Part shown: positions 1-64,000 of the stretch, piece by piece
Position numbering within the stretch: position 1 is the first letter of the stretch
How the letters are laid out: each line of letters opens with the position of its first letter
DNA from: Actinomyces sp. zg-332
Lineage (GTDB): Bacteria > Actinomycetota > Actinomycetes > Actinomycetales > Actinomycetaceae
Direction: 5' to 3'
Assembly (NCBI RefSeq): GCF_011751945.2
Contig: NZ_CP064951.1
Coordinates: forward strand, 868,001-932,000
DNA length: 64,000 nucleotides
Program-made: the position numbers and the translations under genes
Notes under the pieces: generated by a model
Told to the model about the DNA's origin: nothing
The model's database searches: none
Seen by the model: the letters and a program-made list of their open reading frames with translations, nothing else

Positions 1-2429
1 TTTTTCTTTTGCAACTGGTCAATTTTTTTGTATATTCTATATAGTTTTTCGTGAGTTCCTTCAAAACTTCTAGCATATTTTTTAGTCATACGACGTGAAG
101 AGTTTTTTCTTCCGCTATATATACAAGCACTTATGAGGCACGCTAAAACACTTGGCTCTATATCTTCAAATATTCCCTCTGATATCGCTTGCGTAACTAG
201 TAAATCGTTTTCGGAGTATACTTCAGAAAGCATATATCCTTTTTCTGTCAGCTGATAATTTTCATCGATATATCCCATCTTTTCTAGAACTTGCATAATA
301 TTAGTAAATAGCTTAGAAATATTACCAGTTTCGAGGTCAATAAGTCTCTCGTAGTGACTTATATTATCGCTGTGTTCTTTATATTTTCGATAGCTGTTTA
401 AATGATCACGTTTATCTGGACAGTTATTACACTCATGTTGGTAAATCTTATTTTCTAGGTCAGATAGACGTTTAATGTCTTTAGTTTGTGCTTTTTCTGG
501 TGTTTTGTATTTAAAAGTATCTTTTTTCCTGACTATTTTTTGCAAAATCATACCCAGTTTTTTAGCTGATTTTACATTATAAAATGCCTCGTATAAAAGG
601 TGTTGATCATCTATTTTTAGCTCATGTTTATGAATTTGTGTCACAAATGCAACCATATTGTCTTGTAAGCTATCTAAAAAGATTTTCTTCTTATTACCTT
701 TTTCTGTTACTACTGTGAAAAAAGAGTTACCTCTACTCGTTGGTTTTGCAATGGCAATACCGTATTTTCTATGTCTACCTTTTTTATAGGTAAAAATTGC
801 TCCTACCTTACAGTATTCATCTAAGAAGATTTCGTTATATTGCTTTTGTCTTAAGAATTTCTCATATTTTAACTTAGACTGTTCTTTTGAAAGCTTTGTT
901 TTTAACTCAGCATATTCTAAAAAATTACCTTTAGAACAACTCAAAGTGTTTAAAAATTTATCAGCTAGTTTTTCTTCTTTTTTGATTTTCTGAACATAAG
1001 CTGTAATTGACTCATTTCCCTGGAATTGCGCAAAAGACGATCTCAACAAGTCTTCTACTTCTTGAGGTGAAAAAGTCTTTAACAGGTTAGCGACCATGTT
1101 GTATGTAGGTTTGAACACTGAATTTAACTCATAATCCCTACTTGTAGCTAGTTCAAAGTAGTCTTCTACCTCAGCACTGCCATCGTATACTACGACAACA
1201 TTTCCTAAAGTATCTATTCCTCTACGTCCTGCCCTACCAGCTAATTGAGTAAACTCTATTGGAGAAAGCATTACGTGTGCCTTGCCATTCCAAGTATATA
1301 AGCTTTCTAAAATCACAGTTTTTGCTGGCATATTTACACCAAGAGCTAGAGTTCCTGTTGCAAATACAACTTTTATGAGTCCATCAGCAAATAATCTTTC
1401 AACAAATTCTTTCATTATTGGTAGCAAACCAGCATGGTGAGTAGCATACCCATTTATCAAGCATTTTGCCCATTTGTGTAGATTTAAGTTTTTATGGTCT
1501 GTCTTATCAATATTTTCATAGAAAACTTGAAAGCGTTCTTGAATTAGTACTTTCTCTTCGTCAGTTGTAAGATCTATTTTTTTATCTAGACATACATTCA
1601 TTGCTTCTTCACAATTAGCTCTCGAGAAAATAAAGAAAATAGCCGGTAACATTGATTTTTCAGCAAGCAAAGAAACAATTTTATGGCGAGGTAAAATTTG
1701 TGGTCTAAATCTACGATAGGTATGGTCAGCTGGAACTTTCTGTATAGCATTAAGCAAAGAATCATTTATTTCTAAAGCAGTTCTTTTACCTAAAGTATCA
1801 ACGCTTTTTCCCTCAGCAAATAAATCGTATATTTTATTTCCAACCAGCATTTTTTGGTACAAAGGCACAGGTCTATGGCTAGTTTCAATTAGTTCACAAG
1901 AGTAACGACATTGTCTAATCCAGTTAGCAAATTGTTTAGAGTTAGATATCGTAGCAGATAAAGCTACTATCTGTACCTTATAATCCAGATGAATTATTAT
2001 TTCTTCCCATATAGGTCCTCGAAATTCATCAGATAAATAATGCACTTCATCTAGTATTACTGAAGATAAGTTTTCTAAACGCTTAGAGTTTTCATAAATC
2101 ATATTACGCAATACTTCAGTAGTCATTACAACTATTTGCGCGTCAGGATTTATTGCGATATCACCAGTTAATAGGCCTACTTTTACCTCACCATGTTCTT
2201 GTAACAATTCTCTATATTTTTGGTTACTTAAAGCTTTAATTGGTGTGGTATAAAAAACTTTTTTATTTTCACATATTGCTTTGTGTATAGAAAATTGAGC
2301 AACAACAGTTTTACCGCTACCAGTTGGAGCACAAACTAAAACGTTATCATTTTGGGTAATTTTTTCTATAGCTTCTTTTTGAAATTTATCTAAAGTAAAT
2401 TTTAGAGTTGTTTCAAAACTTTTAATCAT
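1..2429 (-). CDS. helY: Ski2/Mtr4-type DEAD/DEAH RNA helicase, HelY-like (3' end outside the window)
   Basis: I translated this frame by hand. It is open from ATG 2429 to the left edge (about 809 codons), so the C-terminus is missing. Motifs in order: Walker A APTGSGKT (about residue 34), motif Ia TPIKALSNQKY, motif II DEVHYL (DEVH box), motif III SATISN, ATHHAGLLP, motif V ATGTLALGVNMPAKT and motif VI QLAGRAGRRG. This set is diagnostic of Ski2-like helicases. The actinobacterial HelY branch is thought to act in RNA turnover or processing. After the helicase core comes a long Lys-rich region, as in HelY. The start overlaps the stop of the upstream 99-residue gene by 8 bases, so the two are probably co-transcribed and translationally coupled. 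Family assignment is firm; the biological role is inferred. Confidence 0.9.
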   Translation of the reverse strand, partial: MIKSFETTLKFTLDKFQKEAIEKITQNDNVLVCAPTGSGKTVVAQFSIHKAICENKKVFYTTPIKALSNQKYRELLQEHGEVKVGLLTGDIAINPDAQIVVMTTEVLRNMIYENSKRLENLSSVILDEVHYLSDEFRGPIWEEIIIHLDYKVQIVALSATISNSKQFANWIRQCRYSCELIETSHRPVPLYQKMLVGNKIYDLFAEGKSVDTLGKRTALEINDSLLNAIQKVPADHTYRRFRPQILPRHKIVSLLAEKSMLPAIFFIFSRANCEEAMNVCLDKKIDLTTDEEKVLIQERFQVFYENIDKTDHKNLNLHKWAKCLINGYATHHAGLLPIMKEFVERLFADGLIKVVFATGTLALGVNMPAKTVILESLYTWNGKAHVMLSPIEFTQLAGRAGRRGIDTLGNVVVVYDGSAEVEDYFELATSRDYELNSVFKPTYNMVANLLKTFSPQEVEDLLRSSFAQFQGNESITAYVQKIKKEEKLADKFLNTLSCSKGNFLEYAELKTKLSKEQSKLKYEKFLRQKQYNEIFLDEYCKVGAIFTYKKGRHRKYGIAIAKPTSRGNSFFTVVTEKGNKKKIFLDSLQDNMVAFVTQIHKHELKIDDQHLLYEAFYNVKSAKKLGMILQKIVRKKDTFKYKTPEKAQTKDIKRLSDLENKIYQHECNNCPDKRDHLNSYRKYKEHSDNISHYERLIDLETGNISKLFTNIMQVLEKMGYIDENYQLTEKGYMLSEVYSENDLLVTQAISEGIFEDIEPSVLACLISACIYSGRKNSSRRMTKKYARSFEGTHEKLYRIYKKIDQLQKK

Positions 2430-2721
2430 CCATCAATCCGTATCTACGCCATCTATTAACTACACGTGCGAGTCTATTATATTTTCGTTCCAGTCTTATA
2501 GTTTTTATTTCAATTCGTTTACGTCTTTGCATATTTTTATAATTTGAATCAGCAACTACACCAACTTTATATTCGGGTAAATCTTTACCTGCTTTAGATT
2601 CTTTTTCATTAGAATCAAATATTTTTAAGATTCCTATAAGCTTCATAACAATTTTATACAAAAGGTATATAGGGGTAACTATTGCTAGCACTACTAGAGT
2701 TATCCATATAGCTGTCCACAT
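2422..2721 (-). CDS. Small membrane-anchored protein of unknown function
   Basis: 99 residues. One strongly hydrophobic segment (about residues 5-27) is followed by a highly basic, Arg/Lys-rich tail, which predicts a single-pass membrane protein with its basic tail in the cytoplasm. I do not recognise a family. Its end overlaps the helicase start by 8 bases. This tight overlap, rather than homology, is the main reason to believe it is real. It may tether the helicase or RNA to the membrane, but that is speculation. Confidence 0.6.
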   Translation of the reverse strand: MWTAIWITLVVLAIVTPIYLLYKIVMKLIGILKIFDSNEKESKAGKDLPEYKVGVVADSNYKNMQRRKRIEIKTIRLERKYNRLARVVNRWRRYGLMDD

Positions 2722-2905
2722 ATTTTACCTCTTATATTTGAAACATTTTATATAACTTTGAATAGAATCAACTCATTATATTTTACACAATAATTCGTCA
2801 AAGTTTTATATTGAAAAGAGTATATCTAAGTTATTTGAATTCTTATTGGCAAAACTCATGCTACTTCGTCAAATAATTCATACTACTTCTTGTTAGAATA
2901 GTTAC

Positions 2906-4051
2906 ATGATTTATAGAAAAGTTGAAGTAACAAAAATAATATCAAACACAGATGAATGCTTTGAGTTAGAAACTACTGTTGTAGACGAATACAATGGTGG
3001 GAATGCCAAAGTCTTATGCAATGGTCACATTTTGAAAGTCATGGCTTATAAAAGCATTATTGACACTGTGAAAATTGGTGATAGCTTACTAGTTGAAGCT
3101 AGTGCTGTTGCTAAAAAGTTGGGAACTGGTGGTCTAGCTTTTGCCGTAACTAACTTTGATGCTGATTTTACTGATAAAATGCCAGAAATAGGCCATATTG
3201 TCAAAGCTCGTTACTCTCCTTTTCAACATATGGTCATGAGTATTGAAGAGCAAGATAGCCCTTATCACGATGTTATTAAATCTAAATCTTCTATTGAAGG
3301 GTTGCCAGTAATCGTAGCTGATTTGCATTCAGCTTTGCCTAGTGTTTTAGCTGGTATTTATGCTTCAGATCCTAAGGCTAAAGTAGTGTACGTAATGCCA
3401 GATGGAGCTGGACTACCTATTGCTTTCTCAAAAAACGTCGCTGTTTTGAAAGAGAAAAACTGGATTTATAAAACCATTACTTGTGGGCAGGCATATGGTG
3501 GAGATGGTGAAACTATAAATATTTACACAGCTTTACTTGCAGCTAAATACGTTTACAATGCTGATGTTGTAATCGTTACTCAAGGACCTGGAAATGCTGG
3601 CACAGGCACACATTTTGGTTTCTCGGGTATGCAATGTGCTGATATTTTCAACGCTATTGGTGTTTTAAAAGGTACGCCTATCGGAGTATTACGTCTTTCT
3701 AACGGTGATTTGCGTGAACGCCATTACGGTGTTTCTCACCACTGTTTAACCACCATTTGCGAAGCAACTTACGTACCTGTACACTTACCTATACCTACAT
3801 TTGATGGGGAAAATAAGTTTGAAAAAGAATTAGGTAAAGATTTTTATAACCTATGTATAAAGAAAATAGAAAAAGCACTTATTACATCTTTATCTAAACA
3901 TTCTTTGGTACCTTTTGCCTCTAAAAGTATTTATGAAGATTTATGCAATGTTCCTGTAAAACTATCTACTATGGGAAGGAACCTCGAGCAAGATTACTCA
4001 GCTTTTGCTGCAGGGTATGCTAGTGGGTTTTTTGCTATGACCTTGAAATAA
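2906..4051 (+). CDS. DUF3866 family protein
   Basis: 381 residues, close to the usual DUF3866 length. The central part has the conserved stretches VYVMPDGAGLPIAFS (about 168-182), TCGQAYGGDGE (about 195-205) and VTQGPGNAGTGTHFGFSG (about 224-241), which mark this actinobacterial family. An N-terminal beta-rich segment (about 1-75) precedes it. There is no signal peptide or membrane segment, so it is cytosolic. The function of DUF3866 is not established. It is transcribed divergently from the small membrane gene and converges on DUF3145, with a hairpin between them. Confidence 0.85.
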   Translation: MIYRKVEVTKIISNTDECFELETTVVDEYNGGNAKVLCNGHILKVMAYKSIIDTVKIGDSLLVEASAVAKKLGTGGLAFAVTNFDADFTDKMPEIGHIVKARYSPFQHMVMSIEEQDSPYHDVIKSKSSIEGLPVIVADLHSALPSVLAGIYASDPKAKVVYVMPDGAGLPIAFSKNVAVLKEKNWIYKTITCGQAYGGDGETINIYTALLAAKYVYNADVVIVTQGPGNAGTGTHFGFSGMQCADIFNAIGVLKGTPIGVLRLSNGDLRERHYGVSHHCLTTICEATYVPVHLPIPTFDGENKFEKELGKDFYNLCIKKIEKALITSLSKHSLVPFASKSIYEDLCNVPVKLSTMGRNLEQDYSAFAAGYASGFFAMTLK

Positions 4052-4102
4052 AATCGTAATACTTCAGTAGGTCTTTGTTATGGTTGCACACAATAAAATT
4101 AT

Positions 4103-4169
4103 TTCGTGGCAACTATAGAACTTTTTTACTAAAAGCTTACATAATAATTCTTATGTGAGCTACCACGAA
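4103..4169. terminator. Nested hairpin between convergent genes, probable bidirectional terminator
   Basis: The inner stem pairs 4135-4144 with 4151-4160 (10 bp with one G-T wobble, 6-base loop). The outer arms 4103-4109 and 4163-4169 (TTCGTGG/CCACGAA) close around it. The site lies between the convergent DUF3866 and DUF3145 genes, where a shared terminator is expected. The U-tracts are weak. Confidence 0.5.
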
Positions 4170-4204
4170 TTTTAAGATTATTTCCCCACGTTAAAGGTGA
4201 AAAA

Positions 4205-4708
4205 CTACTCAGTCCTATGTAACCAACGCAAATTATCACCATCAGAGCCTTGTCTGAAAGGTTCAAGTTCTTCATCCCAAGCATTACCTAGCGCTAATTT
4301 TAATTCGTGTATCATACGCTTAGGGTCATCTTGGTATTCAAGTACAGCCCTCACTCTGTTTTCAGAAATAAGCATGTTCCCATTTCTGTCCATTTGGGAG
4401 TAGAAAATTCCAAGTTCAGGAGTATGAACCCATCTTCCCCCATCTGTCAGCAAAGTAGGTTCTTCAGTTATTTCATAGCGTAAATGCTCCCACCCTCGAA
4501 GAGCAGAAGCTAACTTTGCTCCGGTAGCAACTTGCCCTATCCAAGAATGCTCAGTTCTATAAACTTTTTCATCTATACTCTGTTTAGTCCACTGTAGCTT
4601 TATCTCAGTTTCAAGCACATGACTTATAGCCCATTCAATGTGAGGACATAACGCTCGTGGAGTTGAATGTATAAAAATGACTCCACGAGTAAGTGAATTT
4701 TTATTCAT
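4205..4708 (-). CDS. DUF3145 family protein
   Basis: 167 residues. The N-terminus (TRGVIFIHSTPRALCPHIEW, about 8-27), the middle (GQVATGAKLASALRGWEHLRYE, about 58-79) and GIFYSQMDRNGNM match DUF3145, a family essentially limited to Actinobacteria, so this gene helps place the organism. It is cytosolic with no known enzymatic motif. It sits 38 bases downstream of tyrS on the same strand and may be co-transcribed with it. Function unknown. Confidence 0.85.
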   Translation of the reverse strand: MNKNSLTRGVIFIHSTPRALCPHIEWAISHVLETEIKLQWTKQSIDEKVYRTEHSWIGQVATGAKLASALRGWEHLRYEITEEPTLLTDGGRWVHTPELGIFYSQMDRNGNMLISENRVRAVLEYQDDPKRMIHELKLALGNAWDEELEPFRQGSDGDNLRWLHRTE

Positions 4709-4746
4709 AAGTTTTCATTTCTCGCGGAGTCCTTCAAATAGAGTTT

Positions 4747-6009
4747 CTAGTTTTGTATCTCAACAACTGCTAAATTACGCTTGCCTTTACGAATTAACGC
4801 AATTTGTCCGCCTAGTAAGTCATCTTCAGTCAATGTGTAGTCTTCATCAGTGACTTTTTCGTTATTTAGATATGCTCCACCTGAAGCTATTGTTCTACGT
4901 GCTGCTGAACGACCTTTTTCTAGTCCTGTTTCAACTAGCATATCAACCATATTAGCTCCAATACTGCATTTACCCTTAGGGAGCTGTTCAGTTGCACTTA
5001 TAAGAGTTTGAGGATTAATTCCTTTCAAGTCTCCACTTCCCCAAAGGGCTGTAGAAGCATTGATAACTTCATCACATTCTTCTTTACCATGCACCATTGT
5101 TGTAACTTCTTTAGCAAGTAGTTTTTGAGCTGCACGTAAATGTGGACGCTGGCTAACTTCTTCTTCCATTTGAGCAATAGTATCTCTATCTACAAATGTG
5201 AAAACCTTTAGGAAGTTTACGACATCGCTATCTTCAGCACCCATCCAGAACTGGTAGAAAGCATATGGACTTAATAGTTCTGGGTTTAGCCATATTGCTC
5301 CACCCTCACTCTTACCAAATTTAGTACCATCAGATTTAGTGATAAGTGGTGTTGTAAGAACATGAACGCTTTTACCTTCAGTTTTACGAATCAAATCCAT
5401 ACCTGATACTAGGTTACCCCACTGGTCATTACCACCTGTTTGTAATACACAGTTATAGCGTTTGAATAGTTCTAAGTAGTCATTTCCTTGCAAAATTTGG
5501 TAAGAAAATTCTGTGTAAGAAATGCCTTCTTCTGATTTAAGTCTTCTTGCAACGTTATCTTTAGCCAGCATAGTACCTAGTCTAAAATGCTTACCTAGGT
5601 CTCGTAGCAAATTAATTGCTGAAAGTTCGCTAATCCACTCGTAGTTATTTACCATACGTACAGCATTATCGCCATCGAAGCTTAAAAACTTACCAATTTG
5701 CTCACGTAATTTTTCAGCCCATTGGCTAACGATTTCTGATGGATTTAGAGTTCTTTCACCAGACATTCTTGGGTCACCAATTAAACCAGTTCCACCACCA
5801 ACAAGTGCTATAGGTTTATGACCAGCATTTTGAAGATGTTTCATAAGAACTAGCTGTACTAAATGCCCATGATGTAAAGATGCAGCAGTAGGGTCAAAGC
5901 CACAATAAAATGTGATAGATCCCTCATTTAGAAGCTTAGACAATTCATCAATATCTGTGTGTTGGGCTACTAGTCCACGCCATTTCAATTCTTCTAAGAG
6001 ATCAGTCAC
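4747..6009 (-). CDS. tyrS: Tyrosyl-tRNA synthetase
   Basis: 420 residues, the normal bacterial TyrRS length. The class I signatures are present: the HIGH-like HHGH at residues 46-49 and the KMSKS-like KFGKS at about 231-235, with the tyrosine-pocket stretch YTEFSYQILQGNDYLEL between them. An S4 RNA-binding domain (RSAARRTIASGGAYLNN) closes the C-terminus. It charges tRNA-Tyr in the cytosol. argR lies 148 bases upstream on the same strand and DUF3145 follows closely. I found no T-box in the upstream gap, unlike at ileS. Confidence 0.97.
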   Translation of the reverse strand: MTDLLEELKWRGLVAQHTDIDELSKLLNEGSITFYCGFDPTAASLHHGHLVQLVLMKHLQNAGHKPIALVGGGTGLIGDPRMSGERTLNPSEIVSQWAEKLREQIGKFLSFDGDNAVRMVNNYEWISELSAINLLRDLGKHFRLGTMLAKDNVARRLKSEEGISYTEFSYQILQGNDYLELFKRYNCVLQTGGNDQWGNLVSGMDLIRKTEGKSVHVLTTPLITKSDGTKFGKSEGGAIWLNPELLSPYAFYQFWMGAEDSDVVNFLKVFTFVDRDTIAQMEEEVSQRPHLRAAQKLLAKEVTTMVHGKEECDEVINASTALWGSGDLKGINPQTLISATEQLPKGKCSIGANMVDMLVETGLEKGRSAARRTIASGGAYLNNEKVTDEDYTLTEDDLLGGQIALIRKGKRNLAVVEIQN

Positions 6010-6157
6010 AATATTACCTTCCAGTTTTTAAAATATACCTCTATATGATATCTAAATATATTTATTAAAATCTAGTCACACAATACCAAAGACAGAGTAT
6101 TAAGGAATAAAGATACTACAACTTTTGAATTATATTATTCTAATTAGAAAGTTGGAG

Positions 6158-6667
6158 TTATACTGCAGGTTCAGCCAGCCTCAACAAATAATCTCTAACT
6201 TTATTAGCAACTATTTCACTTCTACAGATCATAATAACTGTATTATCACCTGCTAGACATCCGAGAACATCGTCCAATACAGCAGCATCAATTGCTCCTG
6301 CAAGCAAATTCGCACCACCATTAGGAGTACTTAAAACTAAAATATTTCCAGCGATGTCACCACCCACCAGTAGTTCCTGACACCAACGCTTGAGTTTATA
6401 AGAAGGCGATTCTTCTAAATTCCAGCTTTGCTGATGTATATGTGGAACTGCCTCAGGCATACTATAAACGTTTTCACCAGATATATTGCGAATCTTAGTT
6501 GCACGCATTTCAAGCAAGTCTCTAGATAATGTAGCTTGAGTGGCAACTACGCCCTCTTCACGCAAAGCTTCACATAATTCTTTTTGCGAACGAATTGGCC
6601 TATTTGAGAGAATTTGAGTAATCATGGAATGTCTAGTAGCTTTTGTAACTGGAATTGCAGAGCTCAT
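6158..6667 (-). CDS. argR: Arginine repressor
   Basis: 169 residues. The N-terminal winged helix-turn-helix (about 12-75: RHSMITQILSNRPIRSQKEL, then ATQATLSRDLLEMRATKIR) is the DNA-binding domain. The C-terminal oligomerisation and arginine-binding domain carries GNILVLSTPNGGANLLAGAI and GCLAGDNTVIMI, matching the conserved GTIAGDDT motif. ArgR hexamers bind paired ARG boxes when arginine is present. No arginine biosynthetic gene adjoins it here, although argR commonly sits with arg genes in Actinobacteria. A plausible target in this window is the ABC transporter at 55.4 kb. A TATAAT hexamer lies about 40 bases upstream of the start on the minus strand. Confidence 0.95.
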   Translation of the reverse strand: MSSAIPVTKATRHSMITQILSNRPIRSQKELCEALREEGVVATQATLSRDLLEMRATKIRNISGENVYSMPEAVPHIHQQSWNLEESPSYKLKRWCQELLVGGDIAGNILVLSTPNGGANLLAGAIDAAVLDDVLGCLAGDNTVIMICRSEIVANKVRDYLLRLAEPAV

Positions 6668-7194
6668 AACACACCTCTCAAATATAAAAAGATTTCAATA
6701 TATATTATACAGTTTTTAAGATATAGATACGTCAAATATCATACTTAAAACTTATTTTAATTATCTTTATACTATATTTACGACACAAGTAGTAAACAGA
6801 ATTTTCTTAATATTTTAATATATTTTTTAAGAATCATTTATTTACTGAGTGTATCTATAAAAAGTTAACAATTTCTTATAAAAGTCTTAATAGTTTATTA
6901 CTAGAAACTCTTCCTTTCACAGGATAAGACATCCCTACCACAGGTTGCAATAGGTCAAAATTTTTCTAAACTCATTATCTCTACAAAGTAATATATGTTT
7001 TATAATCGCTAAATTTATAAATTTTACAAATTTTATTTTTATTCATCTTAAATTCATTTAAGAAAAATAATATTGAGTCATCAAGAAAATCAAAGGAATA
7101 AAAAATATTCCAAAGACAGGTAAGTATCTAAACAAATAGAGATAACTACCTAAACTAAATAATCCTAATAAAAATCAAATAAAGGGAAAAGAAA
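6668..7194. other. Divergent intergenic region between argR and the PepSY gene
   Basis: No credible ORF on either strand. The sequence is very AT-rich. It must hold the argR promoter (minus strand, TATAAT near 6705) and the promoter of the PepSY gene. The clear ribosome-binding site AAAGGGAAAAG precedes ATG 7195. I see no strong hairpin. Confidence 0.5.
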
Positions 7195-7734
7195 ATGAAA
7201 AAAATTACTAAAAAGCAAAAAGTTGCAATTGGGGCGATTGCTGCTCTAGCAGTACTTGGTATCGGAGGATCAAGCATTGCAATAGCAAATATGGATAACT
7301 CTTTTCCAGGAAAGCCTGTTGTCACACAAAACGTAAAAATAAGCATGAAAAAAGCAGAGAGCATAGCTTTGAAAGAAGTAACCAATGGGCAAATAATACA
7401 GACAGAGCTTGTACAGAAAAATATTCCAGTGTATGAAATTATAGTAAAACAAGGCAATTTAGAAAAACAAATTGAAATTAACGCAAATACTGGGAAAATA
7501 ACTGCTAAACGTTCAGGAAGCGCTATTCGGATGAATCACGAAATGGGACACCACCCAGAAAAAGGCATGAGAGGCGGTAAACACCACCATGATCATATGC
7601 CTGCACCTGCTCCTAAAAATCAGCTTTCCCCTTCTTCTAGTAGCAAAGAGGAAAATACTCAGAATCAAGGAGACGAGCAGGGAAAAAATAAGACTTCCGA
7701 TACTGAACAGAATAAAAATCCAGAAAACCGCTAA
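7195..7734 (+). CDS. Exported or anchored PepSY-domain protein with a His-rich tail
   Basis: 179 residues. A basic N-terminus and hydrophobic segment (about 1-31, AIGAIAALAVLGIGGSSIAIA) form a signal peptide or membrane anchor. One PepSY domain follows (about 48-106, with KKAESIALKEV and NANTGKITAK). The tail is rich in His and Met (HEMGHHPEKGM, GGKHHHDHM) and then in Ser, Gln, Glu and Asn, which suggests metal binding outside the membrane (inference). PepSY domains are often linked to regulation of peptidases or sensors at the surface. It lies 1.1 kb upstream of a two-component system on the same strand, so it may be a target or accessory sensor. Good RBS at 7183-7188. Confidence 0.8.
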   Translation: MKKITKKQKVAIGAIAALAVLGIGGSSIAIANMDNSFPGKPVVTQNVKISMKKAESIALKEVTNGQIIQTELVQKNIPVYEIIVKQGNLEKQIEINANTGKITAKRSGSAIRMNHEMGHHPEKGMRGGKHHHDHMPAPAPKNQLSPSSSSKEENTQNQGDEQGKNKTSDTEQNKNPENR

Positions 7735-7844
7735 ATATAGTAATTTTGATAGTGTCTCTGGGATAGTAATTACTAAGCTAAGCTTTAAATATGTAGTACG
7801 CGCTTATTCATAAAACACGAATTTCTCCTTGTCCTCGTGTATAA

Positions 7845-7873
7845 AACTATGGCTACTTTTAGTAGCCATAGTT
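7845..7873 (+). terminator. Perfect 12-bp hairpin, probable terminator of the PepSY gene
   Basis: Arms 7845-7856 and 7862-7873 (AACTATGGCTAC/GTAGCCATAGTT) with a 5-base loop. It lies 110 bases after the PepSY stop and 31 bases before the next small gene. It lacks a good T-run, so it could instead be an attenuator or mRNA-stability element in the leader of that gene. Confidence 0.55.
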
Positions 7874-7904
7874 GAATAAGAGATTGAACCTAAAGGATAT
7901 GACA

Positions 7905-8120
7905 ATGACGAAGCTAACAAAGAAAAAGAAAACAATTATAGGAACAATTGCTGGAATAAGTTTACTAGGATTTAGTGGAACAAACTTAGCTATGGCAACT
8001 TCAGGAACAACGCTTCCTCAAGTTATGCAGGAAATAAGCCATTTTTATCACGAAAATAGGGCAGAGCAAACCCCAGTGCCTACATCACAAGAAACAGATA
8101 GCGACACTGATATAGTGTAA
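7905..8120 (+). CDS. Short exported protein, apparently a truncated paralog of the PepSY protein
   Basis: 71 residues from ATG 7905, chosen because AAAGGA (7892-7896) is well spaced from it. A TTG further upstream would lie inside the hairpin. The N-terminus (KLTKKKKTIIGTIAGISLLG, ending SGTNLAMA) parallels that of the upstream PepSY protein (KKITKKQKVAIGAIAALAVL), which suggests a tandem duplication. The PepSY domain is absent here: after the signal segment there are only about 40 polar residues ending in an Asp-rich tail. It is either a decayed copy or a small exported peptide. No family recognised. Confidence 0.55.
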   Translation: MTKLTKKKKTIIGTIAGISLLGFSGTNLAMATSGTTLPQVMQEISHFYHENRAEQTPVPTSQETDSDTDIV

Positions 8121-8381
8121 AGTTGCAAATATAAAACATTTACATAAATGCAACAAAAGTACATAGATAAACTTCAAATAATTGTTGCTTTTATAGCTTG
8201 AAAATAATATGAAAAAATATCTTATAGCTGATAAAAATCAACAAAATTATCTAAGACGTCATTATAAAACTGGGAAACACCTTATTCCTCAATATTACTA
8301 TTCATCGTAAGTCTAGGTTATAAGTGCTTTCCTAAACTATAAACGAATAATATTAAAAGAGTATCAAATCAGTAGGTAAAA

Positions 8382-8543
8382 ATGAGTAAAAAAATCCAGA
8401 AAAAGGTTACGTTACCAATAACAGTGATAGTGATAACAATACTGACAGCATTAGTTGGAAAAAAGAAAAACGAAGTGAAAACGTCATTGTATAAAGAATC
8501 TAAAAGAAAAAACCTGGTAAAAGATTACGTACTAGCTTACTGA
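8382..8543 (+). CDS. 53-residue basic peptide with one hydrophobic segment (hypothetical)
   Basis: ATG 8382 follows AGTAGG with 6-base spacing. The product starts MSKKIQKKVTLPITVIVITI, again a basic head plus a hydrophobic stretch (about 9-26), then a very basic tail (GKKKNEVK, KESKRKN). It is the third consecutive short gene with this head architecture upstream of the two-component system. It could be a remnant of a third PepSY-like copy. The sequence is AT-rich, so chance is not excluded. Confidence 0.35.
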   Translation: MSKKIQKKVTLPITVIVITILTALVGKKKNEVKTSLYKESKRKNLVKDYVLAY

Positions 8544-8699
8544 GACTAGTGAGAATTTTCATTCTAAGATTGGTAAAACTATTCATATATAACACTTATT
8601 CCCCTAAAGCCTCTAGAGTCGTAGACGTAGAAAGGAAAAATATCGAAAAAACATAGAGCATTAAACTATAAAAAATAAATATTCTTCTCTTATACCCCT

Positions 8700-8740
8700 A
8701 AGTAGGTTCAAACATAAAACACTAATGTTTGAACCTACTT
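8700..8740 (+). terminator. Perfect 16-bp inverted repeat ahead of the two-component operon
   Basis: Arms 8700-8715 and 8725-8740 (AAGTAGGTTCAAACAT/ATGTTTGAACCTACTT) with a 9-base loop. It lies 65 bases upstream of the response-regulator start. It most likely terminates transcription from the small-protein genes, isolating the regulator operon. A TATAAT at about 8770 (CATATATAATAG) could be the operon's -10 element, immediately downstream of the hairpin. Confidence 0.6.
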
Positions 8741-8805
8741 TACTTGAGCATTAAAAATAGACAAATCATATATAATAGTTGATAAGATTTTACTTTGGGA
8801 CCAAA

Positions 8806-9480
8806 ATGAAAATATTAGTAGTAGAAGACGAAAAAGACTTAAACCGAATAATTGCTAAACTATTACAGAAAAAAGACTACGTTGTAGACAGCGCTTACGA
8901 TGGTATAGAAGCCTTACACTACATTAAAACATCCTCTTACGATGCAATAATCATGGACGTAATGATGCCCAAACTTGACGGATATAAAACTGTTGACCAA
9001 ATACGTCTATCTCAAAATAATACACCAATAATAATGCTAACAGCACGTGATAGTTTAAGTGACAAAATCAACGGGTTAAATTTGGGCGCAGACGATTACC
9101 TAGTAAAACCTTTTGAATTTGACGAACTACTTGCCCGTCTGAACGCATTAATCCGCAGAAAATATGGCAATGCTACTACTAAATTAACAACACAAGACCT
9201 CATAGTAGATACTTCTAACAAAACTGTTATGCGAAATAATGTAGCAATAAATCTAACTGCAAAAGAATATAAAGTATTAGAATACCTATTACAAAACAAA
9301 AACCGTATAGTTTCAAGAGAACAAATACGACAAAGCGTGTGGGATTATGACAATGAAGCAGAGTCAAACGTTATAGATGTGCTTATAAAAAATATAAGAA
9401 AGAAAATAGATATCAATAATTCTAATACAATAATACATACAAAACGAGGGCTAGGCTATGTCATTAAAGAAACTAACTAA
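8806..9480 (+). CDS. OmpR/PhoB-family response regulator
   Basis: 224 residues from ATG 8806. The reading frame extends upstream to a TTG at 8779, but family members begin at MKILVVEDE and GGGAC precedes this ATG. The receiver domain (1-120) has acidic pocket E7/D8, phospho-acceptor D51 in MDVMMP, T79 in LTARD and K102 in VKPFEF. The C-terminal winged helix (about 130-222) has LTAKEYKVLEYLLQNKNRIV and the wing sequence TKRGLGYVI. It is a transcription factor activated by the downstream kinase, whose gene overlaps it by 23 bases. Likely targets are the small exported proteins just upstream (inference). Confidence 0.95.
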   Translation: MKILVVEDEKDLNRIIAKLLQKKDYVVDSAYDGIEALHYIKTSSYDAIIMDVMMPKLDGYKTVDQIRLSQNNTPIIMLTARDSLSDKINGLNLGADDYLVKPFEFDELLARLNALIRRKYGNATTKLTTQDLIVDTSNKTVMRNNVAINLTAKEYKVLEYLLQNKNRIVSREQIRQSVWDYDNEAESNVIDVLIKNIRKKIDINNSNTIIHTKRGLGYVIKETN

Positions 9481-10846
9481 TGCATTTATTAACGTGAAAA
9501 ATGCTAGAAAAATTAAAAATGTAATAGTTAGTTCTTTTAAAAATACTTCCATAATAATGCGTGTTACTCTATGGTACACAGTATTTATGATCATACTCAT
9601 AGCCGTACTTATAGGAATCTCACTAGAAGTAGCAAAAAACCTTGCTAGGAATAGCCTACATCAAGAAATAGTCCAAGCAGTCACTTCCGTATCTAATAAT
9701 CCAGAAAAATTCCAAGGCTTTGACAACGGAATTTTCTTCGCAGTATATGATAAGGATAACAATTTACTAGAAGGTACTTTTCCTGCAGACTTTGCTACAA
9801 ACTTACCGATAAGCAGTAACGAAGTCAGAGAATATAAGCATAGAGGAAAAGACTTCCTGTACTATGATGTTCAGATTGACAATGAGGACAAATGGATACG
9901 TGGTATTATCCCAGATTATCATTCTTCCAAAGAGATTTCTTTTTTCTTAATACTCGTCTTAACTATCTCTCCTTTACTAGTACTGTTCACCGTTTACGGA
10001 GGGTATAAAATTATTAAGTACGCTTTTATACCTGTTAGTCGAATTTCTGCTACAGCCTTAGAAATAAAAGATCAAAAAGATTTCTCAAAACGAATTCCAA
10101 CTCAAAATGAAGGTGATGAGTTAAATAAATTAGCTAGTACTTTCAATGAAATGCTCGATTCGTTAGAAAGTTCATTCTTACATGAAAAGCAGTTTAATAT
10201 TGATGTTTCACACGAACTACGCACACCTGTAACAGTAATTCTATCTGAGAGTGAATATGGATTAAAATATGCTGATAATATTGAAGAGGCAAAAGAATCA
10301 TTCACATCAATTATGAACCAATCTAAGCGCATGACTACGCTTATTAATCAAATAATGGAACTATCAAAAATTGAAGAAAATGAAAAACTTAATTTCGAAA
10401 AAGTAGATTTATCACAAACTTTACAAATGCGATTAAAAGATTATACATATATTTGTGACAAAGAAAATATAACTCTAAAAATCAATGTAGAGAATAGTAT
10501 TTTCGTAGAAGCAAATCAGTTAATGATAGAAAGATTAATAGATAACTTATTGAGTAATGCCATAAAATTCACTAAAGATGAAATAGCAGTAAGCTTATCT
10601 ATAACAAATAATCGAGTAAAGTTCGCAGTGCAAGACAACGGTGTGGGACTAGATGAAAATGCACAAAAATTAATTTGGGATAGATTCTATCAAGTAGATA
10701 ATTCACGTAATAAACAGCAAAATTCTGGCAACGGTCTAGGACTATCGCTTGTGAAAAAAATTGTTGAAATGCATAGTGCTGATATAAAAGTTCAAAGCCA
10801 AATAGGTGAAGGGGCTAGTTTCATAGTAAGCTTCCAAAGCTTATAA
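9458..10846 (+). CDS. Membrane sensor histidine kinase
   Basis: 462 residues. TM1 at about 36-58, an extracytoplasmic sensor loop of about 95 residues, TM2 at about 160-182, a HAMP linker (about 185-238), HisKA with phospho-acceptor H252 in VSHELRTPVTV, and HATPase_c with the N box (LIDNLLSNAIKF), G1 (DNGVGLDE), F box (WDRFYQVDNS) and G2 (GNGLGLSLVKK). All catalytic motifs are intact. The overlap with the response regulator indicates a coupled operon. The sensor loop gives no clear ligand. The neighbouring His-rich PepSY protein makes an envelope or metal stimulus conceivable, but this is speculative. Confidence 0.95.
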   Translation: MSLKKLTNAFINVKNARKIKNVIVSSFKNTSIIMRVTLWYTVFMIILIAVLIGISLEVAKNLARNSLHQEIVQAVTSVSNNPEKFQGFDNGIFFAVYDKDNNLLEGTFPADFATNLPISSNEVREYKHRGKDFLYYDVQIDNEDKWIRGIIPDYHSSKEISFFLILVLTISPLLVLFTVYGGYKIIKYAFIPVSRISATALEIKDQKDFSKRIPTQNEGDELNKLASTFNEMLDSLESSFLHEKQFNIDVSHELRTPVTVILSESEYGLKYADNIEEAKESFTSIMNQSKRMTTLINQIMELSKIEENEKLNFEKVDLSQTLQMRLKDYTYICDKENITLKINVENSIFVEANQLMIERLIDNLLSNAIKFTKDEIAVSLSITNNRVKFAVQDNGVGLDENAQKLIWDRFYQVDNSRNKQQNSGNGLGLSLVKKIVEMHSADIKVQSQIGEGASFIVSFQSL

Positions 10847-11008
10847 CTGTATATACTCAAAAACTAGTATAAAACTGCCATCTAGCAAAACATATAGGCT
10901 TATACCTTATAAAACTGCCGAATAAAGAGCAAAACAAAAATACGTCAAAACGCTAAAATACATCTCAACTATAAATAGTATGTGCTTTGCAAAAAATTCA
11001 ATAACTAG

Positions 11009-12049
11009 TTATAAAATATCTTTTAGTTTTTCAATATCTTCTATACGGGTATACCAACTAGTAGCTAAACGTATAATATTCTTTCCATCAGCAGTCTTAC
11101 CTGAAAAAGTAAACTTTAGCTTTTCAGAAAGCTTTTGTGTTTTATCCTGATCAAGAACTATGAACTGTAAATTGGTTGGAGAGTCAATAAAAAACTCATA
11201 TCCTTTTGAAATTAATATCTCTTTCATACGCATTGCCATATCTACGGCATGTTTACTTATTTCAAAATACAAATTATCGCTAAATAAAGTGCAAAATTGT
11301 ACAGACAACAAGCGTCCCTTAGCAACTAAAGCCCCATGCTGCTTAACTATAGTTCTAAAGTTCTTTGGCATATTAGCATTTGTAAATACAACAGCCTCAC
11401 CACACAAAGCACCTATTTTAGTACCACCGATATAAAATACATCACAGTTAGCAGCAACGGTAGGTAAATCTAAATCACATTCATTACTTGCCAAAGCATA
11501 ACCAATACGAGCACCGTCAATAAAGAAAATTAAGTCGTGCTTACGACAAACATTAGATAAAGCTTCCAATTCAGCCTTTGAATACACAGTGCCGTATTCA
11601 GTAGATAATGAGATATAAACCATACCTGGAGGTACTGTATGTTCATAAGCAGGATTAGCGTAAAAATTAGTTATGTAACTATCAACATCATCAGCAATAA
11701 GCTTACCGTTTACTCCAGAAATAGTAATAACTTTATGCCCAGTAAATTCGATTGCACCAGCTTCATGAGTAGCAATATGACCAGTATCAGCAGAAATTAC
11801 ACCTTCAAAAGGTTTAAGCATAGCATCAATAACTAAAGCATTTGTTTGTGTGCCACCTACTAAAAACCAAATATCAGCATTTTGTCTATTACAAGCCGAT
11901 TTGATTTTATCACTTGCCAATTTCGTATACTCATCAGTAGCATAACCTGATAGAGATAATTCGTTAGTGTCAATCAAAGATTGCAACACTTTAGGATGAG
12001 CACCTTCTACATAATCGTTTTCAAAATGTAAATACTTGTCACTACTCAT
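11009..12049 (-). CDS. ltaE: Low-specificity threonine aldolase family protein (PLP-dependent)
   Basis: 346 residues, fold-type I beta-eliminating lyase family. VGGTQTNALVIDAML (about 63-77) is the phosphate-binding region, FIDGARIGYAL (about 175-185) holds the PLP-contacting Asp, and FYIGGTKIGA (about 205-214) holds the Schiff-base Lys. These enzymes cleave threonine or allo-threonine to glycine and acetaldehyde. Stereospecificity cannot be read from sequence. It is monocistronic, convergent with the histidine kinase and separated from ndk by a terminator. Confidence 0.88.
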   Translation of the reverse strand: MSSDKYLHFENDYVEGAHPKVLQSLIDTNELSLSGYATDEYTKLASDKIKSACNRQNADIWFLVGGTQTNALVIDAMLKPFEGVISADTGHIATHEAGAIEFTGHKVITISGVNGKLIADDVDSYITNFYANPAYEHTVPPGMVYISLSTEYGTVYSKAELEALSNVCRKHDLIFFIDGARIGYALASNECDLDLPTVAANCDVFYIGGTKIGALCGEAVVFTNANMPKNFRTIVKQHGALVAKGRLLSVQFCTLFSDNLYFEISKHAVDMAMRMKEILISKGYEFFIDSPTNLQFIVLDQDKTQKLSEKLKFTFSGKTADGKNIIRLATSWYTRIEDIEKLKDIL

Positions 12050-12220
12050 TACCCTATCACATCCAAAACTATCTATTTCGAAGGTAAAAATTCACATATA
12101 TGACCATGATATACGAATTTTATTATTTTGCCTATAAAGTATTTAAGTTTCGTATTGCTGAAAATATCTTTTATCAAAAACCTTTATATAAATTTATCTT
12201 TTCTTACATACAAGCACTCT

Positions 12221-12286
12221 TGTCGAAACATCATAAATTATTTCGACAGATAAACAAAATTGCCCCAGCAAACAAAGCTAGGGCAA
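12221..12286 (-). terminator. Intrinsic terminator downstream of ndk, plus a second inverted repeat
   Basis: On the minus strand, arms 12277-12286 and 12260-12269 form a 10-bp GC-rich stem (one G-U wobble, 7-base loop) followed by a T-rich run (TTTTGTTTA). A second 8-bp repeat (12221-12228/12241-12248, TGTCGAAA/TTTCGACA) lies just beyond. The first is a good rho-independent terminator for ndk; the second may be a back-up. Confidence 0.75.
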
Positions 12287-12302
12287 TAAAGTATTTTATA
12301 TA

Positions 12303-12743
12303 TTATAAACCTAGTTCTGGGAACCACAAGCCAAGTTCACGCTTAGCTGATTCAGGTGAGTCAGAACCATGAACAATGTTTTCCATGTTACCAGTTCCCC
12401 AGTCACGACCTAGATCACCACGGATAGTTCCAGGAGCAGCAGTTGTAGGGTTAGTTGCACCCATTAGGCTACGCATACCTTCAATAACGCGGTCACCTTC
12501 AACAGCAATAGCAACAACTGGACCTGATGACATATAACCAACTAGGCTACCGTAGAATGGTTTTTCACGGTGTTCAGCATAGTGAGCACCTAGAAGCTCT
12601 TCAGAAGCAACCAAAACTTTCAAACCAACTAGTTTGTAACCTTTAGCTTCAATACGTCGCAAAACCTCACCAGTCAAACCGCGTTCATAACCATCTGGCT
12701 TTACTAGAATAAGTGAATGTTCCTTAGCAACATCAACTAACAT
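12303..12743 (-). CDS. ndk: Nucleoside diphosphate kinase
   Basis: 146 residues. LILVKPDGYERGLTGEVLRR (11-30) is the N-terminal signature. The active-site motif NIVHGSDSP carries the phospho-acceptor His at residue 125. GATNPTTAAPGTIRGDLG (about 95-112) is the nucleotide-binding loop. The enzyme transfers the gamma phosphate of ATP to NDPs in the cytosol. It stands alone with its own terminator, after a phosphatidylcholine-synthase-like gene on the same strand. Confidence 0.97.
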   Translation of the reverse strand: MLVDVAKEHSLILVKPDGYERGLTGEVLRRIEAKGYKLVGLKVLVASEELLGAHYAEHREKPFYGSLVGYMSSGPVVAIAVEGDRVIEGMRSLMGATNPTTAAPGTIRGDLGRDWGTGNMENIVHGSDSPESAKRELGLWFPELGL

Positions 12744-12856
12744 TTTAAATTCCTTTCAAATAATTACACAAAAATTTTACATAAAAGGTAAGAATAAATA
12801 TAGAAGCAACTAACTTATTCAAAGTTTTTAAGGAAAATATAGTAAAACTTCATATA

Positions 12857-13585
12857 TTAGTTTTCGCTAACTTTATAGGAAATAGTTCTCCAAATACCAA
12901 TTCCAACTATCCACATTCCACTTATATACCAAATTATTAGAGCTGGTAAAGATGATAGAGGGTGAAGATAAACTAAAATTACAGATGTTGCACACCAAAT
13001 AATTACCATACTTATATTTACTAGGCGTAAAGTTTTAACTCTAAAAGGATGCAAGAATTTAATAGTACTCAAATGCAAAACAGCGAGAATAATCGTAACT
13101 ATAACATTTGTCCAGCCAGAAGTTTGCATAATGTAGAACACTAAAGCGACAATATTCCAAACAGCTGGAAAACCAACAAAGTAGTAGTCGTTTGATTTCA
13201 TCTTAGTATTACAGAAACAAAACATAGATGAAATGCAAACAATAATCATAACTACCATACCCCACATCTGTGATGGTACAGGCAATAGTAAATACATAAA
13301 TAAAGCTGGAACGAATACGTAAGTCAAATAATCGACTATTAAATCTAAAGCTGTTCCATCAAACCAAGGCACAACTTCTTTTACTTTCGCATGACGAGCC
13401 ATTGAACCATCAACACCGTCAACTATTAAAGCTATAAGTAACCAAAAAAACATCATTTTTACGTCGTGTTTGTAAAGACTTAAAAACGCTAACAATGCCC
13501 AAACAACACCACTCATTGTAAAAGCATGTACTGCCCAAGCAACTACTTTATGCTTTAAAGAAAAAGACTTACTATCACTATCCAT
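12857..13585 (-). CDS. pcs: CDP-alcohol phosphatidyltransferase, phosphatidylcholine synthase-like
   Basis: 242 residues with about eight hydrophobic segments. The CDP-alcohol phosphotransferase signature is present as DGVDGSMAR (about 57-65), then DGTALDLIVDYLTYVFVPA (about 76-94), so all the metal-binding Asp residues are kept. The opening AWAVHAFTMSGVVWALLA and the phrase LDLIVDYLTYVFVPA resemble Pcs, which joins choline to CDP-diacylglycerol to make phosphatidylcholine in the membrane. Substrate choice is inferred from similarity; another CDP-alcohol transferase activity is possible. It follows folC on the same strand after a large inverted repeat. Confidence 0.75.
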   Translation of the reverse strand: MDSDSKSFSLKHKVVAWAVHAFTMSGVVWALLAFLSLYKHDVKMMFFWLLIALIVDGVDGSMARHAKVKEVVPWFDGTALDLIVDYLTYVFVPALFMYLLLPVPSQMWGMVVMIIVCISSMFCFCNTKMKSNDYYFVGFPAVWNIVALVFYIMQTSGWTNVIVTIILAVLHLSTIKFLHPFRVKTLRLVNISMVIIWCATSVILVYLHPLSSLPALIIWYISGMWIVGIGIWRTISYKVSEN

Positions 13586-13633
13586 ATCAAATAAACCTTA
13601 CATTTTCATTGCAAATTTTCGTTTTAAAATGCA

Positions 13634-13713
13634 AAACTACCACACAAGTATAAAACATTTATAGCAAAACTTGTTGCATTTATCGATTAACATTCATAAA
13701 TGTGTGGTAGTTT
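13634..13713 (-). terminator. 12-bp inverted repeat after folC, possible terminator or processing site
   Basis: Arms 13634-13645 and 13702-13713 (AAACTACCACAC/GTGTGGTAGTTT) are perfect complements separated by 56 bases. The repeat begins 8 bases after the folC stop on the minus strand. The long loop makes it an atypical terminator. It could be an mRNA-stability structure between folC and the downstream pcs-like gene. Confidence 0.45.
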
Positions 13714-13720
13714 ACAAAAA

Positions 13721-15067
13721 TTATTCAGCAAATAATTGTCTAATTGCTCCTGCTAAAACTACAGATCCGAAGCTCAAAACTGCACTATTTGCCATAAATT
13801 CACTGTTTTCATCACTAAGTGTTGTAGCAATATCAACGGCATCATGCAAGTTTCGTGCAATGTGAACTCTATCAGCACCAAAAATTCCATCAGCAATTTG
13901 TTTTAGCTCATCTATATCCATAGCTCTCTCGCCTGGCATTTGCACTAGCACAAGATGCTCTAGTGCTGCTTCCATTTCAGACAAGATACCATCTACATCT
14001 TTGTCTCCCATTGCTGAGAAAATGCCAGTAATACTCGCATCAGGCAAAACCTCCTCAAGAGCTTTTGCTAAAACTCTACTGCCGTCAGGATTATGAGCAG
14101 CGTCAACAATTACTATAGGAGAAGTCCTAACAACTTCAAGACGTCCCGGAGAAGAAACTGTATCAAAAGCTACCTTTACATTTGCTCCATCAATTGCTCT
14201 ACCTCCACAGAATGCTTCAACAGCGCTAAGAGCTAGTACAGCATTCTCACTTTGATATTCACCATGCAAAGGTAAAAATACATCCTCATATACAAATTGT
14301 GGAGTCTGTAGTCTTAAAATTTGTCCACCAGGAACTACTACCCTGTCCAAAACGTGCATATCTTGGTTGAAGAAATATGCTACAGCTCCAACTTCTTCAG
14401 CCTTAGCTTTTATAACAGCCTTTGCTTCTTCAGGTTGTGTTCCTACAATAACAATCTGTCCAGGCTTTATTATTCCAGCCTTTTGCTCAGCTATCTCTTC
14501 AATTGTTGTTCCCAGCCACTGAGTATGGTCTAAAGATATAGGAGTTATGACTGCAACTTTGGAATCTACAACATTTGTAGCATCCCATAAACCGCCCACA
14601 CCTATTTCCATAATTGCAGCATCTACCGGTGCATATGCGAAATAAGAGTATGCCATAACCACTAAGAGTTCAAAGAAAGACATTCTAGGCCCTTGTTTTT
14701 CCAAGGACCTTTTATCTGTCATATCTATATGTGAAACAATATCTTTATAAGCTTCAATGAAAACTTCATCAGAAATAGGTTCACCAGCGACACTAATTCT
14801 TTCATTCGGACGATATAAGTGAGGAGAAGTGAAACGCCCTGTTTTAATCCCTAAGGACGAAATCAAGGAGTCGATCATACGTGAAGTAGAAGTTTTACCG
14901 TTAGTTCCTGTAACGTGCACCACAGGATAAGATAACTGCGGATCCCCCAAAATAGATAATGCGTATTGGACGCGCTCTAGAGTTGGTTGGATTTTATGTT
15001 CAGGAGCTCTTTGCATTATTTCAGCAAAAATTCTCTGTACTTCAAGCGTTAAATCTTTTTTGTTCAC
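13721..15067 (-). CDS. folC: Folylpolyglutamate / dihydrofolate synthase
   Basis: 448 residues, Mur-ligase fold. [15 protein letters not shown] (about 51-65) is the ATP-binding P-loop, [14 protein letters not shown] follows, and LDHTQWLG (about 178-185) is the conserved substrate loop. The C-terminal Mur domain has [10 protein letters not shown]. It adds glutamate to folates in the cytosol. The GTG start at 15067 overlaps the ileS stop (GTGA), so folC is translationally coupled to ileS and falls under the ileS T-box. This ileS-folC order is common in Gram-positive bacteria. Confidence 0.95.
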
Positions 15068-18000
15068 TTATCAACCCTCACAATTTCAATATTATTTTTT
15101 TCAATGTCAGCAGAAACAATTTCACATTCAACTGTCAAAGTTTCATTGCAAACCATTTCTTTATTATCAAGAACACCTTCGTATTTGTCAGCTGGTACTT
15201 GTAGTTTCAACTTTATACGGTCAGATACTTCTAGTCCTATAGCTTTACGAGTGTCTTGAATTTCACGAATTAGATCTCTAGCGTATCCTTCAGCTTCAAG
15301 CTGGGCATCTAAAGTTGTATCTAATACAATGAATGTTCCTGAGTTCAAGATAGTTGCAACTTTTCCTTCAGGGGCAGAAACTACACGTGTAAGCTCATAC
15401 TGATTTGGAGATAGACTGACTTTGCTACCTTCAAATTCAATATTTGAGAATACAATGTTGTCGCCTTGCTTTTCCCACTGGCTCTTATCGTTAGCTGCCT
15501 TGAATAGCTGTGCTGTTAGTTTACGCATAGCAGGATCTAGCTCACGTGGTAAAACAGCCAATTCTTCAAGTAACTCAAATCCCGAGTTTTCAGCAAGCTT
15601 TAACTCAATTCCCTTAACATTTACTTCTGAAGCAATAAGTTTAGTAAATGGTTCAAGTAGCTGAGGTTGTACTGATACAACTGTTAGGTTACGCAATGGC
15701 TGACGTACACGCAACTTATTTTCTTTACGCAAGGAGTGAGTTGAAGATACAACATCACGGACTTCATTCATAGCCTTTACAAGCTCATCATTTTCTACAG
15801 CTTCGCTGTATGTAGGATAATCTTGTAGGTGTACTGACTGCCCGTTAGTCAAGCCTCTCCAAACTTCTTCACATAGTAGTGGACACAATGGAGCCATTAT
15901 TCTACATAAGTTTTCTAGCACTGTGTAAAGAGTGTCAAAGGCTTTCTTATCTTCGTCCCAGAATCTTTGACGTGCTGTACGAACATACCAATTTGAAAGC
16001 ATATCTAGATAGTCACGGATTAGGTTACAAGCGTTGGAAATATCGTATTGGTCCATGCATCTCTTTACTTCTTCTGATAACTGTTTCAAACAAGCCAAAA
16101 CATATTTATCCATGACAAATAAAGAGTCAATTTCTGTCTTATCTTCCAAGTTTATAGACTTAGCTAGATAACCTTTTCCTCCATCGCAAGTTTTAGCATA
16201 CAATGCAAAGAAATACCATGTATTCCACAAAGGTAATAGAACTTGACGTACAGTTTCACGAATACCTTCTTCAGTAACTATCAAGTTACCTCCACGCAAA
16301 ATTGGTGATGATAACAAGAACCAACGCATAGCATCTGAACCATCACGGTCAAATACCTCATTCACATCTGGATAGTTACGTAAAGACTTAGACATCTTAC
16401 GACCATCAGATCCAAGCACAATACCGTGTGAGACACAATTTCTAAAAGCAGCCCTATCAAATAGTGCGGTAGCTAGAATGTGTAGCGTGTAGAACCAGCC
16501 ACGAGTTTGACCAATGTATTCGACAATAAAATCTCCAGGATAGTGGTTGTCAAACCATTCACGGTTTTCAAAAGGATAATGTACCTGTGCATACGGCATA
16601 GAACCAGATTCAAACCAACAGTCAAGCACATCTGGAATACGTCTCATCATAGATTTTCCAGTTGGATCATCTGGGTTAGGACGCACTAAAGTATCAATAA
16701 ATGGTCTGTGTAAATCTTTTACTTCTACTCCGAAGTCCTTCTCCAAATCTGCAATAGAACCATATACATCTACGCGTGGATACTGTGGATCGTCGCTCTT
16801 CCAAACAGGAATTGGTGAACCCCAGTAACGGTTACGTGAAATTGACCAGTCACGAGCATTTGCTAACCATTTACCGAACTGTCCGTCTTTAATGTGATCA
16901 GGCACCCAGTTTATTGTCTGATTTAGCTCTACCATGCGATCACGGAACTTAGTTACTGCAACGAACCATGATGATACTGCACGATAAATTAGAGGTTGAC
17001 GGCAACGCCAACAATGTGGGTATGAGTGCTTATATGAAGCTTGTTTTACTAACACTGCTCGTTCATTTTCTGGGCGAGAAGCAATAGGACCAGCAACTTC
17101 ACGTAAATCATGCAAAATATGTCTATTAGCATCAAAAATTTGCATACCTTCATAGTCTGAAACTTCAGCAGTAAACTTACCAGCTTCATCAACAGGAACT
17201 ACAGGCAAAATACCCTCAGCATTACAAGCATTCATATCGTCTTCACCAAAAGCAGGTGCTAAGTGAACTAGACCAGTACCACTATCAGTGGTAACAAAGT
17301 CACCAGCTATTATATGCCAAGCTTTTTCACCCGGTGCTTCGTTCTTGTCTCGTCCAACAAAGTAATCATAGATTGGATAGTAAGCTTTGCCTACTAGTTC
17401 GCTACCTTTGTAGGTATCAATGATTTCTACTTCTTCACCGAGTTCTTTAGTATAAGCACCTAGCAAGTCTTTAGCGATGATTACTTTTTCTCCAGCCAAA
17501 ACTCCTTCTTGTGGCTGAACAGTTACGTAATCTATTTCTATTCCAACAGCAATTGCTAAGTTTGAAGGCAAAGTCCAAGGTGTTGTTGTCCATATTAGTG
17601 CGTAAGAGCCATCTTCTAACTTTAGACCAACTGTGACAGTTTGATCTTGACGATCTTGATATACATCATCGTCCATACGTAGTTCGTGGTTAGAAAGTGG
17701 TGTTTGATCGTTCCAGCAATATGGAAGTACTCTGTGTCCTTCGTATGCTAAACCTTTATCATATAAAGTTTTGAAAGCCCAAATGACTGATTCCATGTAT
17801 TTTACATCAAGGGTCTTATAATCGTTTTCAAAGTCTACCCAACGAGCTTGTCTTGTAACGTATTCTTCCCATTCTTTGGTGTATTTTAAAACTGAAGATC
17901 TACATGCATCGTTGAATTTATCAATACCCATTTCTTCAATTTGGCTTTTATCTTCAATACCTAAAATACGTTCTGCCTCTAGTTCAGCTGGTAACCCATG

Positions 18001-18303
18001 TGTATCCCATCCGAAACGGCGTTCAACACGATGACCTAATTGTGTTTGGTAGCGACCAACTGTATCTTTTGCGTATCCTGTTAGTAAGTGACCATAGTGA
18101 GGCAAACCGTTAGCAAATGGAGGACCATCATAGAATACGAATTCATTATTACCTTTTTCACCAGCATCTCTATTTTCAACTGATTTATAAAAAATACGAT
18201 TTTCTTTCCAATATTTTAAAGTTTTTTCTTCTAATTCAGGTAAAGATGGTGAAGAAACTAATTCATCTCTATGCAAAGGATAAAAGTTATTTGCTTCAGT
18301 CAT
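15064..18303 (-). CDS. ileS: Isoleucyl-tRNA synthetase
   Basis: 1079 residues, typical of the long IleRS form with a C-terminal anticodon-binding extension. The class I signatures are [12 protein letters not shown] (HIGH equivalent, about 66-77) and [13 protein letters not shown] (KMSKS). The editing domain has [17 protein letters not shown]. The phrase CPHCW-type zinc ligands appear as HCWRC only, and I do not claim a zinc site. The mRNA leader contains a T-box (next entry), so expression should rise when uncharged tRNA-Ile accumulates. folC overlaps the end by 4 bases. Confidence 0.97.
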
Positions 18304-18509
18304 TTCTGTCCATTCGTATATTCTAGGTTTTTGAATAAATACGAGGACGACTTATATGCCGCGGTACCACCCCGCTTGTGTTACGTAAACACCTCTCGTT
18401 ACAGCTATTTCGGGCTTACCCGTTCGGTTCTAGTAAATATATTTCTATATCGTTCTTCCGAATGCTCCCCTGTGATACCCTTATACAAAGGCAGGATCAT
18501 AGCCATTGG
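18304..18509 (-). promoter_or_regulatory. T-box riboswitch of ileS, ultrashort stem I, translational type
   Basis: Read on the minus strand. A short stem I (CCTG-CCTT/AAGG...CAGG) has a 3'-side bulge GTATCA holding specifier ATC (18474-18476), an Ile codon followed by A. A stem II region follows (AACGGGTAAGCCCG). The T-box core GGGTGGTACCGCGG lies at about 18360-18373; its TGGT would pair with the ACCA end of tRNA-Ile. After it, GTCCTCGTAT can pair with ATACGAATGGAC just before the ileS ATG, hiding the GGA start region. There is no terminator, so control should act on translation, as in actinobacterial ileS T-boxes. Confidence 0.9.
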
Positions 18510-18515
18510 GAAGTA

Positions 18516-18521
18516 ATTATA
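18516..18521 (-). promoter_or_regulatory. Candidate -10 element (TATAAT) of the ileS-folC transcript
   Basis: A perfect TATAAT on the minus strand would start RNA at about 18509, just before the T-box stem I. The -35 region is weak, so this is a candidate supported mainly by position. Confidence 0.45.
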
Positions 18522-18581
18522 TCTTAAAAGTATGATAAGTAGTATCTTTTTGAGGTTATTTTACAGATTAGCCAATATATT

Positions 18582-19550
18582 TTAAAAATTTTCTCTTCCG
18601 TAATAAAACAGGTACTGCTGTGCATAACCAGCATACTTACCGAATACTTTATGCACTCTTTTATGTACTTGCTTTTTAGGTAGTTCATGACCTACATATA
18701 ATTTTTCAAATACTCGTTTACTCCATACATCTACTGGGTAAACCTCTCCTCTTCCATAAGCAAATAAAGCTATACAATCAGCTACCTTTTGTCCTATACC
18801 TGATAGTTTCTGTAATTCTTTTACAAGTTCATCAGTGTCTAGGCTTGCCATATTTTCTATATCAATTTGTTTATTATGTATTAGCTTTGCTGTTTGAACT
18901 ATATATTTATCTCTATACCCGACATTACATTCTGCTCGCATTTTTTCAGGAAGAGCACTAGCTAGGTCTTTTGGCGTTGGAAAAGAATAATAATGCATCC
19001 CTGTTTTAGAACACATTTTTTGCCCATATTTTTCACAAATCGAAAACATTATTTTTTGTATACGGGAAATATTATTATTGGCACTTACTATAAAACTAAT
19101 GATTGTTTCAAATTTTTCTTGACGTAATATTCTTATTCCACTGCCATATTCCATAGCTTTACTAAGTGCATTTCCATGTTGCTTTAGTCGTGATTTTATC
19201 TTTGAATAGTCAGTTTCTAAATCAAAGTATTTTTTCCAATAGTTTTCAAATTCATCGTTGTTGCAGTAAAAGTTAACTAAAACTATATTTTTTATATCAA
19301 GTGAATTATCTGTCATACTCTCTAAATCTCTTATACTCATATTGGTAAGATTTAAAGCAGTATTAATATTATGAGAAGTGAGTTTTTCTTGTAGTACTTC
19401 TACCATTTTGTCACCACTATAGACAATATAATTATTATCGTTTATTTTCTTAAACCTAAAAACTTGTCCACATTCAAGAGTCTGTTTTATATCAAAATCT
19501 TTAATAATTACCTTTACCGCATTTACTTCTGGTAACTGTATTTTTTCCAT
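18582..19550 (-). CDS. ogg: 8-oxoguanine DNA glycosylase, Ogg1-type (HhH-GPD)
   Basis: 322 residues. The N-terminal domain has LECGQVFRF (about 30-38), typical of Ogg1. The helix-hairpin-helix LSGIGQKVADCIALFAYG (249-266) supplies catalytic Lys255, and the following PVDVW supplies catalytic Asp274. Such bifunctional glycosylase/AP-lyases remove 8-oxoguanine opposite C. This form is frequent in Clostridia and eukaryotes, while Actinobacteria usually rely on MutM, so horizontal acquisition is possible (inference). It is monocistronic and starts 32 bases or so after a clean intergenic gap with lgt upstream. Confidence 0.85.
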   Translation of the reverse strand: MEKIQLPEVNAVKVIIKDFDIKQTLECGQVFRFKKINDNNYIVYSGDKMVEVLQEKLTSHNINTALNLTNMSIRDLESMTDNSLDIKNIVLVNFYCNNDEFENYWKKYFDLETDYSKIKSRLKQHGNALSKAMEYGSGIRILRQEKFETIISFIVSANNNISRIQKIMFSICEKYGQKMCSKTGMHYYSFPTPKDLASALPEKMRAECNVGYRDKYIVQTAKLIHNKQIDIENMASLDTDELVKELQKLSGIGQKVADCIALFAYGRGEVYPVDVWSKRVFEKLYVGHELPKKQVHKRVHKVFGKYAGYAQQYLFYYGRENF

Positions 19551-19674
19551 ATCCCCTCAAGTATACGTATAAATTTTTATTAAGGTATAAAGCAAATATT
19601 CTCATTCACTTTATACAAAGCAAATCTTGTAAGTAACAATAAATACACACAAAGAAAAATTACAAAGGCGATTC

Positions 19675-20592
19675 TTAATCTTTAGAGTCATTTTTATGAA
19701 TATTAGTTACACTAGCCACATCAATCAGACTTTCCCTATTCTTTTCATCATAGAGAATAAAAGCAGACTGTTCCTCTTTAGAATAAAATGTAGTCTTTGC
19801 TCTACGTCCACAATAAATGTATGCAACTATACCAACTATTACTACTATTAGTGCTGCCCAACCATTAAAACGTATACCTAAGAGCACATACGCTTTGTCA
19901 ATCCTGATAAATTCTAGAACAAATCTAATGCAACCGTAAAAAATCATGTACAAACAGAATAGTTGTCCTGAGCGTAACTGTTTCTTTTTATCAATAAATA
20001 GTAAAACGCTAAAAGCAATAAGGTTTAAAATCTGTTCGTATAAAAATGTAGGATGAAATAACGTACCGTAAGGGTATTCAGATGGAGTATGCGCAGAATC
20101 TACTTTTAATCCCCAAGGCAAAGTTGTAGGTAATCCAAATAGCTCTTGATTAAAATAGTTACCTATGCGACCAAAAACTTGAGCTAAAGCTATATATGGA
20201 GCTATTGAATCAGCAAAAGGTCCTAAACGTACATTTCTGAAATACTTCAAAAATATATAAGCACTTAATGCACCAAAAGAAACACCACCGATAATAGCTA
20301 ATCCGCCTTCCCATATACGGAAAATGGAAAAGAAATCCCCATTTGGAGGAAAATATTGGTTCCAATTAGAAATACAGTGATAAAGTCTAGCCCCTATAAC
20401 GCTAATAGGAACAATCCAGATTGCAGTATCTAATACAGTACCTTTTTCCCCACCTCGTAAATAAAATCGTTTATCTCCAAAGTAAACCGCTAGAGCTATA
20501 CCGAATAAAATAGCCAAAGCATAAACATGAATAGAAAACGGCCCTATTTCTATTACGGAACTCCAGCTAGGAGGACTAGGTATATAGTACAT
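19675..20592 (-). CDS. lgt: Prolipoprotein diacylglyceryl transferase
   Basis: 305 residues from ATG 20592. An ATG five codons earlier (20607) lacks an RBS, while GGGG (20598-20601) is well placed for 20592. Seven or so membrane segments. The Lgt signature GRIGNYFNQELFGLPTTLPW is present, as is the conserved HCISNWN after GARLYH. It transfers diacylglycerol to the lipobox Cys of secreted precursors in the membrane. A client in this window is the binding protein at 55.4 kb. The gene starts about 20 bases after the FKBP stop, so the two are co-transcribed. Confidence 0.95.
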   Translation of the reverse strand: MYYIPSPPSWSSVIEIGPFSIHVYALAILFGIALAVYFGDKRFYLRGGEKGTVLDTAIWIVPISVIGARLYHCISNWNQYFPPNGDFFSIFRIWEGGLAIIGGVSFGALSAYIFLKYFRNVRLGPFADSIAPYIALAQVFGRIGNYFNQELFGLPTTLPWGLKVDSAHTPSEYPYGTLFHPTFLYEQILNLIAFSVLLFIDKKKQLRSGQLFCLYMIFYGCIRFVLEFIRIDKAYVLLGIRFNGWAALIVVIVGIVAYIYCGRRAKTTFYSKEEQSAFILYDEKNRESLIDVASVTNIHKNDSKD

Positions 20593-20614
20593 AAATACCC
20601 CAATCATATGAATA

Positions 20615-21580
20615 TTATTTTTCTAAAGCTAGAATATCAACTACGATAGCTATTGAAGCTTTACCGTCTGTGTCTTCGCCAGTTAAATACAATAATACCC
20701 TAGAACCAACAGGCTCGTCAGCTAATAGCTGAGCAATAACTTCGTAGCTATGTTTAAAATCTATCTTTCTAGCTACCCCAGTCTCATAAGTTGTATCTAC
20801 TATTTTACCAGTCTGTAAATCCTTAGCTAAATAGTGCGTAATAGGTGAAGAATTCTTAGATATTTGTTTACCTTCGCCCTTAATTAGGATATAAGCTGCA
20901 GATTTTTCAGGACTAAATTTCTGCTCACCAAAACTAGGCTTACCATTTTCAAACTTTACGTCCACTGGAAGGTCTTCCCCAGTTTTCTTATCCTTAGTAA
21001 AAGTAGTATTTTCAGGTTTAAAATTCTTAGCTTTTATATCACTATTGGTAAGTACACGTAATGGTAAAACATCTATAATAGAAACTTCACCAGCCAATCT
21101 GTCATTCTTAGTAACTGGAAGATAAGTAGCTATACGCTCACCGACACGTGTCTTTAACAAAGATTCATACACATGTGATTCAACAATTTCAGAAGTCAGT
21201 TTACCTGAAACAATTTTAGGATTATCACCTGTTAGTTTATCTCCAGTTTTACTATCAAATACAGTAATCGCTAGTAAAACTGGGTCGTTTTCTTTTAATA
21301 CTTTTCCGTTCGAAGTAATAAGCTTCTCAGTGCAATTATTAGTTGCTAGTATGGGATCTTTTATCTCAATTACAGGAACTGTGCCCAAGTTTCCTGAAAC
21401 AGTTATATTTTTCTTTAAATGTTGACATAAAACAGCAGTTTCACTGACAGTTTCTTGAGGAATAAAAAATTGTATGGCTATAAATACTGATATGAACAAA
21501 GCAAAAAAAGACACTAAAATTTTAGACAAAAAGCTAAATTTTTTCTTTTTCCTAGGTCTAGAATGCTTGTTATACGTCAA
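20615..21580 (-). CDS. Membrane-anchored FKBP-type peptidyl-prolyl isomerase with two FKBP-like domains
   Basis: 321 residues. A basic head (RPRKKKKF) and one membrane segment (about 18-41) anchor it outside the cell. Two FKBP-like domains follow: about 85-175, ending DRLAGEVSIIDVLPLRV, and about 225-321, ending KASIAIVVDILALEK with the active-site-like VGSRVLLYLTG. The first is more divergent, a layout common in actinobacterial FKBPs. It likely helps fold exported proteins. It precedes lgt in one operon. Confidence 0.8.
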   Translation of the reverse strand: MTYNKHSRPRKKKKFSFLSKILVSFFALFISVFIAIQFFIPQETVSETAVLCQHLKKNITVSGNLGTVPVIEIKDPILATNNCTEKLITSNGKVLKENDPVLLAITVFDSKTGDKLTGDNPKIVSGKLTSEIVESHVYESLLKTRVGERIATYLPVTKNDRLAGEVSIIDVLPLRVLTNSDIKAKNFKPENTTFTKDKKTGEDLPVDVKFENGKPSFGEQKFSPEKSAAYILIKGEGKQISKNSSPITHYLAKDLQTGKIVDTTYETGVARKIDFKHSYEVIAQLLADEPVGSRVLLYLTGEDTDGKASIAIVVDILALEK

Positions 21581-21670
21581 CTTTTTACCTCACATAAATT
21601 ATTATTGGTAACGATTATCATACAAAAAATTATTCAAATAAACCACTAATTTAAAGTTTAAAACAAACTT

Positions 21671-22753
21671 TTATGTATCTAACTTACTAGTTTTATGGTC
21701 TAAATCACGGATGACTTTTCTTATTTTTTTATCTGATATTGTTCTTTTATCTATCTGACCATTATCCCAATCTTTAACCTCATCCCATTGAGATCCTTTA
21801 TTGATACTAGCGTTAGCTGGACGACGAGACAAAGTAAAATCTTCATTTTCTACAGCTAATGTTCTAGCAGTAATAATAAAACCTGTATGCCCTATCATGG
21901 AATGCTCTGGACGCACTGCCAAGCCATCTAAATGCCAAGGACGAACAAAAGTTTCAAAAGGATAAATTTTAGTAAACAATCCGCTTTCTTTCATAGCTTC
22001 ATCAAGTCGTGACATTTGTGATGCTGTTGCAACATAACTAATAAAAGTACCACCTGGACGCAAAGCATAGTGTACAGCTTCTAAGTTTTCCCAAGGGTCA
22101 AGCATATCCAAAACTACCCTATCAAAACTGTGTGCAGGTACTTTTTCATACACGCTACTTGCAAAATCACCAACTATTACTTCCCAAGCTTTATGTCTTG
22201 CTCCAAACCACAAATCCACATTGGCTTCAGCAATTTTAGCGAACTCCTCACGCCTTTCAAATGAAATAAGCTTCCCGTTTTCACCTATAGCGCTTAGCAA
22301 AGATATTGATAGGCCACCTGATCCAACACCAGCTTCTAGAACTTTAGCTCCAGGGAATATATCTCCCATTTGTATAATCATTGCCGCATCTTTAGGGTAA
22401 ACAATAGTTGCACCTCTTGGCATAGAAAGCACATAGTCACAAAGCTGAGGGCGTAATGCTAAGAAATCTTTACCTTCTATGGAAGTTATTACACTTCCTT
22501 CTTCTCTGCCTTCAATTTGGTGATGTTTTATGGTGCCTCGACTACAAGTAAAATGGCCTTTTTCTATGAGCTGAAAAGTGTACATACGCCCTTTATAGTC
22601 AGTAAGTTGTACGCGTTCTCCGTATTTAAAAGGACCGTTTCGTCTGGCTTGTCCTAAAGGTAAGGTTTGGCATGTATTAGGAACATTTATTTCGTTTGCA
22701 TAGTCTTTATCCGTTGAAGTAGTGTTATCACTTTTAGAGGAAATATCTGACAC
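21671..22753 (-). CDS. trmI: tRNA (adenine-N1)-methyltransferase (m1A58)
   Basis: 360 residues. An N-terminal beta-barrel domain (about 35-105) precedes a Rossmann domain. The SAM motif is VLEAGVGSGGLSISL (about 135-149), then SFERREEFAKIAEANV and the DRVVLDMLDPWE motif (about 210-221) typical of TrmI. It methylates A58 in the T-loop of tRNAs. The family is widespread in Actinobacteria, usually near proteasome genes; no proteasome gene is seen here. The N-terminal 30 residues are polar and non-conserved, so the start could lie later. Confidence 0.92.
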   Translation of the reverse strand: MSDISSKSDNTTSTDKDYANEINVPNTCQTLPLGQARRNGPFKYGERVQLTDYKGRMYTFQLIEKGHFTCSRGTIKHHQIEGREEGSVITSIEGKDFLALRPQLCDYVLSMPRGATIVYPKDAAMIIQMGDIFPGAKVLEAGVGSGGLSISLLSAIGENGKLISFERREEFAKIAEANVDLWFGARHKAWEVIVGDFASSVYEKVPAHSFDRVVLDMLDPWENLEAVHYALRPGGTFISYVATASQMSRLDEAMKESGLFTKIYPFETFVRPWHLDGLAVRPEHSMIGHTGFIITARTLAVENEDFTLSRRPANASINKGSQWDEVKDWDNGQIDKRTISDKKIRKVIRDLDHKTSKLDT

Positions 22754-22824
22754 TTTACACCCTTACTTTTTATTACCTTACCTATTAAGTAAAACTTACT
22801 TCCCACTAATAACTATTATGAGTT

Positions 22825-23517
22825 TTAAGAAAGTAAATCAATATTTTCACCTGAGAGAATTATATCAATACGTTCAGGAGTTAAATCTTTAATACTTTTT
22901 ACCCAAGAAATATTTTCTATATGTTCAAGCTTACCCATAAATGGTATGGCTACTGTTCTACCGCCTGAAGAAGCACCTGCTTTAATACCAGAATTAGAGT
23001 CTTCAAGAATAATACACTGAGAAATATCTACTCCCAATTTTTCAGCAGCAATTTCATAAGGCTGTGGATTTGGCTTTGGATACTGTACGTGATCTCCAGC
23101 TATATAAAAATTAAAGCCTTTTCCGTCAATTTTTTTTGCTTTTTCAACAAATATTTTAGCAAGTCTTGAATGTGAAGAAGTAACTAGAACTATAGGAATT
23201 TCATTTTTATTAGCATAAATTAGTAACTCTTTAGCTCCTGGTCTCCACTCTAAAGACTCACTTAACATTTTGTTTTCAACACACTCAATTATTTCCTCAG
23301 TAATTCTATCGGAATCAACATCTATATCTAAGTATTCAACTATTGTTTTGCCTAGTTGTTTGGCTGACGTTCCTATAAGTTTTAAGCTTAATTCTTCAGG
23401 CATAACTTTGCCATATCTACTTACCACTTCAGCTTCTGATTTGACCCAAAACTTTTCACTGTCAACCATAGTTCCATCCATGTCTACTAGAAAAGCTTGC
23501 GGATTCTTATAACTCAT
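22825..23517 (-). CDS. HAD-superfamily phosphatase, beta-phosphoglucomutase-like
   Basis: 230 residues. Motif I FLVDMDGTMVDSE has nucleophile Asp12 and acid/base Asp14. A helical cap follows (about 20-90). Motif II is VLVTSSHS, motif III is a Lys in PKPNP (about 148), and motif IV is ILEDSNSGIKAG. This is the layout of HAD subfamily IA with a C1 cap; substrates are usually sugar phosphates or nucleotides and cannot be told from sequence. It lies between trmI and uppP on the same strand. Confidence 0.88.
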   Translation of the reverse strand: MSYKNPQAFLVDMDGTMVDSEKFWVKSEAEVVSRYGKVMPEELSLKLIGTSAKQLGKTIVEYLDIDVDSDRITEEIIECVENKMLSESLEWRPGAKELLIYANKNEIPIVLVTSSHSRLAKIFVEKAKKIDGKGFNFYIAGDHVQYPKPNPQPYEIAAEKLGVDISQCIILEDSNSGIKAGASSGGRTVAIPFMGKLEHIENISWVKSIKDLTPERIDIILSGENIDLLS

Positions 23518-23702
23518 TTATTTATCCTAATTATTATTGCTATTTACTTATGTTGTAACGAGTAGTATTTGAACTACTAATATACCATTTTCAAGCTTAT
23601 AGGTTATATATCTATGCAACAGATAAATATAAACAATAGACGTATAAATGGAGAATATGTCTTATATTCCTTTTGTTTTCAGTCAGATAAACTTAGAAAA
23701 TA

Positions 23703-24536
23703 CTACACTGGAAGTAAGACTTTTGTCATTAATAAAACCGTAACCACACCAGCTAAACCAATGCGATAAATAACAAAAGGCATAAATGTCTTAGTACTTA
23801 TTAATCTCATAAAGAAAACTATAACCGCATAACCTACAAGGAAAGAAACAACAGTTGCCACTATTAAAGGCAACACTTCAACTTGTAAATTAGACTTTAG
23901 AGCTGCTTTAAGTAAAATATAAAATCCTGAACCAAATATTGCTGGCATTGCTAATAAGAAAGAGTACTTAGCAGCATCTTCTCTGCGGTATCCCATTAGA
24001 CGACCAGCAGTAATAGTACCGCCAGATCTAGATACCCCAGGGATTAGAGCTAAAGCTTGAGCGAAACCAAAAACTATAGCATTTGCCCACGATAGGTTTT
24101 CTATGCGATAAAGCTTTTTGCCATATTTATCAGCCAATCCTAGGAATATAGCGAACAGGAATAAAGTCAGTACAGTTATCCACAAGTTCCTAAAAGTTGT
24201 CTCAATCCAGTCTTGTAAAAGTAGACCTAAAATAACAATAGGTATTGAGCCTACTATTATCATCCATCCTAATCTAACATCGGTGTCATTGTTTTTGATT
24301 CCTGATGTTTTTATAAAACTTAGACACCATTTTTTTATGATACGTACAATATCTTTGAAAAAGTAAATTAGTACAGCTAGTTCAGTGCCGATTTGTATAA
24401 TAGCAGTAAAGCCAGCTCCCGGATCTTTCATTCCTAATAGTTCACTTGTTATGCGTAAATGTGCTGATGAAGAAATAGGAAGAAACTCTGTCAATCCCTG
24501 AACTATACCGAATATGATGGCTTCTAAAATACTCAT
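23703..24536 (-). CDS. uppP: Undecaprenyl-diphosphatase
   Basis: 277 residues with about eight membrane segments. The two active-site motifs are present: GLTEFLPISSSAHLRI (about 14-29) and PGVSRSGGTITAGRLMGYRR (about 164-183). It recycles the lipid carrier undecaprenyl pyrophosphate for cell-wall synthesis and confers bacitracin tolerance when abundant. It is followed on the same strand by a HAD phosphatase. Upstream lies a short actinobacterial zinc-type protein. Confidence 0.96.
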   Translation of the reverse strand: MSILEAIIFGIVQGLTEFLPISSSAHLRITSELLGMKDPGAGFTAIIQIGTELAVLIYFFKDIVRIIKKWCLSFIKTSGIKNNDTDVRLGWMIIVGSIPIVILGLLLQDWIETTFRNLWITVLTLFLFAIFLGLADKYGKKLYRIENLSWANAIVFGFAQALALIPGVSRSGGTITAGRLMGYRREDAAKYSFLLAMPAIFGSGFYILLKAALKSNLQVEVLPLIVATVVSFLVGYAVIVFFMRLISTKTFMPFVIYRIGLAGVVTVLLMTKVLLPV

Positions 24537-24625
24537 AGTTACCCTTAGAGTTGTGTCTAAATTTATTTACTAGGTAATAAGTTTTACCTATTCATAATAC
24601 TATCTTATTAATTAATCATCTATAT

Positions 24626-24832
24626 CTATAGTTCATCAATTGTTTTAACTTCATATGGGAAAGAACGCAAAGCAATATACTCAGTCAAAAAATCTTTATG
24701 TTCTTCACAAGCAAGCCAAGTTTTTGTTCTATCAGTGTGTATATTTGGGTTAGACCATACAATGGCATATAGTCCCTTACCATTACACCCTCTTGCGCTA
24801 CAAATTTTATCCAATGTTCCTTTAGAAAGCAT
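24626..24832 (-). CDS. Short conserved actinobacterial protein with Cys/His metal-ligand pattern
   Basis: 68 residues. It matches the small actinobacterial family with CSARGCNGKGLYAIVWSNP, IHTDRTKTWLACEEH and a C-terminal DEL. Some databases name it acetone carboxylase, which is almost certainly a mistaken transfer because it is far too short. C11 and C16, plus C42 and H45 in CEEH, form a plausible zinc site. uppP lies 90 bases downstream, a neighbourhood I associate with this family. Function unknown. Confidence 0.75.
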   Translation of the reverse strand: MLSKGTLDKICSARGCNGKGLYAIVWSNPNIHTDRTKTWLACEEHKDFLTEYIALRSFPYEVKTIDEL

Positions 24833-25099
24833 GATTACATAATACTAGAGTTATAAAAATTTGGTAGTCTTAGGAAAAATAATATTGCTTTTATCCAGAA
24901 TACTTACTATTCACTGCTACAAGTTGTCAGTTCGCGAGTTACATATTTATCCTTGTATATCACTATTAAGTATCAGTTTCATATAGAGTTTATTTCAACA
25001 CAGTTTTCAAAGCATTACACAACACAAGGGCAAATAGATAAACTTATGTGTAACCTTTCGTAATATTTATAAAAATAAGTAATGTATTAATACAAATAT

Positions 25100-26713
25100 T
25101 TAAGTTAAAGAAACTAAATCCATATACTCATCATTCCACAAATCTTCATCACCGTCAGGTAACAGCAAAACTCTTTCAGGGTTCAAAGCTAAAACTGCCT
25201 CAGGATCGTGAGTAACTAGTACAACTGCTCCTTCATAGTTAGCCAAAGAATACAAAACTTCTTCCCTGCTTGCTGGATCTAAGTTATTAGTAGGCTCATC
25301 GAGTAATAGCACATTGGCTCCTGAGGTAACTAAGGTAGCTAGTGCTAAACGAGTTTTTTCACCACCTGATAAAACTGATACCTTTTTATAAACATCTTCA
25401 CCAGTAAATAAGAACTGCCCTAAAATATTACGTATTTTAGTTTCATCCATATCTACGGCTTCTTTTTCAAGATTCTCGTACACAGTCAAATTAAAATCTA
25501 AAGTATCGTGTTCCTGTGCATAGTATCCTATTTTTACACCATGCCCTAGCTGAACTTTTCCCCAAGTCGGTTCTTCAATACCTGCTATAAGCTTAAGTAG
25601 AGTTGTTTTACCAGCACCATTTAGTCCTAAAACTACAACTTTTGAGCCTTTATCTATAGCAAGGTTAACATCAATAAATATTTCTAAACTCCCATAAGTT
25701 TTGGTAAGTTCTGAAACAGAGATTGGAGTTTTTCCACATGGCAGAGGTGTAGGAAAACGTAAGCGCGCAACTTTTTCTTGCTTTTCTTCTTGAGGTAAGC
25801 TGGCTAGCATTTCTTCAGCTCTGCGAATCATCTGTTGAGCAGCAACTGCTTTAGTGGCTTTTGCCCTCATTTTTTCACCTTGAGCTAGTAATACATCAGC
25901 CTTTTTACGTATGTTTTGGGCTTGCTTACGCCTACGCTTAACATCATCTTCTCTTTGCTTAATATAAGCTTTATACCCCATGTTATAAAAGTCTATAGTT
26001 TGTCTAGTAGCATCTAAGAAATACACTTGATTTACGACTTCTTCAATTAGATTTATATCGTGAGAAATAATGACACATCCACCACTATAAGTTTTCAAGT
26101 AGTCTCGAAGCCATAAAATGGAATCATGATCTAAATGGTTAGTAGGTTCGTCCAATAGCAATATATTCGACTCTGAAAATAAAATACGTGCAAGCTCAAC
26201 TCTGCGACGTTGCCCACCTGATAAAGTTCCCAAAGGTTGTTCAACAGTTGCTTCATTCAAACCGAGATTTGAGCATATACTGTAAGCTTGACTCTTAGCC
26301 GCATATCCCCCATTCATAGTGAATTCATGGTCTAAACGGATATACTTTTCCATAGCTTTTTGCTGTTTTACCCCTTCAAGAGTGGACATTTGATATTCAG
26401 CTTTTTGAATTTTCTCCAGCAAAACATCTATGCCTCTTACGCTGAGGACTCTATCTATGGCTTTCATATTTGGGTCAGCGTGTGCTGGATCTTGAGGTAA
26501 ATATCCTATGGGAGTGCTACTTGAAATTTGCCCATCGTGTTCTATATTTTCGAGATTAGAGGTATCACCAGCTAACAGACGCATAAGTGTTGTCTTACCA
26601 GCTCCATTTCTACCGATGAGACCAATTTTCATGCCTTTATCAACTTTTAGTGACACATCTTGCATTAGTACTCGTGCCCCTATGCGTATAGTTAGTCCGT
26701 TAGTCTGTATCAT
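25100..26713 (-). CDS. ABC-F family ATPase (ribosome-associated type)
   Basis: 537 residues with two ABC domains in one chain and no membrane segment. Domain 1 has Walker A GRNGAGKTTL and signature LSGGQRRRVELA. The linker (about 240-320) is long and very basic with RRRKQAQNIRKKADVL and KMRAKATKAVAAQQMIRRAE, the usual ABC-F interdomain helix pair. Domain 2 has GLNGAGKTTL and LSGGEKTRLALATL, each followed by LLLDEPTN. ABC-F proteins act on the ribosomal E site as translation factors or antibiotic protectors. The subtype here is probably housekeeping, as similar proteins occur throughout Actinobacteria. Confidence 0.92.
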   Translation of the reverse strand: MIQTNGLTIRIGARVLMQDVSLKVDKGMKIGLIGRNGAGKTTLMRLLAGDTSNLENIEHDGQISSSTPIGYLPQDPAHADPNMKAIDRVLSVRGIDVLLEKIQKAEYQMSTLEGVKQQKAMEKYIRLDHEFTMNGGYAAKSQAYSICSNLGLNEATVEQPLGTLSGGQRRRVELARILFSESNILLLDEPTNHLDHDSILWLRDYLKTYSGGCVIISHDINLIEEVVNQVYFLDATRQTIDFYNMGYKAYIKQREDDVKRRRKQAQNIRKKADVLLAQGEKMRAKATKAVAAQQMIRRAEEMLASLPQEEKQEKVARLRFPTPLPCGKTPISVSELTKTYGSLEIFIDVNLAIDKGSKVVVLGLNGAGKTTLLKLIAGIEEPTWGKVQLGHGVKIGYYAQEHDTLDFNLTVYENLEKEAVDMDETKIRNILGQFLFTGEDVYKKVSVLSGGEKTRLALATLVTSGANVLLLDEPTNNLDPASREEVLYSLANYEGAVVLVTHDPEAVLALNPERVLLLPDGDEDLWNDEYMDLVSLT

Positions 26714-27155
26714 TTTTCCCTTAAAAACTTTGCATACAAGTGAGTCTGTTTAGTAACAATTTTTATATTATTTATCTTAAGAAACCTTGAAAATTATACT
26801 ATTTATATTCTAGCTTTATCAAATACATATATTTAAAGTTACGTTGTGTTTATGTGAGATACTTTCAATACATTTTGTTATATACTTACGTGAAGTTTTT
26901 ATTTTTATAACTCTTTTATATCTGCTTTATTATCTTAGTGAATAAAGAATGTATACTTTTATTCCAATGTGCATGAACATTTTACGGTATACAAAACAAA
27001 CACTACTTATAGTTATTTACAAGTAATCACCAAAAGTTTAAAAGTAAAATAGTGCTGAAACAATGCTTCAAACCAACACCATTCCAACACTATTTACAAG
27101 ATATTCTCTATATTCTGCAACATATCAGCTTTTAGAAAGTCAAACCGTATAAAAC
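26714..27155. other. Intergenic region with probable pyr operon terminator
   Basis: 442 bases without an ORF, very AT-rich. It separates pyrE (ending here) from the ABC-F gene, both on the minus strand. An inverted repeat pairs 27047-27054 with 27088-27095 (AAATAGTG/CACTATTT), 61 bases after the pyrE stop, and is the likely end of the pyr transcript. The rest presumably holds the ABC-F promoter. Confidence 0.4.
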
Positions 27156-27737
27156 CTAGAATTTCTTCCTACTACCAGGCTTTACTACTTCTAGTTCACC
27201 CTCTGCACATAAAGGACATTCAGCATTATCATACGCATCAACTTCCAAAGCAACAGCAGATGTCAAGTCATATTCCATATCAGCTTTGCCATTTGTACGG
27301 TCAATAATTGAAGCAATACCTACAACTTCAGCCCCCAGTTCTTCCAAAACTTTGATAGTTTCCAAAGAAGACTTTCCAGTAGTTACAACGTCTTCAACAA
27401 TAAGCACTTTTTCACCAGGTTTTATAAAAAATCCACGACGCAAAGTCATCTCATCGTTTTCACGCTCAGTAAACATTGCACGCACACCTAATGCTCGTCC
27501 AAGTTCGTAAGCTACAACAATTCCACCCATTGCCGGACCTACAACAGCATCTACTGTAATACCTTTATTTTCTAGCTTTTCTTCGATAACTGAGCATATT
27601 TTCTCTGCACTGTCTGGATACATCAAAAGCTTTGCACACTGAACGTATCGGTTGCTGTGTTTGCCTGATGAAAGTAAGAAATGCCCCTCTAGTAAAGCTT
27701 GTCTTTCTTTTAATATTTCTAACACCAAGTCACTCAT
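27156..27737 (-). CDS. pyrE: Orotate phosphoribosyltransferase
   Basis: 193 residues. The PRPP-binding motif is VLIVEDVVTTGKSS (about 109-122), preceded by VVGPAMGGIVVAYELGRAL and the flexible loop TERENDEMTLRRGF. It converts orotate and PRPP to OMP. The C-terminus carries CPLCAEGELEVVKPGSRKKF, usual for the Clostridia/Bifidobacterium-type PyrE. Last gene of the pyrBICFKDE operon, 48 bases after pyrD. Confidence 0.95.
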   Translation of the reverse strand: MSDLVLEILKERQALLEGHFLLSSGKHSNRYVQCAKLLMYPDSAEKICSVIEEKLENKGITVDAVVGPAMGGIVVAYELGRALGVRAMFTERENDEMTLRRGFFIKPGEKVLIVEDVVTTGKSSLETIKVLEELGAEVVGIASIIDRTNGKADMEYDLTSAVALEVDAYDNAECPLCAEGELEVVKPGSRKKF

Positions 27738-27785
27738 TTTCCCCGCCTTTTCATTTTCTTTTACAAAAACTAATCCATAAATTAG

Positions 27786-28682
27786 TTATATTATTCCAGT
27801 TATTTCTTTTAGATTTTTTATGCCTTCTTTTTCACAAAAGCTTTCCATTCCTTCAATAATGTCTATCATTACTGTTGGGTTTATAAAGTTAGCTGTGCCT
27901 ACTTGAATTGCAGTAGATCCTGCCATAATGAACTCTATCGCATCTTTGTAATCCATAATTCCGCCCATACCTACAATAGGCACATCTACAACGGAGTAAA
28001 CATCTCTTACCATGCGTAAGGCTATTGGTTTTATGGCTGCACCTGATAGTCCGGCTGTTATATTGTCAAAGACTGCTTTGCGTTGATGAATATCTATTGC
28101 TAGAGCATTGAAAGTATTTACTAAAGATAAGCAATCAGCACCTGCTTCAACACAAGTAAGGGCCATATCTTTTATACTTTCAGCATTTGGAGATAACTTT
28201 ACCATCAAAACTTTATCAGTATGAGCTCTAACTTCTTTGATAATTTGGTAAGCTGAATCGCATTTTATACCAAAAGCCATTCCCCCCTCTTTAACATTAG
28301 GGCAAGAAATATTAAGCTCAATTATCTTAATATTAGTTTTATCTATAAGGTCAATAGATTTCACGTAATCTTCTATTTGAGAACCACCAATATTAGCTAA
28401 TATTTGAGTATCCAGTTTTTCCATATACGGTAATTCTTCTTCTATAAAAGTAGGGACCGACGGATTTTGCAAACCTATGCTGTTCATTATTCCTGAGGGG
28501 GTTTCCCATATACGAATACCAGTATTACCGTCTCTTCCGCCATAAGTTAAACCTTTAGTAGATATTCCACCAATGCGGTTCAAATCCATATATTCAGCAA
28601 ATTCTCTACCGAATCCAAATGTACCGGAAGCTCCGATAACAGGGTTTTTAAACTTCACTCCACAAATATCAACTTCTAGCAT
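27786..28682 (-). CDS. pyrD: Dihydroorotate dehydrogenase, class 1B catalytic subunit
   Basis: 298 residues. FMN-binding TIM barrel with GASGTFGFGREF (about 18-29), the catalytic Cys in ELNISCPNVKEGG (about 123-135), and VPIVGMGGIMDYKDAIEFIM. The cysteine base and the adjacent pyrK place it in class 1B, which uses NAD+ through PyrK and suits anaerobic growth. Its ATG overlaps the pyrK stop by one base (TAATG). Confidence 0.95.
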   Translation of the reverse strand: MLEVDICGVKFKNPVIGASGTFGFGREFAEYMDLNRIGGISTKGLTYGGRDGNTGIRIWETPSGIMNSIGLQNPSVPTFIEEELPYMEKLDTQILANIGGSQIEDYVKSIDLIDKTNIKIIELNISCPNVKEGGMAFGIKCDSAYQIIKEVRAHTDKVLMVKLSPNAESIKDMALTCVEAGADCLSLVNTFNALAIDIHQRKAVFDNITAGLSGAAIKPIALRMVRDVYSVVDVPIVGMGGIMDYKDAIEFIMAGSTAIQVGTANFINPTVMIDIIEGMESFCEKEGIKNLKEITGII

Positions 28683-29416
28683 TAGAACACCACTTCACTA
28701 GCTTCAAATATTGGTCCATCTTTACATATTCTACGCATTTGATCTTTGACTCTGCAGCTACAAGCTAAGCAGGCACCTATGCCACATGCCATTCTGCTTT
28801 CCAAAGATAGATCTATAGGTATGTTTAAACCTAGATTTTTTACTGATTTCATCATTGGATTAGGTCCACAACAGTATATTTTGTCGTAGTAATTTTTCTT
28901 AATTATTTCTGTTACAAATCCTTTATGTCCAACGCTACCGTCATTTGTTGTTATATAAATGTTATCTACGTATGGTTTGAATTCGTCAACAAAGTATGTT
29001 TCGTCTCTAAACCCTAGGTATAAATCAATTTCAGCGTCTATTTCTTTAGCTAAGTACAGCATAGGAGCAATTCCTATTCCCCCAGCTACAAGTGCGACTT
29101 TTTTCCCAACTTTTGAAGAATCTATATTGAACCCGTTGCCTAGTGGCCCCAGTACTTCAACTGTTTCTCCGACGGTTTTTTCAGCCATAATTTTTGTGCC
29201 TTTTCCAACCACTGCATATAGTAATGTAAGAGTTGTATCTGTTACATCACATATACTAATTGGGCGTGGTAGCATAGTTTTGTCTTCAAAGCATTTCACC
29301 ATGTAGAATTGTCCAGCTTTAGCTACAAAATTACCTTTAACTACCATTTTGTAAATATTGCTTGCAATTTTTTCGTTAGTGATAACTTCAACTGTTTCGT
29401 ATGCTTTATTCACCAC
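28682..29416 (-). CDS. pyrK: Dihydroorotate dehydrogenase electron-transfer subunit
   Basis: 244 residues. FAD-binding domain with [14 protein letters not shown]-binding domain with [15 protein letters not shown], and a C-terminal [2Fe-2S] cluster motif [13 protein letters not shown] plus a later Cys (RRICKDGP). It passes electrons from PyrD to NAD+. The start is a GTG (29416, or the next codon 29413), overlapping pyrF by about 11 bases. Confidence 0.95.
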
Positions 29417-30260
29417 GTATACTCTTCCTCATATCTAGAACTGCTTGACGTGTATAATAGGCAAATTTTTCTTCCCCATCTTCAAAATTTTGATAGTGTT
29501 TTATGATGCCTCTAGATGAGTTTACAACTCCTCCATTGAACTCGTCTAAATATTGCCTAATATCTTCAGCTTTAGCTCCTTGAGCACCATATCCTGGTAG
29601 TAAGAAAAATATATTGTCATACCTTTGACGTATTTCTTTAGCTTCTTCACCATGAGTTGCTCCTACGACAAATCCTAGTGATGAATAACCTTTTTCACCC
29701 ACCAGTGTGTCGGCTATTTCCTTTAGCTGATCTCCTACATGAAAGTATAAAGGCTTTCCATCATGGTCTACACACTCTATATCTTTAGCCCCTGGATTAG
29801 AAGTACGCAATAGGACGAATATACCTTTTTCACCTGTTTTTAAGTAATCGATATATGGGGTTACGCTGTCCATTCCCATATAAGGATTAATAGTTATGAA
29901 ATCCGTCTCAAAGTCTCCTTCAAAATGTGCTTTAGCATATTCTTTAGCTGTGCTTGAGATATCTCCTCTTTTTATATCACCTATGCTAAGCAGTCCTTTT
30001 TCTCTCAAGTATTGAACAGTCTTTTTGTAGGCTTTCAATCCTTCAATACCATGAGCTTCATAGTAAGCAATTTGTGGCTTATAAATAGCTACAATATCGT
30101 CAGTTGCATCAATGATTTGCTTGTTATATTCAAAAATCACATCTGATAGATTCTCGTATTTTTCTTTAATATTTTTAGGAATATAATCTAAGTGACTATC
30201 TAAACCTACGCATACAAACCCTTTTTGTTCCACTTGTTCATATAGTTTATCTATAATCAT
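29406..30260 (-). CDS. pyrF: Orotidine 5'-phosphate decarboxylase
   Basis: 284 residues, the longer PyrF type. [14 protein letters not shown] at the N-terminus and the catalytic array [20 protein letters not shown] (about 92-111, with D-x-K-x-x-D) are intact. [17 protein letters not shown] and [11 protein letters not shown] form the phosphate site. It makes UMP from OMP. Its ATG shares one base with the pyrC stop. Confidence 0.95.
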
Positions 30261-31447
30261 TAAAAATTCTCTTCCTTGTATTTAATTTCGCCTTTTTTAA
30301 TTGTCGCTAGGATTTGACCATAGTATTTTTTGCCTGCAAAAGGAGTGTTTTTACTCTTGGAAGCAAAAGTAGATGGATCTACTGTGATTTCTTTTTCAGT
30401 ATCAACAATAACTAAATCAGCTTCGTATCCTTGTTTTATTAGGCCTTTGTTGATTCCTAAAATTTTAGCTCCGCCGTATGAAAGTAGCTCTGATAGTTTC
30501 CTAATGTCTACTCCGTTGTTTTTAACTAGTGAAGTATAGGAAACGCAGAACGCTGTTTCTAAACCTACCATTCCAGGAGCACCGTTTTCCTTATCTTCTT
30601 CAGTATGAGGAGCGTGGTCAGTGCCTATAGTGTCTACCACGCCTAGTTTCACTGCTTCAATTAGAGCTTGAACGTCTGTTTTGCTTCTAATTGGAGGGTT
30701 TACTCTATAGTTTAGGTCGTACAAGCTTATATGATGAGGTGCTATCTCACAAGTTACTTTTACGCCTTTTTCTTTAGCTTTTTGTATTGCTTTTACAGCA
30801 TCAATAGTGCTTACGTGGCAAAAATGTATTGGTGCACCAAGTTTTTCAGCTAAATATAAATCCCTCATTGTGATTAAATCTTCAGCATATCTGTAATCTA
30901 TCTTAGATAATTCAGATTCTGCATGAACCATTATGAGTTTGTCATTTTCTTTAGCTTTTTTCAAAGCATGATACATTACTACATCTGAGGGTACACCTTT
31001 TCCATCATCTGAAAGTAGTTTTGTACTTAGCTTTGAATAGTCTACAACTGTTGTAGCATCAAAATTTTCAGTTACGGCAACTGCCTGATAAATATCAACT
31101 AAACCTATTTTTTCTGCACGAGTAATGATATCTTTGTGTTTTTCTTCGCTATCACAAATAGGATTAGTGTTAGCCATAAGATTCACAGTCGTGTATCCGC
31201 CTTTTACTGCAGATTTTGATCCTGTTTGCAAATCTTCTTTATAAGTAAATCCTGGATCTCGAAAATGTACATGCAAATCAACGAAAGCAGGCATAACTGT
31301 CTTATTTTTTGCATCAATTATTGTAGTGTCACTATCAGTTTGTATTTGATCAGCTACTTTACTAATAAGACCGTTTTCGATTAGAATTTCGCTTTTTGCA
31401 ATAGTATCTTTATCAACAATTACAGCATTTTTTATTAGTGTTTTCAT
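30260..31447 (-). CDS. pyrC: Dihydroorotase
   Basis: 395 residues from ATG 31447. The frame is open 20 codons further upstream, but those would lie inside pyrI, and [12 protein letters not shown] is the family's usual start. Metal ligands: [10 protein letters not shown] (HxH), [11 protein letters not shown], and [12 protein letters not shown]. This is the class I zinc enzyme that cyclises carbamoyl aspartate. The start lies one base after the pyrI stop. Confidence 0.95.
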
Positions 31448-31448
31448 T

Positions 31449-31874
31449 TTACTTTCCAGCGGTATACAAATTATCACAGTAGTTGCAACGATATATGCCT
31501 TCTTCACGTTTTAATAAAACAAAATGGGTTTCAATATTTTCATGGCATGTAATGCAACGAGGATTTTTACATTTGATGAATCCTTTTACTGTTTCAGGTA
31601 ACACCATTGAAATTTTTTCTTTTATATTGCCATTTTCAATGATATTTACTGTTAGATTTTTATCTATTAAACCTAGAATTGCAAGATCAACATCAATTTT
31701 GTTTTCAACTTTAATTATGTCTTTTTTACCTAGTTTTTTGGAGTCTACATTCATAATCAATGCAACTGCATAGCTAGCTTTATCTAACTCTAGCAATTTG
31801 AATATTTCATATCCATAGCCTGTTTTAATATGATCGATTACTATGCCTTTTGATATACTATCAATTTTTAACAT
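31449..31874 (-). CDS. pyrI: Aspartate carbamoyltransferase regulatory subunit
   Basis: 141 residues. An N-terminal nucleotide-binding domain (about 1-95) is followed by a zinc domain with CKNPRCITCHENIET and CNYCDN, matching the C-x(4)-C ... C-x(2)-C arrangement of PyrI. It binds ATP/CTP and holds the ATCase catalytic trimers together. PyrI occurs in enterobacteria, archaea, Clostridia and Bifidobacterium, and is absent from most other Actinobacteria. It overlaps pyrB by one base. Confidence 0.95.
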   Translation of the reverse strand: MLKIDSISKGIVIDHIKTGYGYEIFKLLELDKASYAVALIMNVDSKKLGKKDIIKVENKIDVDLAILGLIDKNLTVNIIENGNIKEKISMVLPETVKGFIKCKNPRCITCHENIETHFVLLKREEGIYRCNYCDNLYTAGK

Positions 31875-32794
31875 TACTTGACCTCCAATAGTGTTAAGAT
31901 TAGTGCCATTCTTATAATCATTCCGAATCTGACTTGTTCAAAATATTTTGCTCTGCTATCTTTATCAACTTCAACGCTGATTTCATTTACTCTAGGTAGT
32001 GGGTGCAAAACAATCATGTCTTCTTTGGCATTATTTAGTTTATTTTGATCCAAGATGTATATATCTTTTAGTCTTACGTAATCTGCTTCGTTGAAGAAAC
32101 GTTCTCTTTGTACACGTGTCATATACAATATATCTAGCTGATCAATTATTTCCTCTAAGTCTCTTACTTCTGTAAACTCTATATTACGTTCACGCAAGTA
32201 CATTTTTATATATTCAGGTATTTCTAGTTCTTCGGGTGAGATAAATATGAACTTATTACCTTCAAATTTAGATAGTGTTTTTACTAGTGAGTGAACTGTT
32301 CGACCAAATTTTAAGTCACCACATAGTCCGACAGTCATATTTTCTAATGTACCTTTTGTTTGATAGATAGTTAGTAAGTCTGTCAAAGTCTGTGTTGGGT
32401 GCTGATGTCCACCATCTCCAGCGTTTATAAAAGGAACTGATGCTACTTCTCTAGCCAGTTCTCCAGCTCCTTCATGTGGATGACGCATTGCAATTATATC
32501 TGTGTAAGCACTAACTGTTCTAATAGTATCAGCTAAACTCTCACCTTTAGTTGCTGAGGAAACCTTTGGCTCAGGAATTGTTATGTATGTGCCACCTAAA
32601 CGTAGCATAGCAGCTTCAAAGCTTAGGCGTGTACGAGTTGATGGTTCAAAAAACAAAGAACCTAGTACTTTGCCCTTACATAAATCAGCGTATGCTAATG
32701 GATTTTCATAAATTTTTGATCCTAGCTCTACGATTTTTTCGAATTCTTCTTTAGTGAAGTCTTCATTACTTACTAGACTTTTGTATTTTGCCAT
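31874..32794 (-). CDS. pyrB: Aspartate carbamoyltransferase catalytic subunit
   Basis: 306 residues. Carbamoyl-phosphate site [21 protein letters not shown] (about 50-70 region), [28 protein letters not shown], and [12 protein letters not shown] at the C-terminal end. It condenses carbamoyl phosphate with aspartate, the first committed step of pyrimidine synthesis. It is the first structural gene of the operon, with a strong RBS (AGGAGAGG) just after an intrinsic terminator, so it depends on read-through. Confidence 0.97.
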
Positions 32795-32818
32795 GTTCCT
32801 CTCCTATTTTTAGGGCAT

Positions 32819-32855
32819 AAAAAAAAAAGAGAAATAACATTTGTTATTTCTCTTT
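32819..32855 (-). terminator. Attenuator terminator ahead of pyrB
   Basis: On the minus strand, arm 32843-32855 pairs with 32826-32838 (13 bp, no mismatch, 4-base loop) and runs into ten consecutive T (32819-32828, overlapping the stem end). It ends 24 bases before the pyrB ATG. Its position between a promoter and the first gene makes it an attenuator, not an end-of-operon terminator. Confidence 0.9.
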
Positions 32856-32999
32856 GATTAAAACTACTTTTCTTTTTTTAATTACTCGTAAGCAACAATC
32901 ATTTTTAAAACTATTAAGCATTTTGATTAGAAAAACTAAATTTGAAAAATAGAAATCACTTTTAGCAACTACACATTTTTGTATATTTGTAAAAGTCAT
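32844..32999 (-). CDS. Putative pyrB leader peptide (51 residues)
   Basis: ATG 32999 to TAA 32844-32846. The stop lies inside the 5' arm of the pyrB attenuator. The product starts MTFTNIQKCVVAKSDFYFSN and ends VVLIKEK, with no family match expected. GTGAG precedes the ATG. In E. coli pyrBI a leader peptide of similar length also ends inside the attenuator: low UTP stalls RNA polymerase in U-rich leader RNA, the ribosome catches up and melts the terminator. U-rich stretches occur here too (for example TTTTTCAAATTTAGTTTTTC). The function is inferred from this geometry. Confidence 0.6.
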   Translation of the reverse strand: MTFTNIQKCVVAKSDFYFSNLVFLIKMLNSFKNDCCLRVIKKRKVVLIKEK

Positions 33000-33038
33000 T
33001 TTAGTCACTCACATATCATCTGTATTTTTCCTCAAATA

Positions 33039-33067
33039 ATTAGATAATATTTTTTCAAAAATGTAAA
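33039..33067 (-). promoter_or_regulatory. Promoter of the pyr operon
   Basis: Minus strand: -35 TTTACA (33062-33067), 17-base spacer, -10 TCTAAT (33039-33044). Both hexamers match consensus at five of six positions. Transcription would start at about 33032, some 33 bases before the leader ORF, which fits an attenuated leader of roughly 240 bases. Confidence 0.7.
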
Positions 33068-33236
33068 TAGGATTTTGTATTTTTCTCACATATTTTTTGT
33101 AAATTTTTCATCACATATCAATATAGCAAAAACAAAGGAAAATACAGTGCGACTATTTTATGGAGAAAAAAATAAACTTCTATAGACTATATAATCTATC
33201 TTGAAAGTATTTAACGTTTAAAGGTTTAAGAAACTT

Positions 33237-33716
33237 TTAAACATTAAAACCTAATGCTCGTAGCTGATCTTTACCGTCATCTGTAATCTGTTCCGGCCCC
33301 CAAGGCGGTAGCCACACCCAATTTATCTCTACTTCCTCTACAAGTGTTGAAAGAATATAACGCACTTGTGTTTCTATTACATCTGTAAGAGGACAAGCAG
33401 GAGATGTCAAAGTCATATCTATTGTTGATTTACCATTTTCATCTAATGTAATCCCATATACTAGACCTAAGTCAACAATATTTATCCCTAATTCAGGATC
33501 TATCACATCTTTTAGCGCTTCTTCAACATCGTAAGCAGTAATAACGTTTTCATCGCTATCAGCATTACTAGCTTGTTTTTCAGTTTTACATTCACAAGAA
33601 TGATTTTCTACCTTAGTTGTTGCACATTTATGGTCAATTGAGTTTTCTTGAACTGTACGGATAGGAATTTTATATTTTTCAGGTATCTCATCATTAGATT
33701 CCATTGGATTTACCAT
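33237..33716 (-). CDS. SufT/MIP18-family iron-sulfur assembly protein (DUF59)
   Basis: 159 residues. The C-terminal 100 residues are a DUF59 domain: VEEALKDVIDPELGINIVDL, then TLTSPACPLTDVIE with the conserved Cys, and PPWGPEQITDDGKDQLRALG. Actinobacterial members act in Fe-S cluster maturation, usually next to the suf genes; here the neighbour is clpX. An additional N-terminal stretch of about 60 residues is polar with scattered Cys and His (DHKCATTKVENHSCECKTE). Start ATG 33716 is supported by AAGGA five bases upstream. Confidence 0.85.
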   Translation of the reverse strand: MVNPMESNDEIPEKYKIPIRTVQENSIDHKCATTKVENHSCECKTEKQASNADSDENVITAYDVEEALKDVIDPELGINIVDLGLVYGITLDENGKSTIDMTLTSPACPLTDVIETQVRYILSTLVEEVEINWVWLPPWGPEQITDDGKDQLRALGFNV

Positions 33717-33734
33717 ATATTTTCCTTACTCACA

Positions 33735-34967
33735 TCATGCAGATAGTTGTTCACCAATATAAATCATATGTGGCTTCAAACCGTTTTCCACCACTTGATT
33801 AGTAATTATAACTTTTTCAAGGTTATCTATACTTGGAACTTCAAACATTATGGGTTGTAGTACTTCTTCCATAATTGATGAAAGTCCCCTAGCTCCAGTA
33901 GCCCTGTTAATAGCTTTTTTAGCAATAGCTCTCAATGCTTCCTCTTCAAAGATTAACTCAATATCATCTAGCCTAAATAGTTGCTGATATTGTTTAACCA
34001 AAGAGTTTTTGGGTTCAACAAGAACTCTACACAATGAGTTTTCATCTAAAGCACTAACATTCGTTACAACAGGCAAACGACCAATAAATTCAGGGATTAA
34101 ACCAAACTTATGTAAATCTTCCGTAGTAACTTTACTGTATAAATCACCATATTCTTTAGTAGACTTTAGATCTGAACCAAATCCCGTTGAACGCTGTCCT
34201 AAACGCTTTTTAACTATTTCATCAATTCCAGCAAAAGCTCCAGCAGCAATAAATAAAATGCTAGAAGTATCAATTTCAATATACTCTTGATGTGGATGCT
34301 TTCTACCGGGAGTAGGCGGTACTGAAGCAACTGTGCCTTCAATGATTTTTAGAAGAGCTTGTTGCACTCCCTCACCTGATACATCTCGAGTAAGCGAAGC
34401 ATTTTCACCTTTACGTCCTATTTTATCTATTTCGTCAATGTAGATAATTCCTCGTTGAGCTTTTTTGATATCGCCATTTGAAGCATTTATAAGCTTTAAC
34501 AAAATATTCTCAACGTCTTCACCCACATATCCAGCCTCTGTAAGAGCTGTGGCATCTACTATCACAAAAGGAACATCTATAAGCTTTGCCAATGTTCTAG
34601 CCAAATGTGTTTTACCGGTACCGGTTGGTCCTAGTAGTAAAACATTCGATTTAGTCATTTCTAGAGAAATATCAGTGTCTATAGTTGAAGCATTAACTCT
34701 TTTATAATGGTTGTATACAGCAACTGATAAAGCTTTCTTAGCAGTTTCTTGTCCGATCACATAGCTTTGCAAAAAGTCGAAGATCTCCTGAGGCTTAGGT
34801 AAATATGTTATCTCTACCTGAGATTGTGAAGCTTTTTCTTCAACAATTTCCTTACATATATCAACACATTCATCACAAATATATGCACCAGGACCAGCAA
34901 TTAGTTGCTTCACCTGCTTTTGGTTTTTACTACAAAATGAGCAAACTATGAACTCACGGTCGGACAA
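33735..34967 (-). CDS. clpX: ClpX ATPase subunit of Clp protease
   Basis: 410 residues. N-terminal zinc domain with C9, C12, C31 and C34. The AAA+ core has Walker [12 protein letters not shown] (about 113-123), pore loop GYVGEDVE, Walker [14 protein letters not shown], and the conserved [18 protein letters not shown] region containing a ClpP-binding IGF-equivalent stretch ([10 protein letters not shown]). It unfolds substrates and feeds them to ClpP. It starts 8 bases after clpP2 ends, in the order tig-clpP1-clpP2-clpX. Confidence 0.97.
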
Positions 34968-34975
34968 GAATTCTC

Positions 34976-35641
34976 CTAAATTGTTTCTTTTCTAGAAGTT
35001 AGAATCTGGTCAACAATACCATATTCTAGTGCTTTATCAGCTGTCAAAATATTATCACGTTCTATGTCTTTTGAAACTTCTTCTGCAGAACGATTCGTAT
35101 GTTTTGCTAAAGTGTTTTCGAGCCATTCACGCATACGTAAAATTTCATTTGCGTGGATTTCAATATCAGAAGCCTGAGCAAAAGCTCCTTCAAAAGATGG
35201 CTGGTGAATCAAAACACGAGAGTTAGGTAATGCTAGGCGCTTACCTGGAGAGCCAGCAGCCAAAAGCACAGCTGCTGCTGAAGCAGCTTGTCCCAAGCAA
35301 ACAGTCTGAATCTGAGGCTTGATGTATTGCATGGTGTCGTAAATAGCAGTCAAAGCAGTAAACGAACCACCTGGTGAGTTGATGTACATAGTAATCAAGC
35401 CGTCAGGATCTTGGGATTCTAACACTAACAGCTGTGCCATAATGTCATCAGCGGAAGCATCATCAACTTGCACACCTAAGAAAATAATTCTATCTTCAAA
35501 TAGCTTTGAATATGGACTTTGACGCTTATATCCGTATGCTGTACGTTCTTCAAATTCTGGCAAGATATAACGTGATTGAGGCATTTGTGGAGCATATCCA
35601 TAAGGCATTGCCATATTTGAATTATATGTTGAGTTATTCAT
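34976..35641 (-). CDS. clpP2: ClpP protease proteolytic subunit, second copy
   Basis: 221 residues. Catalytic Ser in [14 protein letters not shown] (about 113-126), His in RVLIHQPS, and Asp in the C-terminal [13 protein letters not shown] region. The Ser context is AASAAAV rather than the usual AASMGQF, as in actinobacterial ClpP2. It assembles with ClpP1 into a mixed tetradecamer. A 30-residue N-terminal extension could be a propeptide. It is two bases from clpP1. Confidence 0.95.
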
Positions 35642-35643
35642 CG

Positions 35644-36258
35644 TTATTTCTGTCCTTCATCTGTGTTATTTAGAATTGAACTTGAATGTTCAACAACATG
35701 GTCTACGAATCCGTATTCTTTTGCTTCTTCTGCTGTAAACCAGTGGTCACGATCAGCGTCAGATGTAACTTCTTCAAGTGTTCTACCTGTTTGCTCAGCA
35801 GTTAGTGAGGCAAGAGTCTTTTTCATATTCAAAATAAGTTCAGCATTAATGCGAATATCAGTTGCTGTACCACCAATACCACCTGAAGGTTGGTGCATCA
35901 TGATTCGAGCGTGTGGTGTAGCGTAGCGTTTACCTTTTGCTCCAGAAGATAGCAAGAACTGTCCCATTGAAGCAGCAAGACCAACTGCAACAGTTGCAAC
36001 ATCTGGCTGAATGTACTGCATAGTGTCATAAATAGCCATACCTGCTGTTACAGAACCACCTGGAGAATTTATGTATAGATAAATGTCTTTATTAGGATCC
36101 TGAGCTGCTAGTAATAGCATTTGCGCACAAATAGCATTAGCGTTCTCATCTCTAACTTCAGAACCTAGCCAAATTATACGTTCTTTTAGTAGGCGATCAT
36201 ATACGTGATCTGTAAGTCCCATCGATGGACTACCCTCGTTAGCTTGTGGCAAACTCAT
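35644..36258 (-). CDS. clpP1: ClpP protease proteolytic subunit, first copy
   Basis: 204 residues. Catalytic Ser in [14 protein letters not shown] (about 100-113), His in [10 protein letters not shown] and Asp in [15 protein letters not shown]. It is the first gene of clpP1-clpP2-clpX, with a good GGAGG RBS. In Actinobacteria ClpP1P2 is often essential. tig lies upstream, separated by a terminator-like hairpin. Confidence 0.96.
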
Positions 36259-36563
36259 TCTTCCTCCTGTATATTATTTTGCTTATACTAAAGTATCCTA
36301 TCTTGAGCCAAGAATACAGTAGAACATACAGTTTTTCGCTATTAGCTTAGGCATAGTTTAGAGTATTTACTTCTAAGTAAAACATTCAAAAACATTACGC
36401 ATATTTCCTGCTTTATATATTTACTCAAATTCTAAAATATATACTCAGCAAGTTTCTAACAAATATTACATTTATATTGTAGATGATTTTGTTATAGAAA
36501 ATAGCGCATTAAATGCTAAAGGGTGCATAAGGTCTTGCCTCACACACCCTTTACAAAAATCAG
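36259..36563 (-). terminator. tig-clpP1 intergenic region with hairpin
   Basis: 305 bases without an ORF. Shortly after the tig stop, arms 36518-36525 and 36545-36552 (AAAGGGTG/CACCCTTT) pair around a 19-base loop; the T-run is poor. The remaining AT-rich sequence probably holds the clpP promoter. Confidence 0.5.
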
Positions 36564-37871
36564 TTATTCTGTTTCTTCAGCAGTTTCTTCGTCTTCTGCT
36601 GCGTCTTTAGTAAATTCACTTAGGTCAACGACGTTACCATCAGTGTCTTTAACTGTTGTCTTACGCAATACTGAAACCAAGCTCTTGTTGCGTGTAATAT
36701 CAGCAACCATCATACGCATTTGTTCAGAACTTGAGCTTTGAAGAATCTGTGATGGATCAATTCCGTATGCTTGAGCCATCTGGAACATGTATTCTAGTAG
36801 TTCACGCTGTGAAACCTCAATTTTTTCCTCTTCAGCCAAAACATCTAGAAGAATTTGTTCACGCAAAGTCTGTTCGATTTCTTCACGTACCTTTTCTTTC
36901 TCAGCTTTCTTCATGTTCTGTGGAACACGAGCTTTTAGCTCAGCTGAAACGATATCTGTTGGTACTGGGAACTTTTCAATCTTTTCTTTGACTAGTTCAA
37001 ATACCTTGTCGCGTGCTTGCAATGCACGTTCAGTTTCTTTGCGTTCAGCAATCTTTGATGACAACTCACTGCGTAGTTCTTCTACTGTGTCATGCTCTGA
37101 AGCTAGTTGTACAAATTCCTCGTCAACTTCAGGTAGTTCCTGCTCTTTTACAGCTTTAACAACGATGTTAATGTCTGCTTTCTTGCCTGCATGAGCGCCA
37201 CCAACTAGTTCTGACTTGAATTTCTTCTTCTTACCTACTTCTAGACCAAGAAGAGCTTCATCCAAGCCTTCTAGCATCGACTTTGAACCAACTTCGTATG
37301 AGTAACCAGCAACTGAGTCAACTTGTTCACCCTTAATTGTTGCTGTTAGGTCAATTGATACGAAGTCACCTTCTTCTACTGGGCGTTCTACACCTTTTAG
37401 TGTTCCAAAACGCTTACGTAGAGCTAGCAATTCGTCATCAATTTCTTCATCTGAAACACTAATTGTGTCAACTGTAACTTCAAGACCATCTAGGTTTGGT
37501 AGTTCAATTTCAGGACGAACTTCAACAGTTGCTACGAATACTAGGTCAGCATCGCGTCCCTTACCTTCAGCACCTGGGGCCTGAGTAACTTCAACATCTG
37601 GTTGTCCCATTGGCACAACATTTGCTTCAGCAATTGCTGTGTCGTACAAATGTGGCATTGCTAGTCGTGTAGCTTGCTCAACTACTGCACTAAATCCAAC
37701 ACGGCTATCTACAACTCGTGGTGGGATCTTTCCACGACGGAAACCTGGGATATTGATTTGCTTAGCAATTTCTTTATAAGCTACATCGATTTCTTTTTGA
37801 ATTTCACTTACTGGAACCTCAACGTTTAGTTTGACCTTTGTAGGTTCTAGTCTTTCCACGGTCGTTTTCAC
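36564..37871 (-). CDS. tig: Trigger factor
   Basis: 435 residues from GTG 37871. An ATG five codons earlier lacks an RBS, while GGAG (37881-37884) suits the GTG and family members start MKTTVERL. Ribosome-binding signature GFRRGKIPPRVV (about 43-54), an FKBP-like PPIase domain (about 155-245), then the helical chaperone arms. The tail is acidic. It assists folding of nascent chains at the ribosome exit. The position ahead of clpP1P2X is conserved in Gram-positive bacteria. Confidence 0.95.
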   Translation of the reverse strand: MKTTVERLEPTKVKLNVEVPVSEIQKEIDVAYKEIAKQINIPGFRRGKIPPRVVDSRVGFSAVVEQATRLAMPHLYDTAIAEANVVPMGQPDVEVTQAPGAEGKGRDADLVFVATVEVRPEIELPNLDGLEVTVDTISVSDEEIDDELLALRKRFGTLKGVERPVEEGDFVSIDLTATIKGEQVDSVAGYSYEVGSKSMLEGLDEALLGLEVGKKKKFKSELVGGAHAGKKADINIVVKAVKEQELPEVDEEFVQLASEHDTVEELRSELSSKIAERKETERALQARDKVFELVKEKIEKFPVPTDIVSAELKARVPQNMKKAEKEKVREEIEQTLREQILLDVLAEEEKIEVSQRELLEYMFQMAQAYGIDPSQILQSSSSEQMRMMVADITRNKSLVSVLRKTTVKDTDGNVVDLSEFTKDAAEDEETAEETE

Positions 37872-38260
37872 TGTGTTGCACTCCATAGAAAATAGTAGTA
37901 ACGACTATCTAAGTATAGATAGGCCTTGTTTTATAAGGCTATAGACTAGACTATTCTATGTTATTTATTGAAAAAAATACACTTACTAAATGAAAATACT
38001 TTAAATATTTAGCTCTTTTATATCTTTTTGAAGTCAAAACTTAAAATTTATGTTTTATAAGTATAAGCAAATTTTCATCACTATATCGTATCTTTTTGAT
38101 AGTAAACTTTTAAACAGAAGTATTTAAGTAAGCTTGTTAAATACAATTTTCAGCTTATGCACATAGATTATAAAGTTACATATGAACTATAGACAACAAA
38201 AGTATTGTATAAAATAACTCATTATAAGTACTTACAAATAAATTATTTTAAATAAAAATG
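37872..38260. other. AT-rich region between tig and tRNA-Pro
   Basis: Nothing beyond the presumed tig promoter. No ORF, no strong hairpin. Confidence 0.4.
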
Positions 38261-38334
38261 TCGGGGTGGCGGGACTCGAACCCACGACCTTCCGGTCCCA
38301 AACCGGACGCGCTACCACCTGCGCTACACCCCGA
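38261..38334 (-). tRNA. tRNA-Pro (anticodon TGG)
   Basis: 74 bases. The acceptor stem TCGGGGT pairs with ACCCCGA. The T-arm carries GGTTCGAGTCC, and the anticodon loop TTTGGGA sits on a CCGG stem. CCA is not encoded. Confidence 0.95.
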
Positions 38335-38588
38335 ATTGACTTTTACGTTTGTCAATTACCTAAACAATGATACATGATGATTTGAAAAAAACAAGTTAAT
38401 TTTAAAAGTATTTTACTGTATAAGTGTATATAAACTATCTTACCCTTCATTTTTCAAGGAAAAATCAGTTTTAAATATTAAATATAAAGAGCAGTATTTT
38501 TGTGTATTATAAATTTTCCACATGCATTCTTGCGTTAAATAAAAAATACATATATAATGATTTCTCGTCGCACATTATATGCGGATAT

Positions 38589-38659
38589 GCGGATGTAGTT
38601 CAATGGTAGAACTCCTGCCTTCCAAGCAGAAAGTGCGGGTTCGATTCCCGTCATCCGCT
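38589..38659 (+). tRNA. tRNA-Gly (anticodon TCC)
   Basis: 71 bases. The acceptor stem GCGGATG pairs with CATCCGC, the anticodon loop is CTTCCAA, and the T-arm GGGTTCGATTCCC is standard. The base pair at the outer end of the anticodon stem is mismatched. Base composition changes just downstream, which is a usual island boundary. Confidence 0.95.
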
Positions 38660-39159
38660 CCATGGATATATTCTTTTAATATGGTTATCGAAATATAGGT
38701 AAAATTACCTTATTTTCCACTAACCGCAAACTTATTTCTTAGTCCAATTAACGGGAAACAGTTCAGTATGGTTGGGGTCTGAACATACTGATATCACGGT
38801 ATATTTCTCTCATGATACTGATTCAAGAATTTAGGTGACAAAATAGTTGGACTGGAACCATCAGAATCTACCTTCGTGACTAACTACGCTAGAAGTTACG
38901 CAACCTACGTAATGCTACCGCGTCACACTAGTAGAGGTCTTACCCTTCTTTCTCAGCGCCCCAGAGCATTGACTACAAGAAGAAGTCATAATTCTTATCT
39001 ACTGAATTTTAGTTTTTCGCACTTCTGCCCATCGAGTCGCGAAAAACTCCATTCTTCAAATAATACTTTTTACACTTCAATCTGAAAGGTTGATAATGTA
39101 ATATATACGAGGAAATGAGAATATTCAAGAAGTACAAATACTACTTGGAGGAGAATAAG
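38660..39159. other. Island-like intergenic region after tRNA-Gly
   Basis: About 500 bases without a convincing gene and visibly richer in G and C than the surroundings. A 10-bp inverted repeat (39011-39020/39039-39048, AGTTTTTCGC/GCGAAAAACT) is the only clear structure. I found no integrase and no copy of the tRNA 3' end in the following 3 kb. Confidence 0.4.
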
Positions 39160-40854
39160 GTGTTTCGTAAACTAATTGAGAAAAAAGTATTAACTTCTAT
39201 TATGATACTCTCTTTATTTGGAACGGGTCTGCTTGTGAATCCGATTCTGGTTCATCCATCGCCTCACGAAGATAACGTGCAGGCTGGCTTCAGTATCATC
39301 CAGCAGTTTCGGTTTGAGAAGAAATTGGACATGACTAATGCCCCTGACAGAACGAGGGTACCTAGACTCTCCGTTCCTTTTATACTCAGTGAGATACCGA
39401 AGGGCAAGGAAAAAGAATATGGCATCGGTAAATTTGCTGATGCGGGACAGGATTTTTTCATTCAAAAGGGTGAATTTAAATCAGGAAATGAAGCGGAATG
39501 GGAGGTAGTAACCTTCAACCCGGACGATGCTTATGACGAGAAGCTTACTGATTTAATAGATAATCATCCAGATAATGGGGGCGCCATATTGGATCACAAC
39601 ATAAGATATAACTGGGGAGGATTGAGGTCCAGTGATGGTGTTCAGACCGCACAGGCAGGCTATGATTCGAGCAAACCTGGAGACGATACTTATACAGAAG
39701 ATAGGCGTGGCTGGCCAAAGGACACTATTGCATGGCGTTGCTTCTATGAAGGTGGAGGGATAGGTGCCTTCGATGATGGCTGTCAGCTTCTGCTCGAGTA
39801 TTCTTTCGATACTTTCTTTTATTCTCAGGTCTATAATTTACGAGCAAATATAGCCGTGACCTATTATGCAACACCTGTACAAAGAACTTTGTTTACTCAT
39901 AAGGATGTTAATGCGGATGGAACTATCAATTCGGTATCCAAGTCTTTATGGCGTCCTAAGCCCGTCAGGGGAGGATATGTTGATGAGAATACAACAGATA
40001 CAGAGGCATTAAGAAAAGCTTTTAAGAGAGATTTTCTACAAGATGATATTCCAACATTTACAGAACTTTCGCATAAATTAAAGGATAGCTATACCACGTC
40101 AAATGGAGAGCCAAAAGACTACAGAATAAGGAGATACTTACTTCGAGAAGGGAAGCCTACAGGTGAAGATGCTGATCTGATTGCTTCTAATAATCAGGTC
40201 AAAATCGTTGATATATTAGATTATAACGATAATTTCATGATCTTTAACTCCGTAGAAGAAGCGGATGCATACTACGAGAATATCAGTTTGCAGGGTTTTA
40301 GCTCATACGATGATGTGCCAAACAGCTTTATCAAGCCTGTAACTTTTGTAAACAAATACAAGTCTGAAATTTCTATCAGCAAGGTGGATGAGAATGGCAA
40401 GCCTCTTGCAGGAGCGGAATTCGTAATCACGCCTAAGAATTCTGAAAAGGTAGTTGCAAACTGGACCAGTGACATGGATGTTAAGGCTCTAAGACTTGAT
40501 GAGGGAGATTATGTTCTTAAAGAGACAAAAACTCCTGAAAACTATGAAACATTCGGCGAATTCGGCTTCCATGTGGATAAGAACGGGTTAATTAAAGCGA
40601 CAGAAAACCATAAGAATGTAACCGTAGATGGTTCTAAACTTACAGTAAAGAACATCAAAATAAAAGTATCGCCAAAAGACAAGCCGAACAATCCACCAAA
40701 AGACGAGCCTAAAAAACCAAGCAATAAAACATTGCCAAAGACAGGAACAGATGGAGTTAATCTATCGCTGTATGTTGGATTAATGGCATTATCAGGTACA
40801 TTGTTATTGGGAATCGGAGCGTTAAAAGGACGTAAAGAAGAACATAGCCGATAA
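39160..40854 (+). CDS. LPXTG surface protein with a SpaA/CnaB-like domain
   Basis: 564 residues from GTG 39160, chosen for the strong GGAGG eight bases upstream; an in-frame ATG at 39115 has a poorly spaced RBS. Signal segment about 8-30. A large N-terminal region (about 40-395) of unknown fold has a PDRTRVPRLSVPFI start and acidic, Trp-containing stretches. A SpaA/CnaB-like domain follows (about 400-485: ISKVDENGKPLAGAEFV, LDEGDYVLKETKTPENY). A Pro/Lys-rich spacer precedes LPKTG (525-529), a membrane helix and a basic tail, so sortase anchors it to peptidoglycan. Composition and codon use differ from neighbours (Firmicutes-like), suggesting acquisition. Confidence 0.88.
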   Translation: MFRKLIEKKVLTSIMILSLFGTGLLVNPILVHPSPHEDNVQAGFSIIQQFRFEKKLDMTNAPDRTRVPRLSVPFILSEIPKGKEKEYGIGKFADAGQDFFIQKGEFKSGNEAEWEVVTFNPDDAYDEKLTDLIDNHPDNGGAILDHNIRYNWGGLRSSDGVQTAQAGYDSSKPGDDTYTEDRRGWPKDTIAWRCFYEGGGIGAFDDGCQLLLEYSFDTFFYSQVYNLRANIAVTYYATPVQRTLFTHKDVNADGTINSVSKSLWRPKPVRGGYVDENTTDTEALRKAFKRDFLQDDIPTFTELSHKLKDSYTTSNGEPKDYRIRRYLLREGKPTGEDADLIASNNQVKIVDILDYNDNFMIFNSVEEADAYYENISLQGFSSYDDVPNSFIKPVTFVNKYKSEISISKVDENGKPLAGAEFVITPKNSEKVVANWTSDMDVKALRLDEGDYVLKETKTPENYETFGEFGFHVDKNGLIKATENHKNVTVDGSKLTVKNIKIKVSPKDKPNNPPKDEPKKPSNKTLPKTGTDGVNLSLYVGLMALSGTLLLGIGALKGRKEEHSR

Positions 40855-40875
40855 AAAGCACAGGCTGAAGGTTCA

Positions 40876-40934
40876 TTGTACAGGTGTTAGCTTAGTGACG
40901 AGATTGCTTATATTTGTCTATAACATCTGTACAA
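40876..40934 (+). terminator. Imperfect inverted repeat after the LPKTG gene
   Basis: Arms 40876-40889 and 40921-40934 match at 13 of 14 positions (TTGTACAGGTGTTA/TAACATCTGTACAA), with a 31-base loop. It lies 22 bases after the stop. It could be a terminator or the terminal repeat of a lost element. Confidence 0.4.
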
Positions 40935-41866
40935 AAACCAGCTCATATCAAATGGGAGTATATTTCGGGTCTGAATCTGCTGGTTTTTAACCGGGTAGTT
41001 CGTGCCATGTTCCAAGGAAGGTACGCTTCTCATCTTTATTGGCATGAATCCCACTGTAGCGCGAGAGTTCTAGAAAAGAACGAAGGTTGCGATTGGACTT
41101 GTACACACTTAGCCAGCCGGCTCAAGAATAAGGATTATCCCTAGCACTTCAGTGAGCCGACAAGACTCACCTTTATGAATCTTGTACCAGTTGTAGATAA
41201 AAATCCATCAAAGGCTCAGAAATATAGAGGGTTTACACAAATTTCATAATGAAAACTTCAGGATTTTAACGTCTAGATTCTGAAGATGATGCTACCAGAC
41301 TCTCAAGATTTCATTACCTCACATTTCCTATACTCCACGTGTACCCGCTAGCACGCACACGTCTCATACTTGTCTCTCTCCCCCCCCCCGAACGAAACTT
41401 GCATCCACCCAGGTAAAATCTGCACCCACTCGCCGTCTTGTATCCAACAGCGGCAGGTTTGGTCTGTTAGTATCGCTCATTTGGGTATAGATTTTCCAAA
41501 TAAGTATTTTTTACTTTAAAATGGAACAATTTGTGAAACAATTTATTTTCACTAAATTAGATAATCAGTTATATAGCCTAGAGTCTAAATCATACCTAGA
41601 CCGTTACGCATTTGCCTTCTCTTATAGGCATTTACTTTCTCTTATATCAATTAGTGACACGAAAAGGTTCTTCAAGCTTACAAAATTCAAGGAAGCTTTA
41701 TGGGAAAGTCTCACGCTTTTGGTAGCAGAAAGCTTCTTTTCCAGCTTTATTCGTTTTTTATTCAAACGTGCAAACCTGAAAGCATGTACAGCGGTTAGTC
41801 GCCCATTCTCTTCAGAACTAGGAAGTGACAGTTCGCAAGTACTTGACCAATCTCTGACTCATGCCC
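40935..41866. other. Non-coding debris with a poly-C tract
   Basis: More than 900 bases with no gene I can support. Two open frames (40914-41144 and 41521-41889, plus strand) have no RBS or recognisable protein. A run of ten C occurs at 41380-41389 in a CT-rich context, striking in an AT-rich genome. The adjoining segment has short repeats of the type TGCAYCCAC. I read it as a decayed island end. Confidence 0.4.
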
Positions 41867-42001
41867 TTAAGCTTTTAATTTATCGATGAGCTTAGTTACC
41901 TTTACAACTTCGTCACTATGTAGTGGGTTATTGGCGATCTCATGATTGATGTCATCTAATCTACGATGCAACCCAGCTACATTACTCTTCCCAAACATCA
42001 T
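41867..42001 (-). CDS. 44-residue hypothetical peptide
   Basis: Starts ATG 42001 (or 41998) after GAGGAAG. Sequence begins MMFGKSNVAGLHRRLDDINH and ends VTKLIDKLKA. The composition is amphipathic and helical, and codon use looks coding. Its start overlaps the end of the gene fragment upstream. No family recognised. It may be the last gene of a lost phage or plasmid module. Confidence 0.35.
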   Translation of the reverse strand: MMFGKSNVAGLHRRLDDINHEIANNPLHSDEVVKVTKLIDKLKA

Positions 42002-42085
42002 TATCTTCCTCTTGCTCAGTGTTAACAGAGGCAAAGGTAACCCCTTCTCGAGGGTTTTCTAGAGCAGTAACTTCACCTTCACAGC
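41982..42085 (-). pseudogene. C-terminal gene fragment
   Basis: The frame reads CEGEVTALENPREGVTFASV and ends DNDVWEE, overlapping the next small ORF by ending inside its start region. It is blocked upstream by an in-frame TAA with no start codon, so it is the tail of a truncated gene. Family not recognised. Confidence 0.35.
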
Positions 42086-42213
42086 ATTATACTAAGAGCA
42101 AAAACAGTTTTCACTTTCCTGCTTACCCTAGGCACCTATACCTATCTATAACTACCTACTTATTGCTTGTATCTCAAGGCAAACTAGTACTTTAGCAACT
42201 TTTGGTGTGTTTT

Positions 42214-42564
42214 CTACCCCCACGGAGTTAGAGACCATATTGCACCTGCTAATAAGAATGAAAGTATTCCTATTATCCCGCCTTTGATAGCGTCAACACC
42301 AATAAGTTTGAAGACATACATGGTTGATTGTTTTTGGTCTCCATCAAGTTTGTACCCCTTAGAAAGTTGTTTTTCAAAACTATCGTCTAATACCATGTAA
42401 ACTATAGGGAAAACAACAATCAAACCTAGTAACCAGTTTTTATATTCATACCAAATTTGGACAATAGACATACCAAATATAGGACTTACAATCGTCAATA
42501 TAAATATAATTATAATAGATATAGCAAATACTCTAAAAACACTTTGTACTAGTTTGTTAGACAT
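42214..42564 (-). CDS. Small membrane protein, possible immunity partner of the upstream bacteriocin-like gene
   Basis: 116 residues from ATG 42564, with a GGAGG RBS seven bases upstream (the frame extends 12 codons further, inside the previous gene). Two or three membrane segments (about 7-33, 43-60, 95-110). Its last 35 residues (MYVFKLIGVDAIKGGIIGIL ... IWSLTPWG) are clearly homologous to the last 34 of the upstream decayed gene (MYIIKVVGVNANKGGVVGLA ... IWCATPWR), also at DNA level. Such a shared module suggests partial duplication, or an immunity protein built from its toxin's end. No named family. Confidence 0.65.
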   Translation of the reverse strand: MSNKLVQSVFRVFAISIIIIFILTIVSPIFGMSIVQIWYEYKNWLLGLIVVFPIVYMVLDDSFEKQLSKGYKLDGDQKQSTMYVFKLIGVDAIKGGIIGILSFLLAGAIWSLTPWG

Positions 42565-42568
42565 ATCA

Positions 42569-43150
42569 TTACCTCCATGGAGTCGCACACCAGATTGCAC
42601 CTGCAGCTAATAGTGCAGCCAGTCCTACTACACCGCCCTTGTTAGCGTTAACACCGACAACTTTGATTATATACATAGCCACTTCTCTCTAAAGACGCCG
42701 CTCAATTAGTTTATTAAATCCACCTGTAAAGAAACCCACCTATACCTCCTAAACCTGCAGTATTAATTACACATTTTGTATAGTCGGTAACTGTAGGGAT
42801 TACTTTTCCTGTAGATATATTTTGTTCGCAAAGGCGTTAAAGAAGTCAACAATTTTTGCTAAATCTTGAACATTAACATTGGATTCATGTTCAGCTTCAG
42901 TTATATACCAAATACCAGAAGAATCTTGACTTATATACTCAGTGAATAGTAACTCTACCTCGTTTGAAAAATGACTTACTTCTTTAGAATCAACCGCAGC
43001 TAAATCTGGTAAGTATCTCGAAATCGAATAGTTTACAGCATTATTCTTCGAATTTGGTGTTGCGTTTGCCATTCATATGAAAGAAACACTAAGTGCACTG
43101 ACAGTAAATATAGTTACAACAGGATAAAATATATTCTTTTTATTTTTCAT
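42569..43150 (-). pseudogene. Decayed gene for a secreted bacteriocin-like peptide precursor
   Basis: Starting at ATG 43150 (RBS AAAGG) the product opens with a signal peptide (MKNKKNIFYPVVTIFTVSAL). An in-frame TGA follows just before MANATPNS, where the cleavage site should be. The frame then runs 90 codons to FFNAFANKI. A 2-base insertion in an ATATAT run shifts it into TGKVIPTVTDY and CVINTAGLGGIGGFL, a 1-base insertion shifts it again to GGFNKLIERRL, then a TAG, then MYIIKVVGVNANKGG to the TAA at 42569. The lesions add up to +3, so one ancestral frame of about 191 codons is restored. The Gly-rich hydrophobic tail is bacteriocin-like (inference). Confidence 0.7.
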
Positions 43151-44130
43151 GGCTACTACCTTTCATAATATAAATATGTAAGAAATATTGTTAATAAAAT
43201 GCAATAATGATTATCTAATAATTACTTCTAAAACTATCTAATAACATAATCTAAAACTTCATTGTTAAAACATTTTTTACAATGTATGCATTTTATTGAA
43301 TAATTACAAACTTAACATAAGCTTATATTTAAATATGTACACAAATCTTACAAACACGTGACCTCTACCTATCTCCTTGAACTAGAAGATAACGAAATAG
43401 ATACTCATGAACAAAAAAAAATAGCTTTACCATAAAAGAAATTAATTATTTCACTAAGCAATAAACACAATATTTCTTTTAATAATATAAAACTCACTTT
43501 TACCACAAAGAAAAAACTGGTTTTAAGCTCCCTCCTCCCCCTAAAAATCTTAAATAAAACTTCATCCTCATTAAAATTTAAAAACTAAAAACAAAATAAA
43601 CTTTACTTTCAAAACCAACTAAACAAGTTATTTCACATACACTTTGAAAAAGTCTCACATTACTTTTTTGTAAATACACATTCAAGAACTGATATATTAA
43701 GTATTTATATAACAAAGTTAGCAACACATAAGTTATCCAGTCGAAAACATCTCTCCATATATTCATTAGGTGACTTCTTATAGATAACTCCGTCTAAGAA
43801 TCTACAGAGATATACTGTATTTAAAGCAAGACCCTTTGTTTATTTGGAACTTTTTAAGGTAGTATCAACCTGTATTCAAGCATATTATATGTATAAAATA
43901 TATTTCAACAATCAACAACCCATATAAATTGAGAATAATTTACCAAGAGAAACGTTTACAACACTCACCAAGTGGAAATTTATAATTTATCTAATAATTA
44001 AATTGTCCATTCTTTTAAAGAATGTAACAACTATTTTTCGAATTTTATAGATTTATCCTACTATTTACTTTGTTGATTTCAATATAAAACTTAGAATTAT
44101 AATACACAATTATTAGGGGGGAAATTAATC
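43151..44130. other. Long AT-rich intergenic region
   Basis: Almost 1 kb without a supported gene. A 62-codon minus-strand frame (43578-43766) has low-complexity Tyr/Leu/Phe content and no RBS. The last 60 bases hold the promoter of the LAATG protein. Confidence 0.5.
44073..44103 (+). promoter_or_regulatory. Candidate promoter of the LAATG surface protein
   Basis: -35 TTGATT (44073-44078) and a perfect -10 TATAAT (44098-44103) with a rather long 19-base spacer. RNA would start near 44110, leaving a 20-base leader with the strong RBS AGGGGGG (44115-44121). Confidence 0.5.
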
Positions 44131-45732
44131 GTGTTACGCAAAAAAGCATTCACTGCATTACTTGCCACCACTTTTTTAATGCTTTCAAGCATTATTACTG
44201 TTAACACGGCAAATGCAACAAATATTAAAACAAAGTCAGGTGATTTTTCATCTGGATGTGTTGTTTTATGGAAGACTAAAGCTGTTCTTGATAAGAATTT
44301 AAAAGATGATGACGCTGAATATCCAGGTTTAACAACTAGGCTTGATGGTTCGCCAGTCATTTACTCAAATGCTGGTTACATTTCAGAAGTTACTCCATCT
44401 CTTGGAGGAAAAGGAATATTTGAAGCAAACCACTTCTTTACTTATAATCCAGATAAACAAAACTGGCGTTTTCCACTAGCTACTGATCACACAATTAAAG
44501 CTGGCACAAAAGTTAATGTTGATTTGCCAGACGATATGACAAATACTGTTTTTGATCGTGTATCAACAAATGAGCGTATGTCTACTTGGGGTGAACCATA
44601 CGCTAAATACACTTGGTCCTCATATGACGCATCAAAACTCGAAGCTGTACAAACAGATGTTGCTAAGAATATTTGGACTCTTACATTCAAGAAAGACATA
44701 CCTGCTGGACACGCAACCGTTTTCCAGTTCACTGGTGACGGTAACACAAATGGTCGTTACGTAGCATCTGCTGAACTTGAAGGTGCATATAATGAAGGTG
44801 AAGGTACATGTCAGTATGATAAAGACAAGTTACCAAAGCTACCTCCTGCACCTAGCGAATCAAAATGTAAAGTTGCTTTACTTGGCCGTACTGTTTGGAG
44901 TCCATACGGTTCAGATATTACAAGTCGTGAAAAGTTTGTTTCAAACTGGAAGACACCAGCTGATGGTTGGGGTGAAGTCAACGCTGACGGTTGGGGTCTA
45001 GGTAGCGATGGCTGGGCAAATGATGGCAAAACAGCTACCCTACGCCTATATGGTGCAGTAGATAAAGATTTCCAAGGAGGAACATATACTGCAACTATTG
45101 CTCAGAATGCTGTTTTCAAAGCAGGATCGGTCAATACTTTCGTATCACCTGGAGCAGGAGCGCTTAAAGGTAATGGTTACACCAATGTTGTAAAAGATGC
45201 TACTGAGCCAACTATTTCACCAGATGGAAAAACTATCACTTTCAAGATTGGCAAACTACCGGCAAAATCCTCTTTCTCATTTAACGTAACTGTTCAATTT
45301 TTACGTGATGTTAAAGATGATACAACTGGACAGATTCTACCTATGGTCATTCATGAAAAGATGGAAATGTCCTCAGATAAGTGCGAACAGACTGTTGAAA
45401 CTAGCAAGTGGAGTGAAGAAGTTCCAACTTGTGAAAATCCAAAAGTTACTCAAACTCGCACAGTGACAACCACTCCATATGTTTGGGACGAAGATAAACA
45501 AATGTGGACTACTGGTGAACCAATTGTAAAGACTGAACGTCGTATCGTAAGTCTAAAAGCTACAGCACATTGCTCTAAAGAAGTTACTCCTAATGAACCT
45601 ACTTCCAAGAAGTCTGTTCCTAAGGCAAAACTGGCTGCAACAGGTATTGATACGTCAATTACTGTCACAGGTGCTGGAATTCTAGTATTTGCTGGTGCAT
45701 TGCTTTTAGCCATGCGTCGTAAGCAAGATTAA
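44131..45732 (+). CDS. Sortase-anchored surface protein with LAATG motif
   Basis: 533 residues from GTG 44131, with the AGGGGGG RBS ten bases upstream. Signal peptide about 1-29 (ending NTANA). The body (about 30-490) is beta-rich with paired Cys and Trp/Gly-rich stretches (DGWGLGSDGW); two similar halves (about 30-230 and 245-425) look like adhesin modules. A final segment has TQTRTVTTTPYVWDE. The tail is LAATG (501-505), a membrane helix and RRKQD. LAxTG is the substrate motif of class E sortases of Actinobacteria, unlike the LPKTG of the upstream protein. Native base composition. Substrate for adhesion unknown. Confidence 0.85.
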   Translation: MLRKKAFTALLATTFLMLSSIITVNTANATNIKTKSGDFSSGCVVLWKTKAVLDKNLKDDDAEYPGLTTRLDGSPVIYSNAGYISEVTPSLGGKGIFEANHFFTYNPDKQNWRFPLATDHTIKAGTKVNVDLPDDMTNTVFDRVSTNERMSTWGEPYAKYTWSSYDASKLEAVQTDVAKNIWTLTFKKDIPAGHATVFQFTGDGNTNGRYVASAELEGAYNEGEGTCQYDKDKLPKLPPAPSESKCKVALLGRTVWSPYGSDITSREKFVSNWKTPADGWGEVNADGWGLGSDGWANDGKTATLRLYGAVDKDFQGGTYTATIAQNAVFKAGSVNTFVSPGAGALKGNGYTNVVKDATEPTISPDGKTITFKIGKLPAKSSFSFNVTVQFLRDVKDDTTGQILPMVIHEKMEMSSDKCEQTVETSKWSEEVPTCENPKVTQTRTVTTTPYVWDEDKQMWTTGEPIVKTERRIVSLKATAHCSKEVTPNEPTSKKSVPKAKLAATGIDTSITVTGAGILVFAGALLLAMRRKQD

Positions 45733-45764
45733 AATCATATTTTAATTTTCTTTTAGAGAATTTT

Positions 45765-45800
45765 AGGGGCTAAACTGCACTTAATGTATGTTTAGCCCCT
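45765..45800 (+). terminator. Rho-independent terminator of the LAATG gene
   Basis: Arms 45765-45775 and 45790-45800 (AGGGGCTAAAC/GTTTAGCCCCT) form a perfect 11-bp stem followed by TTACTTTT. Confidence 0.85.
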
Positions 45801-46616
45801 TTACTTTTCCATCTTTTTAGTACACGAAGTTATACTTGAAACCCCATGTTTGGGATCGTTTTCTTTTTTTATTTCGTTTTATTCTCTAATTTTTATTTCA
45901 AGGATTCAATCATGTTTGCAATAGATTTTGCATTCGTTCTTATTGAAAAAACACTTATGTGAAGTTTTTTAGAATATATTGATTTAGATATTTAATAAGG
46001 ACAATCCACATAGTAAATATGAAAAAAGATATACTGTACTGCTTATTATAATTACCGTTGACGTCACATTCTCATATATTATTTAGGAAAAATTTGTAGA
46101 AAATCTTACACATATGCAAAAGATACTACGCGCACTACACCTTAGCCCACTTCTCCCCTACGCGTTTTATTTCAAAACTTTATAGTTCACTATAGGCGGT
46201 ATTGTTTTAGCCATACTTTTATAAGAAGCATGCACTATTAAAATCACTAGTAGTAAAAGACAACAAAATAGCTAGACGTACAAATTTTTATATCAATAGA
46301 TAAATTTATACTTATGTATATAAAAATAGCTACTTAATTTCTGTCTATTTTTATGTAGGATATATATTTCCCAACATTTAACTTTGAAACTATGCCACAA
46401 ATATACAATTTTAAACCAAAGATATATTTGCTTCATATAAGTTTTTACTTAATACAATGATTAAGCTAATCTTAAAGTATCACAGATTTCACTATTTAAT
46501 AATTTTTTATATAACAGTAGCTAATTTTTCTAGTAATATTTTCAACCATTTAAATTTATAGACAAGTAAGTAGATAGTAAATAAAAAAGTAAATACTTAA
46601 ATAGAAACGAGTGCTC
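45801..46616. other. AT-rich intergenic region upstream of the ATP-grasp operon
   Basis: About 800 bases without a gene I can support. A short minus-strand frame at about 46170-46220 (MAKTIPPIVNYKVLK) ends quickly and may be gene debris. The operon promoter must lie near 46500-46600 but I cannot choose one. Confidence 0.4.
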
Positions 46617-47462
46617 ATGAGTATTGGAATATCTTCTGGTACATACGGAGAACTTTGGCAAGGTCCTTGGATGGACAATAAAGGAATACCACATATTGCA
46701 ATTCTTACCTTCCCATCCGTACTTTATTCAACAGTAAAATTAGAACTTATTCCTAAAAACTCTATTAAAAAACCTTGTCCTATACCTAGTAAAAGCAGAA
46801 AAGCATTATTAAAAGTAATTAAAAAATTTCAGCTTGACACAAAAATTGATAATTACCACTGGAGTAGAAAAACAGAGTTGTTAACAAGTGTAGGTATGTC
46901 TAGCTCCACAGCAGATATAATTTCTACTATCAAAGCTGTCGCAAATATACATAATATATTGCTAAAACCAAATGATTTTCAAGAAATTTTGCTAGGAATC
47001 GAAAGATCTGATCCAAAAATGCTCGTAGCTGGAATAGGCAGTGCAATACCATTTGAAAATATAGACTATTCTTCGTATGAGTACATTCATTGGATAGCTT
47101 CATCACTAGCAGTAAATGGCGGAATTAACTTACTGAAAGAATCTGGAGTTTTTGGAGGTTTATCCACTGGAGCCACGTATATAGTAGCAAAATATCTTTC
47201 TCATAAAAATCCAAATAATATTTATATAATGCCATCAGCAGATACTGGACATCGGTATATAAAAGTATACGAAGAACACTACCACTCTGAGGATATACCT
47301 GAACCACTTTTTATAAACAGAAAAGAAGAGCTTACGATGCCATGGTCGTATACAGCTTGGAGTGAAAAATCTTTTCCTTATTTCATTAATGAATACTCTA
47401 ATTCTAAAAATATTTATAAATGTTCTACCTCATACTATAACAAAACTGGAGATTCGAGATGA
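46617..47462 (+). CDS. Chimera: PduX-like (GHMP) kinase N-half fused to cysteine-synthase-family C-half
   Basis: 281 residues from ATG 46617 (a GTG two codons earlier is possible). Residues 2-135 are a GHMP kinase of the PduX L-threonine kinase type: GTYGELWQG (8-16), the ATP motif GMSSSTADI (93-101) and IERSDPKM (128-135). From residue 136 it matches the C-terminal part of PLP fold-type II enzymes: LVAGIGSAIPFEN, EYIHWIASS, GVFGGLSTGA (177-186), SADTGHRY (207-214). Both families are normally about 300 or more residues. Here the kinase C-half and the PLP N-half, with its Schiff-base Lys, are missing. An in-frame deletion joining two neighbouring genes near 47020 is the simplest explanation. 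It overlaps the next gene by 4 bases. Confidence 0.75.
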   Translation: MSIGISSGTYGELWQGPWMDNKGIPHIAILTFPSVLYSTVKLELIPKNSIKKPCPIPSKSRKALLKVIKKFQLDTKIDNYHWSRKTELLTSVGMSSSTADIISTIKAVANIHNILLKPNDFQEILLGIERSDPKMLVAGIGSAIPFENIDYSSYEYIHWIASSLAVNGGINLLKESGVFGGLSTGATYIVAKYLSHKNPNNIYIMPSADTGHRYIKVYEEHYHSEDIPEPLFINRKEELTMPWSYTAWSEKSFPYFINEYSNSKNIYKCSTSYYNKTGDSR

Positions 47463-48598
47463 CACCAAAAACTTTAGTAGCATTAGAGGCAATGTCAAAT
47501 GTAAACGTAATGGCTGATATAACAAATGAATACGGATATAATTTCACTTTACTAACTTACGATCCAAGTTTATATTCAGGACTAGAAAACGTAAACGTTG
47601 TCGTATTACAAACCCATGACTCTTCAAAAGTAGAAGAGTATGTACAAGAAAATATAGACACTATTTACAATATTTTCAGCGTTACAGACACTTGGGGTCT
47701 ACTAGCAGCAAGACTACGAGAAAAGTATGCTTTCCCTTCTTTCATTAAAAGTCAAGACCTCACACAGTTCAGAAATAAAAGTTGGGTACAATCTAAAATA
47801 GAGAATTTCCAACAAGAAACAAATATAGGTTGGCCAAGAATTTGCAAACCTATAAATGGTACAGGCAAAATCGGTGTAAAGCTTTTATATTCAGAAGAAG
47901 AGTATAAAAAATTTATAGCAGAAATAGATGATCACAATGAGTATATGACACAACCTTTCTACAAAGGTCCACTTTACTCAGCTGAAGTTTGGAAAAGCAA
48001 AGACAACTTCACATTTTTTGGTATAACTAATTGTATTATTTCCAAACCACCATTTTTTCTTGAAGAAACAAAAGCTTTTCCTTGGGCAGCTAATTCATCT
48101 TGGGAAAACAGTGTAAAAGAATGGACTCTTAGTATCTTAGAAACATTAAACTACAACTTGGGTTTAGCACATATAGAGTTCATTGAAAGTAGTGACGGTT
48201 TCAAACTTATTGAGATAAATGCTCGAATGGCAGGGGCTTTAATCACTCCGAGCATATTAGAAAGTACTAATTATAATCCGTACCGTTACACAGTGGAACA
48301 AGCAATCGGTATAACTCCAAGTATCCCTATAGAAAGGCAAATATATAAGGGATATGCTCACACTAGTATTTATGCTCATAAAACTGGCTATATACAATCA
48401 ATTTCTGGTTTAGAAGAGATAAAAAACTATCCTGGTAATCCTACTTGGTTTCCATCAAAAAGCATAAAAGAAAAAGTAAGAGAAATTGGCACCTATAAAG
48501 CTAGAATAGGAAATTTACTTGTAACTGCACCAACTGCTGAGTTGGCACAAGATAGAGCAATTACTATAGCAAGTCATATAGAGGTGGAAATTGAGTAA
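47459..48598 (+). CDS. ATP-grasp ligase 1 (L-amino-acid ligase-like)
   Basis: 379 residues. The ATP-grasp fold shows in WPRICKPINGTGKIGVKLL (about 125-143, ATP-binding Lys and Gly loop), the middle strand EYMTQPFYKGPLYSAEVW, and the metal-binding EINARMAGALITPS (about 256-269). This is the group that includes carnosine synthase and BacD-type dipeptide ligases, which activate a carboxylate as acyl phosphate and join it to an amine. Its ATG overlaps the previous stop (ATGA), and the MFS gene overlaps its end. Substrates unknown. Confidence 0.88.
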   Translation: MTPKTLVALEAMSNVNVMADITNEYGYNFTLLTYDPSLYSGLENVNVVVLQTHDSSKVEEYVQENIDTIYNIFSVTDTWGLLAARLREKYAFPSFIKSQDLTQFRNKSWVQSKIENFQQETNIGWPRICKPINGTGKIGVKLLYSEEEYKKFIAEIDDHNEYMTQPFYKGPLYSAEVWKSKDNFTFFGITNCIISKPPFFLEETKAFPWAANSSWENSVKEWTLSILETLNYNLGLAHIEFIESSDGFKLIEINARMAGALITPSILESTNYNPYRYTVEQAIGITPSIPIERQIYKGYAHTSIYAHKTGYIQSISGLEEIKNYPGNPTWFPSKSIKEKVREIGTYKARIGNLLVTAPTAELAQDRAITIASHIEVEIE

Positions 48599-49826
48599 TT
48601 TAGTTTCTAAGCCCGTTTCAGTCAGCACTACCCTATTAATGGTTAGCATTTGTATATCGGGAATCACAACTTTTATGTTATACCCTCTACTAACTATTAA
48701 CCTTTTAAAATACGGACTATCAACAAAAGAAATAGGACTAGTTTTAGGTGTTCTTGGAGGTATAGGCTCTATTTTGTCACTTTTAATTGGATTCATAAAT
48801 GAAAAAATTGGCTCTAAACCTGTTGCAGTATTTGGATTACTTTTGCGTTCAGCTGGAATGAGTGTTTTCATTTGGGAAAACGACTTTTTATTGTACATAC
48901 TTGGAGCTAGTATAGCTTCTATAGGTAGTTCTTCAACAGCACTAGCTTTAAAAACAGAGCTTCTTCGACGATCTACTAATCGCAGATTAATAACTATTCG
49001 TTCAATTGCTATTAATCTTGGCGCAACAACTGGACCTATGATTGGTGCAGCTTTGTATTGGAAATTCGATTTTAGTTTTATCGTTGAATGCTCAATTGCT
49101 TCTTATATACTACTAGCAATAATTATCTCCTTAATACATTTTAATCCTAGCGAATCTTCGTTTCAAAAGAAAAATCAAAGTAAACTACCTGACAATAGGA
49201 AAAATATAAAAATAAATACGCAAAGTACTAATAAATCACTTATAGAAAAGAAAGTATTATATTCAATTTTAGGTTTAACAGCTATCTATTGGATTATTTA
49301 CTCCCAATGGGCAATTATTGTTCCTATACTTGCAAAAGAAGCATTAAATGAAAAATTTGGATCTGGTTTTATATATTCATTAAATGCTATAACCATACTT
49401 ATTTTACAGTACCCGATTTTAGTTCATGCTTTTAAAAATATAAGAGATTCATTTATACTATTCACAGGCTTTGTACTAATAATGTTCTCAAGTATCCTTT
49501 TACTGTTACCTATTTCATGGGTAATTGTTATTTTATTCGCAATTATTTTTACTTTTGGTGAAATGCTTATCAGCCCTACCTTAGATTCTATTACTGCCAA
49601 AGCAAGTGCTAAAAATCGTAATTTAACAAGAACTTTTGGATTTACAACTTGTATATGTGGTATAGCTTCCTTATTAGGATCATTTTTAATTGGTTTACTT
49701 ATTTCAATACATAACTATACATCCGACATACTATTCCTAACAATTCCAACAACCTGTTTAGCATTGATACTTTCAATGTTCATTGTACGAAACGAGGTAA
49801 ACGAAAATGAACTTGTTACTAATTAA
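48591..49826 (+). CDS. MFS transporter, probable exporter of the operon product
   Basis: 411 residues with about twelve membrane segments and a charged central loop (about 185-220, QKKNQSKLPDNRKN), the layout of the major facilitator superfamily. The loop between TM2 and TM3 reads GFINEKIGSKPVAVFG, matching the MFS motif A region. The start is TTG 48591, supported by GAGGTGG four bases upstream, and overlaps the preceding ligase by 8 bases. It overlaps the next ligase by 20 bases. In bacilysin loci an MFS protein (BacE) exports the dipeptide made by an ATP-grasp ligase; the same role is inferred here. Confidence 0.85.
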   Translation: MSNLVSKPVSVSTTLLMVSICISGITTFMLYPLLTINLLKYGLSTKEIGLVLGVLGGIGSILSLLIGFINEKIGSKPVAVFGLLLRSAGMSVFIWENDFLLYILGASIASIGSSSTALALKTELLRRSTNRRLITIRSIAINLGATTGPMIGAALYWKFDFSFIVECSIASYILLAIIISLIHFNPSESSFQKKNQSKLPDNRKNIKINTQSTNKSLIEKKVLYSILGLTAIYWIIYSQWAIIVPILAKEALNEKFGSGFIYSLNAITILILQYPILVHAFKNIRDSFILFTGFVLIMFSSILLLLPISWVIVILFAIIFTFGEMLISPTLDSITAKASAKNRNLTRTFGFTTCICGIASLLGSFLIGLLISIHNYTSDILFLTIPTTCLALILSMFIVRNEVNENELVTN

Positions 49827-50943
49827 TCCACGTGAAGAAGTAATAAAATCTGCATTACAAGCCGGTAGTACACCAATAGTAATTTTGTCATGTGATAGCG
49901 AAAAAGATTTCATAACAAAATATGGTATTCAACTTATCCACTGTGACAATACACTTGATCCTTTAGTTATTACTAGAGCAATTATTAACGTAGGTATAAA
50001 ACCGTGTGATGCTAATACTGTTTGTATTGGTTTTGGTGATGACACATCACAAGTGGCTTCTTTAGTAAACTCTTCCATGAATTTTGCCAATGGAAAGTAC
50101 TCTCACGTTTTCGAACTTGAGCTAATGCGAAATAAACCTCTTTTTCGATCTTTAGTAAATAAAAATCTTGCCTATCTATCTGGTAATTTCAAAGTTATAT
50201 CAGTTAAAAGCCAACTATTGGAAACATTTATTGACTTTGGAAATAAAGGCGTTGTTGCTAAGCCTCTTTATGGTTCAGGAAGTAAAAATGTTCAAAGATT
50301 TGATAATATCTCAAAGTTGCAAAATTCACTAGATTCGCTCTCCTTCCCTTTGCTTGTAGAAGAAGTATTTCATGGCAAAGAGTACTCGGTAGAAACTTTA
50401 TCTTGGGATGGCAAGCATTATCCAATAATAGTTACAGAAAAAGTAACAGGTGGTGTAAGTGGCTTAGTCGAAATCGCTCAAAAACAACCTGCTTCAATTT
50501 CTTATAAACAAAAGGAAGCACTTTTTACTGCAGCTTCTAATATATTAAACCTTGTTGGATACAAGTTTGGTCTATCTCACATTGAATTTATGATAAATGA
50601 AGAATCAGTAAAGGTTATTGAAGCCCATGGACGTGTAGGCGGAGATAGAATAGCTGATTTAATGGGATACTCCACAGGAATGAACGCTTTCGAAAGGCTT
50701 TTTAGAGCCTATGAAAATGACAATGTAGATGAAATAAAATACACCTCTAAAGAAGCATCAATACATTTCGTTGAACTAACTGATGAAAAAGTACAAGATA
50801 GTGATTGGCTAAAAACTGTACTTTCTAAAAATGATGTTGTAGATGCACAAATATTACTCCCTAAAGAAAAACGTGGAAGTATTTTATCTTCAAAAGACAG
50901 ACACGCATTTTACATTTGTATTTCAGATGGTGAAGAAAACTAG
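49807..50943 (+). CDS. ATP-grasp ligase 2
   Basis: 378 residues. An N-terminal Rossmann-like domain precedes ATP-grasp motifs: GVVAKPLYGSGSKNVQRF (about 152-169), LLVEEVFHGKEYSVE (about 180-195), and the metal site VIEAHGRVGGDRIADLMG (about 276-293). His replaces the usual Asn in the last motif (E-x-N-x-R), a variation known in peptide-forming ATP-grasp proteins. It resembles ligase 1 only distantly, so it probably performs a different bond-forming step. Confidence 0.87.
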   Translation: MNLLLINPREEVIKSALQAGSTPIVILSCDSEKDFITKYGIQLIHCDNTLDPLVITRAIINVGIKPCDANTVCIGFGDDTSQVASLVNSSMNFANGKYSHVFELELMRNKPLFRSLVNKNLAYLSGNFKVISVKSQLLETFIDFGNKGVVAKPLYGSGSKNVQRFDNISKLQNSLDSLSFPLLVEEVFHGKEYSVETLSWDGKHYPIIVTEKVTGGVSGLVEIAQKQPASISYKQKEALFTAASNILNLVGYKFGLSHIEFMINEESVKVIEAHGRVGGDRIADLMGYSTGMNAFERLFRAYENDNVDEIKYTSKEASIHFVELTDEKVQDSDWLKTVLSKNDVVDAQILLPKEKRGSILSSKDRHAFYICISDGEEN

Positions 50944-50962
50944 ATTATGAAAAGGTAGTACC

Positions 50963-51937
50963 ATGAAAATTTTAGTTTTAGTTCTGCAAAGTGATTTTTA
51001 TGAACCAGTAAATAACTTCTTTATCCCACAATCATTAACCGAATTAAACCACAGTGTTTTTCTTGGTGATGTAAATTCACTACAAATATTAAACGGGCAA
51101 GTCATTACACGTATCGCAAAATTTAAAAACTCTAAAGTAGGCGAAAAACATGTTTTTATGGAAGAGTACCATTCTTGCGAAGATTTTGATTTATGTTGGT
51201 TACTTGATTATTCTCATCCTAATAAAATAGATGACTTTTTCCGTATTCTATGGGTACTAGAAGGACGTATAAAGTTTGTAAACTTACCATCTTCTATTTT
51301 CTTTCTTAATAATAAGATTGGTATGCAAAGACTTTCAGAAAGCAAGTTTTACAATAACAGTGTTCTACTCGACAGCGATAAAATAGTATCCATAGTAGAT
51401 AAATCACCTCCAGAAGAAAAGTGGGTAATTAAAGCACCTAATAAAGGATGTGGTGCTGATGTTTTTGTCTTACATTCTGAAGATAAAAACAAAAAAGCAA
51501 TAATTGAATCAGCTGTAGGTAATCCTAAACAACTGTATGAGATGTATGGTAAAACAATACATGGCTTTGCTGAGCAATACGCAGTCTTACAAAAATATAT
51601 TCCTAATTTAGACAAAACAGAAAGTAGAGTTTTGCTCGCTGGAGGAAAAATATTAGGCGGTTATAGAAAAATACCTGCTAAAGGAGATTTTAGGGGTAAT
51701 TATCTCATTGGCGGTAAATGTACTCCACTTGAGCTTAACAACGATACACAAAATTTATCACTAAAAATTGCTAAAGAATTAATGAAGTTTGGAATCAACT
51801 TTGCAGGAATTGACATAGCATATCCTCATCTTATTGAACTAAATTTAGTAAATCCAGGAGGAATAAGCGGACATTTAGAAGCAACAGGTGAAGATATCGG
51901 TAAAGAAGTTTGCAAAGCAGTTTTGGAAAAAGTATGA
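50963..51937 (+). CDS. ATP-grasp ligase 3, glutathione synthetase-like
   Basis: 324 residues. GshB-type features: an N-terminal domain with FVNLPSSIFFLNNKIGMQRL (about 114-133, like the NxPxxxxxxNxK region), ATP lysine in WVIKAPNKGCGADVFVL, RVLLAGGKILGGYRKIPAKG and FRGNYLIGGK (the glycine-rich loop), and the metal site GIDIAYPHLIELNLVNPGG (about 289-307). GshB joins glycine to gamma-glutamyl-cysteine. It ends the operon, so it may add the last residue of a short peptide (inference). There is a 19-base gap from ligase 2 with RBS AAAGG. Confidence 0.88.
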   Translation: MKILVLVLQSDFYEPVNNFFIPQSLTELNHSVFLGDVNSLQILNGQVITRIAKFKNSKVGEKHVFMEEYHSCEDFDLCWLLDYSHPNKIDDFFRILWVLEGRIKFVNLPSSIFFLNNKIGMQRLSESKFYNNSVLLDSDKIVSIVDKSPPEEKWVIKAPNKGCGADVFVLHSEDKNKKAIIESAVGNPKQLYEMYGKTIHGFAEQYAVLQKYIPNLDKTESRVLLAGGKILGGYRKIPAKGDFRGNYLIGGKCTPLELNNDTQNLSLKIAKELMKFGINFAGIDIAYPHLIELNLVNPGGISGHLEATGEDIGKEVCKAVLEKV

Positions 51938-52363
51938 TTACGTAAAATCGTCGTTATTACAGGCAAAACACTTACTATTTACTTATAAACCAAGAAATTA
52001 AGTGTAGACCCTGTTCGTGATAAGCATTAAAACAGATAGGTTTCTATACAAGATATTCTTATTTTTTAATACAATTGTTGGGTACTATCACCGTTGATAA
52101 TTACCCAACAATTGTTTATGCGAACATTTTAATATAATATCTAAAATCACGATAGTAGTTTTAAGTGCATATACCCATAATGTATTACTTTTGTATCAAA
52201 CATTTAATCTATATTTTATAAATTTTAGAAATAGTATTTTCATAAAAATCCCATATCGAATATGTAAATAACTAGTATGTCTTTTTATATAAAACTAATA
52301 CATTCCTTTTAAAAATCACAACTTTTAAATTAAAACTCTATAAACCTCACAACGAATATATAC
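51938..52363. terminator. Intergenic region with a perfect 14-bp hairpin
   Basis: Arms 52071-52084 and 52102-52115 (ACAATTGTTGGGTA/TACCCAACAATTGT) with a 17-base loop, between the ATP-grasp operon and xerD, which converge. Probable shared terminator, though neither side has a long T-run. The rest of the 426 bases is AT-rich and featureless. Confidence 0.55.
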
Positions 52364-53266
52364 TTACAAAGCACGAGGGTGACTTGTTGAATAAACTTCA
52401 CGCAAAGTAGTTATGCTGACTTTAGTATAAATCTGAGTAGTAGTCACATTAGAATGTCCTAATAACTCTTGTACAACTCTTATATCAGCTCCACCTTCTA
52501 ATAAATGAGTAGCAAAGCAATGTCTCAAAGTATGAGGAGAAACTTCTTTTTTCAGCCCACAAGCTTGAACATTATACTGCAAAATTTCCCACGCTGATTG
52601 TCTAGAGAGCTTATTTCCACGCTTATTCAAAAATAAGTTTACGCTCCCTTTTCCTTTAGCCGCTAAAGCAGGTCTAGAACGTGATAAATAAGCATTAACC
52701 GCTTTTATAGCAAAACTACCCACAGGTACAATTCTTTCCTTAGACCCCTTACCCATAACTTGCAAAACACTAATTCCGTCTTCATCCACACGAAAGTTAT
52801 CAATAGTTAAATTAACCGCTTCGCTTATACGCAAACCACAGCCATATAAAATTTCAAGTAAAGCTTTATCTCTAATTCCAATTACTGTTTGTAAATCTGG
52901 AGCATTTAGAAGAGTTTCCACTTCATCAAAAGTCAATGCTTTAGGTAGTTTTTGCCCAGTTTTAGGGGTTTTTACACTATTCATCGGAGTATTTAAAATG
53001 ATATTTTCAGAAACTAAATATTTATAAAAAGATCGTAAAGTAGCCATACTCCTAGCAATTGATGTTTTAGAATATCTATCAGCAAGACTAATAACATACT
53101 CATTTATATCTTCAGTACTAACCTGACTATAAGATAAACCTCTACCATCAATAAAATTTTTAAATCTTTCCATATCGCTACTATAAGAAAGAACTGTATT
53201 TTCAGATAAAGCTTTCTCAATTGTTATAAATGAAATAAAATTTCTAAAAAGTGTATTGTCGTCCAT
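52364..53266 (-). CDS. xerD: Tyrosine recombinase XerD
   Basis: 300 residues from ATG 53266 (a GTG two codons upstream is possible). An N-terminal SAM-like DNA-binding domain (about 5-90) precedes the catalytic domain with Arg in GCGLRISEAVNL, HTLRHCFATH (H-x-x-R), GHSN, and Tyr in TTQIYTKVS. The length and sequence are those of the chromosomal XerD for dimer resolution at dif, not of a phage integrase. No island boundary is visible beside it. Confidence 0.9.
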   Translation of the reverse strand: MDDNTLFRNFISFITIEKALSENTVLSYSSDMERFKNFIDGRGLSYSQVSTEDINEYVISLADRYSKTSIARSMATLRSFYKYLVSENIILNTPMNSVKTPKTGQKLPKALTFDEVETLLNAPDLQTVIGIRDKALLEILYGCGLRISEAVNLTIDNFRVDEDGISVLQVMGKGSKERIVPVGSFAIKAVNAYLSRSRPALAAKGKGSVNLFLNKRGNKLSRQSAWEILQYNVQACGLKKEVSPHTLRHCFATHLLEGGADIRVVQELLGHSNVTTTQIYTKVSITTLREVYSTSHPRAL

Positions 53267-53350
53267 AATCACATATTATCTTGCTTAAGTGTAAAATTAA
53301 ATAATACTACGACTGTACGTTAAAAAATATAGTTTTATTTTGGAGAAAAT

Positions 53351-55030
53351 ATGCCTAGCAAAATCACACATATAACTTCTAATATCAATGATGACTTAGA
53401 TACTTGCGTGTTTGATATAAAAATATCTGATAACCTGCTACAAACTCTTACTCCTACTATTGAGTCAATAGTTTCAAATAAGATTGCTTCTAGAATAAAA
53501 GCAAAAGACTATACAATCTGGGGAAAAGATGCTGAGGAGGAATCTAAGAAAAGACTAGGTTGGGTCGATGCAGCTAGTAAAGCAGAAAATTTTATAAAAG
53601 ATTTATACGAGTATAAAAAACTTCTCTCTGAGCGTGGTTTATCTAGAGTAGTTTTAGCTGGTATGGGTGGTTCATCTCTAGCTCCTGAAGTTATATGTAA
53701 TGTTTATCAAAAAGATATAGTTATACTTGATTCTACTAACCCTGAGCAAGTACAAAACACTTTAGTAGATTTAGAAAAAACCGTATTAGTCGTATCTTCT
53801 AAATCTGGCTCAACTGTTGAAACTGACAGCGCATTACATACTTTTGAACAAGCTTTTAATGCAAAAAACTTAGATTCGTCTAAACACATAGTTATAGTTA
53901 CAGATCCAATGAGTCCTTTTGAACAATATGCTAACGAAAAGGGCTATAAAGTTTTTCATGGTGATATACAAGTCGGTGGTCGTTTTTCAGCACTTACTGC
54001 TTTTGGACTGCTGCCTTCTTACCTAGCTGGTGTAAATGTAGAATCTATTGTCAATGACGCTGATAAAACTAGTGAGTTGGTATACAGAGATTTTGATGCA
54101 AACCCTGCAATAATACTAGGCGCAGCTTTATCAGCAAGCGTTCTAAAACAAGGGTCAAGTTCTGCTGATAAGACCTTGCTAGTTGATACTGCTAGCGGAC
54201 TAGCTAACTTTGCTGATTGGGCTGAACAATTAATAGCAGAATCATCAGGGAAAATAGGCAAAAGTATTCTACCAATAGTATGCTCTGAACCAACTGAATT
54301 AGCATATAACTTACACGATGTACTACCTGTATATATTTCAGGTACACAAGAATGTGCTTTTACAGATAGAGTTAACCAGCATATCGAAGTCACAGGTAGT
54401 TTAGGTGCTCAGTTCTTAGTATGGGAAGTTGCTACAGCCATAGCTTGTTATGTTATAGGAGTAAATCCTTTCGATCAGCCTAACGTAGAATCAGCAAAAG
54501 TAGCTAGCCGTGAAATATTAGCAAATATGGATAAGGCAACAGATAGCAACTCTTACGATATAGTACAATTACAAGCTTTCAACCTAGGTACGCCAAATAT
54601 TTCTTCAGAAAATTTTGAAGATGTAGATTCTGTTTTACACTCACTATTTTCCAATGTTAAAGATGACTCTTATTTAGCTGTAATGATATATGGTGACAGA
54701 ATTAGTTATAGCGATAGCGTATCTACTCTTAGGCAAGAGCTTGTAAATAAGCTTAAACGTCCTGTTACTATTGGTTGGGGACCTCGTTTCTTGCATTCTA
54801 CTGGGCAACTACACAAAGGCGGAGCAAAAAATGGAGTATTCTTACAGATACAAATCGATAGCACTACTGCCCTAGAGGTTGTAGGAAAAGACTTTACTTA
54901 CAACGATTTAGTAACTGCACAAGCAGTTGGAGATTTCAAAGTTCTAGCCGATTTAAAGTTACCAGTAGTTAGAATTAAATGTAAAAATGATAAAGTATTC
55001 AAAGACTTATGTAACCTAATAACTAACTAA
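53351..55030 (+). CDS. pgi: Glucose-6-phosphate isomerase
   Basis: 559 residues. The sugar-isomerase domains show VVLAGMGGSSLAPEV (about 98-112), the phosphate-binding SSKSGSTVETDSA (about 157-169), and the C-terminal WGPRFLHSTGQLHKGGAKNG (about 475-494), which contains the catalytic His/Lys region. This is the divergent PGI type common in Actinobacteria. It interconverts glucose-6-P and fructose-6-P. GGAG lies seven bases before the ATG. It is monocistronic with its own terminator. Confidence 0.88.
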   Translation: MPSKITHITSNINDDLDTCVFDIKISDNLLQTLTPTIESIVSNKIASRIKAKDYTIWGKDAEEESKKRLGWVDAASKAENFIKDLYEYKKLLSERGLSRVVLAGMGGSSLAPEVICNVYQKDIVILDSTNPEQVQNTLVDLEKTVLVVSSKSGSTVETDSALHTFEQAFNAKNLDSSKHIVIVTDPMSPFEQYANEKGYKVFHGDIQVGGRFSALTAFGLLPSYLAGVNVESIVNDADKTSELVYRDFDANPAIILGAALSASVLKQGSSSADKTLLVDTASGLANFADWAEQLIAESSGKIGKSILPIVCSEPTELAYNLHDVLPVYISGTQECAFTDRVNQHIEVTGSLGAQFLVWEVATAIACYVIGVNPFDQPNVESAKVASREILANMDKATDSNSYDIVQLQAFNLGTPNISSENFEDVDSVLHSLFSNVKDDSYLAVMIYGDRISYSDSVSTLRQELVNKLKRPVTIGWGPRFLHSTGQLHKGGAKNGVFLQIQIDSTTALEVVGKDFTYNDLVTAQAVGDFKVLADLKLPVVRIKCKNDKVFKDLCNLITN

Positions 55031-55073
55031 CAGTAGCTATGTAGTTTAGCAAAACCTGTAGATATTCATATAT

Positions 55074-55109
55074 AAAGTAGCCTTTAAGAAAACACTTAAA
55101 GGCTACTTT
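55074..55109 (+). terminator. Rho-independent terminator of pgi
   Basis: Arms 55074-55088 and 55095-55109 form a perfect 15-bp stem with a 6-base loop, about 45 bases after the pgi stop. Confidence 0.85.
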
Positions 55110-55147
55110 TACTTAACACATAAAAAGAATTATTCCTTTATTGTAAA

Positions 55148-55365
55148 GAATAATTATTCATAAAAGTCGTATAATCATTCGCCATTTCATGAATAAATAT
55201 GTATAAAAAATTTCAAAAACTTGCAACAAATATCTAAAAACAAGATAAAAAGTATTGATTTTCTAGTAATTTTAAGCATATTTTTTCAAATTTCTTGCAT
55301 AAAAATACATAAACTTGCATTTTTTTATTGCATATAAATACATACGGATGCATAATTACTCATGG
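55148..55365 (+). promoter_or_regulatory. ARG-box-like operator array ahead of the ABC transporter
   Basis: Four 18-base copies of TTGCATaaaaATaCAT-type sequence begin at 55295, 55315, 55328 and 55348, the outer pairs spaced 20 bases (two helical turns): for example TTGCATAAAAATACATAA and TTGCATATAAATACATAC. Further upstream are the 12-base palindrome GAATAATTATTC (55148-55159) and CATGAATAAATATGTAT (from 55188), close to the B. subtilis ARG box. ArgR hexamers bind such pairs. ArgR (6158-6667) is the obvious candidate regulator. The last copy ends 20 bases before the start codon, overlapping the expected promoter. Confidence 0.55.
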
Positions 55366-55384
55366 GAGAATAAAAGGAGGGAAT

Positions 55385-56287
55385 ATGAATAAGAGTATAA
55401 GAGCTCTTGCAGCTTGTCTCATTAGCATATTCACACTTACAGGATGTAGTTCTTTTACAGCAGAAGAATTATCTGGTAAAAATCTGGGATATGATACTTC
55501 AACCATAAAAGAAGTAAAGGAAATATCAAACCTAGTACCAGAAAAAATACGTACCAAAGGTTTACTAAATATTGGTACCTCAGCAGGTTATGCACCAGCA
55601 GTTATATTTGCCGACGATGGCGAAAGTATTGTTGGATACGACAAAGATGTTTCTGAAGCAATTAGTAATATACTGGGGTTAAAAGCAAAAGTTGTACATG
55701 CACCTTTTGATACGTTACTTCCATCTGTTGGATCAAAATTTGATATGGCTATTGGCGCTTTTACAATCACACAAGAGCGCACAAAACAAAAGAATATGAT
55801 TTCTTACATAAAAGCAGGATCAATGTTTGCAGTAGCAAAAGGAAATCCTAAAAAAGTTAAATATAACGATTTATGTGGCACAACGATTGGCGTTCAATTA
55901 GGTACTTACCAAATGCATGATGTTCCAAAAATGTCAAAGAAATGCATTAAAAAAGGAAAAGACCCAATTACTTTAGCTCCTTACGATCTACAAGCAAAAA
56001 TCGTACCAAGCTTAATTGGTTTAAAACTTGACGTAATGTATGCAGATTCACCAGTAGTTGGATATGCTATCCAAAAAACAGATGGCAAAATCGAACAGCT
56101 CGGTGGGATCTTTGACGAGACATTAAACGGAATTGTAGTAGACAAAGACAAACAACTAACTGACGCTATCCAAAAAGCAACACAATATCTCATTGACAAC
56201 GGCGTTCTAGAGAAAATAATGAGCAAATGGGGTGTTGAAAAAGTTGTAGTTGAAAAAGCAATCGTAAATCCTAAAGTAGAAAACTAA
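55385..56287 (+). CDS. Amino-acid ABC transporter, substrate-binding lipoprotein
   Basis: 300 residues from ATG 55385 (RBS AAGGAGGG; the frame extends upstream to a TTG that lacks one). The lipobox LTGC (about 18-21) follows a signal sequence, so Lgt lipidates Cys21. The mature part is an SBP_bac_3 domain (about 58-285), with GLLNIGTSAGYAPAVIF, FDMAIGAFTITQERTKQ and VGVQLGTY-type segments (TTIGVQLGTYQ). It captures polar amino acids. ARG-box-like sites upstream point to arginine or another basic amino acid (inference). Confidence 0.9.
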   Translation: MNKSIRALAACLISIFTLTGCSSFTAEELSGKNLGYDTSTIKEVKEISNLVPEKIRTKGLLNIGTSAGYAPAVIFADDGESIVGYDKDVSEAISNILGLKAKVVHAPFDTLLPSVGSKFDMAIGAFTITQERTKQKNMISYIKAGSMFAVAKGNPKKVKYNDLCGTTIGVQLGTYQMHDVPKMSKKCIKKGKDPITLAPYDLQAKIVPSLIGLKLDVMYADSPVVGYAIQKTDGKIEQLGGIFDETLNGIVVDKDKQLTDAIQKATQYLIDNGVLEKIMSKWGVEKVVVEKAIVNPKVEN

Positions 56288-56293
56288 AGAAAA

Positions 56294-57250
56294 ATGAGCA
56301 TACAAGATAAACCAACTGAAATTTTGAAAGCTCGTCCAGTGCCAAAAACTGGACAAATAATTTCAGCAGTAGTAGTAGCATTACTAGTGATAATAGTTAT
56401 TAAATCATTATTCACGAACCCTAATTTCCAATGGAATCTAGTAGGAAAATATATGTTCCATCCACTAGTATTATCTGGTGTAAAATATACAATCCTATTA
56501 ACAATTGGAGCAATGCTAATTGGTATAGTAATAGCATTAACAATGGCAATAATGCGCCAATCATCAAACCCAATTATGAGTAGTGTAGCGTGGTTTTACA
56601 TTTGGTTCTTCAGAGGAACACCTGTTTATACACAGCTGGTATTCTGGGGACTAATTTCTGTTCTATACCCTCGCATTTCTTTAGGGGTTCCTTTTGGTCC
56701 AGAGTTCTTTACATTCAACACAGCTGACGTAATTACAGCTGGTATTGCAGCTCTACTAGGCCTAGGGTTAAACGAAGGTGCTTATTTATCAGAAATCTTC
56801 CGCGCAGGATTAAATTCGGTAGATGAAGGACAATGGGAAGCTGGAAAAGTCTTAGGTATGAAGAAAGGATTAATTCTACGTAGAATAGTTATCCCTCAAG
56901 CAATGCGTGTTATTGTTCCACCAATTGGTAATGAAACAATATCAATGCTAAAGACAACTTCCCTAGTGTTAGCTGTACCGTTTACGCTAGATCTTACATT
57001 CGAAGCTTCAAATATCGGTAACCGCATATTCGCTCCAATACCGCTACTGATTGTTGCAGCACTATGGTACATACTAATCACCTCTATATTAATGATAGGA
57101 CAGTACTTTTTAGAACGTCACTATGGTAGGGGCTTTGATAAAGACGACAATAGTTCCAAAAAAGAAAAGCGTTTATCTAAGAAACAAATTGAATCTTTGC
57201 AAAACAAAATGCTAGAAGACTTTTATAGAGTTAACAGAGAGGGTAGGTAA
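56294..57250 (+). CDS. Amino-acid ABC transporter permease (HisM family)
   Basis: 318 residues with about six membrane segments (first at about 18-38). The EAA loop contacting the ATPase reads [20 protein letters not shown] (about 182-201). [15 protein letters not shown] is the typical start of the HisM core. The C-terminal 45 residues are charged and cytosolic. It starts six bases after the binding protein ends. Confidence 0.92.
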
Positions 57251-57255
57251 ACAAA

Positions 57256-58062
57256 ATGAGTGAAAAAGAAAAGTTTTGTCCACCAGAAACCTCAATGATA
57301 TGTGCAGTAAACGTCCATAAATTCTTTGGCGATAAGCATATTCTAAAAGATATAAACCTTACTGTACATAAAGGAGAAGTAGTTGTTCTTCTAGGCCCTA
57401 GTGGTTCAGGTAAATCCACTTTACTAAGGTGCTTCAACGAATTAGAAGAAGTAACTGCAGGGCGTATATGGATAAATGGTGAACTACTTGGAATACGTGA
57501 AGTAGAAAAAGACGGAGAAGTAATCCCTCACAAGTTATCTGATAAAGAAATAGCTAAACAGCGTACTCAGATTGGAATGGTATTCCAAAGGTTCAATTTG
57601 TTCCCTCACATGACAGCTTTAGAAAACGTTATGGAAGCACCAATTCGAGTAAAGAAAATGTCCAAAGACAAAGCTCGAGAAATTGCTTTGAAACAGCTAG
57701 AGCTGGTAGATATGGATGACAGATGTGATTACTATCCATCACAGTTATCAGGTGGACAGCAGCAGCGTATTGCTATTGCTAGAGCTTTAGCAATGGAACC
57801 TGAGCTAATGCTGTTTGATGAACCAACTTCAGCTTTGGATCCAGAACTAGTCGGTGAAGTTCTAAAGGTAATGAAAATTCTAGCAAAATCCGGTATGACT
57901 ATGGTTGTGGTTACACATGAAATGGGCTTTGCTAGAGAAGCAGCTGACTACGTCGTATTTATGGATGAAGGAATGATTATTGAGCAAGCTGAACCAAATG
58001 AGCTATTCGATAATCCAAAACACAAACGTGTACAAAGTTTCTTCTCAAAGGTTATTAAGTAA
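57256..58062 (+). CDS. Amino-acid ABC transporter ATP-binding protein (GlnQ/HisP family)
   Basis: 268 residues. Walker [11 protein letters not shown] (about 51-60), Q-loop in [19 protein letters not shown], signature [15 protein letters not shown], Walker [17 protein letters not shown] and switch His in [16 protein letters not shown]. It powers uptake by the preceding permease. The start lies 6 bases after the permease stop, and a terminator closes the operon. Confidence 0.94.
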
Positions 58063-58075
58063 ATAACTAAGTGTA

Positions 58076-58101
58076 AATGGGTGGGAGTATTCCCACCCAT
58101 T
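58076..58101 (+). terminator. Rho-independent terminator of the ABC transporter operon
   Basis: Arms 58076-58086 and 58091-58101 (AATGGGTGGGA/TCCCACCCATT) with a 4-base loop, 14 bases after the stop, followed by CATATTTT. Confidence 0.9.
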
Positions 58102-58509
58102 CATATTTTAAAGCTATATTCTATTTTACTGTTGGACAACACTTTAATCTTGTAATCTAAATCATCTATAGTGAAACATAAAACCCAAGTTTACTACTGC
58201 TAATAATATCTATTATAAAATATACAAAATCGCTGGTTTGTATATTTTCAGCGTAAATAAAACTATAAACTTTCCTTTACTTTCTTCTACTTTTCACCAT
58301 GAAGTAAACTAATTTTATTCGCACGCCTACATATAATTACGAGGTTATTATTATTGAGACACTATCCTTTAGGCACTTTCGTAGCACTAGACAAAACGCG
58401 AAGCTCATCATATCCACTAGCAATACATCTCGTCACTGCTACAAGCAACAGCGTTAAAATTCAACGCTAAGAGAACTGTTAGACAATATCCAAGCAATAT
58501 AAGGTAATA
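58102..58509. other. Intergenic region between the ABC operon and glnE
   Basis: About 400 bases between convergent genes. A 38-codon plus-strand frame near 58353-58470 has no support beyond an ACGAGG motif. Nothing else seen. Confidence 0.4.
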
Positions 58510-61500
58510 TCAATCACTGTCGCTAGTATCATCACTGAAAAAGAGCTTTTCATAAACCATATGGCAATGCCTACCTGCTAGTAAATACTGTTCCTCTGCT
58601 AACCATATATCAGAAGTAGTATTACCTAACAGATAATTAACGTTTCGAGTCATAAGCGAGGTAGTAGGCAACATATCGTTTTCTCTTGACTTTAGTTTCC
58701 CGCTTGCAAGCATATTAGCTATACGTATTTCAGTAGCGTAAATCCAAGATTTCAACAATATTTCTTTTTCTTCCTCAGAAATTATTGAATACTCGCATAG
58801 TTTATCTAAAGCAACAATAGTGTTTGTGGTTTGTAACTCATCATACTTATGAGCATATTTTAGCTGTAAAATTTGTACAGCCCATTCAACATCACATAAA
58901 CCACCAATACCAAATTTCAAATGCCTATTAGCTTTTACTCGTTTAGGTATTCTTTCGATATCCATTCGGGCTTTCAGACGTCTGATTTGTCGCAAAGCTT
59001 CAGCTGATAATTCCTCACTATAACGCAAAGAGTCCACTAGTTTCATAAAGGCATTAGTAAGGTCACTATCTCCTGTTATAGGTCGACAGCGTATAAGAGC
59101 ATGACGTTCCCAAGAACAGGTCCATTTATCAAAATACTTTGAATATGAAGATAAGCTACGTGTAACTTCCCCACTACTTCCCTCAGGTCTAAGCCCTAAA
59201 TCAATATCTAAAGGTAGTTCTTCACTTACTTCTCCAAGCAAAGTTTTTATAGTTCTAGCAATAAAATGTGCAACTTTACTAGCAAATAGAGTAACTTTTT
59301 CATCTTCTTTGTATTCAGACCCTGTTTGTAAAATAGATAAATCTAGCGAGGAAGATTCTTTTTTGTCCTCTTCCAAGTTTATTTTTCCATAATCGTAAAT
59401 ATATAAAACATCAGCGTCAGAAGAGTAAACACACTCTTTTCCACCCAGACGTCCCATACCAATTACAGCAAATTCTAGCAGAGATATATCAAAGCCCTCA
59501 GGTGGCTGATTAGAAACTAAGAACTCTTTTTCTACCATACGTTTAGCTACTTCATAAATCCCATATATAGCCAAATCGTTTAATGTAGATATATATTCAA
59601 CTGTGCGCTGAACTTGTATACCAAAAATACAGTCGATAATGGCACACCTTATTAGTTCTCTAGCTCTAATGCGACGAATATGTGTAGCAATTTGTATTTC
59701 GTCACTATGCCTATCAAGTATGGCATCTATTTCTTGTTTTAGTGATTCATAGCTTCTAGGAGAAAGCTCATTTTCGTTTTCGAGCCATCGAATAGCTTCA
59801 GGGAAATTCACCAGCTCACGTGCTATAAATGCTGAATTGGATAAAATTTTACACAAATATTTACAAGCAATATTGGAATCTCTCAAAAATCCTAAATACC
59901 AATGCGAATCCCCTACCGTTTCAGAAAGTATACGGAAGTTTAGCAAGGCACTATCAGGGTTTGCTCCATGGCTCATCCACTCTATAAGTACTGGTAAAAG
60001 ATGTCTGTGTATAACCGATCGTCGCCTAGTTCCTCTCGTAAGAGAGCGGATATTGCTTATCGCAGCATTAGGGTCTTTAAAACCTATAGCTTCCAACCTA
60101 GTAAAAATAATATTACTTTCTAAAGCAAAAGCTTGCTTATCTAAAGATGCCGCAACGTTTAGAATTGGACTGTAAAAAATATCTTTATGCAGATTTCGCA
60201 CTAAAATACGTTTATTTTTAAGAAAACTCTCAAAAGAAGTAGCATTATCTACCGTATTTATTTTCAATGACTTAGCAAGCAAACGTAAACTAGTCTCACT
60301 TTTAGGCACAACATGAGTTCTTTGCATTTTCATAACTTGTAAACGATGTTCAACTAAACGCAAAAAACTGCAGCAGTAAACTAAATCTTCATAGATATCT
60401 CTAGAAATATAGCCATTGTCACACAGCTCTTTTATTGCTTCAAAAGTATTTGATGAACGAATATTGCTATCGAGCCTACCATGTACGAGTTGCAAAAGCT
60501 GAATACTAAATTCTATATCCCTTATGCCTCCTGAGCCAAGTTTAATATTACGATCAGCGTTAGAAGAAATATTGCTTTCAACCTTTTTACGCATCTTTCG
60601 ACAGTTATCTACAAAATTTTCACTATTTGATATGTTCCACACTAGCGGAGTAACAAAGTCAATAAATTCCTCAGCTATTTGCTTATCCCCAGCCATATAG
60701 CGGGCTTTTAGTAAAGCTTGAAATTCCCAGTCTTTAGCCCATTTAGTATAGTATGTTTTACAGTACTCCAAAGTGTGTGCAATAGATCCATCTTTTCCTT
60801 CAGGGCGTAAATTCAAATCTAAAGGCCACAGTTTAGGGTAAATACTATCAGTAAAGCTATTTCCACCACAAATACTACACACTTCATTTATAATTGAAAC
60901 AAGTTTTGTGTAGTTATCTTTATCACCTTCTGAGTCTATTTCCACAGAAGTTTTCGTAATAGTTGCACTGTTACTAGTATTTTCTAAAGTATTTGAAATA
61001 TTACTTTGGCTTTCTTTTATGTTAGACAAATCTTTATACAAGAAAATTACGTCAACATCAGAAATATAGTTCAGCTCATGGCTACCAGCCTTGCCCATAG
61101 CCATAACAGATATCGCAATATTGTTATCAGGGTCATGTTTGTTTTTGGCAATTTTTAAAGCTGATTCAACTGTTGCGTCAACGAGGTTAGATAGCTTACG
61201 CGTAATATTATCAACTTGTTGAACAGGGTTAGTATAAGTCAAATCATCACCCAGAATTGAAAGTAAATAACCCCAATAGTATTTCCTAATATCATCAGTG
61301 GTAAAAGTGTCATCGGGGTAAGAAAAAGTGTAGTTATTATCAAAGTTAGCTGTAAAACAAAAATATTTAGGATCCAAATACTTTAAATGCTTAGGATTAG
61401 AAACTAAGAAATCAGTATAAAAACCACTAAAAGTAAGCACATTTATAATGCGTTCAAACCAAGTTTTACTTTCCAACGCAGATAAAAGCAAAGACTTTCC

Positions 61501-61689
61501 ATCTTGTGTTTGACATACTCTGAGCAAAGCCAAAAGAGTTAAATCAGGATCTATGCTCTTAGCTAGAGTTTCAAAAAATACGTTTTTATCAGCAAAAATA
61601 CTAAGTTCACTGTTTACGAACCAATCACAGGCTCTAGAAATTTGAATTACCCCACAAGTTCTGAGTTTGTTTTCTATAGTGTTTGTCAT
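58510..61689 (-). CDS. glnE: Bifunctional glutamine synthetase adenylyltransferase/deadenylase
   Basis: 1059 residues, full length. Two nucleotidyltransferase domains: the N-terminal deadenylase has MAMGKAGSHELNYISDVDVIF (about 198-218 region) and LGSGGIRDIEFSIQLLQ. The C-terminal adenylyltransferase has VIGMGRLGGKECVYSSDADVLYIYD and FGIGGLCDVEWAVQIL. In both, the paired Asp residues are present. GlnE switches glutamine synthetase off or on by AMP transfer in response to nitrogen status. An acidic low-complexity insert (about 225-255, Ser/Asn/Thr-rich) lies in the N-half. No glnA adjoins it here. It is monocistronic. Confidence 0.93.
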   Translation of the reverse strand: MTNTIENKLRTCGVIQISRACDWFVNSELSIFADKNVFFETLAKSIDPDLTLLALLRVCQTQDGKSLLLSALESKTWFERIINVLTFSGFYTDFLVSNPKHLKYLDPKYFCFTANFDNNYTFSYPDDTFTTDDIRKYYWGYLLSILGDDLTYTNPVQQVDNITRKLSNLVDATVESALKIAKNKHDPDNNIAISVMAMGKAGSHELNYISDVDVIFLYKDLSNIKESQSNISNTLENTSNSATITKTSVEIDSEGDKDNYTKLVSIINEVCSICGGNSFTDSIYPKLWPLDLNLRPEGKDGSIAHTLEYCKTYYTKWAKDWEFQALLKARYMAGDKQIAEEFIDFVTPLVWNISNSENFVDNCRKMRKKVESNISSNADRNIKLGSGGIRDIEFSIQLLQLVHGRLDSNIRSSNTFEAIKELCDNGYISRDIYEDLVYCCSFLRLVEHRLQVMKMQRTHVVPKSETSLRLLAKSLKINTVDNATSFESFLKNKRILVRNLHKDIFYSPILNVAASLDKQAFALESNIIFTRLEAIGFKDPNAAISNIRSLTRGTRRRSVIHRHLLPVLIEWMSHGANPDSALLNFRILSETVGDSHWYLGFLRDSNIACKYLCKILSNSAFIARELVNFPEAIRWLENENELSPRSYESLKQEIDAILDRHSDEIQIATHIRRIRARELIRCAIIDCIFGIQVQRTVEYISTLNDLAIYGIYEVAKRMVEKEFLVSNQPPEGFDISLLEFAVIGMGRLGGKECVYSSDADVLYIYDYGKINLEEDKKESSSLDLSILQTGSEYKEDEKVTLFASKVAHFIARTIKTLLGEVSEELPLDIDLGLRPEGSSGEVTRSLSSYSKYFDKWTCSWERHALIRCRPITGDSDLTNAFMKLVDSLRYSEELSAEALRQIRRLKARMDIERIPKRVKANRHLKFGIGGLCDVEWAVQILQLKYAHKYDELQTTNTIVALDKLCEYSIISEEEKEILLKSWIYATEIRIANMLASGKLKSRENDMLPTTSLMTRNVNYLLGNTTSDIWLAEEQYLLAGRHCHMVYEKLFFSDDTSDSD

Positions 61690-61949
61690 CTTATTCCTAC
61701 ATTGTCGTCCCGATGAAATGAGTAGCCAAACCTAAATTTAAAATGAGGCAATTAAAACTATTATATAAAAGCGTAGTTTGAAAGCAAAATCTCCATTTTT
61801 GAAAGTAAAACTTTATTATTTGAATGATAAATCACTGTATTTTTATTGTGGGAGTTTAGCTTGATGTATTTACTAATAAGACTATTATACCTTTACTTTC
61901 TTTCTACTTTACTTTTTTATACTAATATTTCTCGAATTCCCATCTCTTA
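61690..61949. other. AT-rich spacer, nothing found
   Basis: About 260 bases between glnE and the pseudogene. It must contain the glnE promoter. I see no ORF. Confidence 0.4.
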
Positions 61950-63120
61950 TCAATTAGGCATAAAACATTCATAAATTGGATATAAACACAGATTTTTCTT
62001 TGGCTTGTAGTTTTCTTCACAAATCTTGCAATCAATAAGCTTTAAAGTCTCAATATTTGCTTCACATTCTTTTATATAGAGATGTTTTTCTTCCGCATTA
62101 TCAAATGCTTCTAAAGGTTCATTCATTTCTTCTATGAGTTCTTCTTTAGCTTCATTTATTGTCTGTGCTATTTAACTTTATATTCTTCTTTTCTACCTAA
62201 AACCCACAAACTATACCACAAAAAAACTGTGTTCCCAGCTGGTCAAAGCATAGCCATCATCTTTTGTCTTTTCTAAAAATACATCATATTCTTCCAGCTC
62301 AAAATATAAGTCTGTTATTTCATAGCTTTCGATCTCATCATTCGTATAAACTTTATATTTATCATCTATTCCTGCCTTAACTTGTTTTAAATATAAGTAA
62401 GATTTTTCTTTATTTCCTAATTTTAAATACGTGTATGCTAATGCGAGCAGTAGGTTCATTCTATTGGGATATTTTATAAGCAAGTTTTCAACCTGTTCTT
62501 TACCCTGTATAAAATCTTAACTCATACAAAACGAAACTGCATAAGAGTACTCATACTTATATGCCTTCTAGTTCTACAGCCTTTTTAAGATAATTTTTAG
62601 CTCTTTCGAAATACAGTTTAGCTTTTTGGAAATCATGGCCTTGTCTAAGGACTTCCCCACCTCTAAAATCATTTTGCCATCTTATAAACTCAAGATAAGC
62701 TTTTCCATAATAGCTTTCAGGTAAAGCCTTACCAGTACCAATAGCTATATCAAGCCATCTATCTACATCATCTAAAAGATATTCTTCACGAAAGTACACA
62801 GCAATATTGCTAGCAAGCTGAGCTATTTAAGTATTTGTCATTTGTAACTTATATTTGTCATAGAAACTTTCAAGGATTCTTATTGATTTTTCAGCACTTC
62901 TTTCGATTTCAAACTTTACAGAAGCAAGTGTAGATATAGCAGAAACGTTTATAGGGTTTTCTTCTAGAGTGTGTATCAGAAAAACTTCCAACTCTTTTAG
63001 TGTTTTAACTAGTTCTTCTCATGCCTTATGCATTTCTTCGCGTGAGGTTTGGAAATAATTATTCTCACGAAGATAGCTGATTTTATTTACTAACACATCT
63101 AGTTCTTTTTCTTTAGACAT
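61950..63120 (-). pseudogene. Decayed TPR-like protein gene
   Basis: From ATG 63120 the frame reads MSKEKELDVLVNKISYLREN, is cut by TGA (in KA*EELVKTL) and TAA (in TNT*IAQLAS), and continues through YFREEYLLDD and GRAKNY-type helices to a stop at 62557. A frameshift leads to AYKYEYSYAVSF, another TAA, then KEQVENLLIKYPNRMNLLLA and YTYLKLGNKEKSYLYLKQ (TPR-like helices), another stop near 62211, a further shift, and finally EAKEELIEEMNEPLEAF and a TGA at 61950. The pieces line up in order, so this is one gene with several lesions. The ancestral product was a cytosolic, TPR-like helical protein of about 380 residues. Confidence 0.75.
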
Positions 63121-63456
63121 ACTTATTCCCATTATGAAAGCTTGCTCAATTGTTGATTTTATTAGCGTCTCATAACTACTTGGTCAGCATATATCTTACT
63201 ATTTATGTACCGTATCATAAAATCAACTTTTACCTATTGCACATCAAGTTTCTGTCTTTAAGCTATATTAGTACCAATATGTACAAGCCATTATCTGGTA
63301 AATAAATAATTTTTACTACTTAAGAGTATCTTTACATATTATTTTAATAATCAATTCTAAGCTACGTATTTTCCTACTTTATTTCTCTATCAAAAACAAT
63401 AATAATGAACTATTTTTAGGAAACTTACACCACAATTACTATCTAAACACGTTTAT
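63121..63456. other. AT-rich spacer, nothing found
   Basis: 336 bases without an ORF or strong hairpin. Confidence 0.4.
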
Positions 63457-63705
63457 TTACTTACTTAGGATAAAAAGACCCATACCGCTTATAACTAGCA
63501 CAATACCCATTATACCTAAAAATACACGATACCCTTTTTCTCCAAAAATAGACAAAATTATCCAAGGAATAGTTTTATTTCTACCACTTGGATTTTTTCT
63601 AACTACCCAGTCCCAGTCACGTATAGCTGCTATTAAAACAAGTATTCCAAAACCCATAAGTGGAAATTGGTAATAACTTTTTAATAATTCAGTTATTTTA
63701 TCCAT
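63457..63705 (-). CDS. Imm17-like small membrane protein
   Basis: 82 residues with two membrane segments (about 12-28 and 60-79) and a charged middle (RDWDWVVRKNPSGRNKT). The pattern GFGILVLIAAIRDWDWV, then GEKGYRVFLGIMGIVLVISG resembles Imm17, a family of predicted immunity proteins in polymorphic toxin loci. No toxin gene is visible nearby; the upstream-facing sequence leaves the window 295 bases further on. Family assignment is from memory of the pattern. Confidence 0.6.
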   Translation of the reverse strand: MDKITELLKSYYQFPLMGFGILVLIAAIRDWDWVVRKNPSGRNKTIPWIILSIFGEKGYRVFLGIMGIVLVISGMGLFILSK

Positions 63706-64000
63706 AATTTATTTCTCTATACTAACATCGTTGTTTCACTATATAAGTTATAAATTGTATTCAAAGTTTATACAGTTTTACTAAGCCCAAGTATATTTGA
63801 ATAAACAAACTTTTACAAAACTTAAAAAACATTCTAAATACTTTGCTAATCACTTTGTAAGCTAAATGTTACTCCCTGTCTAACCGTTCAAACTATAAAT
63901 TTATGAGTTTGTCACTCATATGCTTTTCAAAATATCTATATATTTGACTCAGCAAAACTCTGCGATAGTATTTACACTTTTCATATTTAATATTTTTATT
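63706..64000. other. Right edge of the window, nothing found
   Basis: 295 AT-rich bases without a supported feature. The promoter of the Imm17-like gene is expected here. Confidence 0.4.

Follow-up and report, generated by a model that had tools for sequence, protein, structure and literature searches.

What does an operon make that lines up three ATP-grasp ligases and a probable exporter behind a gene with the marks of both a kinase and a PLP enzyme? The question is raised by five genes, A to E, of the window (the whole stretch of 64,000 nucleotides that was analysed), which ORF calls place on the + strand in one tightly packed set, as follows.

45733..46610, no strand: AT-rich intergenic stretch ahead of the operon, with no ORF of at least 100 aa
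46611-47462, + strand: gene A, chimera; the ATG at 46617 is the start given by an earlier, sequence-only reading of this DNA
46611..47009, + strand: first part of gene A (about residues 1-133), first half of a GHMP-superfamily kinase with the GELxQG and GMSSSTAD stretches
47010..47462, + strand: second part of gene A (about residues 134-283), C-terminal part of an SbnA/CysK-like PLP enzyme
47459..48598, + strand: gene B, ATP-grasp protein of the L-amino-acid-ligase type, 379 aa; Pfam LAL_C2 and ATP-grasp_4
48591..49826, + strand: gene C, MFS transporter and probable exporter, 411 aa; Pfam MFS_1
49807..50943, + strand: gene D, second ATP-grasp ligase, 378 aa; Pfam ATP-grasp_4
50963..51937, + strand: gene E, third ligase, GshB/RimK-like ATP-grasp protein, 324 aa; GSH-S_ATP

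The sequence-only reading had described five genes that overlap or nearly touch, and the coordinates agree: A and B overlap in ATGA, B and C by 8 bases and C and D by 20, and 19 bases separate D from E. It had also counted three different ATP-grasp proteins, the last GshB-like, and an MFS protein in one compact set, which the Pfam domains bear out. The first start of gene C is a TTG, and the real start may differ. In each of the five genes, and in both halves of gene A, the frame called is the one that codon composition favours. Judging from the gene spacing, A to E are likely to form one transcription unit, and the AT-rich stretch ahead of them is the probable site of its promoter; a consensus scan returned no terminator-like site, and gave 27 promoter-like sites against 33.6 in shuffles.

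Gene A is an in-frame chimera in which the first half of a GHMP kinase runs into the C-terminal part of an SbnA-like PLP synthase, with neither enzyme whole. It matches Pfam GHMP_kinases_N (E 1e-5), and an HMM of eight related kinases aligns its residues 4-138 with model positions 23-158 of 312, short of a full-length kinase. An HMM of 11 intact PLP relatives aligns residues 86-258 with positions 158-333 of 338; the match to SbnA itself (TIGR03945) is weak, covering residues 137-222 at 28.1 against a cut-off of 349.95 bits, and does not make gene A a member of that family. The junction was set by eye at about residues 133-135, near 'SDP', and only approximately, since both HMMs cover residues 86-138. 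All 11 whole PLP relatives carry an F..MK motif, aligned for one of them with the SMK of SbnA 5d87, and its lysine, which we take to be the PLP-binding lysine, lies in the N-terminal part that is absent from gene A; the region of the PLP lysine expected of an SbnA is thus lacking. Without this part and without the kinase's second half, gene A can hardly serve as either enzyme, and we regard it as probably without enzyme activity: it is a deletion scar that unites halves of two enzymes. A bifunctional kinase/PLP enzyme was accordingly rejected, since each half is without an essential part. The label 'kinase/PLP gene' in the sequence-only reading was therefore right as to domain content but does not describe an enzyme, about half of each being present, and the non-protein amino acid that the reading had thought possible from a kinase/PLP step is not supported. 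The frame nonetheless runs for 283 codons without a stop, for which the chance would be about 1.6e-10 in unordered sequence of the same composition, and with coding-like codon use in both halves this suggests that gene A is either recent or kept for something. An AlphaFold model from the single sequence (pLDDT 31) says little without an alignment. What looked like a second, decayed SbnA elsewhere in the genome, with eight apparent internal stops, turned out to be an open cysK-like gene whose match had merely overrun the gene's end; its neighbour reads as cysE (both named by reading).

We suggest that the locus is probably a short-peptide synthesis-and-export operon that works without an NRPS, in which the precursor gene A is broken and the product is made without it. 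B and D would be a pair of L-amino-acid-ligase-like ATP-grasp enzymes around the MFS exporter C, with the GshB-like E in addition. The operon belongs to a wider family, in whose members a GHMP kinase and/or an SbnA-like PLP enzyme precedes the ligases; the kinase would phosphorylate serine or threonine, and the PLP enzyme would then swap the phosphate for another group, giving a beta-substituted alanine. In the window, the most likely role of the ligases and exporter is to build a short peptide for which gene A is no longer needed and to carry it out of the cell. That the deletion in A is in frame may matter, because the stop of A overlaps the start of B in ATGA; translation of A is probably coupled to that of B. 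What the sequence itself shows is which genes there are and in what order, that B-C-D recur as described below, and that gene A is a fusion.

Gene B has the domains of an L-amino acid ligase (LAL_C2 at 1.5e-11, and ATP-grasp_4), is 45-47% identical to five relatives in the family, and has the conserved residues E240, E252 and N254. Its AlphaFold model (pLDDT 83.7) finds the L-amino acid ligase 3vot as the closest solved fold (TMq 0.81) and also matches BacD (3vmm, TMq 0.74). Gene D (ATP-grasp_4, E 3e-10) has E-x-H-x-R at the place of gene B's E-x-N-x-R; E272, H274 and R276 are retained in the proteins of a second genome, G155, and of S. globosus, and a profile of D searched against the PDB matches 3vot and, weakly, BacD. 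Gene E contains a GshB-type ATP-grasp domain (GSH-S_ATP, E 4.6e-23), with D284, E292 and N294, presumably metal ligands, invariant in five proteins; candidate ATP-grasp metal-site residues are thus kept in both D and E. A glutathione synthase was rejected for E, whose scores lie far under the curated cut-offs (103.4 against 272 bits for PRK05246, 96.5 against 299 for TIGR01380); proteins encoded by Streptomyces and Pantoea plasmids are 33-37% identical to it. B, D and E may join amino acids or short peptides, and gene C (MFS_1, E 1e-33), which is 42% and 41% identical to the MFS proteins in the same place in G155 and in a third genome, G1105, would export the product. Against plasmids, gene C gave no match at 1e-15, even though a related MFS gene lies on the S. 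globosus plasmid; it was likely missed because of the low-complexity filter, which moves the pairwise E from 1e-26 to 3e-15.

Genes B, C and D recur in this order in two other actinobacterial genomes, G155 and G1105, the latter from another family than the window's organism. In all three genomes they are full-length, have their conserved motifs and share 36-48% identity. Ahead of the intact B-C-D of G155 lies a kinase N-terminal stub followed by an out-of-frame PLP C-terminal remnant, more eroded than the window's gene A, and in about 2 kb upstream of B-C-D in G1105 no trace of gene A was detected. That the three genes are intact where A is damaged or undetected suggests that they have long been retained without it. 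The loci retrieved from G155 and G1105 showed no gene E, and at 1e-30 the window's genome was the only one with it in a 396-genome phylum sample in which candidates were scored in part. Of the six genomes of the family in which B is strong, four have a full-length B with no A, C, D or E nearby. A contig scan with gene B alone as query found nothing; the alignment as query found four. Because B can stand partnerless in this way, the ligases need not act in series. The 'up to four building blocks' of the sequence-only reading are an upper bound by enzyme count. Two further loci (G1047 and L046, the E-like gene of L046 being the only one of the set within its 31 kb) have a D-like or an E-like gene but not the operon, and two others (L047, L048) have no such operon by annotation; L015 and L016 (G032, G129) were compared by BLAST only. 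In genome searches that began with a loose first look only some candidates were scored (e.g. 5, 7 or 12 per genome), which makes the counts from those searches lower bounds. Of the records that four of the searches matched, 4 of 160, 8 of 163, 11 of 18 (the other seven being rhizobial) and 1 of 33 were examined.

Could the whole operon be decaying instead, with its precursor genes lost, the ligases and exporter left without substrate, and B to E intact only because the loss is recent? The disrupted gene A, the further eroded remnant in G155, and a small genome (1.54 Mb) that gave no HisG match, in keeping with reductive evolution, all speak for this. We nevertheless consider it rather unlikely, since B, C and D have kept length, motifs and identity in three genomes despite the state of A, and even the partnerless B genes are full-length. 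Alternatively, the chimera might still function, but in a new capacity, such as that of a regulator, a phospho-amino-acid binding protein or a subunit of the ligase complex. Its in-frame junction, and the open frame and coding bias on both sides of it, would fit such a role; the missing PLP lysine and second half of the kinase would not, and both G155, with its broken, out-of-frame remnant, and G1105, with nothing detectable, keep B-C-D regardless. We hold this to be decidedly unlikely.

Eight relatives (S. clavifer, P. agglomerans, SGAir0924, S. melanogenes, Tsukamurella, R. gallicum, Sulfuriferula and ITFR-16) carry intact counterparts of the two halves of gene A, with the kinase and the PLP enzyme each encoded by a gene of its own next to the other, and each of these proteins is recognised by an HMM built from the others. 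In SGAir0924, S. melanogenes and Tsukamurella the pair has as neighbours an ABC importer of the iron type and genes for a DUF364 protein and an MFS protein, and in NBC_00648 PLP and B-type genes also lie beside an iron-type ABC importer. Together with SbnA and SbnB, which make L-Dap for staphyloferrin B according to the part of the source available (PMC3179956), and with an ABC importer at 55328-58062 of the window, past xerD and an isomerase, whose binding protein is of family 3, these loci might point to a metal-scavenging molecule (metallophore) rather than an antibiotic. This is very unlikely for the window, as that importer has an amino-acid-type binding protein (SBP_bac_3), not an iron type, and is separated from the operon by two unrelated genes; the flanking genes scanned include no DUF364; B, D and E are absent from the fetched loci of SGAir0924, S. 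melanogenes and Tsukamurella; and the genes that these three share with the window are the very ones damaged in it.

The peptide operon that we favour has its nearest whole counterpart in Streptomyces, where a PLP enzyme, an ATP-grasp protein X, an MFS protein, D and E follow in this order at four loci (S. globosus plasmid NZ_CP030864.1, G847, G675 and G733), which count as two lineages because they form two close pairs. The order of enzyme classes is the same, the PLP enzyme is related to the second part of gene A, and identity to the window's C, D and E is 25-27% for the MFS protein, 27-28% for D and 35-37% for E, so that by class order and relatedness these loci belong to one operon family with the window. 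They differ in slot 2, where X rather than B is found (only 19-21% identity over 110-204 residues), and in that the PLP gene is whole, whereas no whole PLP enzyme stands at the front of the window's operon. A kinase gene was not found in the four fetched loci, nor was a described product for this operon found in the literature. Checked across genomes, then, the set does co-occur, and since the B-C-D order recurs in two genomes and the class order at four Streptomyces loci, it is not due to chance.

In one of the two Streptomyces lineages (two of the four operons), a 460-aa protein and a second hisG are added, the latter at the operon end. Of 199 genomes only three gave two hisG matches, and two of these three are the Streptomyces with the operon hisG. 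The linkage hints that histidine biosynthesis is the target, or that histidine is a building block. One may speculate, with a small chance of being right, that this is an undescribed family of NRPS-independent exported peptides with a histidine-mimicking beta-substituted alanine as warhead, against which a spare, operon-encoded ATP phosphoribosyltransferase (HisG) protects the producer in one Streptomyces lineage, and that members of the Actinomycetales, the window's organism among them, lost the genes for the warhead and turned the two ligases and the exporter to a different peptide. The G733/G675 operon is also adjoined by proB/proC, and proB has a second copy as well; being divergent, and beside genes whose starts read like betaine/osmolyte genes, proB was provisionally counted as a neighbour rather than as part of the pathway.

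As the sequence-only reading had supposed, the literature search gave no described system with this exact set and no matching characterised pathway. Bacilysin BacD-BacE likewise has an LAL-type ATP-grasp gene beside an MFS gene, as in the overlapping B/C and C/D of the window, which has three ligase-like proteins instead of one; among the five window genes we recognised no anticapsin/bacilysin precursor enzyme. Staphyloferrin B resembles the window in that the second part of gene A is from the SbnA/CysK family; the window, however, holds only part of an SbnA-like protein, and its operon has no SbnB-like gene. The phosphonoalamide pathway, as far as the available part of its description goes, also combines two ATP-grasp ligases with transporter genes: of PnaB and PnaC, one makes dipeptides and the other joins these to an unusual amino acid, phosphonoalanine, formed from PEP via PnaD and the aminotransferase PnaA (PMC11867202). 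No enzyme of the PnaD or PnaA type, as described there, is among the five window genes. In Pantoea agglomerans Eh318, a seven-gene cluster has an MFS transporter and an 'ATP-grasp/glutathione synthase' (a likeness by description only), but it further carries a sulfotransferase, an aminotransferase and pnp1B-D homologues (PMC4010436, part available). Pantoea PNP-1 was set aside as a relative, since other enzymes are described for it in that part of the source (PMC4010436).

If our reading is right, peptide operons of this kind, some of them on plasmids, are scattered over Streptomyces, the family of the window's organism and a further family of the same order; they combine an exporter gene with two or three ligases, and we found no described product for them. 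The damaged gene A suggests that a ligase-exporter core can persist without a special precursor, and cautions against judging such clusters from gene lists alone. The linked second hisG of Streptomyces offers a testable lead to the target or a building block, and this side lead may prove the more important one.

The five genes lie on the forward strand as a real and compact operon, in agreement with the sequence-only reading, and all of their open reading frames are present:

Gene A, 46611-47462, + strand, kinase/PLP-enzyme chimera
Gene B, 47459-48598, + strand, ATP-grasp protein bearing the L-amino acid ligase domain LAL_C2
Gene C, 48591-49826, + strand, MFS protein
Gene D, 49807-50943, + strand, second ATP-grasp protein
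Gene E, 50963-51937, + strand, GshB/RimK-like ATP-grasp protein

The stop of A and the start of B overlap in ATGA, B/C and C/D also overlap, and a gap of 19 bases separates D from E. The GC content of the operon is close to that of its surroundings, in a genome of 1.54 Mb on one contig. On the 5' side there are 878 bp of AT-rich sequence and then a gene for an LPXTG-anchored surface protein; on the 3' side xerD (opposite strand) comes first, followed by genes for a phosphoglucose isomerase and an ABC importer. Among the flanking genes scanned for families, none is clearly part of the pathway. The LPXTG-type protein next to the operon is encoded at 44131-45732, and a second surface protein of this type, with a pilin-like SpaA domain, at 39115-40854. 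The isomerase-like protein (53351-55030) is a stand-alone one; its best NCBIfam match is the PGI part (385-932) of a bifunctional transaldolase/PGI model, under that model's cut-off. The importer genes beyond it and xerD (55328-58062; family-3, amino-acid-type binding protein, permease and ATPase) may or may not have a link to the operon's product.

Gene A had been described as a kinase/PLP gene, which holds in that both families are matched, but the kinase lacks its second half and the PLP enzyme its N-terminal part. The N-terminal part of A matches GHMP kinases (Pfam), while similarity to SbnA/CysK falls on the later part (the better NCBIfam matches and PDB), the SbnA match covering residues 137-222. 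An HMM built from 8 related kinases aligned with residues 4-138 (model 23-158 of 312), and one built from 11 whole PLP enzymes of relatives with residues 86-258 (model 158-333 of 338); in leave-one-out tests, 8/8 kinases and 11/11 PLP proteins were recovered with E 2.3e-28 or better. Residues 86-138 are matched by both HMMs, and glycine/serine-rich loops are alike in both families there; alignment by eye places the switch near 'SDP', residues 133-135. All 11 PLP relatives carry an F..MK motif within the N-terminal part that A has lost, and in one of them it was aligned with SMK of SbnA (5d87). In eight relatives the two genes are separate and adjacent, kinase first, and their reactions are presumably those of serine/threonine kinases and SbnA. 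The sequence of gene A marks it as a chimera left by a deletion, part kinase and part PLP enzyme. The in-frame join holds the stop of A on the start of B, so that translation can still run on into B; the frame stays open, with coding-like composition to either side of the junction, which suggests either that the deletion is recent or that the A protein is retained for something.

Among 213 genomes of the family, in which the genus is represented by the window's genome alone, B was matched in 8 at 1e-10 (six strongly, namely the window, G174, G155, G074, G181 and G133, and two at domain level), D in 15 at 1e-8 (strongly only in the window and G155), E in 3 at 1e-8 (strongly only in the window) and A at 1e-4 in the window only. 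G155 has B, C and D in the same order, preceded by an N-terminal kinase stub and then, out of frame, by what remains of the C-terminal PLP part (E 1.3e-4 and 3.3e-6, Z=100); the same middle stretch as in A has thus been lost, and more, by either one shared event or two separate ones. Across 243 genomes of the order, D was matched at 1e-40 in six: the window, G1105 from another family (328 bits) and four at 152-182 bits. B-C-D recur in order in G1105, where no A was found upstream and no E within the 20 kb fetched; for G1047, one of the four weaker matches, the 20 kb fetched showed no operon of this kind. Identities to the window's proteins in G155 and G1105, respectively, are 48% and 43% for B, 42% and 41% for C, and 36% and 39% for D. 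The idea that the genes travel as a set is thus borne out for B-C-D in these two genomes, but not in G174, G074, G181 and G133, where B has no kinase, PLP, MFS or E match within the 20 kb fetched; there the D model gave only one 25-bit match (L013:22-3165) apart from cross-matches to B itself.

E is rare: a sample of 396 genomes from the phylum gave one match at 1e-30, that of the window, and at 1e-40 E was found in 6/295 genomes of a genus taken as Streptomyces. Co-occurrence is seen here in four loci (G847, G675 and G733, three of these six genomes, and an S. globosus plasmid), all with the order PLP enzyme, ATP-grasp X, MFS, D, E. The X proteins of S. globosus and G847 share 97% identity and those of G733 and G675 share 96%, against 70% for S. 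globosus and G733, so the four loci amount to two lineages. The MFS, D and E proteins of these loci are related to the window's C, D and E (25-27%, 27-28% and 35-37% identical), whereas X is distant from B (19-21% over 110-204 residues). In G704 (S. xanthii) a PLP enzyme, a B-type and another ATP-grasp and an MFS protein have X and E farther along; in G886 E alone was seen; in G636 a split PLP gene runs into part of an E. This last locus (L067:11589-13585), with the PLP gene over two frames and its second part entering a partial E-like GshB gene, is either a rearranged family member or an assembly error. The S. xanthii plasmid holds a large cluster (L045:622-18999) of methylaspartate mutase, PLP enzyme, B-, D-like- and X-type ATP-grasps, DABA aminotransferase, aspartate kinase, TauD dioxygenase and a GshB-like ligase, and on the plasmid of NBC_01591 (L040) matches to PLP, B, D-like, MFS, X and E follow one another in this same order. 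P. agglomerans combines kinase, PLP enzyme, ATP-grasp, E, MFS, M17 peptidase and methyltransferase; further kinase and PLP relatives adjoin an ATP-grasp and a lyase, annotated as argininosuccinate lyase in 2/3 cases. On two Streptomyces plasmids and one Tsukamurella plasmid (L051:1127-9026, L052:1801-8999, L053:2317-8999), a GHMP kinase and an SbnA-like PLP gene adjoin iron-type ABC importer, DUF364 and MFS genes, in what looks like a minimal metallophore locus.

In one lineage (G733 and G675), the end of E runs into the start of a gene for a 460-residue protein, and hisG follows after 3 and 2 bases, respectively, with both starts as predicted by the gene caller; the two genes lie directly 3' of the PLP-to-E operon (L065:15787-18015 and L064:810-3037). 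The 460-residue protein (G733 copy) has no family match. A further hisG, 79-80% identical, lies elsewhere in each of the two genomes, while G847 and G704 have one only. At 1e-60, hisG was matched in 198/199 genomes of the genus and twice in at least three (G675, G733 and G677, the last a 1140-contig assembly), a lower bound as at most 12 candidates were scored per genome. The second copy may shield the producer from a product acting on HisG, or may supply extra histidine for a histidine-containing product; among the open-licence PMC papers listed for this subject, no title or abstract start links hisG with self-resistance. The window's genome (99.4% complete) has no match to Streptomyces HisG at 1e-10, which a very different HisG could escape, and the organism may lack the usual route of histidine synthesis.

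That no named system has this exact set agrees with the titles and abstract starts of the open-licence PMC papers listed, none of which describes it. The B model (pLDDT 83.7, built from five sequences) matches the fold of L-amino acid ligase 3vot first (TMq 0.81), then RizA (0.67), with BacD of the bacilysin pair BacD-BacE lower (0.74) and many carboxylases between; the D profile matches 3vot, and BacD weakly. E falls far under the glutathione synthase cut-offs, and keeps residues that we take to be GshB metal ligands. A precedent for a scheme with two ATP-grasp ligases is the phosphonoalamide pathway (PMC11867202), where one makes a dipeptide and the other joins it to a special amino acid. 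On this analogy one bond would be formed by B, one by D and a third by E, and C would export the product. That three genomes, each with A broken or undetected, have all retained B-C-D is the best argument that this core has become independent of A.
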